64,000 bases of DNA from the NCBI RefSeq assembly GCF_023544445.1, contig NZ_JALPVJ010000004.1:310001-374000 (forward strand). Direction: 5' to 3'. Positions within the stretch are counted from its first letter, which is position 1. Every line of letters begins with the position of its first letter. Positions 1 through 64,000 of this stretch are shown piece by piece. This stretch comes from Actinoplanes sp. M2I2. GTDB taxonomy: Bacteria; Actinomycetota; Actinomycetes; Mycobacteriales; Micromonosporaceae. A model generated the notes under the pieces. That model had not been told where the DNA came from and did not search any database. It saw nothing but the letters and a program-made list of their open reading frames with translations. The translations under genes and the position numbers were made by a program.

Positions 1-296
1 GCGCCGCCGCCGTAGTAGAGATCGGCCGGGTAGATCCAGATGTTGTCCGGGGTCCGGTAGTAGTAGCTGACGTTCACCCCGGCGCCGTCCGACCTCTGGT
101 CGTAGAGGGTGAAGATCTCGCCGGTGGCGTTGAAGAAGACGCCCCCGCCGTTGGCCGCGTACCCGTTCCCCGCCCTGGTCACCATGGTCAGGTTCGTCTC
201 CGCGTGCGCCGGCGCGGCGCCCAGCGCGAGCGCCATCCCGGTCGCGGCCGCCGCCGCCAGCGCCCCGGTGACCAATCTATGGACAAACTTTCGCAT
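1..296 (-). CDS. Secreted protein of unknown function (3' end outside window)
   Basis: The gene starts with ATG at 296 and runs off the left edge, so only about 98 residues are visible. Residues 1-32 form a classical signal peptide: MRKF at the N-terminus, an alanine-rich hydrophobic core, and a cleavage site after AHA. The mature part is rich in Gly, Asn and Tyr (YYYRTPDNIWIYPADLYYGG), with no motif I recognise. A GGGGGAAC ribosome binding site lies before the ATG. It is probably an exported, possibly wall-bound protein. The function is unknown. Confidence 0.7.
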   Translation of the reverse strand, partial: MRKFVHRLVTGALAAAAATGMALALGAAPAHAETNLTMVTRAGNGYAANGGGVFFNATGEIFTLYDQRSDGAGVNVSYYYRTPDNIWIYPADLYYGGG

Positions 297-312
297 GCTG
301 TTCCCCCGTTGT

Positions 313-341
313 CCTTTTAGGATATTTACGGAGATCATAAA
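313..341 (-). promoter_or_regulatory. AT-rich promoter-like stretch upstream of the secreted protein
   Basis: This is a strongly AT-rich run in GC-rich surroundings. On the minus strand it reads TAAATATCCTAAAAGG, 17 to 45 nt before the ATG at 296. TATCCT could serve as a -10 element. No clear -35 is seen. The rest of 297-446 shows nothing else. Confidence 0.3.
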
Positions 342-446
342 CATGCGGCAGCGGGGCGCGCTGCCCCGTCCTGGCCTTCGATGCCCCTCGCGTAGGCCTT
401 GAGCAGCACATTGACGCTGTGACCGCCCACTCCGCGACCCGGACTG

Positions 447-1124
447 CTAGGCGGTCGCGGACGGGCGGAGCAGGGCTGCAAGGTCTTCGATCCGGCGGGA
501 AAGTTCCTGGATCTCGGGTCGCAGCGCCGCCGCGGTGCGGTCGATGATCTCGTCCTTCTCGGTGTCGGAGAGGAACTCCTTGTTGGTGCGGGCGGTGGTC
601 CGCACGTTCTCGTCGACCTTGTTGATCTCGGCGCGGATCCAGTTCTTGTCAGCGGCGGTCAGTGCCACGGGGATGTCCTCCAGGTGCCATGAGGCGGTCG
701 AGGCTTCGAGGGACGAGTTGTAGGAGCCGGAGAAGTGCGCGTGTTTGTCGTGCGGGTTCCCACCGGTGTACCGGGTCTGCCGCCAGCCGTTCGAGGCTTC
801 CCAGATGCGCCGGTTGTAGATGATGTACCGCAGCCGCTTCTCCGCCCCGGACCGGCAGCGGCCGAGCAGGAACTGAACGACCGCCTCCATCGACAAGCCG
901 GGCACACGCAGGTCGGCGTCGATGTCGATGGCGTGCACCTCGTTGACGCGGTCGGCGTCACGGATCGGGACGTTGCCGGTCTCGTCCGGGTTGTGGTCGG
1001 ACTGCGTCCCCTGGTGCGCGAGGTCGCCCACGCTGCCGTCGCTAGCCCTGTCCCGGCTGGGCGCGATCGCGTTGAAGTCGGAGCGCAGCCGTGCGAGGCA
1101 GGGCACCAGGATCCAGCTGGCCAT
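447..1124 (-). CDS. Phage-type peptidoglycan peptidase (M15-like endolysin)
   Basis: The 225-residue protein has the metal-site pattern of M15-like and endolysin D-Ala/L-Ala carboxypeptidase-type domains. SDHNP at about residue 43 supplies a His, VHAIDID at about 63 supplies a His and an Asp, and KHAHFSG near residue 129 supplies a late His. Residues 160-225 are charged and helical and probably form a coiled-coil tail. There is no signal peptide, as in phage lysins that rely on a holin. It sits beside a tRNA 3' fragment (1334-1359), so it is most easily read as a remnant of an integrated phage or plasmid. No holin or structural phage genes are visible in this window. Confidence 0.75.
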   Translation of the reverse strand: MASWILVPCLARLRSDFNAIAPSRDRASDGSVGDLAHQGTQSDHNPDETGNVPIRDADRVNEVHAIDIDADLRVPGLSMEAVVQFLLGRCRSGAEKRLRYIIYNRRIWEASNGWRQTRYTGGNPHDKHAHFSGSYNSSLEASTASWHLEDIPVALTAADKNWIRAEINKVDENVRTTARTNKEFLSDTEKDEIIDRTAAALRPEIQELSRRIEDLAALLRPSATA

Positions 1125-1333
1125 GATGGACCTTTCTCGAGATGCGGACCCGGCAACGGAGATGTCGCCACCAGACCACGAGATCCGCCAAAGCGGGCAT
1201 TGTAGTCAGCGGTGGAGCCGACCAGGCCTGTCGCGGTTCGGATATCTCTACCGTTCCCGCCGAACGCCGACATATGCGCCCCGATCGATCCTGGTCATGA
1301 GCTCCAAGGGGACCCTCGCCTGTACCGTTGTCC

Positions 1334-1359
1334 GGGTTCGAATCCCACGTCCTCCGCCA
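1334..1359 (+). other. 3' end of a tRNA gene (serine-like) without its 5' part: probable attachment-site half
   Basis: The stretch reads GGGTTCGAATCCC (T-arm), then ACGTCCTCC, then G-CCA. This is the 3' acceptor strand, discriminator base and CCA of a tRNA. GTCCTCCG-CCA fits a serine tRNA starting GGAGGAC. The 5' strand of the T-stem is mismatched (TCC where GTG would be needed). No D-arm, anticodon arm or 5' acceptor strand lies in the 100 bases upstream. An isolated tRNA 3' end is the usual footprint of tyrosine-recombinase integration into a tRNA gene. Confidence 0.6.
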
Positions 1360-1390
1360 CCGCGCCCTGACCGCTACCAGGGAAATGCCG

Positions 1391-2566
1391 ATGACCGATC
1401 CGTCGTCACGATTCGCCATCGAGTTGCGGCGCCTTCGCCTGGAACGTGCCCTTTCCTACCGTGCGCTCGCCGACCTGGCGCACCACGGCAAGAGCTACAT
1501 CGAAGACCTCGAGAAGGGTCGGAGATCGCCCAGCCCCGTGGTCGCGGATCGGCTCGATGAAGCCCTGCGTGCTCAGGGTCGACTCGCCGCGACGCTGCGT
1601 CCGGTCACCGACGCGGATGTGGACTCGGAACTGGAGGCAGTCGAGCTGGCCCGCCGCGTCACGGCGTCGGACGTGAGCACGGAGACCCTCGACAGGCTGG
1701 AGCAGGCGGCCGACGCGATGGCGATGGCGTACGCGACCACTCCTCCCGACCAGTTGCTGCCGCGCGTACGGCGGCACCTCGACTACGTCGGCCTGCTCGT
1801 CGACGCTCGTAAGACACTCGCCCACCATCGGCGGCTGCTCGTCATCGGCGGCTGGTTCGCGCTGCTGCGAGCCACCCTGCACATCGATCTCCGCCAAGCC
1901 CGGGCGGCGGAGGCCTATTTGAGCACCGCCGCACAGCTGGCCGATCAGACCGGACACGCGGAAATCGCCGCCTGGTGCCTGGAGACCCGTGCGTGGGAGG
2001 TGCTGACCAGCGGCGACTTCGAACAAGCCCGGTCACTTTCCCAGCAGGCTCAGGCCGTCGCCCCAGCCGGAGGCTCCGCGATCGTCCAAGCCACCGCTCA
2101 GGAGGGTCGCGCCTGGGCGCGGCTGGGCGACCGACGGCAGACCCGGCGGACCCTGGACCGAGTCGAACGGCTCGCCGGGCAACGCCCGCCGCCGGACCAT
2201 CCCGAGCACCATTACCGCTACGACCCCGGCAAGGCGCACGCCTACGCGGCTACAACGTTGGCCTGGGCCGGCGATCCGGCCGCTGAAGCAATTGCCCGCA
2301 CGGTGATCGCCGAGCTCGAAGCCGACGGCGCTCGGCCCCGCCGGGTGGCATCGGCTCACTTGGACCTCGGCCTGGCGCTGTTGGCCGCCGGCAAACCGGA
2401 CGAGGCGGCGGCGTCGGCGAGCCTCGCGATCACCTCCGGCCGGATCGTCGCCTCCAATTGGTGGCGTGCGGCCGAGGTAATCGCCGGTGTGCAGGCGGCG
2501 GGTATCGCCGAGGCACGTGACCTTCGAGAGGTTGCCGAGGCGCATCGGCCCGCGACCAACGCCTGA
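1391..2566 (+). CDS. XRE-family regulator with C-terminal TPR-like region
   Basis: The 391-residue protein has an N-terminal helix-turn-helix of the XRE type (about residues 8-60: LRRLRLERALSYRALADLA, then GKSYIEDLEKGRRSP). A long alpha-helical, alanine-rich C-terminal half follows with repeated AxxxLxxA patterns typical of TPR bundles. This is the common actinobacterial architecture in which the TPR part senses a ligand or partner. I chose ATG 1391 because AGGGA ends 7 nt before it. An in-frame ATG at 1385 is the alternative. The gene begins 31 bases after the tRNA fragment and is followed by two small coupled genes. Confidence 0.8.
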   Translation: MTDPSSRFAIELRRLRLERALSYRALADLAHHGKSYIEDLEKGRRSPSPVVADRLDEALRAQGRLAATLRPVTDADVDSELEAVELARRVTASDVSTETLDRLEQAADAMAMAYATTPPDQLLPRVRRHLDYVGLLVDARKTLAHHRRLLVIGGWFALLRATLHIDLRQARAAEAYLSTAAQLADQTGHAEIAAWCLETRAWEVLTSGDFEQARSLSQQAQAVAPAGGSAIVQATAQEGRAWARLGDRRQTRRTLDRVERLAGQRPPPDHPEHHYRYDPGKAHAYAATTLAWAGDPAAEAIARTVIAELEADGARPRRVASAHLDLGLALLAAGKPDEAAASASLAITSGRIVASNWWRAAEVIAGVQAAGIAEARDLREVAEAHRPATNA

Positions 2567-2576
2567 TCCCCGGCCT

Positions 2577-2618
2577 CTGTCCGCTGTCTGCGGACGAACA
2601 GGTGCGAACAGCGGACAG
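2577..2618 (+). terminator. Inverted repeat after the XRE gene
   Basis: CTGTCCGCTGT (2577-2587) pairs perfectly with ACAGCGGACAG (2608-2618), giving an 11-bp stem with a 20-base loop. A nested alternative pairs GTCCGC with GCGGAC around a TGTCT loop. There is no U-tract. It lies 10 bases after the XRE stop codon and could terminate that transcript. The mutually exclusive pairing leaves attenuation possible. Confidence 0.45.
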
Positions 2619-2736
2619 CCGTCATCTGCACGGAACGTGATCGGTCGTCCACGATCGGGAATGAAAGCGGCGGCGCTTTCCCACCACACGCGCCGCTGTC
2701 TTCCCTGCACCGGTGACGACGCGGAGGCGACTGACC

Positions 2737-2814
2737 ATGGGACACGGCAAATCAAGGGAACACAGCAGGCGGCGGTGGAACCCCTTGCTCAAACCGAAGC
2801 GGTGCAACCCGTGA
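2737..2814 (+). CDS. Possible 25-residue basic peptide coupled to the next gene
   Basis: An ATG at 2737 follows a strong GGAGG (2723-2727) and opens a 25-codon frame beginning MGHGKSREHSRRRWNP, very rich in Arg and Lys. Its TGA overlaps the ATG of the next gene as TGATG, the usual sign of translational coupling, and that next gene has no good ribosome binding site of its own. It may be a leader peptide that delivers ribosomes or a genuine microprotein. I do not recognise a family. Confidence 0.45.
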   Translation: MGHGKSREHSRRRWNPLLKPKRCNP

Positions 2815-3035
2815 TGCACACGCCGGAGCACCTGGCTGAGCGGCCGGCTTGGGATTGCGGGGTCTGCGGGCAACCATGGCCGTGCGCGCCCGCGAGGGAG
2901 CGGCTGATCCGGCAGTACGGCCGTGGCACCGCGTTGGCCATGCTGGCTTGGCAGTATCTCGAAGAGGCCGTTCGCGACCTTCCCGACGGCCCGCCGGGTG
3001 TGCTGTTCGAACGCTTCGTGCGCTGGACGCGGTGA
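2814..3035 (+). CDS. Small cysteine-motif protein of unknown function
   Basis: The 73-residue protein has the motif WDCGVCGQPWPC near the N-terminus, three Cys that could bind zinc or form a small redox centre. A helical remainder follows (LIRQYGRGTALAMLAWQYL). Short proteins with WxCxxCxxxWPC occur widely in actinomycetes next to XRE regulators, often under the unreliable label 'flavin reductase'. The ATG overlaps the stop of the upstream 25-codon frame. A GTG directly before it at 2811 is an alternative start. The pairing with the XRE-TPR gene suggests a joint regulatory module, by inference only. Confidence 0.65.
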   Translation: MHTPEHLAERPAWDCGVCGQPWPCAPARERLIRQYGRGTALAMLAWQYLEEAVRDLPDGPPGVLFERFVRWTR

Positions 3036-3111
3036 CCCGGCGGGCAGGGTGACCAGCGCGTTCCGGCTAAACTCGCGGCGCCTCGACGAGGCGGAATGAT
3101 CGGAGCGACAG

Positions 3112-3630
3112 ATGCAGCTGGCCCAGGTCCTCGACGTGATCGAGCGGTTGCTCGTGGCCGCTCAGCACCCGGACATCGTCAAGGTCGAGCGCTACGGCAC
3201 GGCGACCGAGCCCTGGGGGCCGTCCGCGGCCAAGTCGCGGAGCAGCAGCATCGCCGGGGTGCGGGTCACCTACAGCTCGACGGCGACAGCAGCGCTCTGG
3301 GGCGCGGTCGCGGCCGGCGAGAAGCCGCTTCCGTTGCCGGATCAACCGCCGCGGATCAGCGATCGGGTCGCGCGCCTGTCGGTCCTCGTCGTTCAGCTCC
3401 TCGACGTCGCCCGTCCGCCCGTCTTCACGTCCTGGCATCTGGTGTCCCTGCCGGGCCTCGGTCCGACCGACGGTCAGGGATCGGCGCCCGTGGGCGTGAG
3501 CCTGGTCTGCTCGGACGGCACCAGGATGCTGCTGCGGGCGGCCTCGACCGGGGCCACCCTCGGCGACGAGCCCGACAGCGATCCGTACGGTGACTACGCC
3601 ATTCCGGCCGAGGTCACGACCGCCTCGTAG
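3112..3630 (+). CDS. Conserved hypothetical protein
   Basis: The 172-residue soluble protein has no signal peptide or membrane segment. It starts with ATG at 3112 after GGAGCGAC. The sequence is rich in Val, Ala and Ser with an acidic C-terminus (GDEPDSDPYGDYAIP). Codon use matches the neighbours. I recognise no domain. It stands alone on the plus strand and converges on soxR, with 13 bases between the stops. Confidence 0.6.
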   Translation: MQLAQVLDVIERLLVAAQHPDIVKVERYGTATEPWGPSAAKSRSSSIAGVRVTYSSTATAALWGAVAAGEKPLPLPDQPPRISDRVARLSVLVVQLLDVARPPVFTSWHLVSLPGLGPTDGQGSAPVGVSLVCSDGTRMLLRAASTGATLGDEPDSDPYGDYAIPAEVTTAS

Positions 3631-3643
3631 GCGGCCCAGGCGC

Positions 3644-4084
3644 TCAGCCGGGAGGGTCGAGCAGGATGCGGGCGCCGGGTCCGTCACCGGCCAGGCGGTC
3701 GTCCGGATTGATCAGTTTGCACCGGTTCAGCGACAGGCAGCCGCAGCCGATGCACCCGGACAGGTCGTCCCGCAGCCGCTGCATGAGGGCGATCTTCTCC
3801 TCGAGCCGGTGCCGCCACCGGTCCGACAGCCGGGCCCAGTCGGCCCGGGTCGGAGTGCGGTTCTCGGGCAGTTCCGCCAGGGCCGAGCGGATCTCGTCGA
3901 GCGAGACGCCGACCTGCTGGGCGATCCGGATGAAGGCGACCCGCCGCAGTTCGGTCCGCTCGTACCGGCGCTGGTTGCCGGAGGTGCGGGCGGAGTGGAT
4001 CAGGCCCTCGCGCTCGTAGTAGCGCAGGGCCGACGGGGCCACCCCGCTGCGGGCGGCGAAGTCACCTATGGTGAGCGTCTCCAT
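3644..4084 (-). CDS. soxR: Redox-sensitive MerR-family activator SoxR
   Basis: The 146-residue protein has a MerR winged helix at residues 1-70 (TIGDFAARSGVAPSALRYYE) and a dimerisation helix. The SoxR [2Fe-2S] signature CIGCGCLSLNRC (C-x2-C-x-C-x5-C) lies near residues 111-122. In characterised SoxR proteins, oxidation of this cluster by redox-cycling compounds switches on target promoters. The gene is divergent from a split transketolase, and a 20-bp palindrome fills the gap. That makes the transketolase pair the likely target, as well as possible autoregulation. The symbol is given on the intact cluster. Confidence 0.92.
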   Translation of the reverse strand: METLTIGDFAARSGVAPSALRYYEREGLIHSARTSGNQRRYERTELRRVAFIRIAQQVGVSLDEIRSALAELPENRTPTRADWARLSDRWRHRLEEKIALMQRLRDDLSGCIGCGCLSLNRCKLINPDDRLAGDGPGARILLDPPG

Positions 4085-4095
4085 CGCGTCCCTTG

Positions 4096-4115
4096 AGTTG
4101 AAGTGCACTTCAACT
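4096..4115. promoter_or_regulatory. SoxR operator, perfect 20-bp palindrome
   Basis: AGTTGAAGTGCACTTCAACT is a perfect inverted repeat centred between soxR and the transketolase. MerR-family activators bind such palindromes inside an over-long promoter spacer. Here TTGAGT (4093-4098) and GCCTAT (about 4119-4124) could be the -35 and -10, about 20 bp apart. The transcript would then start about at ATG 4130, making the transketolase mRNA leaderless. Confidence 0.75.
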
Positions 4116-4129
4116 TGCAGCCTATCCCC

Positions 4130-4810
4130 ATGACAGCGACAGCAGTGCAATCCGACCGGCTCGGCACCCTGCTGAGCCGACTGACCGGGGACGAGAAACA
4201 CGCGCCGAGCGCCCACTCGACGCTGGACGTCCTCTGGGTGCTCTACGACCGGGTCCTGCGGGTCACGCCGGAGACCGTCGCCGCGCCCGACCGCGACCGC
4301 TTCCTGCTCTCCAAGGGGCACGGCCCGGCCGCCTACTACGCCGTCCTGGCCGCGAAGGGATTCTTCCCCGAGGACTGGCTCGACGACCTGGGCGGCTGGG
4401 ACAGCCCGCTCGGCCACCATCCCGACCGGGTGCGCATCCCCGGCGTCGAAGTCGGCACCGGCTCGCTCGGGCACGGTCTCGGGCTGGGCATCGGCGTCGC
4501 CCTCGGCCTGCGGGCCCAGGGCTTCACGAGATCGCGGACGTTCGTGCTGCTGGGCGACGCCGAGCTCGACGAGGGCTCCAACCACGAGGGGATCGCGTAC
4601 GCCGCCGCGACCCGCCTGCCGATCACGGCGATCGTCATCGACAACCAGTCGTCGACGCACGGCTGGCCCGGTGGGATCGCCGCGCGCTTCCCCGGCTGGG
4701 ACGTATCCGTTGTGAACGGACGCGATTGGAACCGCCTGGAACGCGCGCTGAAGCCCCGGCACGACCGACCCAACCTGATCGTCGCCACCGTCGAGCGCAA
4801 GGGGAGCTGA
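4130..4810 (+). CDS. Transketolase, N-terminal (thiamine-diphosphate) subunit
   Basis: The 226-residue protein matches the N-terminal half of transketolase. LSKGHGPAAYYAVLA holds the conserved His, GTGSLGHGLGLGIG is the diphosphate-binding region, and GDAELDEGSNHEG ends the Mg/ThDP motif with a later Asn (VIDNQ). It needs the subunit encoded 5 bases downstream to be active. Split transketolases occur in many prokaryotes, often in secondary or inducible pathways. No Shine-Dalgarno precedes ATG 4130, which fits a leaderless SoxR-controlled mRNA. The substrate is unknown. Pentose-phosphate supply of NADPH under redox stress is one inference. Confidence 0.88.
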   Translation: MTATAVQSDRLGTLLSRLTGDEKHAPSAHSTLDVLWVLYDRVLRVTPETVAAPDRDRFLLSKGHGPAAYYAVLAAKGFFPEDWLDDLGGWDSPLGHHPDRVRIPGVEVGTGSLGHGLGLGIGVALGLRAQGFTRSRTFVLLGDAELDEGSNHEGIAYAAATRLPITAIVIDNQSSTHGWPGGIAARFPGWDVSVVNGRDWNRLERALKPRHDRPNLIVATVERKGS

Positions 4811-4815
4811 GCGAG

Positions 4816-5688
4816 ATGATGCGGGATACGTTCATCGCCACCACGACCGCGTTGCTGGACGACGATCCGCGAACCGCGCTGGTGCTCGCCGACATCTCGG
4901 CCGAGTCGTTCGCCCCGGCCCGCCGGCGGCACCCCGAGCGGGTGCTCAACGTCGGCATCCGCGAGCAGCTGATGGCGAGCGTCGCGGGCGGGCTCGCGCT
5001 CACCGGCCTGCGGCCCTACCTGCACTCGTACGCGCCGTTCGCCGTCGACCGGGCCTACGAACAGCTCAAACTCGACCTGGGCCACCAGGACGTGGGCGCG
5101 GTGGTGGTCACCATCGGCGGCTCGTACGACGCCGCGGCCGAGGGCTACACGCACCAGTCACCCGGCGACGTCGCCCTGCTCGACACGCTCGAGGGCTGGA
5201 CCGTCCACGTGCCCGGGCATCAGGACGAGGTGCCGGCGATGCTGCGGGAGGCGGCCCGGCACGACGACCGGGTGTACGTGCGCCTGACCGAGCAGCAGAA
5301 CACCCGCGCCTACCCGGACGGCGGGCCGCTGCTCGTGCTGCGCCGCGGTGGGCCGCTGGTGGTGGCGGTCGGGCCGATGCTCGACCCCGTGCTCGAGGCG
5401 ACGACCGGCCTGGACGTGACGGTGGCGTACACCAACCGGCCGCGCCCGCTCGACGCCGGCGGGCTGCGGGCGCTGACCGAGGGCGACGTCGTGGTCGTCG
5501 AGCCGTACCTGGCCGGGACCTCGGCCGCCGCGGTCGGCTCGGCCCTCGGGGGAGTGTCGCACCGGGTGCTGCACCTGGGGGTCGGGCGTTCCGAGATCCG
5601 CCGCTACGGCACCTGGCCGGACCACGCGCGGGCGCACGGCCTCGACGCACCGGGTCTGCGCGCCTCGATCGTCGACTTCCTCGGCTGA
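4816..5688 (+). CDS. Transketolase, C-terminal (pyrimidine-binding) subunit
   Basis: The 290-residue partner subunit has the pyrimidine-binding domain, with LADISAESF and ERVLNVGIREQLMASVAGGLAL. The latter includes the catalytic Glu of ThDP enzymes (NVGIREQ). A transketolase C-terminal domain follows (VVVVEPYLAGTSAAAVGSAL). GGGGAG lies 9 nt before ATG 4816. ATG 4819 directly follows as an alternative. Five bases separate it from the first subunit, so the two form an operon under the SoxR operator. Phosphopentose-type or 1-deoxy-sugar substrates cannot be told apart from sequence. Confidence 0.85.
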   Translation: MMRDTFIATTTALLDDDPRTALVLADISAESFAPARRRHPERVLNVGIREQLMASVAGGLALTGLRPYLHSYAPFAVDRAYEQLKLDLGHQDVGAVVVTIGGSYDAAAEGYTHQSPGDVALLDTLEGWTVHVPGHQDEVPAMLREAARHDDRVYVRLTEQQNTRAYPDGGPLLVLRRGGPLVVAVGPMLDPVLEATTGLDVTVAYTNRPRPLDAGGLRALTEGDVVVVEPYLAGTSAAAVGSALGGVSHRVLHLGVGRSEIRRYGTWPDHARAHGLDAPGLRASIVDFLG

Positions 5689-5703
5689 GCCGATCAGGCC
5701 GAG
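5680..5703 (+). terminator. Weak hairpin after the transketolase operon
   Basis: CTCGGC (5680-5685) pairs with GCCGAG (5698-5703) across the stop codon. A smaller TCGGC-TGA-GCCGA stem is nested in it. There is no U-tract. It lies between convergent genes and could act in either direction. Confidence 0.3.
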
Positions 5704-5722
5704 CCGGTGAGGCTGGGCCCGG

Positions 5723-6160
5723 TCAGGCTGCGACCGCGGCCTTGGCGTGGAAGACCTGCCTGAGCAACTCGTCCATGTGCCAGACCGTGTCCGGGCTGCT
5801 CAGGCGCATCCGGAACCGCTCACGCACCCCGTCGACCGCGGTCGCCGCGATGTCGATCGCCGACCGGGAAGCCGCCGGGCTCCACGTGACGTTGCTCAGG
5901 TGCCGCAGGTTGGCGTTCAGGTGCAGCCGCAACCGGTGCAGCACCTTGGTCTCCTGGGTCACCACGAGCCGGCGGTGCGTCAGCACCAGCATGAACTCGC
6001 CGGCCAGGGGCGCCTCGGGGCGCAGACATCGGCCGACCAGGACGGTGGTCTCGTCCGGCTCGACGCAGCGGCGGACGACGGGTAGGTGCCGGCTGACGGT
6101 CGGGATGGTGATACCGGCCTCGGCCGCAGCGGGAAGGAACGTACGGGAGAACACGTCCAT
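5723..6160 (-). CDS. Hypothetical protein with PH-like fold
   Basis: The 145-residue soluble protein starts at ATG 6160 (MDVFSRTFLPAAAEAG). The middle part (FMLVLTHRRLVVTQETKVLHRL) resembles the beta-hairpin 'LTTHRL' signature of bacterial PH domains. A C-terminal amphipathic helix (WHMDELLRQVFHAKAA) closes it. No membrane segment is seen. It lies 58 bases downstream of the thiolase on the same strand and may be co-transcribed. The role is unknown and the PH assignment is by eye. Confidence 0.6.
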   Translation of the reverse strand: MDVFSRTFLPAAAEAGITIPTVSRHLPVVRRCVEPDETTVLVGRCLRPEAPLAGEFMLVLTHRRLVVTQETKVLHRLRLHLNANLRHLSNVTWSPAASRSAIDIAATAVDGVRERFRMRLSSPDTVWHMDELLRQVFHAKAAVAA

Positions 6161-6218
6161 GTGGCGTTTAACGGCAGCTTGCGGGGGAAGACGCTGCCAC
6201 CGGCCGATGAATGTCGAA

Positions 6219-7349
6219 TTACAAAGTCTCGACGATCGTTGCGTTGGCCATACCGGCGCCCTCACACATGGTCTGCAGGCCGTAACGCAGGCCGGACTGT
6301 CGCATGTGGTGCAGCATCGTCGTCATGATCCGCGCGCCGGAGGCCCCGAGCGGGTGACCCAGAGCGATCGCCCCGCCGCGCGGGTTGAGCCGGGCGGGGT
6401 CGGCGCCGGTCTCGGCCAGCCAGGCCAGCGGCACCGGCGCGAACGCCTCGTTCACCTCGTAGACGCCGAGGTCGCCGATCGTCAGGCCCGACTTGGCCAG
6501 CGCCTTGGCGGTGGCCGGCATGGGAGCGGTCAGCACCATCACCGGGTCGGCGGCGGCGATGACGGCGGTGTGCACGCGGGCCAGCGGCCGGAGCCCGTGC
6601 GCGGCGGCCCACTCCGAGGTGGTGACCGCCAGCGCCGCGGCGCCGTCCGAGATCTGTGACGCCGTGCCCGCGGTGATCCGGCCGTTCTCGCGGAAGGGTG
6701 TCCGGAGCCCGGCCAGCTTGTCCAGCGTCGTGTCCCGGCGGATGCCCTCGTCCCGCTTCACCCCGGCGATCGGCTCGATCTCGGCGTCGAACTCGCCGGC
6801 GTCCTGCGCCCGGGTCGCCGCGGCGTGGCTGGACAGCGCGTACTCCTCCAGCCGGGCCCGGGACAGATCCCAGCGCTCGGCCACCAGCTCGGCGCCGACG
6901 CCCTGATCGAACGACTCCACGCCGTACCGCTCGCGCACGCTCTGGCCGTACGGGTCGGCGCCCTGACCGCTCGAGCCCATCGGCACCCTGGTCATCGACT
7001 CGACGCCACCGGCCACGATCAGGTCGGCCTGGCCGGAGATCACCGTTGCGGCCGCGAAGTGCAGCGCCTGCTGGCTGGAACCGCACTGCCGGTCGATGGT
7101 CGTGCCGGGGACCGACTCGGGCCAGCCCGCGGCCAGCACGGCGTTGCGGCCGATGTTCCAGGACTGCTCGGCCACCTGGGAGACGCAGCCCCAGTGCACG
7201 TCGTCGACATCGGCCGGCTCGAATCCGGTGCGCTCGGCCAGCGCCCGCAGCACCTGGGCCGACAACTCCACCGGGTGCACACCGGCCAGGCCGCCGCCAC
7301 GCCGGCCGATCGGGGTCCGGACCGCTCCGACAATCACCGCATCACGCAT
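6219..7349 (-). CDS. Acetyl-CoA acetyltransferase (thiolase)
   Basis: The 376-residue protein carries the full thiolase signature. The acyl-accepting Cys is in DRQCGSSQQALHFAA (about residue 90). NEAFAPVPLAW and GGAIALGHPLGASGAR hold the second-site residues and the catalytic His. The C-terminal Cys is in CEGAGMANA. It condenses or cleaves acyl-CoA in fatty-acid or ketoacid metabolism. The direction cannot be told. A -10 element TACCGT (7356-7361, minus) sits 6 nt from ATG 7349, so the mRNA is probably leaderless. Divergent from the PH-like gene at 7386. Confidence 0.93.
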   Translation of the reverse strand: MRDAVIVGAVRTPIGRRGGGLAGVHPVELSAQVLRALAERTGFEPADVDDVHWGCVSQVAEQSWNIGRNAVLAAGWPESVPGTTIDRQCGSSQQALHFAAATVISGQADLIVAGGVESMTRVPMGSSGQGADPYGQSVRERYGVESFDQGVGAELVAERWDLSRARLEEYALSSHAAATRAQDAGEFDAEIEPIAGVKRDEGIRRDTTLDKLAGLRTPFRENGRITAGTASQISDGAAALAVTTSEWAAAHGLRPLARVHTAVIAAADPVMVLTAPMPATAKALAKSGLTIGDLGVYEVNEAFAPVPLAWLAETGADPARLNPRGGAIALGHPLGASGARIMTTMLHHMRQSGLRYGLQTMCEGAGMANATIVETL

Positions 7350-7355
7350 GGATCG

Positions 7356-7378
7356 ACGGTAACTCGCGCTGCCATAGT
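7356..7378. promoter_or_regulatory. Back-to-back -10 elements for thiolase (-) and PH-domain gene (+)
   Basis: TACCGT on the minus strand (7356-7361) is 6 nt before the thiolase ATG. CATAGT on the plus strand (7373-7378) is 7 nt before ATG 7386. Only 36 bases separate the two start codons, so the two polymerases compete for the same stretch. Confidence 0.6.
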
Positions 7379-7385
7379 GGTGGGC

Positions 7386-7796
7386 ATGCAGTGGCGTATC
7401 AAGCCGGTCCTGCCGGTCAGCAAGCTCATCGGTGTCGTCGCCGTCGTCGTGCTGGCGTTCGCGTTCGCCGGGCGCGACCCGGTGCGCTGGGTGCTCGCCG
7501 CCGTGGTCGTGGTGGCGCTGCTCGGCTGGACGCTGCGGGACCTGCTGCGGCCGGTCCGGCTGGCCGCGGATGCCGACGGCGTCACCGTCGTGACGGGCTT
7601 CGCCGGCCGGCGCCGGCTCTCGTGGGCTCAGATCGAGCGCGTACGGGTCGATCGCCGCACCCACCGAGGCCTGCGCAGCGAGATGCTCGAGCTCGACGCC
7701 GGCGAGGCCATCTATCTGTTCAGCGCGAACGACCTGGGGGCGCTGCCCGACGACGTCGCCGCCGCGCTGGCCGACCTGCGGGTGTCAGCCCAGTAA
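7386..7796 (+). CDS. Membrane-anchored PH-domain protein
   Basis: The 136-residue protein has two adjacent membrane helices (about residues 10-28 and 31-50). A bacterial PH-like domain follows (VRLAADADGVTVVTGFAGRR, then LSWAQIERVRVDRR). Similar proteins are widespread and uncharacterised in actinomycetes. The -10 CATAGT is 7 nt before the ATG and there is no Shine-Dalgarno, so it is probably leaderless. The 3' end overlaps the rhomboid gene by 12 bases in convergent orientation. Confidence 0.8.
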   Translation: MQWRIKPVLPVSKLIGVVAVVVLAFAFAGRDPVRWVLAAVVVVALLGWTLRDLLRPVRLAADADGVTVVTGFAGRRRLSWAQIERVRVDRRTHRGLRSEMLELDAGEAIYLFSANDLGALPDDVAAALADLRVSAQ

Positions 7797-8696
7797 CGTC
7801 TGAGTTCGCAGCAGCGCGGCGATCAGCAGGACGACGAAGACGGCCGCACACCCCAGACCCTGGATCAGGTTGCGCCGGTTGCTCGGGGCGTAGGCCAGGA
7901 CGACGGCGACGATGCCACCGACGATCAGGCCGCCGATGTGCCCGGCGACCGACACGTTCGGCACGGTGAAGGTGAAGAGTAGGTTGATCACCAGCAGCGG
8001 GATCAGCTGGGTGATGTCGAGCCGCAGCCGCCGGTTGACGACGATCATCGCCAGCACCAGGCCGAAGATCGACGTCGAGGCGCCGGCCGCCTGGGCGTTC
8101 GGAGCGGTGAACAGATAGGCCGCGACGTTGCCGCCGATGCCGGCCAGCAGATAGAGCCCGGCGAAGCGCAGCGGGCCCAGCTTCTCCTCGAGATAGCGGC
8201 CCAGCTGCCAGAGCAGCCACATGTTCAGCAGCAGGTGCAGCGCGCCGTAGTGCAGGAACATGGCCGTGACGAGGCGGTACCACTCGCCGGCGGCGATACC
8301 GTGCGGTTCACCGCCGAGGACGTACGGCGCGTAGCCGAGCACCGAGCCCCAGCGGGTGACCGAGGTGCCCTCGCCCATCAGGCCGAACCACCCGCCGGCG
8401 CCGGCGATCGCCCGGCCACCGCCGACGACCGCCGAGGCGATGAAGAACAGTGCGTTGATGCCGATCAGCGCCCGGGTCACGTAACCGGCCCGGCCGGCTG
8501 TGCTGCCGCCGAAGGCGGTGCGCGCCTGGCGCTGGGTGCGCCGCCCCTCGGCGACGCACTCCGGGCACTGGTGACCGACCGAGGCCTCGTTCATGCAATC
8601 AGGGCAGATCGGCCGGTCACACCGTGTGCACCGGATGTAAGTCTCCTTGGACGGGTGGCGGTAGCAGACCGGAACCGTCGACGGAGCCTCACTCAT
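7785..8696 (-). CDS. Rhomboid-family intramembrane serine protease
   Basis: The 303-residue protein starts with a zinc-ribbon-like segment with cysteine pairs (CTRCDRPICPDC, then CPECV, residues 22-48). A rhomboid domain of about six or seven helices follows. The catalytic Ser lies in GASTSIFGL (GxSxxxF), the catalytic His in VAGHIGGLIVG, and the structural HLLLNMW motif precedes them. It cleaves membrane protein substrates within the bilayer. The substrate is unknown. The N-terminal zinc-ribbon is common in actinobacterial rhomboids. TACCGT at 8703-8708 (minus) is 6 nt before the ATG, so it is probably leaderless. Confidence 0.93.
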   Translation of the reverse strand: MSEAPSTVPVCYRHPSKETYIRCTRCDRPICPDCMNEASVGHQCPECVAEGRRTQRQARTAFGGSTAGRAGYVTRALIGINALFFIASAVVGGGRAIAGAGGWFGLMGEGTSVTRWGSVLGYAPYVLGGEPHGIAAGEWYRLVTAMFLHYGALHLLLNMWLLWQLGRYLEEKLGPLRFAGLYLLAGIGGNVAAYLFTAPNAQAAGASTSIFGLVLAMIVVNRRLRLDITQLIPLLVINLLFTFTVPNVSVAGHIGGLIVGGIVAVVLAYAPSNRRNLIQGLGCAAVFVVLLIAALLRTQTLLG

Positions 8697-8702
8697 ACCT
8701 CA

Positions 8703-8708
8703 ACGGTA
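8703..8708 (-). promoter_or_regulatory. -10 element for the rhomboid gene
   Basis: TACCGT on the minus strand, 6 nt from ATG 8696. No Shine-Dalgarno lies between them. Confidence 0.5.
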
Positions 8709-8710
8709 CT

Positions 8711-9241
8711 TCAGTCGTTCACGTGCTCGATTTCCACGCGCTCGACGACGACGTCCTCACGCGGGCGGTCGCCCGGACCGGTCGGCGTGGTGGCGATCGA
8801 GTCGACGACCTTGGCCGACTGCTCGTCCGCGACCTGGCCGAAGATCGTGTGCCGACGGTTGAGGTGCGGGGTCGGCGCGACCGTGATGAAGAACTGCGAG
8901 CCGTTGGTGCCCGGGCCAGCGTTGGCCATGGCCAGCAGGTACGGGCGGTCGAAGGACAGCTCGGGGTGGAACTCGTCGGCGAACTGGAATCCCGGGCCGC
9001 CGCGGCCGGTGCCGGTCGGGTCGCCCAGCTGAACCATGAAGCCGGCGATGACACGGTGCGAGATCGTGCCGTCGTAGTAGGGACCGCTGCCCTTCTGGCC
9101 CGTGCGCGGGTCGGTGTAGTCCTTCGTGCCCTCAGCGAGCTCCACGAAGTTGCGCACGGTCGCCGGGGCGTGATCCGGGAACAGCTGGAGCCGGATCGGG
9201 CCATGGTTGGTGTGCAGGGTGGCGTAAAGCTTCTCGGCCAC
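8711..9241 (-). CDS. Cyclophilin-type peptidyl-prolyl cis-trans isomerase
   Basis: The 176-residue protein is a compact cyclophilin. ISHRVIAGFMVQLGD contains the catalytic Arg region. AMANAGPGTNGSQFFIT and HTIFGQV complete the active site. There is no signal peptide, so it acts in the cytoplasm on folding proteins. I chose GTG 9241 because AGGAG lies 6 nt upstream on the minus strand. Upstream in-frame codons lack that support. It ends 14 bases from the rhomboid start and may be followed by it in one transcript, although the rhomboid has its own -10. Confidence 0.93.
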   Translation of the reverse strand: MAEKLYATLHTNHGPIRLQLFPDHAPATVRNFVELAEGTKDYTDPRTGQKGSGPYYDGTISHRVIAGFMVQLGDPTGTGRGGPGFQFADEFHPELSFDRPYLLAMANAGPGTNGSQFFITVAPTPHLNRRHTIFGQVADEQSAKVVDSIATTPTGPGDRPREDVVVERVEIEHVND

Positions 9242-9403
9242 GGGTACTCCTGTCTGTGTCGCGGTCGCCCCACCGGTACCACTCGTGGGGGCGATAGGAC
9301 AGTTCCTTACAGTTCGGATCCTCCCCCATGTGTCTGAAGCGGCAGCGCGGGGGTACCGGTACAGGGCACCATGACGTGACAGACACTCAGGAGGTGGGCA
9401 CTG

Positions 9404-10045
9404 GTGATCGCAACTTTGCGCCGCAAGAGCCGTAGCGAGCGGATGAAGAACGAGCTCGGCCAGAGCGTTGACCACTTCAAGCGCGCGGCGTCACTCGCGG
9501 CCGCGGAGACCAGCGCGACCGTCGGCCCGACGCTGAACGCGGCGGTCGACCGGGTGCAGCCGGCCGCGGTCAAGGCCAAGGACGTGGCGTCGAGCGGCTG
9601 GGAAAGCGCTGTGGCGACCATCACTCCGCTGGTCGCGGCCGCGAACGAGAACGCGCGACTCGCCGGCAAGGTGACCAAGCGCTCGGCCAAGAAGGCCGCG
9701 AAGGACAGCGAGAAGGCGGCCAAGGCGAACAAGAAGGCCGCCAAGCAGCTGCAGAAGCGGGCTGGCAAGGCCGTCGGCCGCAAGGAGAAGGGCAAGGGCT
9801 CCAAGCTCCTCGGCTTCGCGCTGCTGGGCGCCGCGATCGGCATCGGCGCCGCGTATGCGGCCAAGCGCCGCAGCGCTGCCCAGTGGGACGAGTACGACCC
9901 GGCCGCCCCGATCACCTCGACCACCCCGGTGGGTGGCGTGGACGACGCGGCGTTCGAGCCGGAGAAGGTCGAGCCCGAGACCCGTCAGGCCTTCGGTTCG
10001 CAGAACGGCACGGTGCCCGACACCGCGCCGAACACCCCTCGGTAA
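9404..10045 (+). CDS. Lysine/alanine-rich membrane-associated protein
   Basis: The 213-residue protein has a long alanine- and lysine-rich helical middle (residues 80-135, repeats such as KKAAKDSEKAAKANKKAAK). One membrane helix follows (LLGFALLGAAIGIGAAYAA, about 143-161), then an acidic, proline-rich tail. It resembles uncharacterised actinobacterial DUF5324-type proteins, but I am not certain of the family. GTG 9404 is preceded by AGGAGG. It could act as a nucleoid- or envelope-associated helical protein. Function unknown. Confidence 0.75.
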   Translation: MIATLRRKSRSERMKNELGQSVDHFKRAASLAAAETSATVGPTLNAAVDRVQPAAVKAKDVASSGWESAVATITPLVAAANENARLAGKVTKRSAKKAAKDSEKAAKANKKAAKQLQKRAGKAVGRKEKGKGSKLLGFALLGAAIGIGAAYAAKRRSAAQWDEYDPAAPITSTTPVGGVDDAAFEPEKVEPETRQAFGSQNGTVPDTAPNTPR

Positions 10046-10068
10046 AGCATTGAGTTACGCCCGATCAG

Positions 10069-10092
10069 GGTGGGTCGCTTCGGTGACCCGCC
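10069..10092. terminator. Bidirectional hairpin between convergent genes
   Basis: GGTGGGTC (10069-10076) pairs with GACCCGCC (10085-10092) across an 8-base loop, including one G-T wobble. It ends exactly at the eccB stop codon and lies 24 bases after the stop of the lysine-rich gene. Confidence 0.65.
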
Positions 10093-11481
10093 CTATTGGG
10101 GTGAGGTCTGCCGGGCCCGGGCCGGGTCGAGCGACGGCCCCTCGGGCATGAGCGAGATCAGCTCGGACGGGATCTGCTGCACCTTGACGTTGCCGTAGCC
10201 CAGCTTGGCCACCAGGTCACGGTCGGCCAGCGGGTATCGCAGGCCGGTGTCGGTGACCACGCTGACCGTGCCGGTGCCCGGTGGCGCACCGGGCGACGCG
10301 GCCGAGGCGGTCACGGCGCCGCGGCCTCGCGCGATGTGCACCAGGTCGGCCTTGACGGTGGTGGCCGGCTCGCCGGCCACGCCGGTGACCACCTCGCCGG
10401 CCGGGATCGTCGGATCGACCCGGATGCCGTCCCCGGCCTTGTCGACCGGAAGCGTGATGCAGGCGCGGGTCGGGGCGCCGTCGATCAGCTGCGGCACCAC
10501 CGGCGGCAGCCCTCGCGGGTCGCCCGCGTCGCTGATCCGGGTCCGCGACGTCGGCAGCCCGATGAAGTCGTTGCCGATGTTCGCCGGCCGTTGGACACCC
10601 TGGACGGTCAGCATGAGCCGGGCCTGCATGTCGGTCAGTGCCGCCTTGCCGTCGGTCAGCATCACCGCGACCTGCTGCCCGTCGGTGACCAACTGACCCA
10701 CCCGCAGGCCGGCCACCGAGGCCCGGCCCAGGCCCGGGATCGCCGGGGGCACCAGGTCGGGCCCGGCCGGCACGGCGTTGAGCCAGGCCACCGAGACGGG
10801 CCAGGGCCGGTTGCTGCTGTAGTTGAGCGCGGTCAGCGTCGCGTCGTCGCGCGACACCGGGACGGCGAAGCGCCGGTTGCCGACCACCAGCGCGTTGCGC
10901 CCGTCGGGGTCGCGCACCAGCAGGGCCCGGCCCGCCCGCGCCAGGACCGTGCCGTCGGTGAGCCGGTCACCCACGAGCAGCGTGCTCCGCGTCGCGCGGC
11001 CCGCCCCCTGGTTGTCGGTGCAGATCGACCAGCGGCCGGTGATCAGCGCGTTCTTGGCGGGCAGGGAGTCGGGCGCGTCGGGGATGCCGAGCGGGTCACC
11101 CAGCGGCACCGCGGCGAGTTTCTCGGACGACACGGTCTTGAGCGACGGCGCCCGGGCCGAGGCGAGCAGCAGCCCGGACGCGAAGTTGAGAACCGGGTGC
11201 AGCTTGCCGTCGGATTCCAGGTAGACGAAGCGGGCGCCGGTGCCCTTCTCCTGAAAGACCACCGCGGGATCGCGCGGGTCGACGCGGCTGTTGCCGGTGA
11301 GCAGGCCGTAGATCGCCGCCGCGGCCACCAGCAGGCTCGCCACCAGCAGGCTGACCAGGGCGGTCATGCCGGCGCGGCGCAGCGGGGAGCGCTGCGGATC
11401 GGGGTCGTGCGTGACCAGCGCGGCCACTACCCGCTGCAACGAGTACTGGTACGAGTGGAGCTGATCCTGACGCGACGGCAC
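10093..11481 (-). CDS. eccB: Type VII secretion protein EccB
   Basis: The 462-residue protein starts MPSRQDQLHSYQYSLQRVV, the hallmark N-terminus of EccB. A single membrane helix is at about residues 38-62. A large extracytoplasmic domain follows, with a Cys pair around CTDN and ACITL. EccB is a core subunit of the ESX/type VII membrane complex. No eccC, eccD, eccE, mycP or esx gene is visible here, so it is either detached from its locus or accessory. TAGAGT at 11489-11494 (minus) is 7 nt before GTG 11481, so it is probably leaderless. corA lies upstream on the same strand, 45 bases away. Confidence 0.92.
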   Translation of the reverse strand: MPSRQDQLHSYQYSLQRVVAALVTHDPDPQRSPLRRAGMTALVSLLVASLLVAAAAIYGLLTGNSRVDPRDPAVVFQEKGTGARFVYLESDGKLHPVLNFASGLLLASARAPSLKTVSSEKLAAVPLGDPLGIPDAPDSLPAKNALITGRWSICTDNQGAGRATRSTLLVGDRLTDGTVLARAGRALLVRDPDGRNALVVGNRRFAVPVSRDDATLTALNYSSNRPWPVSVAWLNAVPAGPDLVPPAIPGLGRASVAGLRVGQLVTDGQQVAVMLTDGKAALTDMQARLMLTVQGVQRPANIGNDFIGLPTSRTRISDAGDPRGLPPVVPQLIDGAPTRACITLPVDKAGDGIRVDPTIPAGEVVTGVAGEPATTVKADLVHIARGRGAVTASAASPGAPPGTGTVSVVTDTGLRYPLADRDLVAKLGYGNVKVQQIPSELISLMPEGPSLDPARARQTSPQ

Positions 11482-11488
11482 CTATGTC

Positions 11489-11494
11489 ACTCTA
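11489..11494 (-). promoter_or_regulatory. -10 element for eccB
   Basis: TAGAGT on the minus strand, 7 nt before GTG 11481. No Shine-Dalgarno is present. Confidence 0.5.
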
Positions 11495-11525
11495 GGGGCC
11501 GCCGTCGATGTCTGGGAGTGAGCCC

Positions 11526-12632
11526 TCACAGCCAGCCGCTGCGCCGGAACACCCGGTAGAGCAGCACCGAGACGATCAGGATGATCAACCACCACGAGGC
11601 GTAGCCGTACTTCCAGGTCAGCTCGGGCATGAACTCGAAGTTCATGCCGTAGATGCCGGCGCCCGCCGTCCACACCGTGGCGATGGCCGCCCACGCGGCG
11701 ATCTTGCGCATGTCGTTGTTCTGGTCGACGGTGACCTGCGCGAGCCGGGCCTGCAGGATCGAGTTGAGCAGGTCGTCGAAGGACGAGACCTGTTCGACCG
11801 TCCGCGTGAGGTGGTCCTGCACGTCGCGGAAGTACTTGCCGATCCGCTTGGGCACGAGAGACATGATCATGGCCAGCGGACGCTGCAGCGGCACCACCGC
11901 GCGCCGGAACTCCACGAGCTCCCGCTTCATCTGATAGATCGCCGGGATCGGGCTCGCGTGGTCGCGCGAGAAGACGCCCTCCTCGATCAGGTCGAGATCG
12001 GACTCGACCTGATCGGCGACCGCCACGTAGTGGTCGACCACCCGGTCGGTCACCGCGTAGGCCACCGCCCACGGGCCCTGCTCGATGAGATCGGCCCGCT
12101 GCGATTCCAGGTCGGCGCGTACCGATCCCAGCTCGGAGGCGTCCCCGTGGCGCACGGTGATGACGAACTGGTCACCGACGAAAATCATCATCTGACCGGT
12201 CTCGACCACCTGGGAGTTCTCGGTGATCTCGCCGTGCGGCACGTACCGGGCCGTCCGCATGACCAGGAAGTGCACCGACCCGAACTGCTCCAGCTTGGGC
12301 CGCTGCTCCGCCTTCACCGCGTCCTCGACGGCGAGCTCGTGCAGGCCGTAGGTGTGGGCGATGGCGGCCATCTCGTCCTCGCTCGGCTCGTGCAGGCCGA
12401 GCCAGACGAAAGCGTCGTCGCGCGAGCAGGCCGCGGTCAGCGCCTCGTCCGGGGTGAAGTCGCCGGGCAACCGGTGGCCGGCCGCGTAGACCGCGCAGTC
12501 GACCACGCCGCTGCCGACATGCCTGGTGCCGAGGTCGGGTCCGCCGTCGACGGTGCCGAGGATGCGGTTCATCGCTCGCACCGGCGCGGCGAAGGCTCGT
12601 GACAACGGCCGATGCCTGTTCCGATCGCTCAC
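11526..12632 (-). CDS. corA: CorA-type magnesium/cobalt channel
   Basis: The 368-residue protein has the long cytoplasmic alpha/beta funnel and a stalk helix (about 240-310). Two C-terminal membrane helices flank the family signature YGMNFEFMPE (GMN loop). A basic tail ends it (FRRSGWL). It forms pentameric Mg2+ channels in the plasma membrane. GTG 12632 has GGAGG upstream on the minus strand. The N-terminal 40 residues before the conserved core are basic and probably disordered. Confidence 0.93.
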   Translation of the reverse strand: MSDRNRHRPLSRAFAAPVRAMNRILGTVDGGPDLGTRHVGSGVVDCAVYAAGHRLPGDFTPDEALTAACSRDDAFVWLGLHEPSEDEMAAIAHTYGLHELAVEDAVKAEQRPKLEQFGSVHFLVMRTARYVPHGEITENSQVVETGQMMIFVGDQFVITVRHGDASELGSVRADLESQRADLIEQGPWAVAYAVTDRVVDHYVAVADQVESDLDLIEEGVFSRDHASPIPAIYQMKRELVEFRRAVVPLQRPLAMIMSLVPKRIGKYFRDVQDHLTRTVEQVSSFDDLLNSILQARLAQVTVDQNNDMRKIAAWAAIATVWTAGAGIYGMNFEFMPELTWKYGYASWWLIILIVSVLLYRVFRRSGWL

Positions 12633-12743
12633 CGTGGCCTCCTCGCCGCCTTGAACAAACCGCCCGAGGCTACTGCACCCCGCGGCAGACCGGCGCCGGA
12701 CCGGTGTCTCCTACCCGTCCGGCGCCGGTTTCAGACGGCCGGG

Positions 12744-13838
12744 TCAGCCGCGTACCTCTTCGATCGCCTCGGCCAGGCGGCGCACGCCCTCCTCGATCTG
12801 ATCGACCGTGACCGCCGAGAAGGCGAGCCGCACCGAGCTGCGACCGCCCTCGAGCAGGAAGTCGCTGCCCTTGACGATGGCCACGCCCTTCTTCATCGCG
12901 GCCGGGAAGAGCTTGTCGACGTCGACGTCCGAGGGGAGGTCGACCCAGAGGAAGTAGCCACCGTCGGGCTCGGTGAACGTCGCACCGGGAATGTGCTTGC
13001 GCAGCGACTCGGCCAGCACCTGCGCGCGCTCGCCGAGGGCGGCGCTCACGGTCCGCACCGAGCGCTCGATGTCGCCCGAGACGCAGAACTGGTGAACGAT
13101 CGCCTCGGAGACCATGCCGGGCGAGATGTACAGGTTGGTGGCCTTCTTGGCGATCGCGTCGATCAGCGCGGCCGGGCCGACCAGATAACCGACGCGGACG
13201 CCCGGGCACACCGTCTTGGTGAAGCTGGAGGCGTGCACGACCAGGTTGTCCGAGTCCATCGAGAGCATCGAGGGCAGGGCGTCGCCGCGGAACCGGATGT
13301 CCACGTACGGGTCGTCCTCGAAGATCGTGAACTCGTACTGGGCGGCCAGCGCGAGCAGGGCCCGGCGCTTCTCGACCGAGAGCGTGATTCCGGCCGGGTT
13401 CTGGTAATTCGGGATGATGTGAGCGAGCTTGGGACGCACGCCCGACTCGAGCAGGGCGCGCAGCTCGTCGACGTCGATGCCGTCGGGGCGGAGCGTGACC
13501 TGGTGCACCTTGGCGCCCAGGTTCTGCAGGCTGAGCAGGGTGCGGTCGTACGTCGGCTTCTCGACCACGACGTCGTCGCCCGGCTGCACGAGGTGGTTGA
13601 AGAGGAACGCGTCGGCCTGCAGCGAGCCGTTCGTCACAATGACCTGGTCGGCCGACACGCCGTGCTTCTCGGCGATCCACTTGCGCAGCGGGATGTAGCC
13701 GACGGACGTGCCGTAAGCGGTCACACCAGCGGGATCGGCTTCGAAAGCTCGGGTGGCGGCGGCCTTGAGGCCCTCGACGTCGATGATGTCCAGCGACGGA
13801 GCGCCCCGGGCGAAAGAGATCAGCTGCTCAGCGGTCAT
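12744..13838 (-). CDS. PLP-dependent aminotransferase (class I/II, AAD/MocR-like)
   Basis: The 364-residue protein has the fold-type I layout: GTSVGYIPLRKWIAEKHG, NYQNPAG for substrate binding, EDDPYVDIRF, and the PLP lysine in SSFTKTVCPGVRVGYLVG. It resembles 2-aminoadipate/valine-type aminotransferases related to MocR regulators, but it lacks the N-terminal winged helix. ATG 13838 was chosen because an in-frame extension would reach to within 7 bases of the divergent gene. The substrate is unknown. A shared role with the divergent polar-lipid-like operon is possible but unsupported. Confidence 0.88.
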   Translation of the reverse strand: MTAEQLISFARGAPSLDIIDVEGLKAAATRAFEADPAGVTAYGTSVGYIPLRKWIAEKHGVSADQVIVTNGSLQADAFLFNHLVQPGDDVVVEKPTYDRTLLSLQNLGAKVHQVTLRPDGIDVDELRALLESGVRPKLAHIIPNYQNPAGITLSVEKRRALLALAAQYEFTIFEDDPYVDIRFRGDALPSMLSMDSDNLVVHASSFTKTVCPGVRVGYLVGPAALIDAIAKKATNLYISPGMVSEAIVHQFCVSGDIERSVRTVSAALGERAQVLAESLRKHIPGATFTEPDGGYFLWVDLPSDVDVDKLFPAAMKKGVAIVKGSDFLLEGGRSSVRLAFSAVTVDQIEEGVRRLAEAIEEVRG

Positions 13839-13938
13839 GGCCACCAGCTTACGAGCAGGCTCGGTAGTATTTTCGTCTGCCTCGTCCGGTCCGGGCTGTG
13901 GGACAGCACCCGTTATTCTCGCGGAGTTCACCTATTAG

Positions 13939-14682
13939 ATGGAGACCCCGATGATCGGTCTGATTCTCGCCGCCGGAGCCGGACGCAGGCTTCGTCCGTA
14001 CACGGACACCCTGCCCAAGGCGCTCGTCCCGGTGGACGGGGAGACCACGATCATGGACATCTCCCTGCGCAACCTGGCCGCCGCCGGTCTGACCGACGTG
14101 ACGATCGTCGTGGGCTACCGGGCGGAGGCCGTCGAGGAGCGCCAGGCCGGGTTCGAGAGCCGGTACGGCGTCAAGATCTCCCTCGTCCACAACGACAAGG
14201 CCGAGGAGTGGAACAACGCGTACTCGCTCTGGCTGGCCCGTGACCACTTCGCGCGCGGCGTGCTGATGGTCAACGGCGACACGGTGCATCCGGTGAGCGT
14301 CGAGCAGACCCTGCTGGCCCAGCGCGGCCCGAGCATCCTGCTGGCCATCGACAACGTGAAGAAGCTGGCCGAAGAAGAGATGAAGACGACCTTCGGCGGC
14401 GACGGCCAGCTCACCCGGATCACGAAACTGATGGAGCCGGCCGAGGCGTACGGCGAGTACATCGGGGCCAACATCATCGAGGCCTCGGCCGCCGCCGACC
14501 TGGCCGACGCGCTCCGGACGACCTGGGAGCGCGACCCGAACCTCTACTACGAGGACGGCTTCCAGGAGTACGCGAACCGGGGCGGCCAGGTGCGGGCCGC
14601 GGTCATCGGCGACGTCGACTGGGTCGAGGTCGACAACCACGACGACCTGGCCAAGGCCCGGGGCATCGCATGCCGCTACTAG
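13939..14682 (+). CDS. Sugar/alcohol-phosphate nucleotidyltransferase
   Basis: The 247-residue protein has the GT-A nucleotidyltransferase signature LAAGAGRRLRPYTDTLPKAL at the N-terminus. MVNGDTV supplies a metal Asp, and WVEVDNHDDL is the C-terminal signature of the phosphocholine/inositol cytidylyltransferase-like branch. It activates a phosphorylated alcohol or sugar as an NDP derivative. It is the first gene of a three-gene operon with coding overlaps of 13 and 26 bases. Given a glycerol-1-phosphate dehydrogenase and a CDP-alcohol transferase next to it, a cytidylyltransferase for a phospho-alcohol is the best guess. Confidence 0.85.
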   Translation: METPMIGLILAAGAGRRLRPYTDTLPKALVPVDGETTIMDISLRNLAAAGLTDVTIVVGYRAEAVEERQAGFESRYGVKISLVHNDKAEEWNNAYSLWLARDHFARGVLMVNGDTVHPVSVEQTLLAQRGPSILLAIDNVKKLAEEEMKTTFGGDGQLTRITKLMEPAEAYGEYIGANIIEASAAADLADALRTTWERDPNLYYEDGFQEYANRGGQVRAAVIGDVDWVEVDNHDDLAKARGIACRY

Positions 14683-15731
14683 CGCGCAGCGTTCAGGCGC
14701 CGCTGCACATCCACGTCCGCCGGGGCGCGGTGGCCGACCTGGGCCGCATCCTGGCCGACGGGCGGGTCTCGGCCGGCGGTGACGTGGCGGTCGTGGTCGG
14801 CCCCGGGCAGGGCGAGCGGATAGCCGATCTCATCCGCCCCTCGCTGAAGACCGCCGACGTCTTCACCACCACCGGCGGCACCCTCGACGCGGCCCTCGAA
14901 CTGGCGGCCAAGCTGCGCACGCGACAGTACGACGCGGTCGTCGGCATCGGCGGCGGCACCACGGTCGACACGGCCAAGTACGCGGCCAACCGCTGGGGGC
15001 TGCCGATGATCTCGGTGGCCACCAGCCTGGCCAACGACGGCATCGCCTCCCCGGTGGCCAGCCTGATCAACGACGGCGTCAAGGGCTCGTACGGCGTGCA
15101 CATCCCGTTCGGCGTGATCGTCGACCTGGACTTCGTCGAGACCGGGCCGGACCGGGTCAACCGGGGCGGCATCGGCGACGTGATCAGCAACATCAGCGCG
15201 CTGGCGGACTGGGAACTGGCTCGCCAGATGCGCGGCGAGCCGGTCGACGGACTGGCCGCCTCGCTGGCCCGGATGGGCGCCGAGGCGGTGCTCGCCATGC
15301 CGGGCGACCTGACCGACGACGCCTTCGTGACGGTGCTCGCCGAGGCGCTGATCTCGAGCGGCCTGGCCATGGCGGTCAGCGGCAGCAGCCGGCCGGCCAG
15401 CGGCGGGTGCCACGAGATCATGCACGCCATCGACTCGCTCTTTCCGGGCACCGCCTCCCACGGCGAGCTGGCCGGGATGGGCGCGCTGTTCTGCACGTTC
15501 CTGCGCGGCGACGACCGGCGCTTCGCCCAGATGGCCGACTGCCTGGCCCGGCATCTGCTGCCGCGGGTCCCGTCGGACGTCGACCTGACCGCCGACCAGT
15601 TCGTCGAGGCCGTCACCTTCGCGCCCCGCACGCGCCCCGACCGCTACACGATCCTGGAGCACCTGGCCATGACCCCGGACGAGATCAGCGGAAGGCTGGC
15701 CGACTATGTCGAAGCCGTCCAAAGCCACTGA
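14670..15731 (+). CDS. Glycerol-1-phosphate dehydrogenase family protein (archaeal EgsA/AraM type)
   Basis: The 353-residue protein matches the NAD(P)-dependent sn-glycerol-1-phosphate dehydrogenase branch of iron-alcohol-dehydrogenase folds. GIGGGTTVDTAKYAANRWG binds the nucleotide. ISVATSLANDGIASPVASL is nearly diagnostic. Next come GDVISNISALADWELA and SSRPASGGCHEIMHAID. The metal His residues are in CHEIMHAID and in SHGELAGMG. The family makes G1P from dihydroxyacetone phosphate in archaea and in Bacillus AraM. ATG 14670 overlaps the upstream gene by 13 bases. Activity on another triose or polyol phosphate cannot be excluded. Confidence 0.87.
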   Translation: MPLLARSVQAPLHIHVRRGAVADLGRILADGRVSAGGDVAVVVGPGQGERIADLIRPSLKTADVFTTTGGTLDAALELAAKLRTRQYDAVVGIGGGTTVDTAKYAANRWGLPMISVATSLANDGIASPVASLINDGVKGSYGVHIPFGVIVDLDFVETGPDRVNRGGIGDVISNISALADWELARQMRGEPVDGLAASLARMGAEAVLAMPGDLTDDAFVTVLAEALISSGLAMAVSGSSRPASGGCHEIMHAIDSLFPGTASHGELAGMGALFCTFLRGDDRRFAQMADCLARHLLPRVPSDVDLTADQFVEAVTFAPRTRPDRYTILEHLAMTPDEISGRLADYVEAVQSH

Positions 15732-16473
15732 CGGCGGCACGGGCTCGGTCTACTCGGCCGAACCGGCCGCGAGCACCGCGCCGACCGCGGCCGACTACTA
15801 CGCGGTCAACCGCGGCGGTGGCCTCTTCAGCGAGGCGATCAGCCAGCGCATCGGGGCCCGGATAGCAGTCAGTGCCCACAAGCATCACCTCGCGCCGACT
15901 GTGCTGACCGTCTTCAACCTGGGCATCGGCGGGCTGGTCTCGATCATCGTCATCGCCGCGGCCGAGCCGATCGCCGACGGCGACCTCTGGGCCTGGCCGA
16001 TCGGTCTGCTCGCGCTGATCGGCTGGCAGCTGGCGTACGCGTTCGACTGCGCCGACGGGCAGCTGGCCCGGGTCACCGGGCAGACCAGCGCGGCCGGCGC
16101 CCGCCTGGACGTGCTCTGCGACGTGGCCGTCCAGATCTCGCTGGTGGCGGCTCTGGCCGCGACGGCCGAGGCGCAGGTGCCGGACACCCCGGCGTGGCTG
16201 CTCGCCGCCTTCGCCGGCACCTGGATGGTCAACCTGGTGACCTCGGTGATGCAGAGCGGCGACAAGGCCGCGAGCATGGTGACCAGCCGGTCCCTGCCGG
16301 TACGGCTGGTCAAGCTGGTCCGCGACTACGGCGCGGTGATCGCGCTGGCCGGGCTGGTGATCACGGTGGCGCCACAGTGGACGATCTGGTTCATCGGCGT
16401 CTTCACGCTGGTCAACGCGGCCTTCCTCGCAGCCAGCGTGATGTTCTCGGCCCGCGAGGCGCTGCGCGACTGA
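15706..16473 (+). CDS. CDP-alcohol phosphatidyltransferase family membrane protein
   Basis: The 255-residue protein has a soluble N-terminus (1-65) and about six membrane helices. The family motif D-x2-D-G-x2-A-R-x8-G-x3-D-x3-D is intact as DCADGQLAR, then GARLDVLCD. The enzyme transfers a phospho-alcohol from a CDP-linked donor to an acceptor alcohol in the membrane. It is the last gene of the operon and overlaps the dehydrogenase by 26 bases. Together the three genes could build a phosphodiester-linked polar head group with glycerol-1-phosphate stereochemistry. Confidence 0.88.
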   Translation: MSKPSKATDGGTGSVYSAEPAASTAPTAADYYAVNRGGGLFSEAISQRIGARIAVSAHKHHLAPTVLTVFNLGIGGLVSIIVIAAAEPIADGDLWAWPIGLLALIGWQLAYAFDCADGQLARVTGQTSAAGARLDVLCDVAVQISLVAALAATAEAQVPDTPAWLLAAFAGTWMVNLVTSVMQSGDKAASMVTSRSLPVRLVKLVRDYGAVIALAGLVITVAPQWTIWFIGVFTLVNAAFLAASVMFSAREALRD

Positions 16474-16497
16474 CGGCGGCCCGCTTCTGGTCGCGGC

Positions 16498-17058
16498 CTA
16501 CTTCCTCAGGCCGCGGTCGATGAAGTCGATCATCCAGTCGAAACTGCGGTCGACGTCGGTGTCCATCTCGAAGCCGCCGGCCGCCTCGATCGCGGCGAAG
16601 CCGTGGAACAGGCTGCGCAGCAGCCGCATCGCGTGCACGGTGTCGGCCGGGTCGATGTCGTACCCGCTCAGCACGGCCGCGAGCGAGTCGAGCACCCGGC
16701 CGCCCGCGACGGCGACCGGATCGTCCGGCCCCTCGGGGTTGAGCGGCAGGGTGGAGGCATACCGTCCGGGATGCTCGACGACGTAGGCGCGCAGGGTACG
16801 GGCGGCCGCCTCGAGCGCGTCACGCCCGGCTCGTCCCTGCAACGCGTCCCGCAGCGCGTCGCCCATCTCGGTCACGACCAGCACGGCGATCCGGCGGTTG
16901 AGGTCGGCCTGCCCGGCGATGTGCTTGTAGAGCGAGGGCGCGCGCACCCCGAGCCGCTCGGCCACCAGACCCATGGTCACGTTGGCCGGCCCGACCTCGT
17001 CCGCGAGCCCGGCGGCGGCTGCGGTGATCACCGCCGGGTCGAGCCCGGCCCTAGGCAC
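16498..17058 (-). CDS. TetR/AcrR-family regulator
   Basis: The 186-residue protein has an N-terminal helix-turn-helix (VTMGLVAERLGVRAPSLYKHIAG) and an all-helical ligand/dimer domain with a WHG-type C-terminus (LRSLFHGFAAIEAAGGF). GTG 17058 overlaps the end of the hydrolase gene by 8 bases, so both are translated from one mRNA. The AT-rich repeats at 17899-17936 upstream of the hydrolase are the likely operator. The regulator would then repress its own operon until an effector, perhaps a hydrolase substrate, appears. Confidence 0.88.
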   Translation of the reverse strand: MPRAGLDPAVITAAAAGLADEVGPANVTMGLVAERLGVRAPSLYKHIAGQADLNRRIAVLVVTEMGDALRDALQGRAGRDALEAAARTLRAYVVEHPGRYASTLPLNPEGPDDPVAVAGGRVLDSLAAVLSGYDIDPADTVHAMRLLRSLFHGFAAIEAAGGFEMDTDVDRSFDWMIDFIDRGLRK

Positions 17059-17884
17059 GAGCGTTCGCCTTGAGGAAGGGCAGCAGCACCGCGACGGTCT
17101 CGTCGGGGTACTGGGTGTGCGGGTAGTGGCCCGCCCCCTCGATCACCTCGAGCTGAGCCATCCCGGCCGGCATCGCGGCCACGATCGCCTCCCCCTCGGC
17201 CCGCGGGTCGGCCCAGTCCGGGTCGAGCGAGCCCTCGACGATCAGGGCCGGGCGGCGCACGTTGCCCAGCTGCGCCCCCGCGTCGCCGGGCGCCGCCTGA
17301 CCCATGCGCTGCAGGGCCTTCATCCGTCCCGGTTCGCCCAGCATGGCGGCGTTGCGGCGCAGCTGGTCGTTCCAGTCGGCCGGCTTGCGACCGGGGAACG
17401 CGGCGTCGAGGTATCGGTGCCACCATTTCACGCTGCCCAGGACGACCATCATCAGCAGCCGGATCGTGCCGGTGCGATAGGTCTTCTTCCGCAGGTCACC
17501 CAGCTTGATGGCCTGGTTGCGGGTGAACGGGGCCAGCTCGACGATGGCCGCGATCAGCTCGGGCGCCTGCGCGGCGGCGATGGTGGCCGCGCCGCCCGAG
17601 ATCGACTGCCCCACCAGCACGGCCGGGCCTCCGAGGTGCCGCACCAGGGCGATCAGGTCACCGGCTATGTCGGTGCGGCTGTACGACGGCCACACGGCGC
17701 TCGACTCGCCGGCGCCGCGCAGGTCGGTCGCGGCCACCCGATATCCGGCCGCGACCAGCTGCGGCACGACGAAGCGGTAGGACTCGCGGCTGTCGCCCAT
17801 GCCGTGGGCCAGCACGACGAGCGGTCCGGTGCCCGTCACCTCGTACGCGAGGGTGCCACCGTCGACGGAGAGGAACTCGGTCAT
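17051..17884 (-). CDS. Alpha/beta-hydrolase
   Basis: The 277-residue protein has the fold's marks: LAHGMGDSRESYRFV (oxyanion), the nucleophile in GQSISGG (residue about 94), an acidic residue in VEGSLDPDWAD, and the catalytic His in EGAGHYPH. There is no signal peptide. The substrate is unknown. GGAGG precedes ATG 17884. It is the first gene of a two-gene operon with the TetR regulator. This arrangement fits a detoxifying or degradative esterase, epoxide hydrolase or haloalkane-type enzyme. Confidence 0.9.
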   Translation of the reverse strand: MTEFLSVDGGTLAYEVTGTGPLVVLAHGMGDSRESYRFVVPQLVAAGYRVAATDLRGAGESSAVWPSYSRTDIAGDLIALVRHLGGPAVLVGQSISGGAATIAAAQAPELIAAIVELAPFTRNQAIKLGDLRKKTYRTGTIRLLMMVVLGSVKWWHRYLDAAFPGRKPADWNDQLRRNAAMLGEPGRMKALQRMGQAAPGDAGAQLGNVRRPALIVEGSLDPDWADPRAEGEAIVAAMPAGMAQLEVIEGAGHYPHTQYPDETVAVLLPFLKANARA

Positions 17885-17898
17885 GTCTGCCTCCAGGC

Positions 17899-17936
17899 TT
17901 AGCTAATTACGTTAGCTAAAAGCTAATAGAATTAGC
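17899..17936. promoter_or_regulatory. TetR operator: repeated TTAGCTAA elements
   Basis: This AT-rich block in GC-rich DNA contains TTAGCTAA at 17899-17906 and again at 17912-17919. It is followed by the inverted repeat GCTAAT-AGA-ATTAGC (17922-17936). It lies 14 bases upstream of the hydrolase ATG. Two overlapping dyads would let two TetR dimers bind side by side. Confidence 0.7.
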
Positions 17937-17956
17937 CACATCTGTCAACGGTGACC

Positions 17957-19477
17957 TCAGACACGCACCGGGACCGCCGACGTCGCGCCCAGGACCTTTC
18001 CGCTCGCGTCGAGCGCCTCAGCCACCACGTACTCGGGAGTCCCGGAGATCGTCAGCGTCGTCTCGAACCCGGATCGCGGCTCCTCGACCGTGCCGGCCTG
18101 CAGCGCCCCCGGCTGCGTGCCCCAGCGCGCCCGCCACTTGGTCACCCTCGTCGCGCCGTTCCAGCTGGCCGAGACGATCACGTTGCCGCCGTCGATCCGC
18201 AACCCGAGCGCGGGCTGGTCGGCCGGCGCGCCCGCCCACTCGGCCTTGTAGGCGCGGTAGGACTGGTTGTCGAGCGGCAGATGCCCGGCCAGCCGCACCG
18301 ATCCGTCGGCGTTGTGCTCGGTGAAGTGCGGCATCTGCCCCCAGCCGACGAACGAACCGCCGTCGGCCAGCTCGCGGAAGCTGCCCTGGGTGGGCGCCGA
18401 CAGCCGCTCGGGGTGCAGATACTCCGCGACGAAGGTCGTCCTTCTCGCCGCCTCGTCCACCCTGAACACCAGGCCGCGGGAGTGGTCTCGTTCCTTGGTC
18501 ACCCCGGCGCCGTTGTCGAAGAGGCCGTACGAGCCGTCCCGCCGCTGCCGGAAGTCGTGCTGCCAGGAGAACTTCGTCCGCTCGTCGACCTGGAGGTCCG
18601 ACTTCTTGCCGCCGATCCGCCAGACGATGTCGCCGCTCCCGCGGTCGATCTTGTATGCGGTCCAGGTGTGCCGGGCGGACGCGATGATGGCGCCGTCGGC
18701 AGCCAGCCCGACCGAGTTCGCGTGGAAGTAGTCGTACGGAAGGTGGGCCGACTCGCCCTCGGGCAGCGGCGCGTACGACTCGTCGAGCCCCACGTGGTCG
18801 CTCGCCCGCCACTCGAAGACCTTGCGCCCGGTCGCGATGTCGATCTCCTGGATGACGCCGTCGTGCAGCACGCCGTCGGCCGGACCGCCGACCGGGCTCA
18901 GGTCGTACGGGATCGGGTCGTACACCCAGAAGAGCGCGGTGTTCCGCGGCGTGATCACCAGATCGTGCTGGTCGGCCTGCTCGGTGCCGGCCGCGCGGAC
19001 CCGGGTGATCTCCCGGTACGACTGGTCGGCGATCACGAACTCGCCCTGGCCGACGCCCTGCCCGCCGGTGCCCCCGATGGTCCCCTCCCACCAGGTCAGG
19101 ACCGGCTTGCCGCGGTAGGTCTGCGCCTTGAGGTCGATCGCCACGGTCGCCGGGTCGGGCACCTTGCGGAACCAGACCGGCGAGCCCTTCTCGTCGACGA
19201 TCAGCGGGCCCCACAACCCCGTGCCCGAGGCCGGGGTCAGAAAGACCGAGCCGGCCACGGTTCCGTTGGCCGCCGTGGTGATCGTGACGTCGGGCAGCGT
19301 GCGCAGGTCGGGCCGGGAACGGTATTTCGGGTCGCCGGCCGGGGCGGCGGCGTTGTCGGTCGCTGGCCCGGCCGGGCCGTCGTCACGACCGACCGCGTAG
19401 CCGATGCCGCCGCCGGCCAGGCCGGTCACGACAGCGCCGCCCACGCCGATCAGGAGATTTCTGCGGGGAATGCTCAC
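17957..19477 (-). CDS. Exported arylsulfotransferase-family protein
   Basis: The 506-residue protein has an N-terminal twin-arginine-like signal (SIPRRNLLIGVGGAVV) and a linker. A six-bladed-propeller arylsulfotransferase (ASST-like) domain follows, with recurrent motifs such as WDPIP-like YDPIPYDL, HDGVIQEIDIATGRKVFEW, DYFHANSVGL and SWQHDFRQRRDGSYGLFDNG. Bacterial ASSTs move sulfate between phenols using a His. Here the conserved HAN and QHD histidines are present. Many actinobacterial homologs are unstudied. The flanking GT4 and exopolysaccharide genes suggest a surface glycan role, by inference. Confidence 0.85.
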   Translation of the reverse strand: MSIPRRNLLIGVGGAVVTGLAGGGIGYAVGRDDGPAGPATDNAAAPAGDPKYRSRPDLRTLPDVTITTAANGTVAGSVFLTPASGTGLWGPLIVDEKGSPVWFRKVPDPATVAIDLKAQTYRGKPVLTWWEGTIGGTGGQGVGQGEFVIADQSYREITRVRAAGTEQADQHDLVITPRNTALFWVYDPIPYDLSPVGGPADGVLHDGVIQEIDIATGRKVFEWRASDHVGLDESYAPLPEGESAHLPYDYFHANSVGLAADGAIIASARHTWTAYKIDRGSGDIVWRIGGKKSDLQVDERTKFSWQHDFRQRRDGSYGLFDNGAGVTKERDHSRGLVFRVDEAARRTTFVAEYLHPERLSAPTQGSFRELADGGSFVGWGQMPHFTEHNADGSVRLAGHLPLDNQSYRAYKAEWAGAPADQPALGLRIDGGNVIVSASWNGATRVTKWRARWGTQPGALQAGTVEEPRSGFETTLTISGTPEYVVAEALDASGKVLGATSAVPVRV

Positions 19478-19507
19478 CAGCCGAGCGTTCCCCGGAGATC
19501 ACAAGAT

Positions 19508-20692
19508 CTACCTGATCGAGTGATCAGAATTGGCTGTGAGAGTCGTGTAGATCTCGATGAGCCGCGGGGTCAGCACGTCGGGGTGGAAGTGCCGCAGGTA
19601 GCGGGCTCGGGCGGCCGGGGCCAGGACGGCCGCCTCGGCCCGGGCGATCGGCAGGGCGGCGGCCAGCGCGGACGGGTCCGGCTCGACGACCCAGCCGGCC
19701 TCGCCGCCGACCAGATAGGGGATGCCGCCGACCGCCGTGCCGAGCACCGGTCGGCCCGAGGCCATCGCCTCCAGGATCACCGTGGGCAGCACGTCGTTCC
19801 AGGTCGGCACGGCGATCACCACGGCCGCCGCGTCGCGGGCCTCGCGCATCCCCTCCCGGTCGAGCACGCCCAGGTAGTGCACGTCGGAGCGCTCGGCGGC
19901 GGCGGCCTCGGCCAGCGGGCGCAACTCGCCGTCGCCGGCGATCCGCAGCGGGCCCAGCGACCCGTCCGGGTGCTGCCGCCAGGCGTCGAGCAGCAGACCG
20001 AGACCCTTCTCGGGCGAGAGCCGGGCGCCGTACAGGAAGCCCTCGCCCAGGGGCGCCGACTCACCCGGGTCGGGCAGGCCGTTCGGCTTCACCACGATCC
20101 GCTCGTCCGGGATGCCGTAGTCGCGCAGATGCGCGGCGATGCCGTCGGTGAGCGCGATGAACCGGTCGACCGACCGCCAGGTGGGCCGGTGCACGGCCAG
20201 CGTGGTGGCCATCAGCGCGCTCTGCGCCGCCGAGCCGCGGTAGCAGCGGTGCCGCACGGCCGGCCAGCCGATCAGCTTGCCCCGGCAGTCCTGGCAGTTG
20301 TGCCCGTCGCGGAAATAGAGGCCGGACGAGCACACCTGGCGGTAGTTGTGCACGGTCTGGACCACCGGCACACCGTGCGCGTGCGCTGTCCGCACCACCC
20401 AGGGCGAGAGCAACGGGTACGGGTTGTGCAGATGCAGCACGTCCGGGCGCTCGGCCTCGAGCAGCTGGGACAGGTCGCGCTGGGCCGCCCGGCCGTAGAT
20501 CGGGGAGAGCGGCAGCAGCGCCTTCTCGGCCGCCGGCAGGTCGCCGATCGAGTCGGAGCTGCGCTGGAACGGCAGCACCCCGACCCCGGCCGCGCGCAGC
20601 TGAGCGATCTCGGTGTCCACGATGACGTTCTCGCCGGACGGGATCGCTTCCCGGTACCGGTTGTGCGCAACGACAACCTTCACGCTCTTCAC
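19508..20692 (-). CDS. Glycosyltransferase, GT4 family
   Basis: The 394-residue protein has two Rossmann-like halves. The second carries FLYGARLSPEKGLGLLLDAW and the donor-site motif PTVILEAMASGRPVLGTAVGG (E-x7-E region). A cysteine-containing insert near residues 125-150 (VCSSGLYF, NCQDCRGK, RCYRGS) is typical of a GT4 subgroup and may bind metal. It probably adds a sugar to a lipid-linked or surface glycan. GTG 20692 lies 8 nt from TAGCGT (20701-20706, minus), so it is probably leaderless. Confidence 0.9.
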   Translation of the reverse strand: MKSVKVVVAHNRYREAIPSGENVIVDTEIAQLRAAGVGVLPFQRSSDSIGDLPAAEKALLPLSPIYGRAAQRDLSQLLEAERPDVLHLHNPYPLLSPWVVRTAHAHGVPVVQTVHNYRQVCSSGLYFRDGHNCQDCRGKLIGWPAVRHRCYRGSAAQSALMATTLAVHRPTWRSVDRFIALTDGIAAHLRDYGIPDERIVVKPNGLPDPGESAPLGEGFLYGARLSPEKGLGLLLDAWRQHPDGSLGPLRIAGDGELRPLAEAAAAERSDVHYLGVLDREGMREARDAAAVVIAVPTWNDVLPTVILEAMASGRPVLGTAVGGIPYLVGGEAGWVVEPDPSALAAALPIARAEAAVLAPAARARYLRHFHPDVLTPRLIEIYTTLTANSDHSIR

Positions 20693-20700
20693 ACCGGGAA

Positions 20701-20710
20701 ACGCTACCGT
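20701..20710. promoter_or_regulatory. Overlapping divergent -10 elements
   Basis: The 10-bp stretch ACGCTACCGT reads TAGCGT on the minus strand (for the glycosyltransferase, 8 nt from its GTG). It reads TACCGT on the plus strand (for the DNA glycosylase, 7 nt from its GTG). The two hexamers share two base pairs, so both promoters cannot be open at once. Confidence 0.55.
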
Positions 20711-20717
20711 TGACAGC

Positions 20718-21578
20718 GTGCCCGAACTTCCCGAGGTCGAGGCGCTCGCCGCCTACCTGCGCGAGCGTGCGGTCGGCCACACCGTCGAGCGCTTCGAGGT
20801 GTCCTCGTTCAGCGCGCTGAAGACCTTCGACCCGCCGCCCACCGCCGTCGCCGGCCTGCCGATCACCTCGGCCGGGCGCCACGGCAAGTTCCTCGACGTC
20901 GGCATCGGCGACGACCTCCACCTGGTGGTCCACCTGGCCCGGGCCGGCTGGCTGCACTACCGCGACGCGTTCAAGTCGCCCGCCCCGCTCAAGCCGGGCA
21001 GCGGGCCGATCGCGATCCGGGTCCGGCTCGACGACGGCTCCGGGTTCGACCTCACCGAGGCCGGCACCCAGAAGTCGCTGGCTGCCTATCTGGTCCGTGA
21101 CCCGGCCACGGTGCCCGGCGTGTCGCGGCTCGGCCCGGACGCGCTGGCCCTGTCCCGCGACGAGTTCGCCGACCGGATCAAGAGCCGCAACGGGCAGGTC
21201 AAGGGCGTGCTGGTCGACCAGGAGGTGCTGGCCGGCATCGGCAACGCGTACTCCGACGAGATCCTGCACGTGGCCAAGCTCTCGCCGTTCGCGATCACCG
21301 GGAAGCTGACCGAGGAGCAGATCGACACCCTTTACGCCGCGATGCGCCAGGTCGAGACCGACGCCGTCGCCCGGTCGGTGGGTCAGAAGGCGGCCGAGCT
21401 CAAGGGCGAGAAGCGGGCCGGCCTGCGGGTCCACGCGCGCACCGGCCTGCCCTGCCCGGTCTGCGGCGACACGGTGCGCGAGGTCTCGTTCGCCGACAAG
21501 AGCCTTCAGTACTGCGCGACGTGCCAGACCGGGGGCAAGCCGCTGGCCGATCGACGCCTGTCCAAGTTGATCCGATAG
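20718..21578 (+). CDS. Fpg/Nei-family DNA glycosylase
   Basis: The 286-residue protein begins PELPEVE after the start residue. The catalytic N-terminal Pro and the following Glu are exposed once the initiator is removed. The helix-two-turn-helix (LVDQEVLAGIGNAYSDEILH) and a C-terminal zinc finger (CPVCG, then YCATCQ) complete the family. It removes oxidised bases from DNA and nicks the strand (base-excision repair). GTG 20718 was chosen because it gives exactly this N-terminus. An upstream extension would block catalysis. TACCGT lies 7 nt upstream and no Shine-Dalgarno is seen. Confidence 0.93.
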   Translation: MPELPEVEALAAYLRERAVGHTVERFEVSSFSALKTFDPPPTAVAGLPITSAGRHGKFLDVGIGDDLHLVVHLARAGWLHYRDAFKSPAPLKPGSGPIAIRVRLDDGSGFDLTEAGTQKSLAAYLVRDPATVPGVSRLGPDALALSRDEFADRIKSRNGQVKGVLVDQEVLAGIGNAYSDEILHVAKLSPFAITGKLTEEQIDTLYAAMRQVETDAVARSVGQKAAELKGEKRAGLRVHARTGLPCPVCGDTVREVSFADKSLQYCATCQTGGKPLADRRLSKLIR

Positions 21579-21652
21579 CGGCGTTCCGGTCACCGTGGGT
21601 CACGGTTGGTAAAGCGCGCACAACGTCCGCTTCTTTCCACCCGATCCATCGG

Positions 21653-21658
21653 TATAGT
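21653..21658 (+). promoter_or_regulatory. Probable -10 for the exopolysaccharide transferase
   Basis: TATAGT is the best -10 hexamer in the 168 bases between the glycosylase and the exopolysaccharide gene. A weaker TAATCT is at 21713-21718. No convincing -35 is seen. Confidence 0.4.
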
Positions 21659-21746
21659 GGCCCGGTCCCACGTTTCCGCGACGCGGTCGTCCCTCGGTCC
21701 CGTGGCGGTGCGTAATCTTTTCCGGATGCGGGAGGACGTAGGCGAG

Positions 21747-23315
21747 GTGACCTCTAGCCTGCATCGCCCGGTTACCGAAAGCAGCCGGAGCAAACCTTTG
21801 CCGTACGACAGCTTCGAGTGGCAGCAGCAGCCGCCACCGAGCAACGGCGTACCGCGATCGGCCTGGAACAGGCAGCACAAGCGGGTCTCGCGCTGGCACC
21901 GCCCGTACACCATGGCCCTGCTGGTCCTGGATCTCATCTCGGTCGTCGCGGCGAGCCAGCTCGTCGCGGCCCTGCTGGAGAAATCCCGGTCGGGCTTCGC
22001 CGGCAAGAGCCTCGGCTTCCTGCACAACGAGGCGCTGTTCGTCTTCTTCGCCTACTTCGTGCTGCCGGTCGGCTGGCTCATCCTGCTCTGGGCCAACGGC
22101 ACCTACGACCGGCGCTATCTGGGCCTGGGCAGCGAAGAGTTCAAACGCATAGTGCGGACCTCGGTCACCGTGGTGGCCTGCGTGTCCCTGCTCGCGTTCG
22201 CCACCAAGACCGGCCTCTCCCGTGGCACGGTCGCCCTGGTCTCGCTGAGCGCGCTGCTCTTCCTGCTCACCGGCCGCGTCCTGGCCCGCCAGGTGCTGCA
22301 CTTCACCCGGCGCAAGACCGGCCACGGCGCCCACCGCATGGTGCTGGTCGGCACCCTGCCCGAGGCGCTCGAGGTCTACACCGCGGTCACCCGCAGCCCC
22401 GCCGCCGGCCTGATTCCGGTGGCCATCCACCTGACCGACGGCTACGCGGCGGCCCGGGGCATCGAGACGCCCGTTCCGGTCTACGCGGCCCGTGACGTGC
22501 TGTCCCTCGTGCGGGAGGTCGGCGCCGACACGATCGCGGTCTGCGGTTCGGCCAGCGCCGAGCCCGGCGAGCTGCGCCGCCTGGCCTGGCAGCTCGAGGG
22601 CACCGGCGTCGACCTGGTCGTCGCCCCCCAGCTCACCGACATCGCCGGCCCCCGCGTGCACATCCGCCCGATCGAGGGCCTGCCGCTGCTGCACGTCGAG
22701 GAGCCCACGCTCTCCGGTCCCGGCTGGCTGGTGAAGAACCTGATCGACCGGGTCGCCGCCGCCCTCGGCCTGTTGCTGATCAGCCCGATCCTGGTGGCCA
22801 TCGCGATCGGCATCCGCCTGTCCGACCCCGGCCCGGTCTTCTTCCGCCAGCCCCGCGTCGGGCACGAGGGCCGCACGTTCCGCGTGTGGAAGTTCCGCAC
22901 GATGTACCAGGACGCCGAGGAGCGCAAGCGCACGCTGGAGGAGCTCAACGAGTCCGACGGCATGCTCTTCAAGATGAAGAACGACCCGCGGATCTTCTCG
23001 TTCGGCGCCAAGCTGCGGGCCACCTCGCTCGACGAGCTCCCCCAGCTGCTCAACGTGCTGAAGGGCGAGATGTCGCTGGTCGGGCCGCGTCCGCTGCCGG
23101 CCGACGACGGCGACTACCTGGGCGACGTCCGGCGCCGGCTGCTGGTCCGCCCCGGCATCACCGGGTTGTGGCAGGTGTCGGGTCGCTCGGATCTGTCCTG
23201 GGACGAGGCTGTGCGGCTCGACCTCTACTACGTGGACAACTGGTCGTTGACCTACGACCTGAGCATCCTGTGGCGCACCATCTGGGTCGTCCTCAAGCGC
23301 AAGGGCGCCTACTAG
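21747..23315 (+). CDS. Exopolysaccharide polyprenyl-glycosylphosphotransferase (WbaP/CpsE type)
   Basis: The 522-residue protein has four or five N-terminal membrane helices and a Rossmann-like middle (RMVLVGTLPEALEVY). The C-terminal phosphoglycosyl transferase domain carries DPGPVFFRQPRVGHEGRTF, VWKFRTM, SLDELPQLLNVLKGEMSLVGPRP and PGITGLWQVSGRS. It moves a sugar-1-phosphate onto undecaprenyl phosphate to begin a polysaccharide. GTG 21747 has GGAGG 11 nt upstream. ATG 21726 is an alternative without one. No wzx/wzy-type genes follow, so the rest of the pathway is elsewhere. Confidence 0.92.
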   Translation: MTSSLHRPVTESSRSKPLPYDSFEWQQQPPPSNGVPRSAWNRQHKRVSRWHRPYTMALLVLDLISVVAASQLVAALLEKSRSGFAGKSLGFLHNEALFVFFAYFVLPVGWLILLWANGTYDRRYLGLGSEEFKRIVRTSVTVVACVSLLAFATKTGLSRGTVALVSLSALLFLLTGRVLARQVLHFTRRKTGHGAHRMVLVGTLPEALEVYTAVTRSPAAGLIPVAIHLTDGYAAARGIETPVPVYAARDVLSLVREVGADTIAVCGSASAEPGELRRLAWQLEGTGVDLVVAPQLTDIAGPRVHIRPIEGLPLLHVEEPTLSGPGWLVKNLIDRVAAALGLLLISPILVAIAIGIRLSDPGPVFFRQPRVGHEGRTFRVWKFRTMYQDAEERKRTLEELNESDGMLFKMKNDPRIFSFGAKLRATSLDELPQLLNVLKGEMSLVGPRPLPADDGDYLGDVRRRLLVRPGITGLWQVSGRSDLSWDEAVRLDLYYVDNWSLTYDLSILWRTIWVVLKRKGAY

Positions 23316-23331
23316 CCAGACCTTGAGCAGC

Positions 23332-23362
23332 CCCGCGCCGGCGAGTGAGCCGCCGGCGCGGG
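23332..23362. terminator. Strong GC hairpin between convergent genes
   Basis: CCCGCGCCGGCG (23332-23343) pairs perfectly with CGCCGGCGCGGG (23351-23362), a 12-bp stem. There is no U-tract. It lies between the exopolysaccharide transferase and the cutinase gene and can serve both. Confidence 0.75.
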
Positions 23363-23378
23363 TGCCGCCCGGCCGGGG

Positions 23379-24260
23379 TCAGGAGTGCGGGCAGGTGTCG
23401 CGGTATTCCTGGATCGCCGAGCCGGACGGCCTCGGGCACAGGAACTGCTCGTACCGGGTGTCGTTGTCGATGAAGCGCTTGAGCCAGCTGATGCTGTATT
23501 TCGCCACCGTCACGTTGGTCGAGGTGGGCGCCGAGTGCGAGGCGTTGTTGAGCTCGAGGTACGCCTTGTCGAGGGTGCTCGGCAGACTGGTGTAGAACGG
23601 CTCGGAGTGCGACGACACCGGCGCCACCGTGTCGCTCTCGGCCCCGATGACCAGGGTCGGCACACGGTCGGACGACCAGCTCTTGGTGCCGTGCCACGGG
23701 GTCAGCGGGATGGCGGCCTGCAGGGACGGCCGGCTGACCGAAGCCGACAGGCTGCCGCCGCCGCCCATCGAGTGGCCCATGACGCCCAGCCGGGTGGCGT
23801 CGATGCGGGTGCGGACGCTGCTCGTCCGGGTCAGGTAGTCGAGCGCGGCGAGCAACTGGGTCCCCCGGGAGGCCGGCTGGTCCAGGGTGCTCAGCGTGTC
23901 GATGGTGATCACCACGAAGCCCTGCGACGCGATGCGCGGGCCCAGCCAGGCGACGCTGGACTGCGAGGCGGTGAAGCCGGGGGAGACGGCGATCGCGCCG
24001 AACGTCCCCGCCGTCGTGCTGGTGGGGTAGTAGATCGTGCCGCCGCCGAAACCGCTGACGGCCGAGCGGGCGACGGTGGCCTGCGTGATCGCGAATGAGC
24101 CGCGGGACGCTTCGATGCTGCTCGTGGTGGGGGCGGGGCCTCGCTCGTACGGGTTGGCGGCGAGGGCCGGGGCGGCCGGGGAGGCCGCCACGAGCGTGAC
24201 GGCCGCGGCGACGGCGGCGAGACCGGACCGGATTCGGAGGACGGTGACGGAGACGGACAT
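23379..24260 (-). CDS. Secreted cutinase / PET-hydrolase-family polyester hydrolase
   Basis: The 293-residue precursor has a signal peptide ending at ALA, then ANPYERGP, the mature start seen in Thermobifida cutinases. The triad is Ser in GHSMGGGG, Asp in ESDTVAP and His in [11 protein letters not shown] gives the substrate-stacking Trp, and FLC plus DTC near the end make the C-terminal disulfide. Two positions are notable: Ser directly after the catalytic His (Phe in most actinobacterial cutinases, Ser238 in IsPETase) and Phe in SPGFTAS where Tyr is usual. ATG 24260 has AGGGAG 7 nt away. Expected to hydrolyse cutin-like or synthetic polyesters outside the cell. Confidence 0.94.
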
Positions 24261-24323
24261 GGGGGCGCTCCCTGGGGTGTGGGCGAGCCAGGTATCGATT
24301 TGCGTCAATCTTTGATCGGCTCG

Positions 24324-24337
24324 TTACCGGCCGGTAA
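24324..24337. promoter_or_regulatory. 14-bp palindrome in the cutinase/kinase divergent region
   Basis: TTACCGGCCGGTAA is a perfect palindrome between the cutinase (start 24260) and the sensor kinase (start 24408). Its place in a divergent intergenic region suggests a regulator-binding site. The regulator is unknown. Confidence 0.35.
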
Positions 24338-24407
24338 TCCCAGTTGGCACCCTGTCAATACGGTATGACGGCTGGACGGCGGCCCCGGCAACGGCCACTA
24401 TCGCTGC

Positions 24408-25601
24408 GTGGCGGGACAGGTGGGCAGCGTTCTGGCGGTCGTCGCGGTCCTGGCCGCGCTGGCCGCCGCGGTCGTGGCCGTCGTGCGCCTGCGGGCCCGC
24501 CGCGGCATCGCGACCGCCATGCAACGAGCCACCTACGACGTGCTGCACACCGCCGCGCTGGCCGCCGATCCGCTGCGGGCCGGGCTCAGCCCGAGCACCG
24601 CCGGCAAGGCCGCGCGGCACCTGCGCACCCTGGTCGGCGCGGCCGGGCTGACGATCGCCGACGCGGACCGCTGCCTGGCCTTCGACGGCCGGGGCAGCCA
24701 CCACAGCGAGCAGTTCGCCGCCGCGGCCACCCGGGCGCTCCAGACCCACCGCTCGATCGTCCTGACCTCGTCCGATCTGCCCTGCGACCAGGTCGACTGT
24801 GTCGTCCGCGGCGCCGTGGTGGCCCCGCTGACCGGTCCGGCCGGGCGGGCCACCGCCGCTCTGGTCGCGGTGGCCGACGACCACCCCGCCCCCGGCCTCG
24901 TCCAGGCCACCCTCGAGACCGCCCGCTGGGCCGGCTCCCAGCTGGCCCTGGCCGAGCTCGACTCGTCGCGCGAACGGCTGGCCCGGGCCGAGGTACGCGC
25001 GTTGCGGGCACAGATCAGCCCGCACTTCATCTACAACGCGCTCACGGCGATCGCGTCGTTCGTCCGGACCGACCCCGAACGGGCCCGCGAGCTGATCCTC
25101 GAGTTCGCCGAGTTCACCCGGTACTCGTTCCGCGCCCACGGCGACTTCACCACGCTCGCCGAGGAGCTGCGCTCGATCGACCGCTATCTCACCATCGAGC
25201 GGGCCCGGTTCGGCGACCGTCTCCAGGTACGCCTGCAGATCGCCCCCGAGGTGCTGCCGGTCGGCCTGCCCTTCCTCTGCCTGCAGCCGCTGGTCGAGAA
25301 CGCCGTCCGGCACGGGCTCTCCCGCAAGCCGGGCGTCGGTATGGTGAGCATCGAAGCGCGGGACGCCGGCGCCGAGTGCCACATCACGGTCGAGGACGAC
25401 GGGGTCGGCATGGATCCGGCCGTGTTCGCCGCCGGGATGGCCGAGACGGACGACGGGCAGCACGTGGGCCTGGCGAATGTGGACGAGCGCCTGCGCTCGG
25501 TCTTCGGCGACCACTTCGGCCTGGTCGTCGAGACGGCGCCCGGAGCCGGGACGAAAGTGAGCATGCGCGTGCCGAAATTCCACCCGGGAGTGAGAGCGTG
25601 A
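24408..25601 (+). CDS. LytS-type sensor histidine kinase
   Basis: The 397-residue protein has one N-terminal membrane helix (about 7-28) and a GAF-like sensory part (50-175). The LytS/YehU His_kinase domain has the phospho-acceptor in QISPHFIYNALTAIASF (about residue 205). An HATPase follows with LQPLVENAVRHGL and EDDGVGMD. The kinase stop overlaps the regulator start as GTGA. The family often senses carboxylates and controls their uptake in bacteria (BtsS/YpdA in E. coli). This suggests the nearby symporters as targets, by inference. Confidence 0.9.
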   Translation: MAGQVGSVLAVVAVLAALAAAVVAVVRLRARRGIATAMQRATYDVLHTAALAADPLRAGLSPSTAGKAARHLRTLVGAAGLTIADADRCLAFDGRGSHHSEQFAAAATRALQTHRSIVLTSSDLPCDQVDCVVRGAVVAPLTGPAGRATAALVAVADDHPAPGLVQATLETARWAGSQLALAELDSSRERLARAEVRALRAQISPHFIYNALTAIASFVRTDPERARELILEFAEFTRYSFRAHGDFTTLAEELRSIDRYLTIERARFGDRLQVRLQIAPEVLPVGLPFLCLQPLVENAVRHGLSRKPGVGMVSIEARDAGAECHITVEDDGVGMDPAVFAAGMAETDDGQHVGLANVDERLRSVFGDHFGLVVETAPGAGTKVSMRVPKFHPGVRA

Positions 25602-26341
25602 GCCTGGTCGTGCTGGCCGTGGACGACGAGCCACCCGCCCTGGACGAGCTGGCCTACCTGCTCAACGCGGACGGCCGGGTGGCCCACGTGCACCGGGCGG
25701 GCGACGCCACCGAGGCGCTGCGGGTGCTGCGCGACACCGAGGTCGACGCGGTCTTCCTCGACATCCGCATGCCCGGCCTCGACGGCATGGAGCTGGCCCG
25801 CATCCTGCGGCGCTTCGCCCGCCCGCCGGCCATCGTCTTCGTGACCGCGTACGACGACGGGGCCGTGGACGCGTTCGACCTGGGCGTCACCGACTACGTC
25901 CGCAAGCCGGTGCGGGCCGAGCGCCTGGGCGAGTCGCTGCGCCGGGTCGCCGGCAGCCGCCCCGTCCCCGCGGTCGCTCCCGCCGCGCCGTCCGACGAAC
26001 CCACCATCCCGGTCGAGCTGGCCGGCACGACCCGCATGCTGCCCCGCTCGTCGGTGCGCTGGGTGGAGGCCCAGGGCGACTACGCCCGCCTGCACACCTC
26101 GGACGCGTCCCACCTGGTCCGCGTCTCGCTGGCCACGCTGGCCGAACGCTGGGCCGACGCCGGCTTCGTCCGCATCCACCGCTCCTACCTCGTGCAGATC
26201 CGCCTGATCGCCGAGCTGCGCCTGACCGGCTCGGGCTACGTGGTCTCGGTGGACGGCATCGAGCTCCCGGTGAGCCGCCGTCACACCCGAGAGCTCAAAG
26301 ACCGCCTGATCAGAGCAGCCAAACACGACTGGACCAGGTGA
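25598..26341 (+). CDS. LytTR-family response regulator
   Basis: The 247-residue protein has a receiver domain (acidic pair DDE near residue 9, phospho-acceptor Asp in VFLDIRMPG, Lys in YVRKPVR). A C-terminal LytTR DNA-binding domain (about 140-240) follows, with VRWVEAQGDYARLHT, FVRIHRSYLVQI and LPVSRRHTRELK. LytTR proteins bind pairs of direct repeats upstream of -35 elements. GTG 25598 overlaps the kinase stop. The tandem 19-bp repeats at 30913-30988, just upstream of a symporter promoter, are a candidate binding region. Confidence 0.9.
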   Translation: MSLVVLAVDDEPPALDELAYLLNADGRVAHVHRAGDATEALRVLRDTEVDAVFLDIRMPGLDGMELARILRRFARPPAIVFVTAYDDGAVDAFDLGVTDYVRKPVRAERLGESLRRVAGSRPVPAVAPAAPSDEPTIPVELAGTTRMLPRSSVRWVEAQGDYARLHTSDASHLVRVSLATLAERWADAGFVRIHRSYLVQIRLIAELRLTGSGYVVSVDGIELPVSRRHTRELKDRLIRAAKHDWTR

Positions 26342-26350
26342 CCGCACCCC

Positions 26351-26403
26351 TCGTCCACACAGTTGTCCACAGGCTCACAGCCTTTTCCACAGAGTTATCC
26401 ACA
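26351..26403 (+). promoter_or_regulatory. Cluster of four DnaA boxes
   Basis: TCGTCCACA (26351), TTGTCCACA (26363), TTTTCCACA (26383) and TTATCCACA (26395) all point the same way. Their starts are 12, 20 and 12 bases apart. The third position varies, but the TCCACA core is constant. TTGTCCACA is the actinomycete DnaA-box consensus and TTATCCACA the E. coli one. No dnaA, dnaN or gyrase genes lie here, so this is not the replication origin. A DnaA-titration or DnaA-regulated promoter role is more likely. Confidence 0.65.
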
Positions 26404-26484
26404 GGCAGCTCTCCTCTGCTCCTACCGCAATAAGCTCTGCCCGCAACCTCGAAGACAGGACCGACGGAAGTGGGAGGCGGTGAA

Positions 26485-27204
26485 ATGCCGACGCACATCA
26501 CGAGCCTCAACCGCTACCGTGCGTTGATGGCGAAGGGCGTAAAGCGAGATCACCGCTTCCTCGCGCCCGTTTTCACCGCTCAGGCCGCCGCAGTGCATCT
26601 GGGCATCCCGGCGACCACGATCAAGGAGTGGATCTCGGGCAGCGATAACCGCCCGGTCATGCATTCCGTGGCGGCTCCGACGCCGCACGGACCCCGCCTG
26701 CCGTTCATCGCGATGGCAGAGGCACAGATCTTGCGCGAGTTGCGCAACACCGGGCTGTCGATGCCCCAGATCCGAGCGGGCGTCCAGCGTCTCCGCGCGA
26801 TGACCGGCGAGGAGTACGTGCTCGCAACCAAGACCATCGCCACGGACGGCGGCGAACTGCTCTACAACGCCGCGTCCGACGTCGCTCCCGAGTGGGTCCG
26901 TGCGCGCGACGGACAACAAGCATTCCGCCAGGTCGTCGAGGCGGTCATCAAGTTTGTCTCGTACGCCGACGACGGATACGCCGAACGGATCACGCTACGG
27001 CCCTACGAGAGTGCCGACGTCATCATCGACCCACGATTCGGATTCGGTCAGCCGGTCTTCGCTGGAAGCAAGGTCCCGGTCGAGGCGGTGGCTGATCTGT
27101 TCTACGGCGGAGGCGAGTCGGTGGGCGACATCGCCGACGAGTACGGGCTCACCATCTTCGAGGTCGAGACGGTACTTCGAGTCATGGCCCGGCGTGCGGC
27201 GTGA
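26485..27204 (+). CDS. MerR-like/DUF433 antitoxin-type protein
   Basis: The 239-residue protein has an N-terminal region resembling a MerR-like helix-turn-helix (FTAQAAAVHLGIPATTIKEWI) and a middle helical part. The C-terminal DUF433 domain (about 170-239) includes DPRFGFGQPVFAGSKVPVEAVADLF and ESVGDIADEYGLTIFEVETVLR. DUF433 proteins are the antitoxin half of modules with PIN-like toxins, and the next gene overlaps it by 11 bases. GGGAGG lies 7 nt before ATG 26485. The N-terminal domain may autoregulate the pair. The DnaA-box cluster sits directly upstream. Confidence 0.8.
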   Translation: MPTHITSLNRYRALMAKGVKRDHRFLAPVFTAQAAAVHLGIPATTIKEWISGSDNRPVMHSVAAPTPHGPRLPFIAMAEAQILRELRNTGLSMPQIRAGVQRLRAMTGEEYVLATKTIATDGGELLYNAASDVAPEWVRARDGQQAFRQVVEAVIKFVSYADDGYAERITLRPYESADVIIDPRFGFGQPVFAGSKVPVEAVADLFYGGGESVGDIADEYGLTIFEVETVLRVMARRAA

Positions 27205-27412
27205 GTTCCTAGCCGATCGAAGTATCGGCCGACGTGTCGTGACGGCACTTCGCGGTGTGGGGGAACACGTCCATACCCTGGCTGACGTCTTCGGCGAGCC
27301 GACGCCCGCCATCCACCGGATCTGCGACCCGATCGAATGCGGTGGTATCTGGGTGGTCCACCGTGATGGACGGGTGGAGTCGCTCTGGCTCGCCGGCGAG
27401 GACCCGACCTAG
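27194..27412 (+). pseudogene. Truncated PIN-like toxin (DUF5615/Mut7-C type)
   Basis: This 72-residue frame overlaps the antitoxin gene by 11 bases, as toxin genes of this module do. It starts VRREFLADRSIGRRVVTALR with an Asp that is the first acidic residue of PIN-like toxins (FLADRSxGRR). The similarity continues to HTLADVFGE, where intact relatives run on for about 90 more residues with further acidic positions (DEEWI, then TKD). Here an unrelated 38-residue tail follows and ends in TAG. Without the later acidic residues it should be inactive as a nuclease. It could be a remnant or a new short protein. Confidence 0.55.
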
Positions 27413-27570
27413 GTGCTGCGCCTTTGCGATCTCCACAGGTCGTTCACAAAGTCAGCGCCGGGGCTGCACGGACGATCAATAGGCTGCCGTTCACGAGGTC
27501 GGTGAGCCACGGGGGGTCACCGGCCTCGGTTGACGGCGCGGGGTTGGATCGGTGGGCGGGGAGGTGGGGC

Positions 27571-28257
27571 GTGGAGACGGAGCGGCGCGTTCTTGTCGTC
27601 GAGGATGAGCGGACCATCGCTGAGGCGGTGGCGGCCCGGCTGCGGGCCGAGGGGTTCACGGTCGAGGTCGCGGGGGACGGGCCGGCGGCGGTCGACGCGG
27701 CCCGGCGGACGCCGCCGGACGCGATCGTGCTCGACGTGATGTTGCCCGGGTTCGACGGGCTCGAGGTGTGCCGGCGTCTGCAGGCCGAGCGGCCGGTTCC
27801 GATCCTCATGCTCACCGCCCGCGACGACGAGACCGACCTGCTCATCGGGCTCGCCGTCGGGGCCGACGACTACATGGTCAAGCCGTTCTCGATGCGGGAG
27901 CTGGCCGCCCGCGTCCACGCCCTGCTGCGCCGCGCGGCCAAGGTCGCGGTGGTGCCGAGCGGGCCGCCGACGCTGCGGTTCGGCGACCTCGAGATCAACC
28001 AGGCCGAGCGCCGGGTGCTGCGGGCGGGGGTCGAGGCGCAGCTCACGCCGACCGAGTTCGACCTTCTCGTCCACCTGGCCGCCCACCCGCGGACGGTCCT
28101 GCCGCGCGAACGTCTGCTGGCCGACGTCTGGGGCTGGGCCGACGCCTCCGGCACCCGGACGGTCGACAGCCACATCAAGGGACTTCGCCGCAAGCTGGGG
28201 GCCGACCTGATCCGTACGGTGCACGGCGTCGGCTATGCCCTGGAGGTCGAGCGATGA
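27571..28257 (+). CDS. OmpR/PhoB-family response regulator
   Basis: The 228-residue protein has a receiver domain (VVEDE, phospho-acceptor Asp in VLDVMLPGFDG, conserved Lys in MVKPFS). A winged-helix output domain follows (about 130-226) with LTPTEFDLLVHLAAHP and TRTVDSHIKGLRRKLG. GTG 27571 is preceded by GGGGAGG. The stop overlaps the kinase start as ATGA, so the two are a cognate pair. A DUF4153-like membrane protein follows and is a common companion of such pairs in actinomycetes. Confidence 0.93.
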   Translation: METERRVLVVEDERTIAEAVAARLRAEGFTVEVAGDGPAAVDAARRTPPDAIVLDVMLPGFDGLEVCRRLQAERPVPILMLTARDDETDLLIGLAVGADDYMVKPFSMRELAARVHALLRRAAKVAVVPSGPPTLRFGDLEINQAERRVLRAGVEAQLTPTEFDLLVHLAAHPRTVLPRERLLADVWGWADASGTRTVDSHIKGLRRKLGADLIRTVHGVGYALEVER

Positions 28258-29282
28258 GGGAGCGCGTCGCCCGGGCGCTCGCCTGGCTGCCCCGGCCGCT
28301 CGATCCGGTGCGCTCGATCAAGATGAAGATCATCATGGTGCTGCTGGCCGGTGGGGGCAGCGGGCTGGTCTGGTTCTATCTGTGGCTGGGCTGGTTCCCG
28401 TTCTGGACCGGGGTCACCGCCACGGTCATCGGGGTGACGATCGTCCAGTTCCTGGCCCGGGGCATGACCTCGCCGCTGCGGGAGATGACCGCGGCGGCCC
28501 GGGACATGGCTCAGGGCGACTACACCCGCCGGGTCCGCGCCACCTCGGCCGACGAGGTGGGCGAGCTGGCGGTCGCGTTCAACCAGATGGCCGGCGACCT
28601 GGCCGCGGCGGACCGGCAGCGGCGTGAGCTGATCGCCAACGTCTCGCACGAGTTGCGGACGCCGATCACCGCGCTGCAGGGCCTGCTGGAAAACATCGTC
28701 GACGGTGTGGCCGCCGCCGAACCGGCGATGATGCAGACCGCGCTGGCCCAGACCGAACGCCTCGGTCGCCTGGTCACCGAGCTGCTCGACCTCTCGCGCA
28801 TCGACGCCGGCGTCGCGCCGCTGATCCGGCGCCCGATCGAGGTGCTGTCCTTCCTGGACGACGTCGTCCGCGAGGCCGAGGTGAACTCGGCCGGGTCGGG
28901 GCGCGACGTCCGGTACAAGGTCGCCTGCCCGCACGTCGTCATCACCGGCGATCGGGAGCGGCTGCACCAGGTCTTCGCCAACCTGCTCGACAACGCCGCC
29001 CGGCACAGCCCGCCCGGCGGCACGGTGGAGGTGCGCGCCGAACGTCGCGACGGCCACCTGCTCATCGCCGTCTCCGACGAGGGCGAGGGCATCCCGCCGG
29101 CCGAGCGTCACCGCGTGTTCGAGCGGTTCACCCGCGGCGAGCGGCCCGGTGGCGGCGGCACCGGTCTGGGTCTCGCCATCGCCCGGTGGGTCGTGCAACT
29201 CCACAAGGGCACGATCGCCGCGGTCGACCCCGAGCACCGGGGCTGCCTGATCCACGTCACCTTGCCGCTGACCCGAGCCTGA
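28254..29282 (+). CDS. Sensor histidine kinase (HAMP-HisKA-HATPase)
   Basis: The 342-residue protein has two close membrane helices (about residues 24-42 and 46-66) with almost no extracytoplasmic loop. A HAMP domain follows (RGMTSPLREMTAAARDMAQGDY), then HisKA with the phospho-His in ANVSHELRTPITALQG. The HATPase has NLLDNAARHSPPGG, DEGEGIP and GGTGLGLAIARWVV. With hardly any outer domain, it probably senses an intramembrane or envelope signal. It is paired with the upstream OmpR-type regulator through an ATGA overlap. Confidence 0.92.
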   Translation: MRERVARALAWLPRPLDPVRSIKMKIIMVLLAGGGSGLVWFYLWLGWFPFWTGVTATVIGVTIVQFLARGMTSPLREMTAAARDMAQGDYTRRVRATSADEVGELAVAFNQMAGDLAAADRQRRELIANVSHELRTPITALQGLLENIVDGVAAAEPAMMQTALAQTERLGRLVTELLDLSRIDAGVAPLIRRPIEVLSFLDDVVREAEVNSAGSGRDVRYKVACPHVVITGDRERLHQVFANLLDNAARHSPPGGTVEVRAERRDGHLLIAVSDEGEGIPPAERHRVFERFTRGERPGGGGTGLGLAIARWVVQLHKGTIAAVDPEHRGCLIHVTLPLTRA

Positions 29283-29387
29283 CACCCGTACGTCCAACAG
29301 GCCGCGACCGACGCGGCCCGCTCGACCGTGCCCGCTCAACCCTGCCCACCCCACTGTGCCCGCTCGACCCTGCCCTCCGGAGGTCCC

Positions 29388-30929
29388 GTGTCCATCGCAC
29401 CGCCACCGAAGAACGTCACCGAGCCGCGCCCCCTGCCCACCCTGCACGGTCCGTGGCCGTCGACCGCCCCCTGGGCGCGGCACTGGCCCGGCCCGGTGCG
29501 GCCGGCGACCGCCCTGACCGTCGCGGCGGTCGCGGGGGCCGCCGCGACGGCCGCGCTCAGCCTGCCGCTCGACCGGCCCGGCGTGGGCTGGCTGATCACC
29601 GCGCTGGCCGGCCTGCTCGCGGTGATCGCGGCGGGACCGGTGCCCACGACCGGCGGCCCGCCGCCGCTGGTGGTCCGGCCCCGATACCGGCCGGGACCGG
29701 AGCGGGTCGCCTGGGGCGGGGCGACGGTCGTGCTGATCGCCGTCGGCACGTTCCGCTCGGCCGGCTGGCTGTTCGTGCTCTGCCTGCTGGTGGCCACGCT
29801 GACCGGCGCGCTCGCCCTGGCCGGCGGCCGTTCGATCCGCAGCATCCTGGCCGGGTACACGATGCCGTTCACCGCCGCCTTCCGTTCGGTGCCGTGGCTG
29901 ACCCGTGGGCTGAAGCGGGCCGGCCGGCCGGCGGGCGGCGCCGGTGTCCGGGTCGCGGCCACCGCGGCCGTCTCGGTCGTCCTGCTCACCGCGTTCGGGG
30001 CGCTGCTCGCCTCGGCCGATCTCCGCTTCGCTGCCGCGCTCGAACATCTCGTACCGGATCTGGGTGTCGACACCGTCTTCCGCTGGGTCTTCGTGGGCGG
30101 GATGGGCGTGCTGGTGGTCGGTTCCGCGGCCTACCTCCGGTCGGCGCCACCCAACCTCTCCACACTGGACGGGACCAAGGGCCGCAAGGTCCACCGCTGG
30201 GAGTGGGCTGTCCCGCTCGGCCTGCTGGTGCTGCTGTTCGCCGCCTTCGTCAGCGTGCAGGCGGCCGGTCTGCTCCGCGGTGACGAGCCCGTCCGCGCGT
30301 TCGCCGACGAGGCCCGGCAGGGTTTCTGGCAACTCAGCTTCGTCGTCGGCCTGACCCTGGTGGTGCTGGCCGGGGCGGCCCGCTGGGCGCCTCGCGAGGA
30401 GCCGGCCGACCGGCTGCTGATCCGGGTCATCCTGGGCACCCTGACCGTGCTCACCCTGGTGATCGCCGCGACCGCCCTGCACCGCATCGACCTCTACACC
30501 GACGAGTACGGCCTGACCCGGCTGCGCCTGCTGGTCTTCTGCTGCGAGTTGTGGTTCGTCCTGGTGTTGTTGCTGATCCTGGCGGCCGGGCGCAACCTGC
30601 GGGCGCCGTGGCTGCCCCGGGTGGCGATCGCCGCCGGGGTCCTGGCGCTGATCGGCCTGGCCGTGGCCAACCCCGACGGCCTGATCGCCGAGCGCAACCT
30701 GCAACCGCGCAACCAGCCCATCGACCTGACCTATCTGGGCAACCTCTCGCCCGATGCCGTGCCCGCCCTGACCGGCCTGCCCCCGGCCCAGCGCTCGTGC
30801 GTGCTGGGCCGGATCAACCTCGAGCTCGAGCGGACGCCGGCCGACTGGCGAGCCTGGAACCTCGGCCGCGAGCGGGCACGCGCCGTCCTCAACGGGCAAT
30901 CGAACGGTCAGGCGTGGCGATGTGACTAA
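29388..30929 (+). CDS. DUF4153/DUF4173-like polytopic membrane protein
   Basis: The 513-residue protein has about eleven membrane helices after a proline-rich cytoplasmic N-terminus. The C-terminal conserved part (RIDLYTDEYGLTRLRL, then ANPDGLIAERNL) is typical of DUF4153/4173 proteins, where LYxxxYGLTxxR is a family mark. A soluble tail with YLGNLSPDAVPAL ends it. GTG 29388 has CCGGAGG 4 nt upstream. It follows the two-component pair by 105 bases and is likely linked to it in function. Its TAA lies in the first copy of a 19-bp tandem repeat. Confidence 0.82.
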   Translation: MSIAPPPKNVTEPRPLPTLHGPWPSTAPWARHWPGPVRPATALTVAAVAGAAATAALSLPLDRPGVGWLITALAGLLAVIAAGPVPTTGGPPPLVVRPRYRPGPERVAWGGATVVLIAVGTFRSAGWLFVLCLLVATLTGALALAGGRSIRSILAGYTMPFTAAFRSVPWLTRGLKRAGRPAGGAGVRVAATAAVSVVLLTAFGALLASADLRFAAALEHLVPDLGVDTVFRWVFVGGMGVLVVGSAAYLRSAPPNLSTLDGTKGRKVHRWEWAVPLGLLVLLFAAFVSVQAAGLLRGDEPVRAFADEARQGFWQLSFVVGLTLVVLAGAARWAPREEPADRLLIRVILGTLTVLTLVIAATALHRIDLYTDEYGLTRLRLLVFCCELWFVLVLLLILAAGRNLRAPWLPRVAIAAGVLALIGLAVANPDGLIAERNLQPRNQPIDLTYLGNLSPDAVPALTGLPPAQRSCVLGRINLELERTPADWRAWNLGRERARAVLNGQSNGQAWRCD

Positions 30930-30988
30930 GACGTGGCGATGTGACTAGGGCGTGGCGATGTGACTAGGGCGTGGCGATGTGACTAGGG
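30913..30988 (+). repeat. Four tandem 19-bp direct repeats
   Basis: The unit CGTGGCGATGTGACTAGGG occurs exactly at 30932-30950, 30951-30969 and 30970-30988. A variant copy, ending AAGA instead of GGG-type bases, is at 30913-30931. The first copy contains the last codons and TAA of the DUF4153-like gene. The array ends 11 bases before the TTGACA of the next promoter, so it covers the region where an activator would bind. It may be a slippage expansion of the gene end or a multi-copy regulator site. Confidence 0.9.
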
Positions 30989-30999
30989 AATGGTCAGGG

Positions 31000-31027
31000 T
31001 TGACATCTGGTCGTCGGCGGTCAGACT
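31000..31027 (+). promoter_or_regulatory. Promoter of the DUF485/symporter operon
   Basis: A perfect -35 TTGACA (31000-31005) is followed after 16 bases by CAGACT (31022-31027). The ATG is 6 nt further on, so the transcript should be leaderless. Tandem 19-bp repeats end directly upstream. Confidence 0.7.
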
Positions 31028-31033
31028 CCCGGA

Positions 31034-31450
31034 ATGGCCGCCGACGACGACCCGATCCAGCCGAGCCCCGCCGCCGGCGGGACGGCCGGGCGTACCCGGG
31101 TGGTGCTGGGCGAGGCGGCGGCCCGCAGGCGCCCGGCCGACCGGGCCCGGGCCGACCTGGCGGAGCAGACGCCGGTCGGTGAGGCGCTGGTCCGGGGTCT
31201 GGTGCGCGCCCAGCTCGCGCTCGCGCTGCGGCTCGCGCTGGTCGTCGTGACCGGCCTGGGCGCCCTGCCGTTGCTCTTCGCGGTGGCTCCGGGCGTCGGC
31301 GGCGTGAAGGTCTTCGGCGTCTACCTGCCCTGGCTGCTGCTGGGCCTGCTGTCGTTCCCGTTCCTGATCGGGGTGGGCTGGGCCTATGTGCGCTGGGCGG
31401 AACGCAACGAGCAGGACTTCACCGCTCTGATCCGCAGGCCCGAGCAGTGA
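31034..31450 (+). CDS. Small membrane protein of DUF485 type, symporter partner
   Basis: The 138-residue protein has a disordered charged N-terminus (1-55) and two membrane helices (about 65-88 and 96-117). A cytoplasmic tail follows (RWAERNEQDFTALIRR). Size, topology and position directly before a sodium:solute symporter match the DUF485/YjcH partners of ActP. Its TGA overlaps the symporter GTG. The promoter gives a leaderless mRNA. It is diverged from the second DUF485 protein at 36482. Confidence 0.78.
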   Translation: MAADDDPIQPSPAAGGTAGRTRVVLGEAAARRRPADRARADLAEQTPVGEALVRGLVRAQLALALRLALVVVTGLGALPLLFAVAPGVGGVKVFGVYLPWLLLGLLSFPFLIGVGWAYVRWAERNEQDFTALIRRPEQ

Positions 31451-33069
31451 ACCCCTATCTCGTCCCGGGCCTGGTCGTCGTCATCCTGGTGACCGTCGGC
31501 ATCGGCCTGTACGGCCTGCGATTCGCCCGCACCACCTCGGATTTCCTGGTCGCGTCGCGCTCGGTGAGCCCGGCCTGGAACGCCGCGGCGATCAGCGGCG
31601 AATACCTGTCGGCGGCGTCGTTCCTGGGCGTGGCCGGGCTGGTCCTGCGGTACGGCGTCGACGTGCTCTGGTACCCGGTCGGTTTCGCCGCCGGCTATCT
31701 CGCCCTGCTGCTGTTCGTGGCCGCCCCGCTGCGCCGCTCGGGCGCCTTCACGCTGCCCGACTTCTGCCAGGTACGCCTCGGATCGCCCCTGCTGTGCAGC
31801 CTGGCCAGCGTCTTCGTCGTCTTCATCGGCTGCCTCTACCTGGTGCCGCAACTGCAGGGCGCCGGCCTGACCTTCACCACGGTCACCGGCGGCTCGTACG
31901 CCTGGGGCGCCCTGCTGGTCGGCACGGTGGTGACGGCGAACGTCGCCCTCGGCGGCATGCGCGCGATCACCTTCGTGCAGGCCTTCCAGTACTGGCTGAA
32001 GCTGACCGCGCTGGCCGTACCGGTGATCTTCCTGGCCCTCCAGTGGCAGTCCGACGGCCGCCCACCGGTCACCCCCGAGGCCGGTACGAGCTTCTCGGTC
32101 GCCACCACCGTGGTGATGGAGCAGGACGCGACCGTCGACGGCGTGCCGGTCGAAAAGGGTGAGCAGCTCAGCTTTGACGCCGGCGACCCGGTGCCGCGGG
32201 TCAGCACGGTGGATGCCCGGTTCGACGCCGACTGGCTGCTCCCCGGCGGCGACGGCTCCCTGTTCGCGACGTACTCGCTGATCCTGGCGACGTTCCTGGG
32301 CACGATGGGGCTGCCCCATGTGCTGGTGCGCTTCTACACCAATCCCGACGGCGCCTCGGCCCGCCGCACGACCCTGGTCGTTCTCGGGCTGGTCGGCACC
32401 TTCTATCTGTTACCCACGCTCTACGGCGTGCTGGGCCGCATCTACACCCCGCAACTGCTGATGACCGGCCGCACCGACGCCGTCGTCCTGCTGCTGCCCG
32501 AGGCCGCGCTGGGCGGCGGCCATCTGGGCCGGCTGCTCGGCGCCCTGGTCACCGCCGGGGCGCTCGCGGCTTTCCTCTCCACCTCGTCCGGCCTGCTGAC
32601 CAGCGTGGCCGGGGTGGTCTTCACCGACGTGCTGCGCGCCGGCCGCAGCGGCTCGATCCGCGACTTCCGGCTGGCCACCGTGCTGGCCGCGGCCGTACCC
32701 GTGCTGCTCTCGCTCTATGTCTCCAACATGGACGTCTCGCGGGTGGTGGGGCTGGCGTTCGCGGTGGCCGCGTCCAGCTTCTGCCCGCTGCTCGTGCTGG
32801 GCATCTGGTGGCGCCGGCTGACCGACGTGGGGGCGATCGCCGGCGTCGTGGCCGGCGGTGGCGCGTCGATGGCGGCCGTGCTGATCACCGTGCTCGGGCC
32901 GCCGCTCGACGGGTGGCTCGCCGATGCCGTGGGTCAGCCGGCCGCCTGGACGGTTCCGCTGGCGTTCCTGGTCATGGTCGTCGGGTCGCTGCTGACCAGC
33001 CGGCGCGTCCCGGCCGACGTGGGCGCGACCATGCTCCGGCTGCACGCCCCGGAAGCGTTGCGCCTCTGA
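31447..33069 (+). CDS. Sodium:solute symporter (monocarboxylate/acetate type)
   Basis: The 540-residue protein has 13 or so membrane helices and SSS motifs: FLVASRSVSPAWNAAAISG, YLSAASFLGVAGLVLRYG, GMRAITFVQAFQYWLK and GTMGLPHVLVRFYT. It is closest to the ActP/MctP acetate-pyruvate branch. A polar loop at about residues 205-260 (with VVMEQDATVDGVPVEKGEQL) is longer than in the second symporter. GTG 31447 overlaps the DUF485 stop. LytS/LytTR-type systems control such transporters elsewhere, which fits the pair at 24408-26341. Confidence 0.9.
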   Translation: MNPYLVPGLVVVILVTVGIGLYGLRFARTTSDFLVASRSVSPAWNAAAISGEYLSAASFLGVAGLVLRYGVDVLWYPVGFAAGYLALLLFVAAPLRRSGAFTLPDFCQVRLGSPLLCSLASVFVVFIGCLYLVPQLQGAGLTFTTVTGGSYAWGALLVGTVVTANVALGGMRAITFVQAFQYWLKLTALAVPVIFLALQWQSDGRPPVTPEAGTSFSVATTVVMEQDATVDGVPVEKGEQLSFDAGDPVPRVSTVDARFDADWLLPGGDGSLFATYSLILATFLGTMGLPHVLVRFYTNPDGASARRTTLVVLGLVGTFYLLPTLYGVLGRIYTPQLLMTGRTDAVVLLLPEAALGGGHLGRLLGALVTAGALAAFLSTSSGLLTSVAGVVFTDVLRAGRSGSIRDFRLATVLAAAVPVLLSLYVSNMDVSRVVGLAFAVAASSFCPLLVLGIWWRRLTDVGAIAGVVAGGGASMAAVLITVLGPPLDGWLADAVGQPAAWTVPLAFLVMVVGSLLTSRRVPADVGATMLRLHAPEALRL

Positions 33070-33098
33070 ATGCCCTGGTCAGTGTGGCCACCAGCGGT

Positions 33099-33104
33099 TA
33101 GGTT
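33099..33104 (+). promoter_or_regulatory. -10 element for the ABC transporter operon
   Basis: TAGGTT lies 7 nt before ATG 33112. TGGTCA (33076-33081) could be the -35 with a 17-bp spacer. No Shine-Dalgarno is present. Confidence 0.5.
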
Positions 33105-33111
33105 CGGACCC

Positions 33112-33891
33112 ATGACAGTGCCGGCGCCACGCGAGGGTGAACAGGTCGCGGCGATGTCGCTGCGGGGCTTGGTCAAGCGGTTCGACACAAAGCTGGCGGT
33201 CTCCCAGGTCGGTCTCGAGGTGCCGGCCGGCTCGTTCTTCGGTCTGCTGGGCCCCAACGGGGCGGGCAAGACGACGACGCTCTCGATGGCCGTCGGCCTG
33301 TTGCGGCCCGACGCGGGTCAGGCCTTCCTTCTGGGGCACGACGTGTGGGCCGATCCGGTCGCGGCCAAGTCCCGCCTGGGCGTGCTCCCCGACGGCGTAC
33401 GCCTCTTCGACCGCCTCACCGGTCCGGAGCTGCTCGCCTATCACGGCCTGCTGCGGGGCATGGACGCCGCCACGGTCGACCAGCGGGCCCGGGAGCTGCT
33501 CGACGTGCTCGAGCTCGGCACCGGCAACCGCACCCTGGTCGTCGACTACTCGGCCGGCATGCGCAAGAAGATCGGCCTGGCCTGCGCGCTGTTGCACGCG
33601 CCCCGGCTGCTGGTGCTCGACGAGCCGTTCGAGGCGGTCGACCCGGTCTCGGCCGCCCGCATCCGCGAGATTCTGCAGCGCTACGTGGCCGGCGGGGGCA
33701 CGGTCATCTTCTCCAGTCACGTGATGGAGGTCGTGGAGCGCCTCTGCTCCCACGTCGCGATCATCTCCGACGGCGTGCTCCGGGTGCACGGCACGCTCGC
33801 CGCGGTCCGGGGCGAGCGCTCGCTCGAGGATGTGTTCGTGCAGGTGGTCGGTGGCCGGGTCAGCACGGGCTCGGAGCTCGCGTGGCTCTGA
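33112..33891 (+). CDS. ABC transporter ATP-binding protein
   Basis: The 259-residue ATPase has Walker A GPNGAGKTTT, a Q-loop region around VLPDGVRLFDRLTG, the signature motif as YSAGMRKKIGLACALLH (degenerate, SAGMRKK for LSGGQ-like), Walker B LLVLDEPFEAVD and the switch His in SSHVMEVVERL. It is of the export type often paired with membrane proteins that extrude peptides or drugs. The stop overlaps the permease start by 10 bases. It is probably leaderless, from TAGGTT. Confidence 0.92.
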   Translation: MTVPAPREGEQVAAMSLRGLVKRFDTKLAVSQVGLEVPAGSFFGLLGPNGAGKTTTLSMAVGLLRPDAGQAFLLGHDVWADPVAAKSRLGVLPDGVRLFDRLTGPELLAYHGLLRGMDAATVDQRARELLDVLELGTGNRTLVVDYSAGMRKKIGLACALLHAPRLLVLDEPFEAVDPVSAARIREILQRYVAGGGTVIFSSHVMEVVERLCSHVAIISDGVLRVHGTLAAVRGERSLEDVFVQVVGGRVSTGSELAWL

Positions 33892-35492
33892 CCGTCGTTC
33901 AGCGCCCGCCGAGCTCACCCTGGCCGTTCGTCAAGCTCAAGCTGCGCCTGATCGCCGGTGGGCTGCGCGGCCGCCCGGCCCGCACAGCGCTGTTCGTCCT
34001 CGGCGCCGTCCTGGCCGGCCTGTTCGCGATCACCGGCTACGCGTTCTTCGCGATCCCCGGCGTGGTCGACGACGCGCGGGCCGCCGGTGTGCTGTTCCAG
34101 CTGGGCGGATCCGCGCTGGTCGTGGGCTGGCTGTTGCTGCCGCTGCTGTTCTTCGGGGTGGACGAGTCGCTCGATCCGGCCCGTTTCGCGCTGCTGCCGT
34201 TGCCCCGCCGCACGCTGATGCTCGGCCTGTTCACCGCCGCGCTGGCCGGATTGCCGGCTCTGTCCACACTGGCCGCCACGGCCGGCATGGTGAGCACGGC
34301 GGCCGCGCTGGGTGGTGGCGGCGCGGCAGTGGCCCAGCTGGTCGGCATCCTCGGTGGCCTGCTCATCTGCGTGGCCGTGAGCCGGGCGGTGACCAGCGCG
34401 TTCGCCACCGGTCTGCGGTCACGCCGGTCCCGCGACCTGGCCGTGGTGCTGTTCGCCGTGGCCGCCGCCCTGCTCGGCCCGCTGCAGCTGGCGCTGCTCG
34501 CGGGGGCCGAGCGCGCCGACGCGGACGCCTTCACGGCGCTCGCCGAGGTGCTGGGCTGGACGCCGCTGGCCGCCCCCTACTCACTGGGCCTCGAGGTGGC
34601 CGACGGGCGCCTGTGGGCCGTACCGCTGAAGCTTCTGATCATGGTGGCCACCGTCGTGGGGCTGCTCTGGTGGTGGAGCGCGACGCTGGAACGCGCGATG
34701 CTCGGGTCGGTCTCGTCGGGTTCGTCCCGCGCCACCGGGGACGTCGGCTCGCCGACCGGGCTGCTGCTCGGCCGGCGGCTGCCCCGCACCCGGTTCGGCG
34801 CGCTCGTCGCCCGCGAGATCCGGTACTGGTGGCGGGAGACCCGGCGCCGGGCCGCGCTGATCACGCTCACGGTGGCCGGGTTGTTCCTCCCGGTCTCGAT
34901 CTCGCTGAGTGGCGGTTCGGCCGGGCCGGTGGCCGCGTTCGTCGGGGTGATCGCGGTGATCTCGCTGGCCAACCAGTTCGGGTACGAGGGCAACGCGTAC
35001 GCGGCCAACATCGCCGCCGGTGTGCCCGGCCGCGTCGAGATCCACTCCCGGGCCGCGGCGCACGCCGTCCTGGTGGTGCCGCTTCTGGTGCTGATCGCGC
35101 TCGTCACGGGTGTGGTCGCGAGCCGGCCGGAGCACATCGCCGGCGACCTCGGTCTGCTGATCGCCACCTACGGCGTGGGTCTGGGGCTGGTGCTCCCGGT
35201 CTCGGTGCGCGCGGCCTTCGCGCTGCCCGAGTCGACCAGCCCGTTCGCCGTGTCGTCGAGTGGCGGACTGGCCAAGGGCCTGCTCACGCTCGGGGTCATG
35301 CTGGGCACGCTGGTCGTGACCGTGCCGCTGCAGATCCTGGCGTATGTGCTGGGCGACGTGTGGCTGTGGATCGGGCTGCCCGTGGGGGTGGCGTTCGGCT
35401 GCGCGGGCTACCTGATCGGGTCGGGAGTGGCGGGCGACTGGCTCGACCGGCGCATGCCCGAAGTGCTGGCCGCGGTCACCCAGGGCCGTTGA
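33882..35492 (+). CDS. ABC transporter permease, ABC-2-like
   Basis: The 536-residue protein has about 12 membrane helices in two halves with a charged cytoplasmic centre (around residues 285-330, RRLPRTRFGALVAREIRYWWRETRRR). This matches the large single-chain permeases found next to ABC ATPases in actinomycetes. GTG 33882 lies inside the end of the ATPase gene, so the two are translationally coupled. The substrate is unknown. Its 3' end overlaps the convergent gene by 17 bases. Confidence 0.85.
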   Translation: MALTVVQRPPSSPWPFVKLKLRLIAGGLRGRPARTALFVLGAVLAGLFAITGYAFFAIPGVVDDARAAGVLFQLGGSALVVGWLLLPLLFFGVDESLDPARFALLPLPRRTLMLGLFTAALAGLPALSTLAATAGMVSTAAALGGGGAAVAQLVGILGGLLICVAVSRAVTSAFATGLRSRRSRDLAVVLFAVAAALLGPLQLALLAGAERADADAFTALAEVLGWTPLAAPYSLGLEVADGRLWAVPLKLLIMVATVVGLLWWWSATLERAMLGSVSSGSSRATGDVGSPTGLLLGRRLPRTRFGALVAREIRYWWRETRRRAALITLTVAGLFLPVSISLSGGSAGPVAAFVGVIAVISLANQFGYEGNAYAANIAAGVPGRVEIHSRAAAHAVLVVPLLVLIALVTGVVASRPEHIAGDLGLLIATYGVGLGLVLPVSVRAAFALPESTSPFAVSSSGGLAKGLLTLGVMLGTLVVTVPLQILAYVLGDVWLWIGLPVGVAFGCAGYLIGSGVAGDWLDRRMPEVLAAVTQGR

Positions 35493-35721
35493 CGGCGGCC
35501 GGGCGGAGGCCCTCCTGGCGGACGAAGACCCGGCGGCGCTGCACCGCGGCACCGGTGGCGCTGAGCACGTAGCCGTCGAGCCACAACCAGCCGTCGTACG
35601 TGCTGCGCGGGTCGACCCGGATCAGCCGGAAGATCAGCGCCCGGGCGCCCGCGAACTGCACGCTGGCCTCACCGCCGATGTGCAGCACCTCACCCGGGTG
35701 CAGCTGCATGTGCTGATGCAC
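35476..35721 (-). CDS. Small conserved hypothetical protein
   Basis: The 81-residue protein starts VHQHMQLHPGEVLHIGG at GTG 35721, supported by GGGGAGG 5 nt upstream. An internal ATG at 35709 is the alternative. The beta-rich sequence (FAGARALIFRLIRVDPR, DGWLWLDGYVLSATG) suggests a small barrel. Similar short proteins occur in many actinomycetes without known function. It converges on and overlaps the ABC permease gene. Confidence 0.7.
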   Translation of the reverse strand: MHQHMQLHPGEVLHIGGEASVQFAGARALIFRLIRVDPRSTYDGWLWLDGYVLSATGAAVQRRRVFVRQEGLRPAAVNGPG

Positions 35722-35808
35722 GGTACCTCCCCCGGATTCAAGATAGTTCTCGATCAATGCGGACGGCCAGAGTCGTGCACTATCTGTGCGGAAAGCGAGA
35801 ATGGGCTC

Positions 35809-36336
35809 GTGACCATCCACTCCACCGACCCGTTCGCCACGCCGGACGAGGAGAAGTCGGCTGTCCGGCGGCTGCGCGGACGGCTGGCCGCCCCGGTCAC
35901 GCTCTGGACCACTCCCGGGCCGGCCGGGCTCACCGTGTCGTCCACGCTGATCGCCGACGGCGATCCGGGACGGGTGCTCGGATTGATCGACGACGAGAGC
36001 GAGTTCTGGGACGCGCTCGAGGACAGCGGCCGTTTCGCCGTGGTCCCGCTCTCCCCGGCCGACCGGCAGCTCGCCGACCGTTTCGCCGGCCTGATGCCCG
36101 CGCCCGGCGGCCTGTTCGCCGGCGGCGGCTGGACCGAGACCGGGTACGGCCCGGTGCCGGCCGGCGCGGACAGCTGGGCCGGCTGCCGGCTCGAGTCCTC
36201 CCGGGCGCTGGGCTGGGCGCTTCTGGTCGAGGCGGTGATCGAGAAGGTCGAGATCGGACCGTCTCCCGGTCCGCTGATCCACTATCGCGGTCGATATCAC
36301 GTCCTGCCACCCGATCGTGGCGCTCCGTCACCCTGA
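35809..36336 (+). CDS. Flavin-reductase-like (FMN-binding split barrel) protein
   Basis: The 175-residue protein has the FMN-binding split-barrel pattern: AAPVTLWTTPGPAGLTVSST at the N-terminus, then DDESEFWDALEDSGRFAVVPLS, RFAGLMP, and CRLESSRALGWALLVEAVIEKVEIG. Such proteins reduce flavins or act as oxygenase components. GTG 35809 sits 6 nt after GAGAAT, a possible -10, and there is no clear Shine-Dalgarno. No oxygenase partner is nearby. Confidence 0.78.
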   Translation: MTIHSTDPFATPDEEKSAVRRLRGRLAAPVTLWTTPGPAGLTVSSTLIADGDPGRVLGLIDDESEFWDALEDSGRFAVVPLSPADRQLADRFAGLMPAPGGLFAGGGWTETGYGPVPAGADSWAGCRLESSRALGWALLVEAVIEKVEIGPSPGPLIHYRGRYHVLPPDRGAPSP

Positions 36337-36481
36337 TCCGGCTGGAAGGCCGGTACGCCCGGCCCCGCTCAGCGCAGTCAGACCGCCACTCGGCGCACGG
36401 GCCGACCGGTCGGCCTCAGCCGGGTCCAGATCTTCGTACGTTGCCGGAAAGTCCGCTCCACCCCGAAGGTGGTGAACCCCG

Positions 36482-36835
36482 GTGACTACCGAAGTGCCCT
36501 CGTCCTCCACCGAGAGGTACCTGGCCGTTCAGCAATCCGAGGAATTCGGCCGGCTGCGCAAGACCGCGCGCAGCTTCGTCTTCCCCATGACGGTCGCGTT
36601 CTTCCTCTGGTACGCCCTCTATGTCCTGCTCTCCGCGTACGCACGCGGCTTCATGGGCGCCAAGATCATCGGCAATATCAACGTCGCGCTGATCTTCGGC
36701 CTGCTCCAGTTCGTCACCACGTTCCTGATCGCCTGGTACTACTCGCGCTACGCGGCCCAGAAGATCGACCCTCTGGCCGACAAGATCCTCGCCGAGCTGA
36801 ACGAGGGCGACAGCGCCAAGAAGAGCGAGGACTGA
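36482..36835 (+). CDS. DUF485-family membrane protein, symporter partner
   Basis: The 117-residue protein has two membrane helices (about residues 32-52 and 66-86) and a DUF485 core (FVFPMTVAFFLWYALYVLLS, then IAWYYSRYAAQKIDPLAD). In E. coli the homologous yjcH is co-transcribed with actP. GTG 36482 is preceded by GAAGGTGG within a small hairpin (CCACC at 36458, GGTGG at 36468). The TGA overlaps the next ATG (TGATG). It is a canonical family member, unlike the diverged copy at 31034. Confidence 0.88.
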   Translation: MTTEVPSSSTERYLAVQQSEEFGRLRKTARSFVFPMTVAFFLWYALYVLLSAYARGFMGAKIIGNINVALIFGLLQFVTTFLIAWYYSRYAAQKIDPLADKILAELNEGDSAKKSED

Positions 36836-38508
36836 TGGAACCTCATTTCCTTGCCGCCGAGGTCTCCACCTCGACGTCCCGCGGCATCACGATCACGCTG
36901 TTCCTGGTCTTCGTCGCGATCACCCTGGGCATCACGATCTGGGCGAGCCGGCAGACCAAGACGGCCACCGACTTCTATGCCGGCGGCCGGCAGTTCTCCG
37001 GCTTCCAGAACGGCATGGCGATCGGCGGCGACTACATGTCGGCGGCGTCCTTCCTGGGCATCGCCGGCCTGATCGCGCTCTACGGCTACGACGGCTTCCT
37101 GTACTCCATCGGGTTCCTCGTCGCCTGGCTGGTCGCGCTCCTGCTGGTCGCCGAATACCTGCGCAACTCGGGCCGCTACACGATGGCCGACGTGCTGGCC
37201 TTCCGGATGCGTCAGCGTCCGGTGCGTACGGCGGCCAGCGTCTCCACCATCGTGGTCTCGATCTTCTATCTGATCGCCCAGATGGTCGGCGCCGGCGCGC
37301 TCGTGTCCCTGCTGCTGGGCATCAAGCCGGGCACCACGTTCCTCGGCATGGACGCGGACACCGCCAAGGTGGCCACGATCATCCTGGTCGGCGCCCTGAT
37401 GATCGTCTACGTGATCGTCGGCGGCATGAAGGGCACGACGTACGTCCAGATCGTCAAGGCCTTCATGCTCATGACCGGCGCCCTGCTCATGACGATCCTG
37501 GTGCTCGCGCACTACAAGTTCAACCTGTCCCAGCTGCTCGGTGACGCCGCCGCCCAGTCCGGCAAGGGGGACGCCTTCCTCCAGCCGGGCCTCCGGTACG
37601 GCGTCGAGACGGCCAGCGCGTCGGCCACCTTCTACAGCAAGATGGACCTGCTCTCGCTGGGCATCGCGCTGGTGCTCGGCACGGCCGGCCTGCCGCACAT
37701 CCTGACCCGGTTCTACACCGTGCCGACCAGCAAGATCGCCCGCAAGAGCGTGCTCTGGGCGATCGGCATCATCGGCACGTTCTACCTGTTCACCCTGGCC
37801 CTTGGCTTCGGCGCGGCGGCCCTGGTGGGTGGCGCGAACATCACCGCGCAGGACAAGGCCGGCAACACCGCGGCGCCCCAGCTCGCCCAGGCGCTGGGCG
37901 TCGACTACTTCGGTGGCGAGACCGGTGGCGCGGTTCTGCTGGCCATCATCGCCGCCGTCGCGTTCGCCACGATCCTCGCCGTGGTGGCCGGTCTGACCCT
38001 GGCGTCGTCGTCGAGCCTCGCGCACGACTTCTACGCCAGCGTGATGCGGCGCGGCAACGCGTCGGAGCGTGACGAGGTGCGGGTCGCCCGCATCTCGGCC
38101 CTGGTCATCGGCGCGGTGGCGATCGCCCTGTCGATCTTCGCGCAGAGCCTCAACGTGGCCTTCCTGGTCGCGCTGGCCTTCGCGGTGGCGGCCTCGGCCA
38201 ACCTGCCCGCGATCCTCTACAGCCTGTTCTGGAAGCGGTTCAACACTTCCGGCGCGCTGTGGTCGATCTACGGCGGTCTGATCGCCGCGGTGGTCCTGGT
38301 GTTCTTCTCGCCGGTCGTCTCCGGCTCGGCGACTGCCATGTTCCCCGACAACGACTGGCACTTCTTCCCGCTCTCCAACCCGGGCATCATCTCGATCCCG
38401 ATCGGCTTCCTGTGCGGCTGGATCGGCACGGTGATCTCGAAGGAGGATGACACCGCGAAGTACGCCGAGCTCGAGGTCCGGTCGTTGACCGGACACGGCG
38501 CACACTGA
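36835..38508 (+). CDS. actP: Cation/acetate symporter ActP
   Basis: The 557-residue protein has 13 predicted helices and the ActP branch motifs: DFYAGGRQFSGFQNGMAIGG, YMSAASFLGIAGLIALYGYD, GGMKGTTYVQIVKAFMLM, GTAGLPHILTRFYTVPTSK and LTLASSSSLAHDFYASV. It takes up acetate and similar short acids with sodium or protons. It is coupled to the DUF485 gene by a TGATG overlap. A strong terminator follows 8 bases after the stop. It is the second such module within 5.5 kb. Confidence 0.92.
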   Translation: MEPHFLAAEVSTSTSRGITITLFLVFVAITLGITIWASRQTKTATDFYAGGRQFSGFQNGMAIGGDYMSAASFLGIAGLIALYGYDGFLYSIGFLVAWLVALLLVAEYLRNSGRYTMADVLAFRMRQRPVRTAASVSTIVVSIFYLIAQMVGAGALVSLLLGIKPGTTFLGMDADTAKVATIILVGALMIVYVIVGGMKGTTYVQIVKAFMLMTGALLMTILVLAHYKFNLSQLLGDAAAQSGKGDAFLQPGLRYGVETASASATFYSKMDLLSLGIALVLGTAGLPHILTRFYTVPTSKIARKSVLWAIGIIGTFYLFTLALGFGAAALVGGANITAQDKAGNTAAPQLAQALGVDYFGGETGGAVLLAIIAAVAFATILAVVAGLTLASSSSLAHDFYASVMRRGNASERDEVRVARISALVIGAVAIALSIFAQSLNVAFLVALAFAVAASANLPAILYSLFWKRFNTSGALWSIYGGLIAAVVLVFFSPVVSGSATAMFPDNDWHFFPLSNPGIISIPIGFLCGWIGTVISKEDDTAKYAELEVRSLTGHGAH

Positions 38509-38516
38509 TGCAAGAT

Positions 38517-38557
38517 CGCTATCAGGGCGGGTGCGAGCCGCATCCGCCCTGGTAGCG
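38517..38557 (+). terminator. Very strong hairpin after actP
   Basis: A 19-bp stem (38517-38535 with 38539-38557) has two G-T wobbles and a 3-base AGC loop. It starts 8 bases after the actP stop. No U-tract follows, as is usual for actinomycete hairpin terminators. Confidence 0.85.
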
Positions 38558-38614
38558 GCCTCCCGACTTCGTGCCGAGTCGGTTCGATGGCTGAGCGTAC
38601 GGGCGCGGGGTACG

Positions 38615-38620
38615 TAACCT
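38615..38620 (+). promoter_or_regulatory. -10 element for the LCP gene
   Basis: TAACCT lies 7 nt before ATG 38628. No Shine-Dalgarno is present. Confidence 0.5.
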
Positions 38621-38627
38621 TGGTGGC

Positions 38628-39848
38628 ATGTCAGCGCCCACGTCCCCCCATGGGGGTTCCGGTAGAGCCTCTGTCCCGTCCGCCGGCCGGGCCTCGGCCC
38701 GGCCGACCGGTGCGTACCGGGGCGGCCCGTCCACACAGCGTGACGATTGGCCGCCGCGCGCGGCCGGCGGTGGCGGTGGCGGTGGCGGCACCGGAGGTGA
38801 CCCCGGCCGGGGCACGTCCTACCGCGGCCGCCGGCCCAAGCCCCGCTGGGGCCGCATCGCCCTGCTGGCCGGCCTGGCCGTCCTGATCATCGCGATCATC
38901 GCCGGCATCTCGCTCTACGGTTACGCCTCGGGCCTCGACAAGGACCTCAAGCGCACCGACGCCTTCTCCGGCCTCAGCACCGACCGGCCCGCCAAGGCCA
39001 TCGAGGGCGCGCAGAACATCCTGCTGGTGGGCAGCGACTCCCGCGACCCGGACGCCCAGGACGACGGGGCCGGCAAGTGGCGCGCCGACACGCTGATCCT
39101 CATGCACATCCCCGAGGACCACAAAAGCGCTCAGCTGGTGTCGATCCCGCGTGACCTGTGGGTCGTCATCCCCCGCAGCAACGACGCCGAGTGCGGTGAC
39201 GGCAGCCGGGGCAAGATCAACGCATCGTTCGCCTTCGGTGGTCTGCCGCGCGCCGTCCACACGGTCGAGTGCCTGACCGACGTCAAGGTCGACCACGTCA
39301 TGGCAATCGACTTCGGCGGCTTCAAAGAGGTGACCGACGCGCTCGGCGGCGTCGACCTCAAGGTGGAGAAGACCGTCAAGTCGATCCACAAGCCGTACCG
39401 GACGTTCACCAAGGGCGCGATGCACATGAACGGCGCCGAGGCGCTCGACTGGGTGCGGCAGCGCAAGCAGTTCGCCCGCGGCGACTTCGCCCGCATGCAG
39501 CACCAGCAGGAGTTCCTCAAGGCGCTCATGGACAAGGCGGCGAGCGGCGGCACGATCAGCAACCCGGCCAAGCTCAACTCGTTCCTCAAGGCCGTCACCG
39601 CGGCCGTCACCGTCGACAACGACTTCTCGCTGACCGACATGGCGACCGAGATGCGCGGGGTCCGCGGCAGCAACCTGACGTTCATCACCAGCCCCAACAA
39701 GGGCAGCGAGACCATCAACGGCCAGTCCGTCGTGGTCTCCGACAAGGAGAAGGCGCTGGCTCTCTTCAAGGCGATGGCCGCCGACGACATGGACACGTGG
39801 ATGTCGGCCAACCTGAAGTCGGGGTCGGCCGCCACGGCCGGCAGCTGA
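38628..39848 (+). CDS. LytR-CpsA-Psr family cell-wall polymer ligase
   Basis: The 406-residue protein has a disordered, Gly/Arg/Pro-rich cytoplasmic N-terminus (residues 1-75) and one membrane helix (about 77-100). The extracytoplasmic LCP domain follows with NILLVGSDSRD, WRADTLILMHI, LVSIPRDLWVVIP, KINASFAFGG and LDWVRQRKQFARGDFARMQHQQ. These Arg and Asp residues bind lipid-linked polymers. LCP enzymes attach teichoic-type or arabinogalactan-type polymers to peptidoglycan. TAACCT lies 7 nt upstream of the ATG, so the mRNA is probably leaderless. Confidence 0.92.
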   Translation: MSAPTSPHGGSGRASVPSAGRASARPTGAYRGGPSTQRDDWPPRAAGGGGGGGGTGGDPGRGTSYRGRRPKPRWGRIALLAGLAVLIIAIIAGISLYGYASGLDKDLKRTDAFSGLSTDRPAKAIEGAQNILLVGSDSRDPDAQDDGAGKWRADTLILMHIPEDHKSAQLVSIPRDLWVVIPRSNDAECGDGSRGKINASFAFGGLPRAVHTVECLTDVKVDHVMAIDFGGFKEVTDALGGVDLKVEKTVKSIHKPYRTFTKGAMHMNGAEALDWVRQRKQFARGDFARMQHQQEFLKALMDKAASGGTISNPAKLNSFLKAVTAAVTVDNDFSLTDMATEMRGVRGSNLTFITSPNKGSETINGQSVVVSDKEKALALFKAMAADDMDTWMSANLKSGSAATAGS

Positions 39849-39854
39849 CCCCAT

Positions 39855-39860
39855 TACGCT
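39855..39860 (+). promoter_or_regulatory. -10 element for the rhodanese gene
   Basis: TACGCT lies 7 nt before GTG 39868. No Shine-Dalgarno is present. Confidence 0.5.
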
Positions 39861-39867
39861 GGGATCC

Positions 39868-40203
39868 GTGTTCGGACCCCAAGTACCCAGCGTGAGCCCC
39901 GCCGAGGTCAGTGACGAGGCCTACCTGCTCGACGTGCGCGAGCCCGACGAGTGGACGGCGGGGCATGCCCCCGGCGCTCACCATGTGCCGATGATGGAGA
40001 TCCCGGCCCGCCTGGCCGAGGTGCCGGTGGACGTCGAGGTCGTCGTCGTCTGCCGGTCCGGCGGCCGCTCCGGTCAGGTGGTTTCCTACCTGATGGGCAA
40101 CGGCCGGGACAACGTGCGCAACCTGGACGGCGGCATGCAGTCCTGGGCCGCCTCCGGTCGCGAGGTGGTCAGCGAGGACGGGCAACCGGCACGGGTGTTG
40201 TAG
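39868..40203 (+). CDS. Rhodanese-domain sulfurtransferase
   Basis: The 111-residue single rhodanese domain has the CDC25-like elements LLDVREPDEW and GHAPGAHHVPM. The active-site loop is CRSGGRS with the persulfide Cys at about residue 65. NLDGGMQSWAASGREV closes it. It is cytoplasmic and moves sulfane sulfur to thiols or acceptor proteins. GTG 39868 is 7 nt from TACGCT, so it is probably leaderless. It ends 10 bases before the GDPD gene, which may be co-transcribed. Confidence 0.92.
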   Translation: MFGPQVPSVSPAEVSDEAYLLDVREPDEWTAGHAPGAHHVPMMEIPARLAEVPVDVEVVVVCRSGGRSGQVVSYLMGNGRDNVRNLDGGMQSWAASGREVVSEDGQPARVL

Positions 40204-40213
40204 GGACACTGCC

Positions 40214-41005
40214 GTGAGTAGTCATCGTCCTCTGGTGTTCGCGCACCGTGGTGGCGCCGACGCCCTCCCCGAGCACACGCTCGGCGCCTATCTGCGCGCT
40301 CTCGAGGAGGGCGCGGACGGGCTCGAGTGCGACGTCCGGCTCACCCGTGACGGCCACCTGGTCTGCGTGCACGACCGCCGGCTCGACCGCACGAGCAACG
40401 GCCGCGGCCGGGTCAGCACCAAGACCCTGGCCGAGCTCGAGTCGCTCGACTTCGGTTCCTGGCATCCGGGCTACCCGGACGACGAGGAGCCGCTGCCGGC
40501 GCTGTCCCGCCTGCTCACCCTCGACCGGCTGCTCGAGGCGGTGTGCGACAGCGGCCGGAACGTACGGCTGCTGATCGAGACCAAGCACCCCACCCGGCAC
40601 GGGGCCGAGGTCGAACGGCAACTGGTCCGGACGCTGCGGCGCTTCGGCCTGACCGAACCCGGACCGGAGAGCCGCGTCCAGGTCACGGTGATGTCGTTCG
40701 CCGCGCTCGCCCTGCGCCGGGTGCGCGTCCAGGCGCCCGCCATCCCCACGGTCTACCTGGTCGAGCTGCTGCCGCCCGGGGTCAGCCGCGGGCGGTTGCC
40801 GTTCGGCGCGCGCATCGCCGGACCGGGGATCGGGCTGGTGCGGTCGCGGCCCTGGCTGATCCCGGCCATCCGGGCCGCCGGTCATCAGGCGTACGTGTGG
40901 ACCGTCAACGACAAGGCCGATCTCGACATGGTCCTGGAGCACCGGGTCGACGGGGTCATCACCGACCGGCCCCGCTTCGTGCTCGACCACCTCGCTGCCC
41001 TGTGA
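40214..41005 (+). CDS. Glycerophosphodiester phosphodiesterase
   Basis: The 263-residue protein has the GDPD TIM-barrel signature: FAHRGGADALPEHTLGAY (catalytic His and Glu), GLECDVRLTRDGHLVCVHD (metal Glu/Asp and second His), LIETKHP and YVWTVNDKADLDMVLEHRVDGVITDRP. It hydrolyses glycerophosphodiesters to glycerol-3-phosphate and an alcohol. There is no signal peptide, so it acts inside the cell. GTG 40214 has AGGGA 7 nt upstream. Confidence 0.93.
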   Translation: MSSHRPLVFAHRGGADALPEHTLGAYLRALEEGADGLECDVRLTRDGHLVCVHDRRLDRTSNGRGRVSTKTLAELESLDFGSWHPGYPDDEEPLPALSRLLTLDRLLEAVCDSGRNVRLLIETKHPTRHGAEVERQLVRTLRRFGLTEPGPESRVQVTVMSFAALALRRVRVQAPAIPTVYLVELLPPGVSRGRLPFGARIAGPGIGLVRSRPWLIPAIRAAGHQAYVWTVNDKADLDMVLEHRVDGVITDRPRFVLDHLAAL

Positions 41006-41070
41006 CCTGACTGGTCGGTGCCGTGGCTGCTTTGTGACATGCCTCACGCTCCAGTCGACGGGAAGCGAGG

Positions 41071-41076
41071 CAGACT
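41071..41076 (+). promoter_or_regulatory. -10 element for the orphan kinase
   Basis: CAGACT lies 7 nt before ATG 41084. No Shine-Dalgarno is present. Confidence 0.45.
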
Positions 41077-41083
41077 CGCAAGC

Positions 41084-42277
41084 ATGGCGGACCGTCCCGA
41101 CTACAGCGCGCTGACCCGGGGTCAGATCGCGATCCTCGACCGGATCAATGCCGGCGAGGCGGGGCTCTCCGTGCTGCAGCATGTCGTCCGCCTCGCCCAG
41201 GAGACGCTGGGCGGCCGCGGCGCCGGTTTCGCGGAATACACCTCCGACCACGGCCGCATCGTCGCGGCCACCGGGGTCTGCACCGTGGCGATCGGCCGCC
41301 GGGTCGATCGCGCCGACACCCGCCTGCGCGACGGCCGCACCCTGCTCATCCCGCTCGACTCGCTCAACGACGAGTTCGCCAAGCAGGTCGAGGGGGGCGA
41401 CGTGCGGCGCATGCTCGGCGCCCGGTGCGAGGTCGGCGACACGATCGTCGGCTCGCTGCACGTCTACTTCGGCGACGACGACGGCGAGCCCGGCCCCGAG
41501 CACCACGCCGTCCTCGAGCTGCTCGCGGGTCACGTCGGTCGCCTCTACGCCGCCCGCGACGGCCTCCCCGCGCACAGCGCCGAGCAGGCCCGCCGCCAGG
41601 ACGGCCGCGACCTCTGGGTGGCCGTCACCAGCCACGAGCTGCGCACGCCGGTGACGGTGATCAAGGGGTACGCGGACACGCTGACCAACCACTGGGACTC
41701 GCTCGGCGACACCGGCCGGCACGAGGCCGTGCACATCATCGGCACGCGGGCCGGCGAGCTGGCCCGGCTGGTCGACCGACTCCTGTCGGCGGCCACCGAG
41801 GACGGCGAGATCGGCGCGACCCCGGCCGGCCCGTTCGACCTGGCCGAGGCGCTGCGCACCGCGGTCGACGAGTTGCCGGCCGACCTGCGCCGCCGCATCG
41901 TGCTCGACAATCTGCCCGGCGAGCTGCCCAAGGCGTTCGGCGAGCGCGACTCGATCGCCACCATCCTGACCGAGCTGGCCACCAACGCCGAGAAACACTC
42001 CCCGCCCGGCTCGATGGTCGAGCTGTGCGCCGGGGCCGACGCCGAGACGCTGCGCTTCCGCCTCTCCGACCGCGGGACAGGCATCCGGCCCGAACACGTC
42101 GAGCAGGCGTTCGAGCGCTACTGGCAAGCCGACGGCGGGGACCGGCGCCATCACCCGGGCGCCGGGCTGGGGCTCTACCTCGTCCGCAGACTGGTCGAGC
42201 GGCAGCACGGCTGGGTGTCGCTGCGTCCCCGTGAGGGTGGCGGCACGACGGCGGAGGTCCGGCTGCCGCGCGCCTGA
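41084..42277 (+). CDS. Soluble GAF-type sensor histidine kinase, orphan
   Basis: The 397-residue protein has no membrane segment. A GAF-like domain (about residues 20-165) contains two Cys (GVCTVAIG, GARCEVGD). HisKA follows with the phospho-His in VTSHELRTPVTVIKGYADTL. The HATPase has TELATNAEKHSPPG, SDRGTGI and GAGLGLYLVRRLV. No response regulator gene is adjacent, so the partner is encoded elsewhere. Cys in a soluble GAF domain would suit redox or heme sensing, but nothing proves it. Confidence 0.9.
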   Translation: MADRPDYSALTRGQIAILDRINAGEAGLSVLQHVVRLAQETLGGRGAGFAEYTSDHGRIVAATGVCTVAIGRRVDRADTRLRDGRTLLIPLDSLNDEFAKQVEGGDVRRMLGARCEVGDTIVGSLHVYFGDDDGEPGPEHHAVLELLAGHVGRLYAARDGLPAHSAEQARRQDGRDLWVAVTSHELRTPVTVIKGYADTLTNHWDSLGDTGRHEAVHIIGTRAGELARLVDRLLSAATEDGEIGATPAGPFDLAEALRTAVDELPADLRRRIVLDNLPGELPKAFGERDSIATILTELATNAEKHSPPGSMVELCAGADAETLRFRLSDRGTGIRPEHVEQAFERYWQADGGDRRHHPGAGLGLYLVRRLVERQHGWVSLRPREGGGTTAEVRLPRA

Positions 42278-42337
42278 CGACCGTCCGGGGTCACACGACA
42301 CAGCGACAGGGAGTGTCCCTTTCAAGCGGACAGCGCC

Positions 42338-42343
42338 TAGGCT
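42338..42343 (+). promoter_or_regulatory. -10 element for the DUF5926 gene
   Basis: TAGGCT lies 8 nt before GTG 42352. No Shine-Dalgarno is present. Confidence 0.5.
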
Positions 42344-42351
42344 GTCTCGCC

Positions 42352-43230
42352 GTGAGCAAGCGTCGCAACCAACGCCCGTCCGCACCCAAGCGCGAAAAGG
42401 TGCGGGACATCTTCGTGGCCCGCCCCTTCGAGGGCCTGGCCGACGAACCGGAGTGGATCGCGCTGCGCGAGCTGGTGCCCGCGGCCAGCGCGCCGCTCAC
42501 CCTCCGGCCCGAGATCATCGAGGAGTACGGCGACCGGCCCGTCACGCTCTCGACCGTGCTGCCGATGGCCTGGCCGGCCATGACCCGCCAGGACGGCCGG
42601 GTCTTCATCGGCCTCCAGCGGCACGTGCAGTCCGGGGACGTCTCGCGGGACCTCGCGGTGGCGATCCTGAGCGCGTTGCGCACCGATCCGGGTGACACCG
42701 TCTCGGTTCCCGCGCTGCCCGGCCAGGGCCCGCGCCTGCAGGACGTGCTGGTCGACGGCCCGCTCGACATCACGATGCACGACGGCTTCGAGTACTGGCT
42801 CGACGCCGATCAGGCCGAGGACCCGACCGTGAAGGCGTCACTCGAACGGGCGAACGCCTCGATCTATCCCACCGTGCGGCTGGCGGCGGGCCGGGCGGCC
42901 TACTGGTGCCGGATCGCGCCCGACAAGGGTCACGTGCGCTGGGTGCTGCCCGACCCGGAGGACCGCGCGCTCGACACGCTGGCGCGCCTCTCGGCCGGGC
43001 AGGATCTGCGGCTGGGCGAGCAGACCAAGTTCGCCGGCATGTTCCGGGCGCACGGCCTGCTGGTGCCCGTCTGGGACATCCCGGGCGAGCCGGAGGGGGC
43101 CGACTGGGAGGCGCCGCTGGCCGACTTCGCCAAGCGCTACGCCGACACGCTGGCCGAGACCGGCCCGCTCGATGCCGACGCCCGCCGCGCGAAGCAGGGC
43201 CTGATCGGTCGTCAGCTCACGCTGCGGTAA
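42352..43230 (+). CDS. DUF5926-family protein
   Basis: The 292-residue soluble protein has a basic N-terminus (SKRRNQRPSAPKREKVRDIF) and recurring elements such as ARPFEGLADEPEWIALRELVPAASAPL, IEEYGDRPVTLSTVLPMAWPAM and WDIPGEPEGADWEAPLADF. I place it in DUF5926, a broadly conserved actinobacterial family without known function, from overall resemblance. GTG 42352 lies 8 nt from TAGGCT. The GH16-like gene begins 5 bases after its stop and is probably in the same transcript. Confidence 0.75.
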   Translation: MSKRRNQRPSAPKREKVRDIFVARPFEGLADEPEWIALRELVPAASAPLTLRPEIIEEYGDRPVTLSTVLPMAWPAMTRQDGRVFIGLQRHVQSGDVSRDLAVAILSALRTDPGDTVSVPALPGQGPRLQDVLVDGPLDITMHDGFEYWLDADQAEDPTVKASLERANASIYPTVRLAAGRAAYWCRIAPDKGHVRWVLPDPEDRALDTLARLSAGQDLRLGEQTKFAGMFRAHGLLVPVWDIPGEPEGADWEAPLADFAKRYADTLAETGPLDADARRAKQGLIGRQLTLR

Positions 43231-43235
43231 TCGCC

Positions 43236-43994
43236 GTGCTGGATGAAAGTGCCGTGCTGGACGAACGGTTCGCCGGTGACGAGCTGGACCGGTCGGTGTG
43301 GGCGCCGTGGTATCTGCCGCACTGGAGCTCCCGGGCGGCGTCCGCGGCCACGTACGAGGTCGGTGGCGGGGAGCTGCGCCTGAGCATTCCCGCCGACCAG
43401 CCGCTGTGGGCCGAGGGTGTGCACCCGACGCCGCTGCGGGTGTCGGGCATCCAGAGCGCGAACATCTCCGGGCCGGTCGGCAGCACGGTCGGCGGCCAGC
43501 CGTTCCAGCCCGGCCTCCGGGTCCGCGAGGACCAGGGTGAGTTCCGGGGTTACACACCGCACTACGGCGACCTCGAGATCCGCCTGCGCGGCACGATCAC
43601 GCCGCGGTCGATGATCGCGTTCTGGCTCGCCGGCCTCGAGGACGAGCCGTCCCGGTCGGCCGAGATCTGTGTCATGGAGGTCTTCGGCACCGACCCGCAG
43701 GCGATCGGGATGGGACTGCACCGGTTCCGCGACCCCCGCCTCACCGAGGAGTGGGCGACGGTCACCCGGCCGATCGACGTCTCGGCCTTTCACACGTACG
43801 GGGTGAGCTGGCGCCCCGATTCCCTCGTGTTCACGGTCGACGGCGAGGTCGTCCAGCGCGTCGGGCAGGCCCCCGACTATCCCGTGCAGCTCCAGATCGC
43901 CGTCTTCGACTTCCCCGACCGGGCAGTGGTGAAGGGCGCCGTGCCCGTGCCCGAGCTGGTCGTGTCGCACGTGACCGGCCGGCCGGCCACGTGA
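43236..43994 (+). CDS. Glycoside hydrolase family 16-like protein with altered catalytic motif
   Basis: The 252-residue protein has a GH16 beta-jelly-roll pattern: FAGDELDRSVWAPWYLPHWS at the start, RVREDQGEFRGYTPHYGDLEIRLRG, MIAFWLAGLE, FHTYGVSWRPDSLVFTVDGE and QLQIAVFDFP. The catalytic motif reads EICVME, where GH16 enzymes have E-[ILV]-D-x-x-E. Both Glu are kept but the middle Asp is Cys. There is no signal peptide, although GH16 enzymes are usually secreted. It may be an inactive binder, a modified enzyme or a transglycosidase. GTG 43236 or 43253 could start it. Confidence 0.78.
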   Translation: MLDESAVLDERFAGDELDRSVWAPWYLPHWSSRAASAATYEVGGGELRLSIPADQPLWAEGVHPTPLRVSGIQSANISGPVGSTVGGQPFQPGLRVREDQGEFRGYTPHYGDLEIRLRGTITPRSMIAFWLAGLEDEPSRSAEICVMEVFGTDPQAIGMGLHRFRDPRLTEEWATVTRPIDVSAFHTYGVSWRPDSLVFTVDGEVVQRVGQAPDYPVQLQIAVFDFPDRAVVKGAVPVPELVVSHVTGRPAT

Positions 43995-44015
43995 TTCACG
44001 ATTTCCCGCGCGTCC

Positions 44016-45215
44016 TCACGTGCCCAGGGGCTCGCGTTCGATGGGGCAGCTCATACAGCGCGGGCCGCCCCGGCCGCTGCCGAGCTCGGAGCCGCTGATC
44101 CGGACGACCTCGATGCCGGCCCGCTCGAGCTGCGCGTTGGTCTCCACGTTGCGCTCGTAGGCCACGCAGAGCCGCGGCCCGATGGCCAGGGTGTTGTTGC
44201 CGTCGTCCCACTGCTCACGCTCGGCCGTGACCGGGTCGAGGCCGGTGTCGATGATCCGCAACCGGTCGATCCGCATCGCCTCGGCCGCGGCCTCGAGGAA
44301 CGGCCGGGGCGCGGTGGCCCGGGGCTCGCCGTCGACGTCGGCCACCACCGTGTACGCCTGCAGCGTGTGGGCGATGTTCGGATACATCACCACGGCGTCG
44401 ACGTCGACCATCGTGCAGACGGTGTCGAGGTGCATGGTGGCGCGTTCCTGCGCGATCGGCACGGCCAGGATCGTGCGGGCCAGCCCGGCCGCGAAGACCC
44501 GCCGGGCCAGCCGCTCGGCGCCGGCCGGGGTGGTGCGCTCGCCGACCCCGATCGCCAGCACGTCGGGCGCCAGCACCAGCACGTCACCGCCCTCGAGCCG
44601 TTCCAGAGCGGGGTCGTAGAGCAGCTCCGACCCGGCGAAGCGCGGGTGATGGCGGTAGATGGCCCGGGTCAGCGTCGTCTCGCGGCTGCGGGCGGGCATG
44701 GCCAGGCTGGTCACCGCGACCTGGTCACGCACCCACACCGACGAGTCGCGGGTGAACAGCAGGTTGGGCAGGGGGTCGATGACGAAGTCGAGCCGGTCCA
44801 TCATCTCGTAGACCAGGCCGCCCGGCCCCGGCTTGAGCTCCTCGTGGGCCAGCCCGGCCATCAGCACCTCGGCCAGCCGCTGCGGATCCTGGTCGGCCAG
44901 GTAGCGGCCGACGCTGTCGCGCAGGGTGTCGCCGAGCCGGCGGTCGGCCAGCACGGTCTCGGTCAGCTCGGTCCGGGCGTCGGTGACCGCCAGCGTCTCG
45001 GCCAGCAGGTCACCCAGATAGAGCACCTCGACGTCACGCTCGCGCAGGGCAGCCGCGAAGGCGTCGTGCTCCTCCTGGGCGCGCCCCACCCACGGGATGG
45101 CGTCGAAGAGCAGACTGTCGTTGTTTCTCGGGGTCAGCCTGGCCAGCTCCGCGCCTGGGCGGTGCAGCAGCACAGTGCGCAACCGACCCACTTCACTGTC
45201 GACGTAGTGCACCAC
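44016..45215 (-). CDS. arcA: Arginine deiminase
   Basis: The 399-residue pentein-fold enzyme has [20 protein letters not shown] at the start, [66 protein letters not shown] (catalytic His and Asp) and the nucleophilic Cys in [13 protein letters not shown]. It converts arginine to citrulline and ammonia. GTG 45215 lies 6 nt from TACGGT (45222-45227, minus) and begins the conserved region. Upstream in-frame codons would add unconserved residues. No carbamate kinase or ornithine transcarbamylase lies nearby. Confidence 0.93.
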
Positions 45216-45221
45216 CTGCCG

Positions 45222-45227
45222 ACCGTA
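45222..45227 (-). promoter_or_regulatory. -10 element for arginine deiminase
   Basis: TACGGT on the minus strand lies 6 nt before GTG 45215. Confidence 0.5.
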
Positions 45228-45527
45228 GCCCACCAGCCGATCTCCGGCATCCGGCGGGCACTCCGTGCGATCGGCCGATGACGTTCTGCCTAGATCATGA
45301 GACACCCGTGCACGACCGCGACGGGCCGACTAGCTTTGTCCGTGGAAACTGTCGAACAGGGGAACAGGCGCCGAGATGCACCATCCGCAAGAAGTACCGA
45401 TGCGTGAATGCGGCATTCATCCCCTCTCATTCCACTTTCTTTCCACCCCGGTGTCTTGCTTCCGTATGGGGTCGAGCACTTACGGTAGTGAAAAGAGAGC
45501 CCGAAGGACCTTTTGCCGGAGGTCGCA
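45228..45527 (+). other. Gene-poor, lower-GC leader region before the NERD-like gene
   Basis: About 300 bases are clearly less GC-rich than the surroundings, with pyrimidine runs around 45421-45470. A 51-codon frame (45376-45531, starting MHHPQEVPM) ends in a TGA that overlaps GTG 45528. Its third codon positions are only about half G or C, against roughly 90% in neighbouring genes, so it is unlikely to be an ordinary gene. A small hairpin TGAATG-CGG-CATTCA lies near 45405-45420. TACGGT and GGTAGT near 45481 could be -10 elements. The region may be a long regulatory 5' UTR. Confidence 0.4.
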
Positions 45528-46274
45528 GTGACTGTCTTCCCAGCACGTCCCGCTCTACCGTCGACCGCGCCCGCCCCGAACACTCAGAGGATCGACCGTC
45601 GCCTGGGCAGCCCCGCCGCTCTCGAGGCCCCGCCCCGCAGTGTGACGCCCGCCGAGTGGGCCCGCCGACGCCGCGCCGATCGGGACGCTCGCCGTCTCGA
45701 AGCCGCCGGCGCTCGCGCGCTCACCCGCCTCGACCGTCTCGGGCCCAACTGGCACATCGTGGACTGGCCGCGCACCGACGCGCTGGGCTACTACGAGCCC
45801 GACCCCGCCGACGACCGAGCCGGGTTCCTGGCGATCGGTCCCGGTGGCGTCTACGCCGTGACCGTCGCCGACCACGGCCGCGCCCGGGTGCTCATCGCCG
45901 GTGACGTGGTGCAGATCAACGGGAAGCGCCCGCAATACATCGCCGAGGCCCGCCGTGAGGCCCGCCGGGCGAGCAAGGCGCTGTCCGCCGCCGTCGGCCT
46001 GAGCGTGCCGGTGACACCCGTGCTGACCTTCGTCGGCTCCGGGGTCATCAGCGTCCATGGCCTGCCCAAAGAGGTGCTGGTCGCCACCGACAAAGAGCTT
46101 GACAGGCTGCTGATCGCCGGGGGCGCACGCATCTCGCCGGCCACCGCGGGCAAGCTCTCGGCCGTGGCCAACCACCCCGCCACCTGGGCAAACGCACCTT
46201 ACCGGCCGACCGCCGACTACCGTTGGCACGCTGACGGACAAACGGCCGCTGACAAGCGGACAGCACGCCGGTAA
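45528..46274 (+). CDS. NERD-like (nuclease-related domain) protein
   Basis: The 248-residue soluble protein has an Arg-rich helical part (about 45-75). An alpha/beta domain follows that resembles NERD domains: GPNWHIVDWPR, GFLAIGPGGVYAVTV, then VLIAGDVVQINGK and VTPVLTFVGSG. The C-terminus is basic and disordered. NERD domains are predicted nucleases related to restriction folds, but the acidic catalytic residues are not obvious here. GGAGG lies 5 nt before GTG 45528. A 300-base low-GC leader precedes it. Confidence 0.65.
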   Translation: MTVFPARPALPSTAPAPNTQRIDRRLGSPAALEAPPRSVTPAEWARRRRADRDARRLEAAGARALTRLDRLGPNWHIVDWPRTDALGYYEPDPADDRAGFLAIGPGGVYAVTVADHGRARVLIAGDVVQINGKRPQYIAEARREARRASKALSAAVGLSVPVTPVLTFVGSGVISVHGLPKEVLVATDKELDRLLIAGGARISPATAGKLSAVANHPATWANAPYRPTADYRWHADGQTAADKRTARR

Positions 46275-46378
46275 CGTTCCTTCCGGTTGTAGTCGACGGC
46301 GTCACCGCCGCGGCAGGTGTCCGGGAGACCGGACGCGGTCGCGGCGGGCCGTCGATCCGCAGGAGCGAGGAGGATCGG

Positions 46379-46840
46379 GTGGCTCACGTCGAACTCTCAC
46401 TCTCCGGAGCTTTCGTGCCGCAGGCGCGCACTCCGTCCGAGGCCGAGTTCGTGCCCAGCCTCGACCGGTGGACGGCCACGGTCGCGGCGGCCCCGGAGCC
46501 CTGCCTGATCATCGACTCGACCACCGCGATCGTCGCTGTCTCGGTCACCTGCGGCGAGCTGCTCGGCCTGGGCAAGCCGCCCGAGGTGATCGGCAAGCCG
46601 CTCGGCTCGGTGCTCCACCTGATCGACTTCACGGCGGGCGCCAGTGAGCTCGAGGAGTCCGACGCCGACAAGATCCCGCCGCTGCTCGCCCTGCGCAGCG
46701 AGCGCCTGGCCCGAGGGTTGCTGCGGGTCGTCCCCGCCCCCGGCGAGACGCCGCTGACCATCGACGCGATCGCCACGCCGTTGCTCGACAACGAACGCGT
46801 GGCCGGATCGATGACGTTCTTCTCGGCAGTCCGCTACTGA
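46379..46840 (+). CDS. PAS-domain protein
   Basis: The 153-residue protein consists almost entirely of a PAS-like fold (about residues 25-150). APEPCLIIDSTTAIVAVSVTCGELLGL is followed by VIGKPLGSVLHLID and a closing beta-hairpin (DAIATPLLDNERVAGSMTFF). There is no kinase or output domain, so it must signal through a partner. Cys at CLIID and TCGELL could ligate a cofactor. GAGGAGG precedes GTG 46379. Confidence 0.75.
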   Translation: MAHVELSLSGAFVPQARTPSEAEFVPSLDRWTATVAAAPEPCLIIDSTTAIVAVSVTCGELLGLGKPPEVIGKPLGSVLHLIDFTAGASELEESDADKIPPLLALRSERLARGLLRVVPAPGETPLTIDAIATPLLDNERVAGSMTFFSAVRY

Positions 46841-46924
46841 CCTCGGCCGACCGTTACGGGCGCATGTCCGAGCTGTGGCGTTTGCCGCACCCCCGAGCCA
46901 TTGGGCAACCCTGATCCGCCACCG

Positions 46925-46930
46925 TAGTCT
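46925..46930 (+). promoter_or_regulatory. -10 element for the ACT-domain gene
   Basis: TAGTCT lies 6 nt before ATG 46937. No Shine-Dalgarno is present. Confidence 0.5.
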
Positions 46931-46936
46931 GCCCTC

Positions 46937-47326
46937 ATGCTCGATCTCGATCTTCTGCCCGCGGAGTACGCGGTGTGCCGGCTGCCGGCCGGCTCCCCGA
47001 TCCCGGCTTCGCTGAGCGGTGGTCCGGACGAGAAGAGCGTGATCTCACTCAGCTGGGACGCCGACGAGTTCTCGATCATCTGCCCGGCCGAGCGGGTGCC
47101 CGAGGGCGCCGAGGCCGACACCGCCTGGCGCTGCCTGCGCGTGGTCGGGCCGCTCGATCTCGCCCTCACCGGCGTGCTGGCCTCGCTGATCGGGCCTCTC
47201 GCCGACGCGCGCGTGAACATCGTCACGTTCTCGACGTTTTCGACCGACTATCTGCTGGTGCCGACCGTCCGGCTGAACGCGGCGATCGACACCCTGCGGG
47301 CGGCGGGCCACCGGATAGCGTCCTGA
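46937..47326 (+). CDS. ACT-domain (CASTOR-like) protein
   Basis: The 129-residue protein is two ACT-like halves: YAVCRLPAGSPIPASL with ISLSWDADEFSIICPAERVP, then WRCLRVVGPLDLALTGVLASLIGPLADARVNIVTFSTFSTDYLLV. This is the pattern of CASTOR/ACT_7 proteins that bind amino acids. It may sense an amino acid, though no partner is evident. pheA, which has its own ACT domain, lies 0.7 kb downstream. The -10 TAGTCT is 6 nt from the ATG. Confidence 0.8.
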   Translation: MLDLDLLPAEYAVCRLPAGSPIPASLSGGPDEKSVISLSWDADEFSIICPAERVPEGAEADTAWRCLRVVGPLDLALTGVLASLIGPLADARVNIVTFSTFSTDYLLVPTVRLNAAIDTLRAAGHRIAS

Positions 47327-47354
47327 CGCCGGTCGGGCCGGGAGCAGGGGGACA

Positions 47355-47360
47355 TACCAT
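47355..47360 (+). promoter_or_regulatory. -10 element for the lipoprotein gene
   Basis: TACCAT lies 6 nt before GTG 47367. Confidence 0.45.
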
Positions 47361-47366
47361 GGCCGC

Positions 47367-47981
47367 GTGTCCCCCCGCACACGTGTTTCCCTGGCGTTCG
47401 CTGCCGTAGCCCTGGTGGGCGCCTGTGGCGGGCCGCCGCAGCCGTTGCCCACCTCCCCGACGTACGGGTCGCCCAGCGCGGCTCCGATCTCGCTGGGTCC
47501 CTCGATCGGCCTGCCCCTGCCGACCACGACGACCCAGCCGCTGCCGACCGGCCCGACCAGCACCACCACGTACCCGACCCTTCCGGCGTACCCCACCGGC
47601 GGTCCGACCGCGACCCGTCGCCCGACTCCCACCACGACCACGACGGCGCCCGAGACAGTGCCGGCGACGCCCACGCCGTCGCACGCCCCCCGGTGCGCCT
47701 CACGACCGGCCCAGGCCGACATCCTCGCGCTCATCAAGGACCGGCCCGGTGTCCCGGACAAGCCGCTGCGGGTCTACCAGGGCCCGTTCTGCTCGGGCGC
47801 CTGGTCGTTCGCCACGGTCGAGGTCACCGGGAGCGGGGCGGACGATCTGGAGCCGCTGATGGTGGTGGCCACCGGCCCGGGCGACGCCCTCGCCCTGGTC
47901 GCGGCCGGCACGGACGTCTGCATCGACCGGGTGCAGACGTCGGCCCCGCCCGGCATCAGAGTCCTGGCCTGTGGCTTCTGA
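47367..47981 (+). CDS. Putative lipoprotein with Pro/Thr-rich stalk
   Basis: The 204-residue protein has a lipoprotein signal (VSPRTRVSLAFAAVALVGAC, lipobox VGAC, lipidated Cys at 20). A long Pro/Thr/Ser linker follows (residues 25-110) that would span the wall, then a small C-terminal domain with three or four Cys (RCASRPA, GPFCSGAW, DVCIDR, LACGF), likely two disulfides. It is an exported, wall-spanning protein of unknown function. GTG 47367 is 6 nt from TACCAT. Confidence 0.8.
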   Translation: MSPRTRVSLAFAAVALVGACGGPPQPLPTSPTYGSPSAAPISLGPSIGLPLPTTTTQPLPTGPTSTTTYPTLPAYPTGGPTATRRPTPTTTTTAPETVPATPTPSHAPRCASRPAQADILALIKDRPGVPDKPLRVYQGPFCSGAWSFATVEVTGSGADDLEPLMVVATGPGDALALVAAGTDVCIDRVQTSAPPGIRVLACGF

Positions 47982-47989
47982 GGCTTCCG

Positions 47990-47995
47990 TAGACT
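47990..47995 (+). promoter_or_regulatory. -10 element for pheA
   Basis: TAGACT lies 7 nt before ATG 48003. No Shine-Dalgarno is present. Confidence 0.55.
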
Positions 47996-48002
47996 GCCTC
48001 CC

Positions 48003-48950
48003 ATGCCGGGAACGCCGCCCACGCGCTTCGTCTACCTCGGTCCGGAGGGCACCTTCACCGAGGCTGCGCTGCGGACCATCCCCGCGGCCGAGCACGGCCT
48101 GCGGACGCCGGCCCGCAGCGTGCCCGAGGCGCTCGAGGCCGTCCGGGCGGGCGACGCCGACGCCGCTCTGGTGCCGCTCGAGAACTCGGTCGGCGGCGCT
48201 GTTCCGGTCACCCTCGACGAGTTGGTCACCGGAAGCCCGCTGATCATCACGCGCGAGGTCGTGCTGCCGGTCGAGTTCGTGCTGGCCGCCCGCGCGCTCA
48301 CCCCGCTCGCCGAGATCCGGTCGATCGCCGCGCACCCGCAGGCCTCGGCCCAGTGCCGCGGCTGGCTGCTCGCCAACGTGCCCGACGCCGTGATCGCCGA
48401 CGTGCTCTCCAACGCGGCGGCGGCGATCAGCGCGGCCAAGGGGGAGCACGATGCGGCACTGTGTGCGCCGATCGGGGTGCCGCGCAACGGGCTCACCGTG
48501 CTGGCCGGCAAGGTGGCCGACCACGCCGATGCGGTGACCCGTTTCGCGCTGCTCACCCGGCCCGGGCCGCCGGCCGAACCGACCGGTGACGACGTGACCT
48601 CGCTGGCCGTCTCGATCCGCCGCGACCAGGTCGGCGCGCTGCTGTCGGTGCTCACCGAGCTGGCGGTGCGCGGCATCAACCTGTCCCGCATCGAGTCGCG
48701 GCCGACCGGCGAGCAGCTGGGGACGTACGTGTTCTTCCTGGACTGCACGGGCCACGTCGCCGAGGCGCGCTTCGGCGAGGCCCTGCAGGGCCTGCGGCGC
48801 ATCTGCGCCGACGTCCGCTTCCTCGGCAGCTACCCCCGCCACCGGCTCACGCCGGAGACCCCGGTCCCGTCCCCCCGGGGCCTCTCCAACGCCGATTTCG
48901 CCGACTCGGCAGCCTGGCTGGCCCGTGTCCGGGCCGGCGAGTTCGCCTAA
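48003..48950 (+). CDS. pheA: Prephenate dehydratase
   Basis: The 315-residue monofunctional enzyme has YLGPEGTFTEAAL, VPLENSVGGAVPVTLDEL, the catalytic Thr-Arg-Phe in VTRFALLTRP, and a C-terminal ACT domain with the ESRP phenylalanine-binding motif (GINLSRIESRPTGE). It converts prephenate to phenylpyruvate, the committed step to phenylalanine, and is inhibited by phenylalanine through the ACT domain. TAGACT lies 7 nt before the ATG. The stop overlaps the convergent AIM24-like gene by 4 bases. Confidence 0.95.
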   Translation: MPGTPPTRFVYLGPEGTFTEAALRTIPAAEHGLRTPARSVPEALEAVRAGDADAALVPLENSVGGAVPVTLDELVTGSPLIITREVVLPVEFVLAARALTPLAEIRSIAAHPQASAQCRGWLLANVPDAVIADVLSNAAAAISAAKGEHDAALCAPIGVPRNGLTVLAGKVADHADAVTRFALLTRPGPPAEPTGDDVTSLAVSIRRDQVGALLSVLTELAVRGINLSRIESRPTGEQLGTYVFFLDCTGHVAEARFGEALQGLRRICADVRFLGSYPRHRLTPETPVPSPRGLSNADFADSAAWLARVRAGEFA

Positions 48951-49681
48951 TTCCCGAAGATGTTGCCGAGGATGCCGCCCTCCTGCTGCTGGCCGCCGGC
49001 GGCGCCGGCCAGGCCGCCCGGAGGCTCCTCGGAGGGCTGCACGACCACGAAGCCCTGACCGGCGAAGCTCATCGTGAACCGCTCACCGGTGCTGCGGCCC
49101 AGCAGCGTGCCCAGGCCCATCTGCTCGGCCCGGTGGTAGCCGGTCTGCAGGTTGGCCGACCAGCAGATCGCGGCCTGCGGGTCGACATAGGTGGGCTGGT
49201 CGACGTTGAGCACCACGGGGGTGCCCTTCGTGGTGACGGCGATGCGGCCGTGGCCGGAGAAGACGCAGTTGAACAGGCCGGCGTTGGACATCATGCCGGC
49301 GCCCTGCACCATCTTGATGTCGTAGGTGAGCGACGAGTCGAAGGCCAGCACGTTCGCGCCGTTGATGGACAGCGCGTCGCCCGGCTCGAGGTCGATGAGG
49401 TGGATGTCCGCGGCGTTCTCGGCGAGGAACACGTCGCCCTGGCCGCGGACCCGCATCAGCGGGACGCCCTCACCGGTGAGCTTCTGCTTGAGGAACTTGC
49501 CGATGCCGCCGGAGCCGAGCGCCTCGAACTGCACCTGACCCTGGTAGGCGACCATCGTGCCGACGCGGGCCATGAAGTCGCCGTTCAGCTCGGCTTTCAA
49601 CAGCTTGGAGTTCTGAAGCCGGAGGCCGGGTTGGGCCGACTCCTTCTCGAGGTTGTCGGCGGAGAAAAGCTCGCTGCGCAT
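48947..49681 (-). CDS. AIM24-family protein
   Basis: The 244-residue protein has an AIM24/TIGR00266-type beta-helix: QNSKLLKAELNGDFMARVGTMVAYQGQVQFE, DALSINGANVLAFDSSLTYDIKMVQGAG, GLFNCVFSGHGRIAVTTKGTPVVL and QAAICWSANL. The Gly/Gln-rich C-terminus (GGQQQEGGILGNIFGN) is flexible. Its bacterial role is unknown. Mitochondrial AIM24 affects inner-membrane organisation. GGAGG lies 6 nt before ATG 49681. Confidence 0.88.
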   Translation of the reverse strand: MRSELFSADNLEKESAQPGLRLQNSKLLKAELNGDFMARVGTMVAYQGQVQFEALGSGGIGKFLKQKLTGEGVPLMRVRGQGDVFLAENAADIHLIDLEPGDALSINGANVLAFDSSLTYDIKMVQGAGMMSNAGLFNCVFSGHGRIAVTTKGTPVVLNVDQPTYVDPQAAICWSANLQTGYHRAEQMGLGTLLGRSTGERFTMSFAGQGFVVVQPSEEPPGGLAGAAGGQQQEGGILGNIFGN

Positions 49682-49746
49682 GAACGCCTCCTGCGTCGTT
49701 ATGTGCATCCAGCGTAGGAGAGCTCGACAACCGGCGTATCAGGGAT

Positions 49747-50109
49747 TCAGCCCCATCCCAGCTCGTGCAGCCGGTGATCGTCGATGCCGAAGTGGTGCGC
49801 GATCTCGTGGACGACGGTGATCGCCACCTCGTCGACGACGTCGGTCTCGGTGTCGCAGATACGCAGCGTGGGGAGGCGGTAGATGGTGATGCGGTCGGGC
49901 AGCACGCCGGCGTAGTCCCAGCCGCGGTCGGTCAGCGCCGTGCCCTCGTACAGCCCGAGCAGGTCGTCGCTGCCGTCGGCGGGCGCGTCCTCGACGACGA
50001 TGACCACGTTGTCCATGACCTTGAGCAGTTCCGCGGGCACCTCGTCGAGGGCCTCGCCGACCAGTTCCTCGAAGTGTTCCCGACTCATCTCGACCGGCAC
50101 AGATGCCAT
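49747..50109 (-). CDS. Zincin-like metallopeptidase family protein
   Basis: The 120-residue protein starts with MSREHFEELVGEALDEVPAEL and DNVVIVVED. The metal motif HEIAHHFGIDD (HExxHHxGxxD) is near the C-terminus, with Glu as catalytic base. This matches the small 'metallopeptidase family' proteins common in actinobacteria. ATG 50109 is used, but GTG 50100 is equally plausible because CACAAT lies 7 nt before it. The substrate is unknown. Confidence 0.85.
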   Translation of the reverse strand: MASVPVEMSREHFEELVGEALDEVPAELLKVMDNVVIVVEDAPADGSDDLLGLYEGTALTDRGWDYAGVLPDRITIYRLPTLRICDTETDVVDEVAITVVHEIAHHFGIDDHRLHELGWG

Positions 50110-50155
50110 TGTGCACCGGCCGCCCTCGCGAACGACCGGCGCACGTGACGAGGAA

Positions 50156-50584
50156 TCAGGCGAGCTTGGCGCTCAGGGTGATCTCGGCGCCCGGAGAGAG
50201 CAGCCGCGAGATCGGGCAGTTGGCCTTGGCGTCCTCGGCGATCTTCTGGAACGTGCCGTCGTCGACGCCCGGGACGTCGCCCTGGGTCTCGAGGTCGATG
50301 CGGGTCACGCTGAACCCGGCATCGGTCTTGTCCATGTGAACCTTGGCGACGGTGTCGACCGAGGTCGGCGTGAACCCGGCGTCGGAGAGCGCCTTCGAGA
50401 ACGCCATCGAGAAGCAGCCGGCGTGCGCGGCGCCGATCAGCTCCTCGGGGTTCGTCCCCTCGCCCTCCTCGAAGCGGGACTTGAACGAGTAGTTCCCCTG
50501 GATGCCGCCCTTGCCGGTCTTGATGGTGCCGGAACCTTCGGTGAGGTTCCCCTGCCAGCGAGCGGTCGCGGTGCGAATAGGCAT
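50156..50584 (-). CDS. OsmC-family peroxiredoxin
   Basis: The 142-residue protein has the two redox cysteines of OsmC/Ohr proteins, in HAGCFSMAFS and AKANCPISRLL. GTNPEELIGAAHA contains the conserved Glu-Glu region. It reduces organic hydroperoxides with lipoylated or thiol partners. The RWQGNLTEGSGTIKTG start is typical of the OsmC branch. ATG 50584 lies 7 nt from TAGCGT (50592-50597, minus), so it is probably leaderless. Confidence 0.92.
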   Translation of the reverse strand: MPIRTATARWQGNLTEGSGTIKTGKGGIQGNYSFKSRFEEGEGTNPEELIGAAHAGCFSMAFSKALSDAGFTPTSVDTVAKVHMDKTDAGFSVTRIDLETQGDVPGVDDGTFQKIAEDAKANCPISRLLSPGAEITLSAKLA

Positions 50585-50591
50585 GACCAGA

Positions 50592-50597
50592 ACGCTA
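50592..50597 (-). promoter_or_regulatory. -10 element for the OsmC gene
   Basis: TAGCGT on the minus strand lies 7 nt before ATG 50584. Confidence 0.5.
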
Positions 50598-50650
50598 GTC
50601 CATGCGGCCGCCGCTGGCCGGTCGACCTGGCACGGGGCACCATGGTTCCC

Positions 50651-51436
50651 ATGCCCGCGCCGCAGCAGCCGCCGTCGCCCGTCGAGATCGACGTGACCCC
50701 GCCCGAGGCGGTGGTCGAGTTCGGCTCCGAGCCCCCCGCCCGCCGATCGCGCTGGAACACCTCCGGCCTCGGCCGCGACCTGCTGGCCGACCGGCGGGCG
50801 GTGCCCCTGGCGGCGGCGCTCGCGGCGCTGGCCGGGCTGGTCGCGCTGATCTCCGAGTGGCAGGTCACCACGCTCGACGCCGGCGCTCTGGGCGCCGGCG
50901 TGGGCCAGCGGGTGATGCCGGTCGGCGTCGACGACCTCGGCGCGCTCGGCATCGGCTTCGTGCTGAGCCTGTTCCTCGTGGTGCCGGCCGTGGTGCTGAC
51001 CCTGTTCGGCCCCGCGCCGAGCCGCCGGTACGCCCGCCTGACCGGTCTCAGCGTCGCCGGCACCCAGCTCGCCCTGCTGGTCGCCGTGGCCACCAAGCTG
51101 GGCTCCGACAGCTACGTCATGGATCCGGTCTACCGGTTCGCCCTCGACGACGGCGAGACCACCCTCTCGTACGGGCGAGGGCTGTGGTGCGCCTTCGCCG
51201 CGGTGCTCCTCACCCTGGCCGCGCTCCAGCTGGCCGGTCGGCACCTCGCGACCGGCCACCGGGACGTCCCCGACGACGGCCCGGCCCCGATCGAGGCCGG
51301 CGCCGATCCGGTCTGGACGTGGCGACGCCCCGTGGCCGACGAGGATGCCCGCCCCGACGACGAGCCGCTCGACCTCACGGTCGCCCCGTCGCAGCCGTTC
51401 ACGTCGCTGCACGACGACCGTGATCGCCCGAACTGA
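50651..51436 (+). CDS. Actinobacterial membrane protein of unknown function
   Basis: The 261-residue protein has a Pro-rich cytoplasmic N-terminus (1-50) and four membrane helices (about 53-72, 98-122, 133-152 and 182-200). The acidic C-terminal tail includes DPVWTWRRP. The long loop between helices 1 and 2 would face outside. No known family is recognised. ATG 50651 lies 7 nt after CACCAT, a -10 of the type seen at other genes here. serS follows 57 bases downstream but has its own promoter. Confidence 0.72.
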
Positions 51437-51478
51437 GGGCACCGGGATATCCGTGTGCTGACCGGGCCTGGCCGCCGG

Positions 51479-51484
51479 TAGGCT
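51479..51484 (+). promoter_or_regulatory. -10 element for serS
   Basis: TAGGCT lies 8 nt before GTG 51493. No Shine-Dalgarno is present. Confidence 0.55.
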
Positions 51485-51492
51485 CGACACTC

Positions 51493-52755
51493 GTGATTGA
51501 CCTGCGTCTGCTTCGCGAAGACCCCGACCGGATCCGCGCCGGCCAGCGACTGCGTGGTGAGTCCACCGAGGTGGTGGATGATCTCCTGCGCGCCGACGAG
51601 GCCCGCCGCTCCGCCACCCAGCGGTTCGAGGCGCTCCGGGCCGAGCAGAAATCGCTGAGCAAGCAGGTGCCCAAGGCCTCGGGCGACGAACGGGTCGCCC
51701 TGCTCGCCCGCACCAAGGAGCTGGCGGCCGAGGTCAAGGCGGCCGAGGCCGAGACGACGGTGGCCGACGAGGCGCTGCGCAAGGCCCACCTCGCCGTGCC
51801 CAACGTGGTGCAGGACGGCGTGCCGCCCGGCGGCGAGGACGACTTCGTCGTGCTGCGCGAGGTCGGCGATCTTCCGACCATCGAGAACCCGCGCGACCAC
51901 CTCGAGATCGGCGAGGCGCTGCGGGCGATCGACACCGAGCGCGGCGCCAAGGTGTCGGGCTCGCGGTTCTACTTCCTCACCGGCGTGGGGGCGCTGCTCC
52001 AGCTCGGACTGTTGCAGATGGCGATCGCCCAGGCGGTCGAGCACGGCTTCACCCCGTCGATCACGCCGTCGCTGGTGAAGCCCGAGTCGATGGAGGGCAC
52101 CGGCTTCCTCGGCGCCCACGCCAGTGAGATCTACCGGCTCGAGGCCGACGACCTCTACCTGGTCGGCACGTCCGAGGTGCCCCTGGCGGCGTACCACTCG
52201 AACGAGATCCTCGATCTCGAAGCCGGACCGGAACGCTTCGCCGGGTGGTCGTCCTGCTATCGCCGCGAGGCCGGGTCGTACGGCAAGGACGTGCGCGGCA
52301 TCCTGCGGGTGCACCAGTTCGACAAGGTCGAGATGTTCTCGTTCTGCAAGCCGGAGGACGCGGCCGCCGAGCACCTGCGCCTGCTCGCGATGGAGGAGGA
52401 GATGCTGGCCAAGGTCGAGATCCCGTACCGGGTGATCGACGTGGCCGGTGGCGACCTCGGCTCGAGCGCGTCCCGCAAGTTCGACTGCGAGGCGTGGGTG
52501 CCGTCGCAGGGTCGCTACCGCGAGGTCACCTCGACGTCCAACTGCACCACGTTCCAGGCCCGGCGGCTCAACATCCGCTACCGCGACGCCGACGGCAAGC
52601 CGCAGACCGCGGCGACCTTGAACGGCACCCTCGCGACCACCCGGTGGCTGATTCCGATCCTCGAGAACCACCAGCAGCCGGACGGTTCGGTGCGGGTCCC
52701 CAAGGCTCTCCAGCCCTACCTCGGCGGCCGCGACATCCTGGAACCTTCCCGATAA
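51493..52755 (+). CDS. serS: Seryl-tRNA synthetase
   Basis: The 420-residue class II synthetase begins [19 protein letters not shown] and has the long antiparallel coiled-coil arm (about 30-100) that grips the tRNA variable arm. The class II motifs are [12 protein letters not shown], then [28 protein letters not shown] (in parts), and [17 protein letters not shown]. It charges tRNA-Ser. GTG 51493 follows TAGGCT by 8 nt, so it is probably leaderless. A strong hairpin follows its stop. Confidence 0.97.
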
Positions 52756-52763
52756 CGGTGAAT

Positions 52764-52812
52764 ACACCGTGCGGCTACCAATTGTCATAGCCGCTGGTAG
52801 TCGCACGGGTGT
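52764..52812 (+). terminator. Long hairpin after serS
   Basis: ACACC plus GTGCGGCTACCA (52764-52780) pairs with TGGTAGTCGCAC plus GGTGT (52795-52812), with one wobble and one bulged G. The stem is 17 bp with a 14-base loop. It starts 8 bases after the serS stop and ends 53 bases before the next start. Termination or 5'-UTR structure of the HAD gene are both possible. Confidence 0.75.
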
Positions 52813-52864
52813 ACCGTTCTCCTTCCGCCCTCCGCGGGGGTTGCACAACCCTCGGAGGTTTCCG

Positions 52865-53677
52865 ATGACCAAGCCTGGACTCCCTAAGCTCATCGCGACC
52901 GATCTCGACGGCACCCTCGTCCGCAGCGACGACACCGTGTCCGCGTATACCCACGAGGTCCTCGGCCGGGTCCGGGCCGCCGGCATCCGCGTCGTCGGCG
53001 CCACCGGTCGCGGTCCGCGGCTGACCAACCTCACCCGCAACGACATCCGGGACGCCGACTTCCTGGTGATGGCCCAGGGCGGGTGGGTGCTCGACCAGGC
53101 CGAGTCCGCCTATCTGCTGCGCTCGCGGCTGCCCGGCGCGATGCTGAGCCGCGTGCTGACCGAGCTCGAGGCCGAGGTCGGTCAGCTCTCCGTCATGGTC
53201 GAGGCGTTGGAGCACGACGACTCGCCGCTCTGGGGCGACTACGACCCGACCTGGCGTTACCCGGTGGTCGTCGAGAAGCGCAGCCGCGCCGACTGCTGCA
53301 CCGGTGACGTGATCAAGGCCTTCGCCCGGTCCCTCGCGTACGACGTCGACGAGTTGCTCGCCGTGGCCCGGCGGGTCGTCCCGCCCGAGGTGGCTTCCGT
53401 CACCCAGGCCGGCCTGAACTACGTCGAGATCTGCCCGGCGAACGTGGACAAAGGCACCGGTCTGGCCGTGGTCGCCCAGGCCGTCGGCGTCGACCCGGCC
53501 GACGTGCTGGTCTTCGGTGACATGCCCAACGACCTGCCGATGTTCGCGTGGGCCGGGTGGGGACGGGTGGCCGTGGCCAATGCCCACCCGGAGCTGCGGG
53601 CGGTCGCCGACGAGGTGACGCTCACCAACGACGAGGACGGGGTGGCGGTCTATCTCGACCGGCTACTGTCGAGGTGA
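52865..53677 (+). CDS. HAD-superfamily phosphatase (Cof type), first of a tandem pair
   Basis: The 270-residue protein has HAD motif I ATDLDGTLVRSDD, motif II in GATGRG, the Cof cap domain in the middle, and motifs III/IV in DKGTGLAVVAQAVGVDPADVLVFGDMPNDLPMF. The GDMPND acidic pair binds Mg2+. It hydrolyses small phosphate esters. The substrate is unknown. GGAGG precedes ATG 52865. Its TGA overlaps the next HAD gene (TGATG). The two share the C-terminal NDEDGVA element, so they are tandem paralogues. Confidence 0.92.
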   Translation: MTKPGLPKLIATDLDGTLVRSDDTVSAYTHEVLGRVRAAGIRVVGATGRGPRLTNLTRNDIRDADFLVMAQGGWVLDQAESAYLLRSRLPGAMLSRVLTELEAEVGQLSVMVEALEHDDSPLWGDYDPTWRYPVVVEKRSRADCCTGDVIKAFARSLAYDVDELLAVARRVVPPEVASVTQAGLNYVEICPANVDKGTGLAVVAQAVGVDPADVLVFGDMPNDLPMFAWAGWGRVAVANAHPELRAVADEVTLTNDEDGVAVYLDRLLSR

Positions 53678-54477
53678 TGTCCTCGCCTTTTCAGCTCGTC
53701 GCCAGTGATATCGACGGCACGCTCATCCGCACCGACGGCACCCTGAGCGCGCGCACCATCGAGGTGCTCGACGCGCTCCCGGTGCCGTTCGTCATCGTGA
53801 CCGGCCGGCCGGTCCGCTGGCTCCGGCAGCTTTTCGACCAGATGGCCGCGCCGGTGCCGGCGATCTGCGCGAACGGCGCGGTGATCTACGACCCCGAGCG
53901 CGACGAGGTCCTGCGGGCCGACCCGCTCTCGGCCGACCTGCTGCTCGACGTGAGCAAGCGGCTGCGCGAGGCGATTCCCGACATCGCGCTGGCCGTCGAG
54001 GTCGAGGACGGGCGCGCTTTCTGGTACGAGGAAGCCTGGCCCGTCCGCTGGGAGAACGAGGGAAAGTCCGTCCGTGTCCTCGCGACCCCCGAGGAGCTGA
54101 CCTCGGCGCCGGCCGTGAAGCTGCTGGCCCGCTCGGCCAACCACGGTCCCGACGACTTCTTCGAGCTGGTGAGCCGCACGCTGGGCGACATCGCGACGAC
54201 GACCCACTCGTCGTCGAGCGCGCTGGTCGAGATCAGCGCGGCCGGCGTGACCAAGGCGGCCGGGCTGGCCTGGCATTGCGAGCGGCACGGCGTCGACAAG
54301 TCCGAGGTGATCGCGTTCGGCGACATGCCCAACGACATCCCCATGCTGACCTGGGCCGGCCGGGGGATAGCCATGGGCAACGCGCACCCCGCCGTCAAGG
54401 AGGTGGCCGACGAGATCGGCCCCACCAACGACGAGGACGGGGTGGCGCGTTACCTGACCGACCTCTTCGAGCTTTAG
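53677..54477 (+). CDS. HAD-superfamily phosphatase (Cof type), second of a tandem pair
   Basis: The 266-residue protein has motif I ASDIDGTLIRTDG, motif II VIVTGRPVRWLRQ, and motifs III/IV in KAAGLAWHCERHGVDKSEVIAFGDMPNDIPML. It ends with NDEDGVARYLTDLFEL, the same element as its upstream paralogue. TGATG coupling joins them. TACTGT (53664-53669) 7 nt before the ATG could also give a separate leaderless mRNA. The last codons lie in the first copy of a 17-bp duplication shared with the bpa end. Confidence 0.92.
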   Translation: MSSPFQLVASDIDGTLIRTDGTLSARTIEVLDALPVPFVIVTGRPVRWLRQLFDQMAAPVPAICANGAVIYDPERDEVLRADPLSADLLLDVSKRLREAIPDIALAVEVEDGRAFWYEEAWPVRWENEGKSVRVLATPEELTSAPAVKLLARSANHGPDDFFELVSRTLGDIATTTHSSSSALVEISAAGVTKAAGLAWHCERHGVDKSEVIAFGDMPNDIPMLTWAGRGIAMGNAHPAVKEVADEIGPTNDEDGVARYLTDLFEL

Positions 54478-54497
54478 AGGTCTTCGAGCTTTACAGG
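54464..54497. repeat. Tandem 17-bp duplication spanning two convergent stop codons
   Basis: TCTTCGAGCTTTAGAGG (54464-54480) and TCTTCGAGCTTTACAGG (54481-54497) differ by one base. The first copy holds the TAG of the HAD gene. The second holds the TAA of bpa on the other strand and part of its C-terminal codons. Confidence 0.85.
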
Positions 54498-55060
54498 TAC
54501 TGCCCGGTGCGGCCGTCGCCGGCGTCGCGCGGGCCGGGCTGACCGGGCATGCCGGGCAGCGCACCCATCGGCAGGGCGGGCCGCCCCTGGCCGCCGCGCA
54601 TCTGCTCGAGCTGCAGCCGGGCCGCCATCTGCTGAGCCACCAGCGCGGCCTGGATGCCGTGGAAGAGACCCTCGAGCCAGCCGACCAGCTGGGCCTGGGC
54701 GATGCGCAGCTCGGCCTCGCTGGGCGGGGTCTCACCCTCGAACGGCAGGGACAGGCGCTCCAGCTCGTCGCGCAGCTCGGGCGCCAGGCCGTCCTCGAGC
54801 TCGGTGATCGACCGCTGGTGGATCTCCCGCAGCCGGCCCCGGCTGGCCTCGTCGAGCGGTGCGGCCCGGACCTCCTCGAGCAGCTGCTTGATCATGCTGC
54901 CGATGCGCATGACCTTGGCCGGTTGCTCGATCAGATTGCCGGGTTCCTCGGGGTTGACCGTCCCGTCGGCTTCCATGGTTCCGAGCGGACGCCCGTCCGG
55001 GCCGACCACGATCACGGAACCGTCGTCGGGCTTCTCCACGGGGTGTTGTTCGTCGGTCAT
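54491..55060 (-). CDS. bpa: Bacterial proteasome activator Bpa
   Basis: The 189-residue protein matches mycobacterial Bpa (Rv3780): EQPAKVMRIGSMIKQLLEEVRAAPLDEASR, ELEDGLAPELRDELERLSLPF and ELRIAQAQLVGWLEGLFHGIQAAL. The C-terminal tail GRTGQYL docks in the 20S proteasome pockets. Bpa forms a ring that opens the proteasome gate without ATP and lets in unfolded proteins. ATG 55060 is used. ATG 55069 is the alternative. It implies a 20S proteasome elsewhere in the genome. It shares RTGxYL with the YbjN-like protein at 58550. Confidence 0.94.
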   Translation of the reverse strand: MTDEQHPVEKPDDGSVIVVGPDGRPLGTMEADGTVNPEEPGNLIEQPAKVMRIGSMIKQLLEEVRAAPLDEASRGRLREIHQRSITELEDGLAPELRDELERLSLPFEGETPPSEAELRIAQAQLVGWLEGLFHGIQAALVAQQMAARLQLEQMRGGQGRPALPMGALPGMPGQPGPRDAGDGRTGQYL

Positions 55061-55129
55061 GTGCTCCATCTTCCCGCACGGCCTCCGGTCATCCGCCAGC
55101 ACCCATGGTTTGTTTCACGGTGTCCACGA

Positions 55130-55957
55130 TCACTGCCGGAGCTCGGCCACCACGCACTTCACACTGCCGCCGCCCCGCTTGAGCTCGGAGAGGTCCACGT
55201 GCACGGGCTGGTAGCCGGCCGCTCGGACCTTGTCGCCCATCGCCGTCGCCTCGGTGTTGAGGACCACGTGGCGGCCGTCGCTGACCAGGTTGAGCCCGAA
55301 CGCCTCGGCGTCGGCCCGGTCGGCCAGCACGGCGTCCGGGAACAACTGGGCGAGCACCCGCTGGGACGCCGGCGAGAAGGCGCCGGGGTAGTAGGTGACG
55401 TGCCGGTCGTCGAGGACGGCGAGCGCGGTGTCCAGGTGGTAGAAGGCCGGATCGACCAGCCTCAGCGAGACCACCGGGCGGCCGATCACCTCCTGGGCCT
55501 CGGCGTGCGCGGCCGGGTCGGTGCGGAAGCCGTAGCCGGCCAGGACCAGGCCCCCGTACGCCCCGGGCAGGTACGCGAAGTCGCCTTCGCCCTCGTTGAC
55601 GTGCACCGGCCCGGCGAACGTCCAACCCTGGCCGGCGTAGAACTCACGATGCGCGTCGGCCTCGGCCCCCCGCTGCGGGAACCGGAAGCGGGCGCCGTAG
55701 ACCACGCCGTCCACCGAGAACGCGCCGTTGGCCGCGTAGACCATGTCGGGCAGGCCGGCGACCGGGTCGAGCAGGTGCACCCGGTGGCCGAGGTCGCCGA
55801 GCGTGTCGCGGAGCATCTCCCATTGCTTGAGGGCCAGCGCGGCGTCGACCGGGACGGTCGTGTCCATCCACGGGTTGATGGCGTACTCGACCGTGAAATG
55901 CTGCGGAGGGCACATGAGATATGTCCGGTTCCGCGGCTGGCGCTGCGTGTGGTTCAT
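55130..55957 (-). CDS. ddaH: Dimethylarginine dimethylaminohydrolase-like pentein enzyme
   Basis: The 275-residue pentein protein has HFTVEYAINPWMD, VYAANGAFSVDG, NEGEGDFAYLP, the catalytic His in FYHLDTALAVLDDR, and the nucleophilic Cys near the end in GGSVKCVVAEL. DDAH enzymes convert dimethylarginine to citrulline. Relatives act on ornithine or arginine-like substrates. TACGCT (55965-55970, minus) lies 7 nt from the ATG. The divergent Lrp-type regulator is the natural controller. The symbol is by family and the substrate is not proven. Confidence 0.85.
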   Translation of the reverse strand: MNHTQRQPRNRTYLMCPPQHFTVEYAINPWMDTTVPVDAALALKQWEMLRDTLGDLGHRVHLLDPVAGLPDMVYAANGAFSVDGVVYGARFRFPQRGAEADAHREFYAGQGWTFAGPVHVNEGEGDFAYLPGAYGGLVLAGYGFRTDPAAHAEAQEVIGRPVVSLRLVDPAFYHLDTALAVLDDRHVTYYPGAFSPASQRVLAQLFPDAVLADRADAEAFGLNLVSDGRHVVLNTEATAMGDKVRAAGYQPVHVDLSELKRGGGSVKCVVAELRQ

Positions 55958-55964
55958 GAGCTAG

Positions 55965-55979
55965 AGCGTAGGTAGGCTG
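55965..55979. promoter_or_regulatory. Divergent promoters of ddaH (-) and the Lrp gene (+)
   Basis: TACGCT on the minus strand (55965-55970) is 7 nt from the ddaH ATG. TAGGCT on the plus strand (55974-55979) lies 45 bases before the Lrp start. The two hexamers are 3 bases apart and face away from each other. Confidence 0.5.
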
Positions 55980-56024
55980 CGATGCACGAAACAGCCAGAA
56001 ATCTTGTCCGTTGGGGGCGAATCG

Positions 56025-56495
56025 TTGCAACTGGACGCCGTAGATCAGCGAATCATTGCGTTGCTCATGGCCGACGCGCGATCGTCGTACGCCGAGATCG
56101 GCGCGCGGGTGTCCCTCTCGGCGCCCGCGGTCAAGCGACGGGTCGACCGGCTTCGATCCCGCGGCGTGATCAAAGGTTTCACCACGGTCGTCGAGCCGTC
56201 GGCCGTGGGCTGGACGACCGAGGCGTTCGTCGAGCTGTTCTGTACGGGCCGGACCACCCCGGCCCAGATCACCGTGGCCACCCGGCGGCATCCCGAGGTC
56301 GTGGGGGCGTACACGGTGTCGGGTGAGGCCGACGCCCTGGTGCACCTGCGAGCAGCCGACATCGGTCACCTGGAGCAGGTGCTGGAACGGCTGCGCGCCG
56401 AGCCGTTCGTCACCTCGACCCGCAGCATGATTGTTCTTTCCCGGCTGGTCGAGACGCCCACCCCCGTTCCGGCCCCGGAGTTCCCAGCTCGGTAA
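56025..56495 (+). CDS. Lrp/AsnC-family regulator
   Basis: The 156-residue protein has an N-terminal helix-turn-helix (LDAVDQRIIALLMADARSSY, then EIGARVSLSAPAVKRRVDRL). A RAM/ACT-like ligand domain follows (HPEVVGAYTVSGEADALVHLRA). TTG 56025 is the best start because GGGGG lies about 7 nt upstream and Lrp proteins begin just before this LD. TTG 56004 is possible. It is divergent from ddaH and probably controls it in response to arginine or a related amino acid. Confidence 0.88.
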   Translation: MQLDAVDQRIIALLMADARSSYAEIGARVSLSAPAVKRRVDRLRSRGVIKGFTTVVEPSAVGWTTEAFVELFCTGRTTPAQITVATRRHPEVVGAYTVSGEADALVHLRAADIGHLEQVLERLRAEPFVTSTRSMIVLSRLVETPTPVPAPEFPAR

Positions 56496-56594
56496 CTACC
56501 GGCCCAGTAATTTCCAGCTGTTCCCCGGCTCGGGAGTTCGCGGCTCCGGGGTGACGCCGGGAACCCCTTCGTCGATGGGCGCGTCCAACCCGTC

Positions 56595-58466
56595 ATGTCG
56601 CGTCGATCCTGGCTCCTGACCGTGCTGGCCGTCCTGCCGCTGGCCGGTTGCACCGCGTCCGCGCCGTCCACCGGATCACCGTCCACCGGGTCCTCATCCA
56701 CCGGGTCCTCGCCGGTCGCCGCCCCGGCGCTCAAGCTCGTCGCCTTCGACTCCTGTGATCAGCTGGGGAAGGAACTGCGGGCCGCGGCCGAGCGAAGCCA
56801 CGTCGCGGCTCTCTCGCTCCCGGGCGCCGGGCGCCGGCTGACCGCCGAATCGACGCCGGAGCGCGCGGCGGCCGCCGGCGGCGCGCCGTCGGCCTCGTCC
56901 TCGACCAACGTGCACGAGGCCGGGATCGACGAGCCCGACATCGTGAAGACCGACGGGCGGCGCATCCTCGCCATCTCGGGCGGCGTGCTGCGCGTGATCG
57001 ACACCGCCACCCGCCGCCAGACCGGTCGGCTCGATCTCGGCCTGGAAGCGGTCGACGAGGCGAAGCTGCTGATGGCCGGCGACCACGCGCTGGTGCTGGC
57101 CGACGGCGGTCACCGCTCTCCGTTGCGCGACGACACCCGGATGATCCGGCCCGGGAACGGCCGCTCCGAGGTGTTGCTCGTCGACCTCTCGAGCGGGACG
57201 CCCCGGCTGCTCAGCCGCTATCGCGGTGACGGCCGGCTGGTCGACGCCCGGCAGCACGGCACCGTGGCACGCATCGTGATCAGCAGCAGCCCCGATCTCG
57301 AACTGCCGTACCGCGGCGAGCCCGAACCCGAGAAAGCCAAACAAGACGACCGGGACGCCATCGCCACCGCGCCGATCGAAGCGTGGCTGCCGGACTGGGA
57401 GATCACCACCGGCGCCACGACGGCCAAGGGTCGGCTCGACTGCGCGGCGGTGAGCCGGCCGGAGTCCTTCTCGGGCCTGTCGATGCTGCGGGTGCTGTCC
57501 TTCGACGTCGGCGCGGCCGTGCTCGGCGACGGCGATCCGGTCGCGGTGGTCGCCGACGGGGACGCCGTCTACGGCAGCGCGGACAGTCTCTTCGTCGCGA
57601 ACAACCAGAGCTGGCGGATGACGATCACCGCCACCGACACCGGCCAGGTCGCACGCCCGGACGGCACCGACATCTACCGGTTCCGTCTGCCGCCGACCGG
57701 CCGGCCGGTCCACGTGGCGTCGGGCAAGGTGCCGGGCCGGCTGCTCAACCAGTACTCGATGTCCGAGTGGGACGGTCACCTGCGCGTGGCCACGACCAGC
57801 TGGCAGGACGACGCCTCGGCGGTGCGGGTGCTGCGGGAGAAGGACGGGGCGCTGGTCGAGGTCGGCGCGGCCGAAGGACTCGGCCGGGGTGAGCGCATCT
57901 ACTCCGTACGGTTCCTCGGGCCTCGCGCCTATGTGGTGACCTTCCGCCAGACCGACCCGCTCTACAGCCTCGACCTCGCCGTGCCGGAGAAGCCGCGGGT
58001 GACCGGCGAGCTGAAGATCAACGGTTACTCGTCCCACCTGCAACCGGTCGGCGACGACAGACTGATCGGCATCGGCCAGGAAGCGACCGATGCCGGGGTT
58101 CCGACCGGCACGCAGATCTCCCTCTTCGACGTCGGCGACCCGGCCGCGCCGAAGCGCCTCGACCAGCATGTCGTGGCGGGCGGCGCGTCGGAGGCCGAGT
58201 CCGACCCGCACGCCCTCCTCTGGTGGCCGGCGACCGGTCTGCTGGTGCTGCCGATCGCGGACGCCAAGACCGACGGCGTGCTGGCCCTGCGGGTGACCGG
58301 CGACCGGCTCGAGCGGGCCACCCGGCTGGCCCCGCCGACCAGGGACGCCGGGCCGATGCGCCGGGCCGTGCTGGTCGGCGACGTGCTGTGGTCGATCAAC
58401 GAGCGCGGTCTGCTCGCCTCGAACGCGTCCACCCTGGACCGGCTCGCCTGGGTCGCCCTGACCTGA
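56595..58466 (+). CDS. Beta-propeller lipoprotein (Beta_propel family)
   Basis: The 623-residue protein has a lipoprotein signal (LAVLPLAGC, Cys at 19). A short linker carries three STGS-type repeats made of near-identical 15-base units (about 56665-56710). A beta-propeller domain follows, with STNVHEAGIDEPDIVKTDGRRILAI, YSVRFLGPRAYVVTF, TDPLYSLDL and DPHALLWWPATGLLVLPI. It is exposed outside the membrane. The function is unknown. Similar proteins have been annotated as copper-amine-oxidase-like or secreted propellers. No clear ribosome binding site was seen. Confidence 0.87.
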   Translation: MSRRSWLLTVLAVLPLAGCTASAPSTGSPSTGSSSTGSSPVAAPALKLVAFDSCDQLGKELRAAAERSHVAALSLPGAGRRLTAESTPERAAAAGGAPSASSSTNVHEAGIDEPDIVKTDGRRILAISGGVLRVIDTATRRQTGRLDLGLEAVDEAKLLMAGDHALVLADGGHRSPLRDDTRMIRPGNGRSEVLLVDLSSGTPRLLSRYRGDGRLVDARQHGTVARIVISSSPDLELPYRGEPEPEKAKQDDRDAIATAPIEAWLPDWEITTGATTAKGRLDCAAVSRPESFSGLSMLRVLSFDVGAAVLGDGDPVAVVADGDAVYGSADSLFVANNQSWRMTITATDTGQVARPDGTDIYRFRLPPTGRPVHVASGKVPGRLLNQYSMSEWDGHLRVATTSWQDDASAVRVLREKDGALVEVGAAEGLGRGERIYSVRFLGPRAYVVTFRQTDPLYSLDLAVPEKPRVTGELKINGYSSHLQPVGDDRLIGIGQEATDAGVPTGTQISLFDVGDPAAPKRLDQHVVAGGASEAESDPHALLWWPATGLLVLPIADAKTDGVLALRVTGDRLERATRLAPPTRDAGPMRRAVLVGDVLWSINERGLLASNASTLDRLAWVALT

Positions 58467-58481
58467 GCGACCCCCCGATAC

Positions 58482-58539
58482 CAGGGCTTGTCCTGCCCGG
58501 CCCGCACTCAGCCCCGCGTGGCCGGCAGGGCAAGCCCTG
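58482..58539. terminator. Long bidirectional hairpin
   Basis: A stem of about 20 bp is formed by 58482-58502 and 58520-58539, with one bulged C and one wobble. The right arm alone can also fold (GGCAGGGC-AA-GCCCTGCC-like). It separates two convergent genes. Confidence 0.8.
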
Positions 58540-58549
58540 CCGGGCTCGC

Positions 58550-59638
58550 CTACAGATACATCCCCGTGCGGTGGTCGTCGGTCGGCTCCTTGGCCGGGGC
58601 CGGCTTGTCGCCCTCACCGAAGAAGCGCTTGCCGCCGAACTCGCCGTGCAGCCGGTCGTCGAGCTCGTCGGCCAGGCCGGTCATGACCTGCACGGCCAGC
58701 ATCAGGTGGGTCGCCTGGAAGTTGCGACCGAACACCGGGATGGACGCCCACACCGTGTCCTGCGCGCAGTAGAGCCGGCCGATCGGCATGCGATTGGTCA
58801 GCTCGGAGAGCTTCACGTAGAGCAGCTCGGTCGGCTCGACCTCGGTCAGGATCGGCGAGAACACATCCACCAGCGGCGGGTTGTCGCGCACCCGCACGAA
58901 GACCATGGCCGACCCGGCCCGGATGCCGATGTCGCCGTCGGCGTCCACCTGCAGCTGGTCGACCGTGGTCTTGGACATCGTGGCGACCACCGTGCGGACC
59001 CGCTCGTCCAGCGGGACCACCTCGTCGGCCGCGTCGGCCAGCGCGGCCGCCAGCACACCGTCCTCGGCCAGGTCGTCGAGGCTCAGCTCGTCGTCGATGC
59101 TGGGCTCGTGCCGGGCGGTGGCCAGCGGCACGGTGTCGATGGGCTCGTCGTTCTCGTCGTGCACCAGGTAGACGAGGAACGCCGGATGCGGCGCGCCGTA
59201 GACGTCGCGCAGCGTGCGGGCCACCACGGTGGCGAGCCGGTTGGAGTTGTCCTGAGTGGAGCTGAGGCCGAACGAATCGCCCGAGCCCGCCAGCACGCCC
59301 GGCGGTGACCAGCCGAGCGCCACCAGATCGGCGATCGAGGCCCGATCCATCCGATAGCCCTCGGGCAGGCCCGCGTTGCCGATCGCCAGGGCCTCGACCA
59401 CACCGCCCTCCCGCACCCGCATGCTCACCGAGTAGACGGCGGTGCCGGTGCCGGACGCCGTCGGATCGAGTGTCAGATCGACGTGCGCCCCCGCGGCGAG
59501 CGTCGGAAGCAGGCCGGACAGCGCCCGCGCGAACTCCCGCCAGGCCTCGCCGACCTTCGCCCTCAAGTCGGCCGTGGTGGGCTCGTCGAGGAGCACACCG
59601 TCGGTGGATTCGCCGCCCTCGGCGCTCTGTGCCGTCAT
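58550..59638 (-). CDS. YbjN-like (TY-Chap) chaperone with proteasome-docking-type C-terminus
   Basis: The 362-residue protein has two parts. The N-terminal half (REFARALSGLLPTLAAGAHVDLTLDP, MRVREGGVVEALAIGN) carries a variable domain. The second half (DGDIGIRAGSAMVFVRVRD, LVDVFSPILTEVEPTELLYVKLSELTN, VFGRNFQATHLMLAVQVMTG) is the YbjN/T3SS-chaperone-like fold predicted to bind peptides. A charged, flexible tail ends in HRTGMYL. Met-Tyr-Leu fits the HbYX rule for 20S proteasome activators and matches the Bpa end RTGQYL 3.5 kb away. ATG 59638 has GGAGG upstream. The docking role is inference. Confidence 0.82.
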   Translation of the reverse strand: MTAQSAEGGESTDGVLLDEPTTADLRAKVGEAWREFARALSGLLPTLAAGAHVDLTLDPTASGTGTAVYSVSMRVREGGVVEALAIGNAGLPEGYRMDRASIADLVALGWSPPGVLAGSGDSFGLSSTQDNSNRLATVVARTLRDVYGAPHPAFLVYLVHDENDEPIDTVPLATARHEPSIDDELSLDDLAEDGVLAAALADAADEVVPLDERVRTVVATMSKTTVDQLQVDADGDIGIRAGSAMVFVRVRDNPPLVDVFSPILTEVEPTELLYVKLSELTNRMPIGRLYCAQDTVWASIPVFGRNFQATHLMLAVQVMTGLADELDDRLHGEFGGKRFFGEGDKPAPAKEPTDDHRTGMYL

Positions 59639-59696
59639 GATCGTCACCTCCGCTTCCGCCACCCTATCGAGCGGCGTCCGCCCCCTCGCGCCCCTC

Positions 59697-60005
59697 TCAG
59701 GGGATGGGCTGTTCTCCGTCGCCCTCGAGGCCCCCACCGGACGCGGCCGGCGGGGGCGCGGCGGCGGGAGGTGACCAGGCCCGGGCCAGGTCGCTGAGCC
59801 GGTCGGCCAGCTCGGAAGGGTCGGCGCCGCGGCCCACGGCCAGCCCGAGAAGGTAGGCCGTCACGGGAGCTCCCGGCCGCACCACCCCGTGGGCCACGTC
59901 GCGGGCCAGGTCGAGCACCAGCCGGGTCGGGATGTCACCCGGATCGACTCCGGCCTCCCGGCCGGCCGCGGCGACCCAGGCGTCGAGCTCGTTCACCACG
60001 TCCAC
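59697..60005 (-). CDS. DUF6457-family protein, MobA companion
   Basis: The 102-residue protein begins MDVVNELDAWVAAAGREAGVD and contains VLDLARDVAHGVVRPGAPVTAYLLGLAVG, then a Pro/Ala-rich tail. DUF6457 proteins lie beside or are fused to MobA in many actinomycetes, so a part in molybdenum cofactor handling is likely but untested. GTG 60005 is used. MobA is 44 bases upstream on the same strand. No ribosome binding site stands out. Confidence 0.72.
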   Translation of the reverse strand: MDVVNELDAWVAAAGREAGVDPGDIPTRLVLDLARDVAHGVVRPGAPVTAYLLGLAVGRGADPSELADRLSDLARAWSPPAAAPPPAASGGGLEGDGEQPIP

Positions 60006-60048
60006 AACCGGCGGCGACCAGCCGGCAACCCGGTGAGGTGGCGCCGGC

Positions 60049-60648
60049 TCACCGGGCCCACTCCTCGGCGGTGCGCAGGTCGTCGTCGGTGTCGCAGTCG
60101 AACCAGGGCGGCGGTCCGGCGCGCCGCCAGGACACCTCGGCCACCCGCAGATGGTTCATCAGCTCCCGCACCGAGGCGCCGTCGAGGTTGCCCCGGGCCT
60201 CGGCCAATTGCTCGATCGCGGCCCGCAGCGCGGCCGTCCGCCAGACGCCGCAGAGCATCTGCCGCCGGCCCTCGGCGTCGCGGTAGACCGCGCCCTGCAT
60301 CGGCGCCGACTCGGCGGTCAGGCGCAGCACGTCGATCGCCTCGCCGGTGAGCAGGGGCAGGTCGGCGGCCAGCAGAGCCGTGTAGGTCACGTCCGTGGGC
60401 ACCAGGGCCAGCCCCGCCGCGGTGGCCGCCACCGGGCCGCTGCCGGGCGGGTCCTCGCGGGTGGAGTGCACCTGGACGGGCAGGTCGGGGGGCACCCGGC
60501 CGACGACGATGCGCGGGTCGGCGTCGTGCACCGCGGCCAGCACCCGGGTCAGCATGGATTGCCCGGCCACGGTCAGGGTCGGCTTGTCCGCACCGCCCAT
60601 TCGCCGCGCAGCTCCGCCGGCCAGCACCACCGCCGCATATCCCCCCAC
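60049..60648 (-). CDS. mobA: Molybdenum cofactor guanylyltransferase
   Basis: The 199-residue protein has the MobA signature [21 protein letters not shown] (in parts) at the N-terminus. [19 protein letters not shown] and [17 protein letters not shown] provide GTP and Mg2+ binding. It attaches GMP to molybdopterin to make the bis-MGD cofactor. GTG 60648 lies 6 nt from TACGGT (60655-60660, minus) and gives the natural start [12 protein letters not shown]. It is divergent from fdhD and followed by DUF6457. Confidence 0.9.
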
Positions 60649-60654
60649 GTACGT

Positions 60655-60660
60655 ACCGTA
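60655..60660 (-). promoter_or_regulatory. -10 element for mobA
   Basis: TACGGT on the minus strand lies 6 nt before GTG 60648. Confidence 0.5.
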
Positions 60661-60774
60661 TCCCGGCCGCGTGTCGGGCGTGACCGCGCGCTCAGTTACC
60701 AGTCGTGGATCACTTCGTGTCCCGGTGGTATCGCGCCGCCCCTCCCGTGCCGAGCCGGATGCCGCCGACCGGCC

Positions 60775-60780
60775 TACGCT
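60775..60780 (+). promoter_or_regulatory. -10 element for fdhD
   Basis: TACGCT lies 6 nt before ATG 60787. No Shine-Dalgarno is present. Confidence 0.5.
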
Positions 60781-60786
60781 CGACCC

Positions 60787-61665
60787 ATGGCGAGGACGAT
60801 GACCCGGCGGCCGGTCGTGAAGATCAACCTGGACGCGACCGGTGATCCCCGGCGCCGCCCGGACGATCTCGCCGCCGAGGAGCCGCTCGAGATCAGAGTG
60901 CGCAAGGAGCCGCTCGCGGTCACCATGCGCACTCCCGGCCACGACATCGACCTGGCGATGGGCTTCCTGCTCACCGAGGGTGTCATCAGCGCCGCCGACG
61001 ACGTGGTGACGGCGCAGCTCTGCGCCGGCACCGACACCCCGAACACGTACAACGTGGTCGACGTCGTGCTCGGCGCGGACGTGCCGCCGCCGGTCACCGA
61101 CCCGAGCCGCAACTTCTACACCACCAGCTCGTGTGGTGTGTGCGGCAAGGCCAGCATCGACGCGGTCCGCACCCGGTCGCGCTTCGACGTCTCCGCCGAC
61201 CCGCTCCGCATCCCCGCGACCACGCTGGCCGACCTGCCCGACCGGCTGCGTTCGGCCCAGCGCACCTTCGACCGCACGGGCGGGCTGCACGCGGCCGGCC
61301 TCTTCACCGCGGCCGGCGAGTTGCTGGTGCTCCGCGAGGACGTGGGCCGCCACAACGCCGTGGACAAGGTGATCGGCTGGGCGCTGCGCGAGGGACGGCT
61401 GCCGCTGACCGGGCACGTCCTGCTCGTGTCGGGCCGGGCCAGTTTCGAGCTCACGCAGAAGGCCTGGATGGCCGGGATTCCGCTGCTGGCGGCGGTGTCG
61501 GCGCCGAGCACCCTGGCCGCCGAGCTCGCCGACGAGGCCGGCATGACGCTGGTCGGCTTCCTGCGGGGCCGGAGCATGAACGTCTACGCCTCGGCTCAGC
61601 GCGTCACCGTCGAGCCGGCTGAGGCACGGACACCGGCCGGCACCGGCGACGGCTCCCGCGCTTAG
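60787..61665 (+). CDS. fdhD: Formate dehydrogenase accessory sulfurtransferase FdhD
   Basis: The 292-residue protein has the FdhD elements [31 protein letters not shown], the sulfur-carrying CGVCGK motif ([10 protein letters not shown]), [27 protein letters not shown] and [28 protein letters not shown]. It moves sulfur to bis-MGD before insertion into formate dehydrogenase. No formate dehydrogenase gene is in the window. TACGCT is 6 nt upstream of the ATG. The pairing with divergent mobA makes a molybdenum-cofactor maturation cluster. Confidence 0.95.
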
Positions 61666-61685
61666 CCCGTACGAAAGGGAAGTTT

Positions 61686-62681
61686 TCACCGGGACCGGCC
61701 TCGGAGGGTGACCGGCGGCGGGGTGAAGTCCTCGACGGCTTCGTGGCTGATGCCGGCCGCGAGCAGGCGATCGAGGATCCAGGCGAAGCGGTGCCGGGGA
61801 TCGTGGCGCAGCGCCCGGTCGACCGCGACCCGGGCGAGGGAGCCCAGACCGGCCCGCCAGGCCGAGTAGCCCAGGAGGGCGGCCGGCCCGGGCACGAACG
61901 GGGCTTCGACCCGGCGCGTCACCTCGGTCCACTGGGTGACTCGCCACGGCTCGTCGGAGATCCGGTTGAGCGCGTAGTCGAACACCGACTCATCGGCGAC
62001 CAGCGCGCCGAGCACGGCTGTCTGGTCGAAGGTGAGCGAACGGCCGGCCGCGTACGTTCTCTCGCCGAGTCGCACCGCGGAGTGCCCGGCCCGTTCCAGC
62101 AGGGCCTCGGGGCTGCGACCGGGCGCGAAGAACCGGCCCAGCCGGATGCTCACCTCGGCGGTCGCGGCGGCCATCCGCCGGCGATCGTCACCCTCGACAC
62201 TCGCCACCCGCGCGGCCAGCGCAGCCCGGTCGGGCAACGCGACCTGACCCTGGTAGATCGCCGCCGCGGCGACCGGGTTGTGCGGGGAGGGCACCGGGTG
62301 ACCGTCCGGTGGGCAACAGTCCGGTTCGGGGCGGTCGAGGCACCACCAACGTCCGTCGGTGATTCGCAGTCTGTCCCGGACCGCGAGCCCACCCCGGGCC
62401 AGCGCGGCGCCGAGGGTGTCGATGGTCCGGTCGACCGGGTCGGGCGGACCGAAGCCGAGGAGCGCGATGGTCTCCACGGGCTGACGGCTGACCAGCGGAG
62501 CCAGCCAGTCGACGCCGTCGGAGCCGGGCGGCGGCAGGTCGTGCCGTCCGGCGAAGCTCACCCGGCGGCCGGCCATGCCGATCACGACGATGCTGTCGGC
62601 CGGGTGGAAGCCCAGCAGGTAGGGCGTCACGGCGATGAGGTCGGCGGGGGTGCGGACGACGATCGAGCACTCGGGGTTCAT
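61686..62681 (-). CDS. DUF4192-family protein
   Basis: The 331-residue soluble protein starts with the DUF4192 hallmark VVRTPADLIAVTPYLLGFHPADSIVVIGM (in parts). The catalogue of family features continues with DRLRITDGRWWCLD, NPVAAAAIYQGQVALPDR and a C-terminal ALLGYSAWRAGLGSLARVAVDRAL region. It is widespread in actinomycetes and uncharacterised. ATG 62681 is used. CACGCT lies 7 nt upstream, resembling the other -10 elements. It stands alone between fdhD and the GNAT gene. Confidence 0.88.
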   Translation of the reverse strand: MNPECSIVVRTPADLIAVTPYLLGFHPADSIVVIGMAGRRVSFAGRHDLPPPGSDGVDWLAPLVSRQPVETIALLGFGPPDPVDRTIDTLGAALARGGLAVRDRLRITDGRWWCLDRPEPDCCPPDGHPVPSPHNPVAAAAIYQGQVALPDRAALAARVASVEGDDRRRMAAATAEVSIRLGRFFAPGRSPEALLERAGHSAVRLGERTYAAGRSLTFDQTAVLGALVADESVFDYALNRISDEPWRVTQWTEVTRRVEAPFVPGPAALLGYSAWRAGLGSLARVAVDRALRHDPRHRFAWILDRLLAAGISHEAVEDFTPPPVTLRGRSR

Positions 62682-62730
62682 GCCGGGCAGCGTGGCCCGA
62701 CGGGCTTCCTCCGCGAGTGCCAAGCGTCCG

Positions 62731-62762
62731 GCCTGTGGATGACACGCGGGTTGTCCACAGGC
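62731..62762. promoter_or_regulatory. Inverted repeat containing two facing DnaA-box-like sites
   Basis: GCCTGTGGA (62731-62739) and TCCACAGGC (62754-62762) form a perfect 9-bp inverted repeat. The arms read as DnaA boxes on opposite strands: TTGTCCACA on plus (62751-62759) and TCATCCACA on minus. It lies 15 bases after the GNAT stop and could instead be its terminator. Confidence 0.4.
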
Positions 62763-62776
62763 CCGCTGTCAACGCT

Positions 62777-63280
62777 TCAGGAGCGGAACGGGAGCTCGTG
62801 CAACTGAAGACCTTCCTGCTGCCACCCGTGCTGCGCGCGGTTCAGGTCGAGCGTCAGCTGGAACGACGAGACCACGTCGTAGCCGGCCGCGTGCAGACTG
62901 CGGATCGCATCCACGTTGCGGGACTCGGGCGAGATGGTCAGCGCGGTCAGGTTGCGGCGGCGTGCCTCGTCGGCGACGTGCCGCAGCAGCTTGCGGCCCA
63001 CGCCCTTGTGCCGGTGCGAGGCCGTGACCACGACCGGCTCGACCTCACCGGCCAGCCCACGGAGCACCAGTCCGACCAGCCCGATCACCCCGTCGTCGGC
63101 ATGGTCGGCCACCCACAGCCCGCCCAGGTCGAGCCGGGTGAGGTACTCCTCGAAACCCTCACCGGCGTCCTCGTCGGGCACGCCGTACATCCGGTTGTGC
63201 TGATTGGTCAGCTCGGACCACAGGCGACGGCCCGCGGAGTGGTCACTCGGCCGGTACGAACGCACTGTGACAGGGCTCAT
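62777..63280 (-). CDS. GNAT-family N-acetyltransferase
   Basis: The 167-residue protein has a GNAT fold: MSPVTVRSYRPSDHSAG, GLWVADHADDGVIGLVGLVLRG, then the acetyl-CoA loop HRHKGVGRKLLRHVADEAR and ALTISPESRNVDAIRSLHAAGYD. The substrate is unknown. ATG 63280 lies 6 nt from CAAAAT (63287-63292, minus), a good -10, so it is probably leaderless. The C-terminus ends QLHELPFRS. Confidence 0.88.
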   Translation of the reverse strand: MSPVTVRSYRPSDHSAGRRLWSELTNQHNRMYGVPDEDAGEGFEEYLTRLDLGGLWVADHADDGVIGLVGLVLRGLAGEVEPVVVTASHRHKGVGRKLLRHVADEARRRNLTALTISPESRNVDAIRSLHAAGYDVVSSFQLTLDLNRAQHGWQQEGLQLHELPFRS

Positions 63281-63336
63281 GCCGACATTTTGACTCCGAT
63301 TCCGGACAGGCGTAAGCCGAAGCGGAAGATAAGGCG

Positions 63337-64000
63337 GTGGATCTGGCGTACCTGCGCGCGCACCCGGAGCACCTCCCGACATTTCTCACCCATCAGCGCA
63401 TCCGGGAGACGCCGGTGAGCGGTGGCAACGTGTCCACGGCCAGCCGTCTCACGCTCGACGACGGCGCGTCGGTCTTCACCAAGACCTGGCCGTCCGGGGC
63501 AGCGCCGGAGGGCTTCTTCGCCGCCGAGGCGTCCGGCCTGGCGTGGTTGCGCGAGGCTGGAGTGCCGGCGCCCGAGGTGATCGTCGCGCTGCCCACGATG
63601 ATCGCGACCGAGTGGATCGAGCCGGGCGAGCCCACTCCGGCGGCGGCCGAGCAGCTGGGGCGTGACCTGGCCCGCCTCCACCGGGCCGGCGCCGACGCGT
63701 TCGGGGCGGCCTGGGCCGGCTACATCGGTCCGCTCGGCCTCGACAACACGCCCTCTCCGGAACCGTGGGGGCGGTGGTTCGCCGAGCGCCGGCTCCTGCC
63801 GTACCTGAAGGTCTCGGTCGATCGCGGTGCGCTCTCAGCGACGGAGGCGGCGCTGGTCGAGCGTGTTCTCCAGGGCCTTGAGACGTACGCCGAGGGCGAG
63901 CCACCCAGCCGCACGCACGGCGATCTGTGGCCGGGAAACATCCTGTGGGGCGCCGACGGCCGAGCCTGGCTCATCGATCCGGCCGCCCACGGAGGCCACC
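63337..64000 (+). CDS. Fructosamine-kinase/aminoglycoside-phosphotransferase-like protein (3' end outside window)
   Basis: 221 residues are visible from GTG 63337, and the gene runs off the right edge. The pattern is that of fructosamine kinases: PVSGGNVSTASRLTLDDG, VFTKTWPSGAAPEGFFAAEASGLAWL, ATEWIEPG, LGRDLARLHRAG and the catalytic THGDLWPGNILWG followed by WLIDPAAHGG. It phosphorylates protein- or small-molecule-bound fructosamines for removal, or a related substrate. GAAGAT lies 6 nt before the GTG, so it may be leaderless. Confidence 0.88.
   Translation, partial: MDLAYLRAHPEHLPTFLTHQRIRETPVSGGNVSTASRLTLDDGASVFTKTWPSGAAPEGFFAAEASGLAWLREAGVPAPEVIVALPTMIATEWIEPGEPTPAAAEQLGRDLARLHRAGADAFGAAWAGYIGPLGLDNTPSPEPWGRWFAERRLLPYLKVSVDRGALSATEAALVERVLQGLETYAEGEPPSRTHGDLWPGNILWGADGRAWLIDPAAHGGH

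Follow-up and report, generated by a model that had tools for sequence, protein, structure and literature searches.

Genes and features at the locus

The window, a stretch of 64,000 nt from the genome of Actinoplanes sp. M2I2, carries on its reverse strand the gene for the bacterial proteasome activator Bpa, whose product ends ...GDGRTGQYL, and a gene for a 362-aa protein that ends ...EPTDDHRTGMYL (Table 1). The initial annotation had described the latter as a YbjN-like chaperone sharing the tail of Bpa behind a flexible charged linker, and this description held. Translation gives HRTGMYL against GRTGQYL at the two ends. Pfam assigned TY-Chap3 and TY-Chap1 domains with scores of 84 and 147.5 bits respectively against a cut-off of 27, and the TY-Chap1 half has the fold of YbjN and type III secretion chaperones. 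In the structure prediction, with a mean pLDDT of 58.8 for the whole model, residues 335–362 fell below a pLDDT of 50, and the tail is predicted to lie on a flexible, exposed segment. The distance from the FGGxRFF motif to the last four residues ranged from 12 to 21 aa across orthologs (one value of 381 was an artefact of the pattern and lies outside this range).

No ATPase domain was found in the 362-aa protein, no BPA domain (PF10759) at E-values up to 0.1 in Pfam, and no match in NCBIfam. A sequence search of the PDB gave 2plg as the sole credible match (E 7e-5). In a separate comparison, none of the 50 matches listed was to a PAC-type fold; the TY-Chap3 half was barely covered by it. A plasmid search returned a single distant match (24 %). 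The fold suggests that the protein may bind peptides.

Table 1. Features at the locus (window positions)
Feature	Positions	Strand	Evidence or remark
Bpa (bacterial proteasome activator)	54491..55060	-	Ends GRTGQYL; Pfam PF10759, E 1.6e-73
GQYL docking motif of Bpa	54494..54505	-	Translation
Chaperone-like 362-aa protein (TY-Chap3, TY-Chap1) with a tail of proteasome type	58550..59638	-	Translation, Pfam, orthologs
TY-Chap3 domain, residues 31-155	59174..59548	-	Pfam PF22552, E 1.7e-23
TY-Chap1 domain, residues 210-341	58616..59011	-	Pfam, E 2.2e-43
Variable charged linker, predicted disordered, residues 342-355	58574..58615	-	pLDDT; length variation among orthologs
C-terminal tail HRTGMYL	58553..58573	-	G359, Y361 and L362 invariant in alignment A1
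Gene encoding DUF6457, next gene upstream of the chaperone gene across 58 bp	59697..60005	-	Pfam; 83/85 loci
MobA-like nucleotidyltransferase, upstream of DUF6457	60049..60711	-	Pfam PF12804; 81/85 loci; 60711 is the end of the scanned stretch, not a set start

Gene neighbourhood

The nearest upstream genes of the chaperone gene encode DUF6457 and MobA-like proteins rather than proteolysis functions, which counts against a proteasome role. Both share the strand of the chaperone gene, with fdhD on the opposite strand (window 59697-61665), and this row was kept in most family loci. The recurrence of the DUF6457, MobA-like and FdhD genes (in 83, 81 and 75 of 85 loci), together with the varied roles of YbjN-type proteins, would favour some other function for the tail, such as molybdoenzyme maturation, its likeness to Bpa and Mpa then being convergent. 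However, the whole row DUF4192-FdhD-MobA-DUF6457-TY-Chap-(propeller)-Lrp-DDAH-bpa is syntenic, so that little can be read from the neighbourhood; in the scanned genomes the tail was common almost only to Mpa and Bpa, and the exchange of M for Q within it is permitted by the 20S literature. A role of this kind is considered very improbable. The adjacency of the DUF6457 and chaperone genes was itself not constant, and gaps of 2–6 kb preceded the chaperone gene in some loci.

The gene bpa lay within ~8 kb in 77 of the 80 named loci (best 80 of 208 relatives), the other three stopping at contig ends, and was not found in the five loci of family f76, each spanning 3.4–5 kb. A special linkage to bpa was rejected since the whole row is syntenic and bpa is one member of it. 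The distance of 3.5 kb to bpa given in the initial annotation reflects the conserved gene row.

Proteasome genes, Bpa and Mpa

In the same genome, a single locus was found to contain Pup ligase, two proteasome subunits, Pup, a second gene of the Pup-ligase family, which by position is Dop, and Mpa. The Pup protein ends GGE. The alpha subunit PrcA aligned with solved actinobacterial alpha subunits across the stretch with the pocket lysine, which we take to be K52. Within the sampled family (f1), the proteasome was present in all 61 genomes and Bpa in 60, the exception being a genome of 82 % completeness (G059).

Outside the family, the Bpa tails (21 found) were GQYL, GTYL, STYL, GAYL, GNYL, GHYL and GPGYI, and GQYL ended all 13 Mpa proteins found (18 regions). 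Because the Bpa tails vary in this way, YL (or YI) at the end is regarded as what all these tails share, with G[MQ]YL the form of the family.

Conservation of the tail among orthologs

A full-length ortholog of the 362-aa protein was present in 53 of the 61 family genomes, and every one of the 53 ended in G[MQ]YL (47 GMYL, 6 GQYL). The remaining eight genomes had no match and all kept the proteasome, so the gene appears to be dispensable, which speaks against the adaptor role proposed below. All five orthologs in family f76 (order sample, 298 genomes) ended ERTGMYL, and 30 order-sample loci together with the 80 named loci (best 80 of 208 relatives) gave 108 GMYL and 2 GMYI. Pooled, 167 of 167 full-length rows ended in G[MQ]Y[LI] (159 GMYL, 6 GQYL, 2 GMYI), with one duplicate locus (L129) removed and other overlaps between samples retained. 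The pattern expected of HbYX/GQYL interactors, a conserved C-terminal hydrophobic residue or Q followed by Y-X, was present in every row, here as G-M/Q-Y-L or, in two rows, with a final I. The rows contained 131 distinct strings after the core, and the codons for the tail G, Y and L differed synonymously among them. Across the 36 rows of alignment A1, the linker before the invariant tail residues was gap-rich.

Six TY-Chap1 paralogs (L055-L060), which coexist with the tailed protein in six genomes, were extended at length at the C-terminus but lacked the YL tail; this count excludes two weaker paralog matches (L061, L062). Seven genomes of family f2, in the same order, had weak TY-Chap matches (E 1.6e-21 to 1.6e-5), none of them tailed.

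Specificity of the tail within genomes

Genomes were scanned for a DNA pattern encoding G[QMKL]YL followed by a stop or Trp, using the codons CAG, ATG, AAG and CTG only. The 9.58 Mb genome of the strain contained six matches. Four of these ended in a true stop, each closing a long reading frame, and belonged to Bpa, Mpa, the 362-aa protein and a DUF5925-AAA+ protein. From composition, ~0.07 proteins ending in G[QM]YL would be expected in this genome. A chance origin of the tail was rejected on this estimate together with the conservation among orthologs. For GxYL ends the expectation is ~1.6 per proteome, so a lone GxYL tail is not significant. A second pattern, allowing any residue between G and Y with stops TAA and TGA only, added a Cpn10-like protein ending GLYL, one long-frame protein ending GSYL, and sites with short or absent frames.

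The scan was extended to 56 genomes, and family counts cover the 14 fully listed of the 17 gene-bearing family genomes submitted. These gave 77 matches, of which 47 were stop-ended. By coordinates, 28 of the 47 were Bpa and orthologs of the 362-aa protein, and by sequence a further 14 were Mpa; the three proteins therefore account for 42 of the 47 sites, one each per genome. The remaining five comprised a pair each of DUF5925-AAA+ and Cpn10-like proteins and one putative membrane protein. In a control with the reversed pattern, raw counts were as high as for the pattern itself, so the argument for specificity rests on stops and reading frames. Three of the five proteasome-free genomes in the scan had no match, one (G193) had a Trp-ending match only, and one (G319) had a stop-ended match whose frame spans 35 codons.

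Tail and proteasome across the phylum

TY-Chap1 was found in 32 of the 296 genomes of the phylum sample. The initial annotation had asked whether the xYL end follows the proteasome, and the data point in that direction: the tail was kept in all 167 ortholog rows, the proteasome was present in all 15 TY-Chap1 genomes with a GxYL or GYL end, and the five proteasome-free TY-Chap1 genomes were all tailless. The contrast is nevertheless weak because 12 of the 17 tailless genomes also carry a proteasome, which counts against the docking reading. Fisher's exact test gave P=0.046, uncorrected for kinship and with the tail definition set after the ends had been seen, and 10 of the 15 tailed genomes belong to one family (f16). 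As all 61 genomes of family f1 have the proteasome, a comparison based on proteasome loss is impossible within it.

Distant single-domain TY-Chap1 proteins ended GAYL, GGYL or (S/T/P)GYL. In family f16, 10 of the 11 genomes with a TY-Chap1 match encoded a single-domain protein with an SGYL or TGYL end, which is not strictly GxYL; in the eleventh (G335) the protein was divergent or broken at its end. No Bpa match was found in six of these 11 genomes. Among the TY-Chap1 genes of this family (L253-L266), a gene for an ArsA-like ATPase (Pfam) adjoined in both loci examined for it, L262 and L264.

Proposed role of the 362-aa protein

The available text of published work (PMC6017811, PMC12288473, PMC10415612) describes the GQYL motif as binding pockets between alpha subunits, with the pocket lysine required and the Q dispensable. 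It also reports that a GTGQYL hexapeptide at 200 uM lets the wild-type core degrade HspR nearly as well as Bpa does. As the Q is dispensable, a GMYL tail would be expected to dock, and MYL also fits the hydrophobic-Y-X rule. The earlier proposal that a chaperone fold here carries a docking tail has good support, the tail being invariant, nearly exclusive to this protein, Mpa and Bpa, and found in a genome with a full Pup-proteasome locus. Judging from sequence, the 362-aa protein very probably docks on the alpha ring of the 20S core.

The overall best explanation, which we favour with modest confidence, is that the protein serves as an ATP-independent adaptor or activator docked by its tail. 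The tandem TY-Chap3 and TY-Chap1 body would act as a soluble chaperone holding unfolded peptide, tethered by a flexible arm of ~12–21 residues to the C-terminal G[M/Q]YL, which would insert between alpha subunits into the pocket also used by Mpa and Bpa. With one tail per chain and a body that is not known to form a ring, binding may be weak unless the protein oligomerises, and several copies or an oligomer would presumably have to dock together for useful affinity. Whether unfolded peptides are held without ATP and handed to a gate that the tail itself helps to open seems to us evenly balanced.

Docking on the alpha ring could also serve assembly, capping or inhibition; the protein would then play in bacteria the part of Pba1-Pba2, of archaeal PbaB or of PI31. 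Such factors share the layout of a chaperone-like body and flexible tail, and a dispensable gene would suit an auxiliary one. The 20S core of actinobacteria, however, assembles in vitro without helpers. Precedents are described in the available text of several sources: in 20S precursors the alpha ring is occupied by Pba1-Pba2, and PI31 binds the 20S core as an inhibitor and assembly regulator (PMC11391049, PMC12148024); PbaB, which needs no ATP, works as both activator and chaperone by means of tentacle-like C-terminal segments (PMC3605417). Against an assembly role, Bpa did not speed 20S maturation according to the text available of PMC4254994, a result that says nothing direct about the 362-aa protein. 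We regard assembly, capping or inhibition as rather unlikely.

The common tail also implies competition for the same pockets, so the protein might compete with Mpa and Bpa or, conversely, help Mpa to engage the core by exposing or positioning its GQYL tails. A 2025 review (PMC12288473, available text) notes that Mpa seems to need extra factors for this exposure. That problem, however, comes from work on mycobacteria, whereas the 80 named loci (the best 80 of 208 relatives) included no mycobacterial one, and a factor confined to its own group would not solve it. Either role, as helper of Mpa or as competitor, is judged improbable.

Comparison with known systems

Among known partners of the core, Bpa/PafE resembles the proposed adaptor in having no ATPase domain, a flexible stretch and a C-terminal GQYL, and its gene lies nearby in the same genomes. 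Bpa is, however, described as a four-helix bundle that assembles into rings of twelve (PMC10415612, available text), whereas the 362-aa protein consists of TY-chaperone domains. Mpa/ARC likewise has a C-terminal GQYL in the same genomes but is a hexameric AAA+ unfoldase that recognizes Pup. Archaeal PbaB is also chaperone-like and ATP-independent, with tentacle-like C-terminal segments on the 20S core; the likeness to it is one of layout. PbaB is a PAC1/PAC2 homolog of archaea and a homotetramer (PMC3605417, available text). Cpa, the Cdc48-like protein of actinobacteria, is a further 20S interactor but an AAA+ protein without the penultimate-tyrosine motif, and its binding does not require the last five residues (PMC6017811, available text). 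The TY-Chap1 and TY-Chap3 proteins of ADP-ribose conflict systems have the same Pfam domains and predicted peptide binding, but in the available text of PMC9503650 they belong to ADPr-linked systems and no proteasome link or YL tail is mentioned.

The available text of the 2025 review lists Mpa, Bpa/PafE and Cpa as the actinobacterial proteasome partners and describes the regulation of docking as unknown (PMC12288473). Bpa was found by Delley et al. in a scan of M. tuberculosis proteins for the tail (PMC4254994, available text), which would miss a family confined to other actinobacteria. ProEnd reports 982 actinobacterial HbYX proteins; YbjN and GroES do not appear in its available text (PMC11475706), and its database may list the family by motif alone. 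Literature searches for YbjN and the proteasome, also within actinobacteria, found nothing, in agreement with the initial annotation, which had known of no such description. The listed literature on newer actinobacterial proteasome activators did not describe a link to TY-Chap proteins, and the term TY-Chap returned, among the matches listed, only the virus-conflict paper that names the domains (PMC9503650, available text). Docking by a tail is an established principle; within the reach of these searches, its use by a TY-chaperone is new. If docking is true, the protein, with its type III secretion/YbjN fold, would represent a new type of ATP-independent adaptor plugged into the 20S core.

Other proteins with the tail

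DUF5925-AAA+ ATPases (Pfam-confirmed) with STGMYL, NTGMYL, HIGQYL, HVGQYL and PVGQYL ends were found in five genomes. The one in the genome of the strain (G000:C11:122820; L401:7690-8835, + strand) ends PSTGMYL, and further tailed loci are L373, L377, L378 and L380. Three family genomes with a tailed DUF5925-AAA+ protein had no TY-Chap match (G011, G013, G014). A search for literature on DUF5925 found none. With such a tail, the DUF5925-AAA+ protein is a candidate further proteasomal ATPase.

Seven genomes from two families, that of the strain among them (G000:C26:42047; L402:5724-6062, + strand), encode Cpn10 (GroES-like) proteins of ~112 aa, also Pfam-confirmed, with TGLYL or SGLYL at the end; the other tailed loci are L375, L379 and L381-L384. 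The Cpn10-like protein is a possible further partner of the 20S core. Since both groups were found by their tails, so that tailless members would be missed, they constitute a lead rather than a conservation result.

We tentatively propose, while holding it doubtful, that TY-Chap, DUF5925-AAA+ and Cpn10-like proteins form an undescribed guild of GxYL-tailed chaperones for the bacterial 20S core. If so, actinobacteria would feed this core by several routes that do not depend on Pup, with TY-Chap proteins as ATP-free peptide holders and DUF5925-AAA+ proteins as a further unfoldase. Scanning for the tail together with its conservation could list further candidate proteasome partners. The putative membrane protein among the five remaining stop-ended sites (L374; G006:C34:36235) has membrane-like stretches and ends ESVGMYL.
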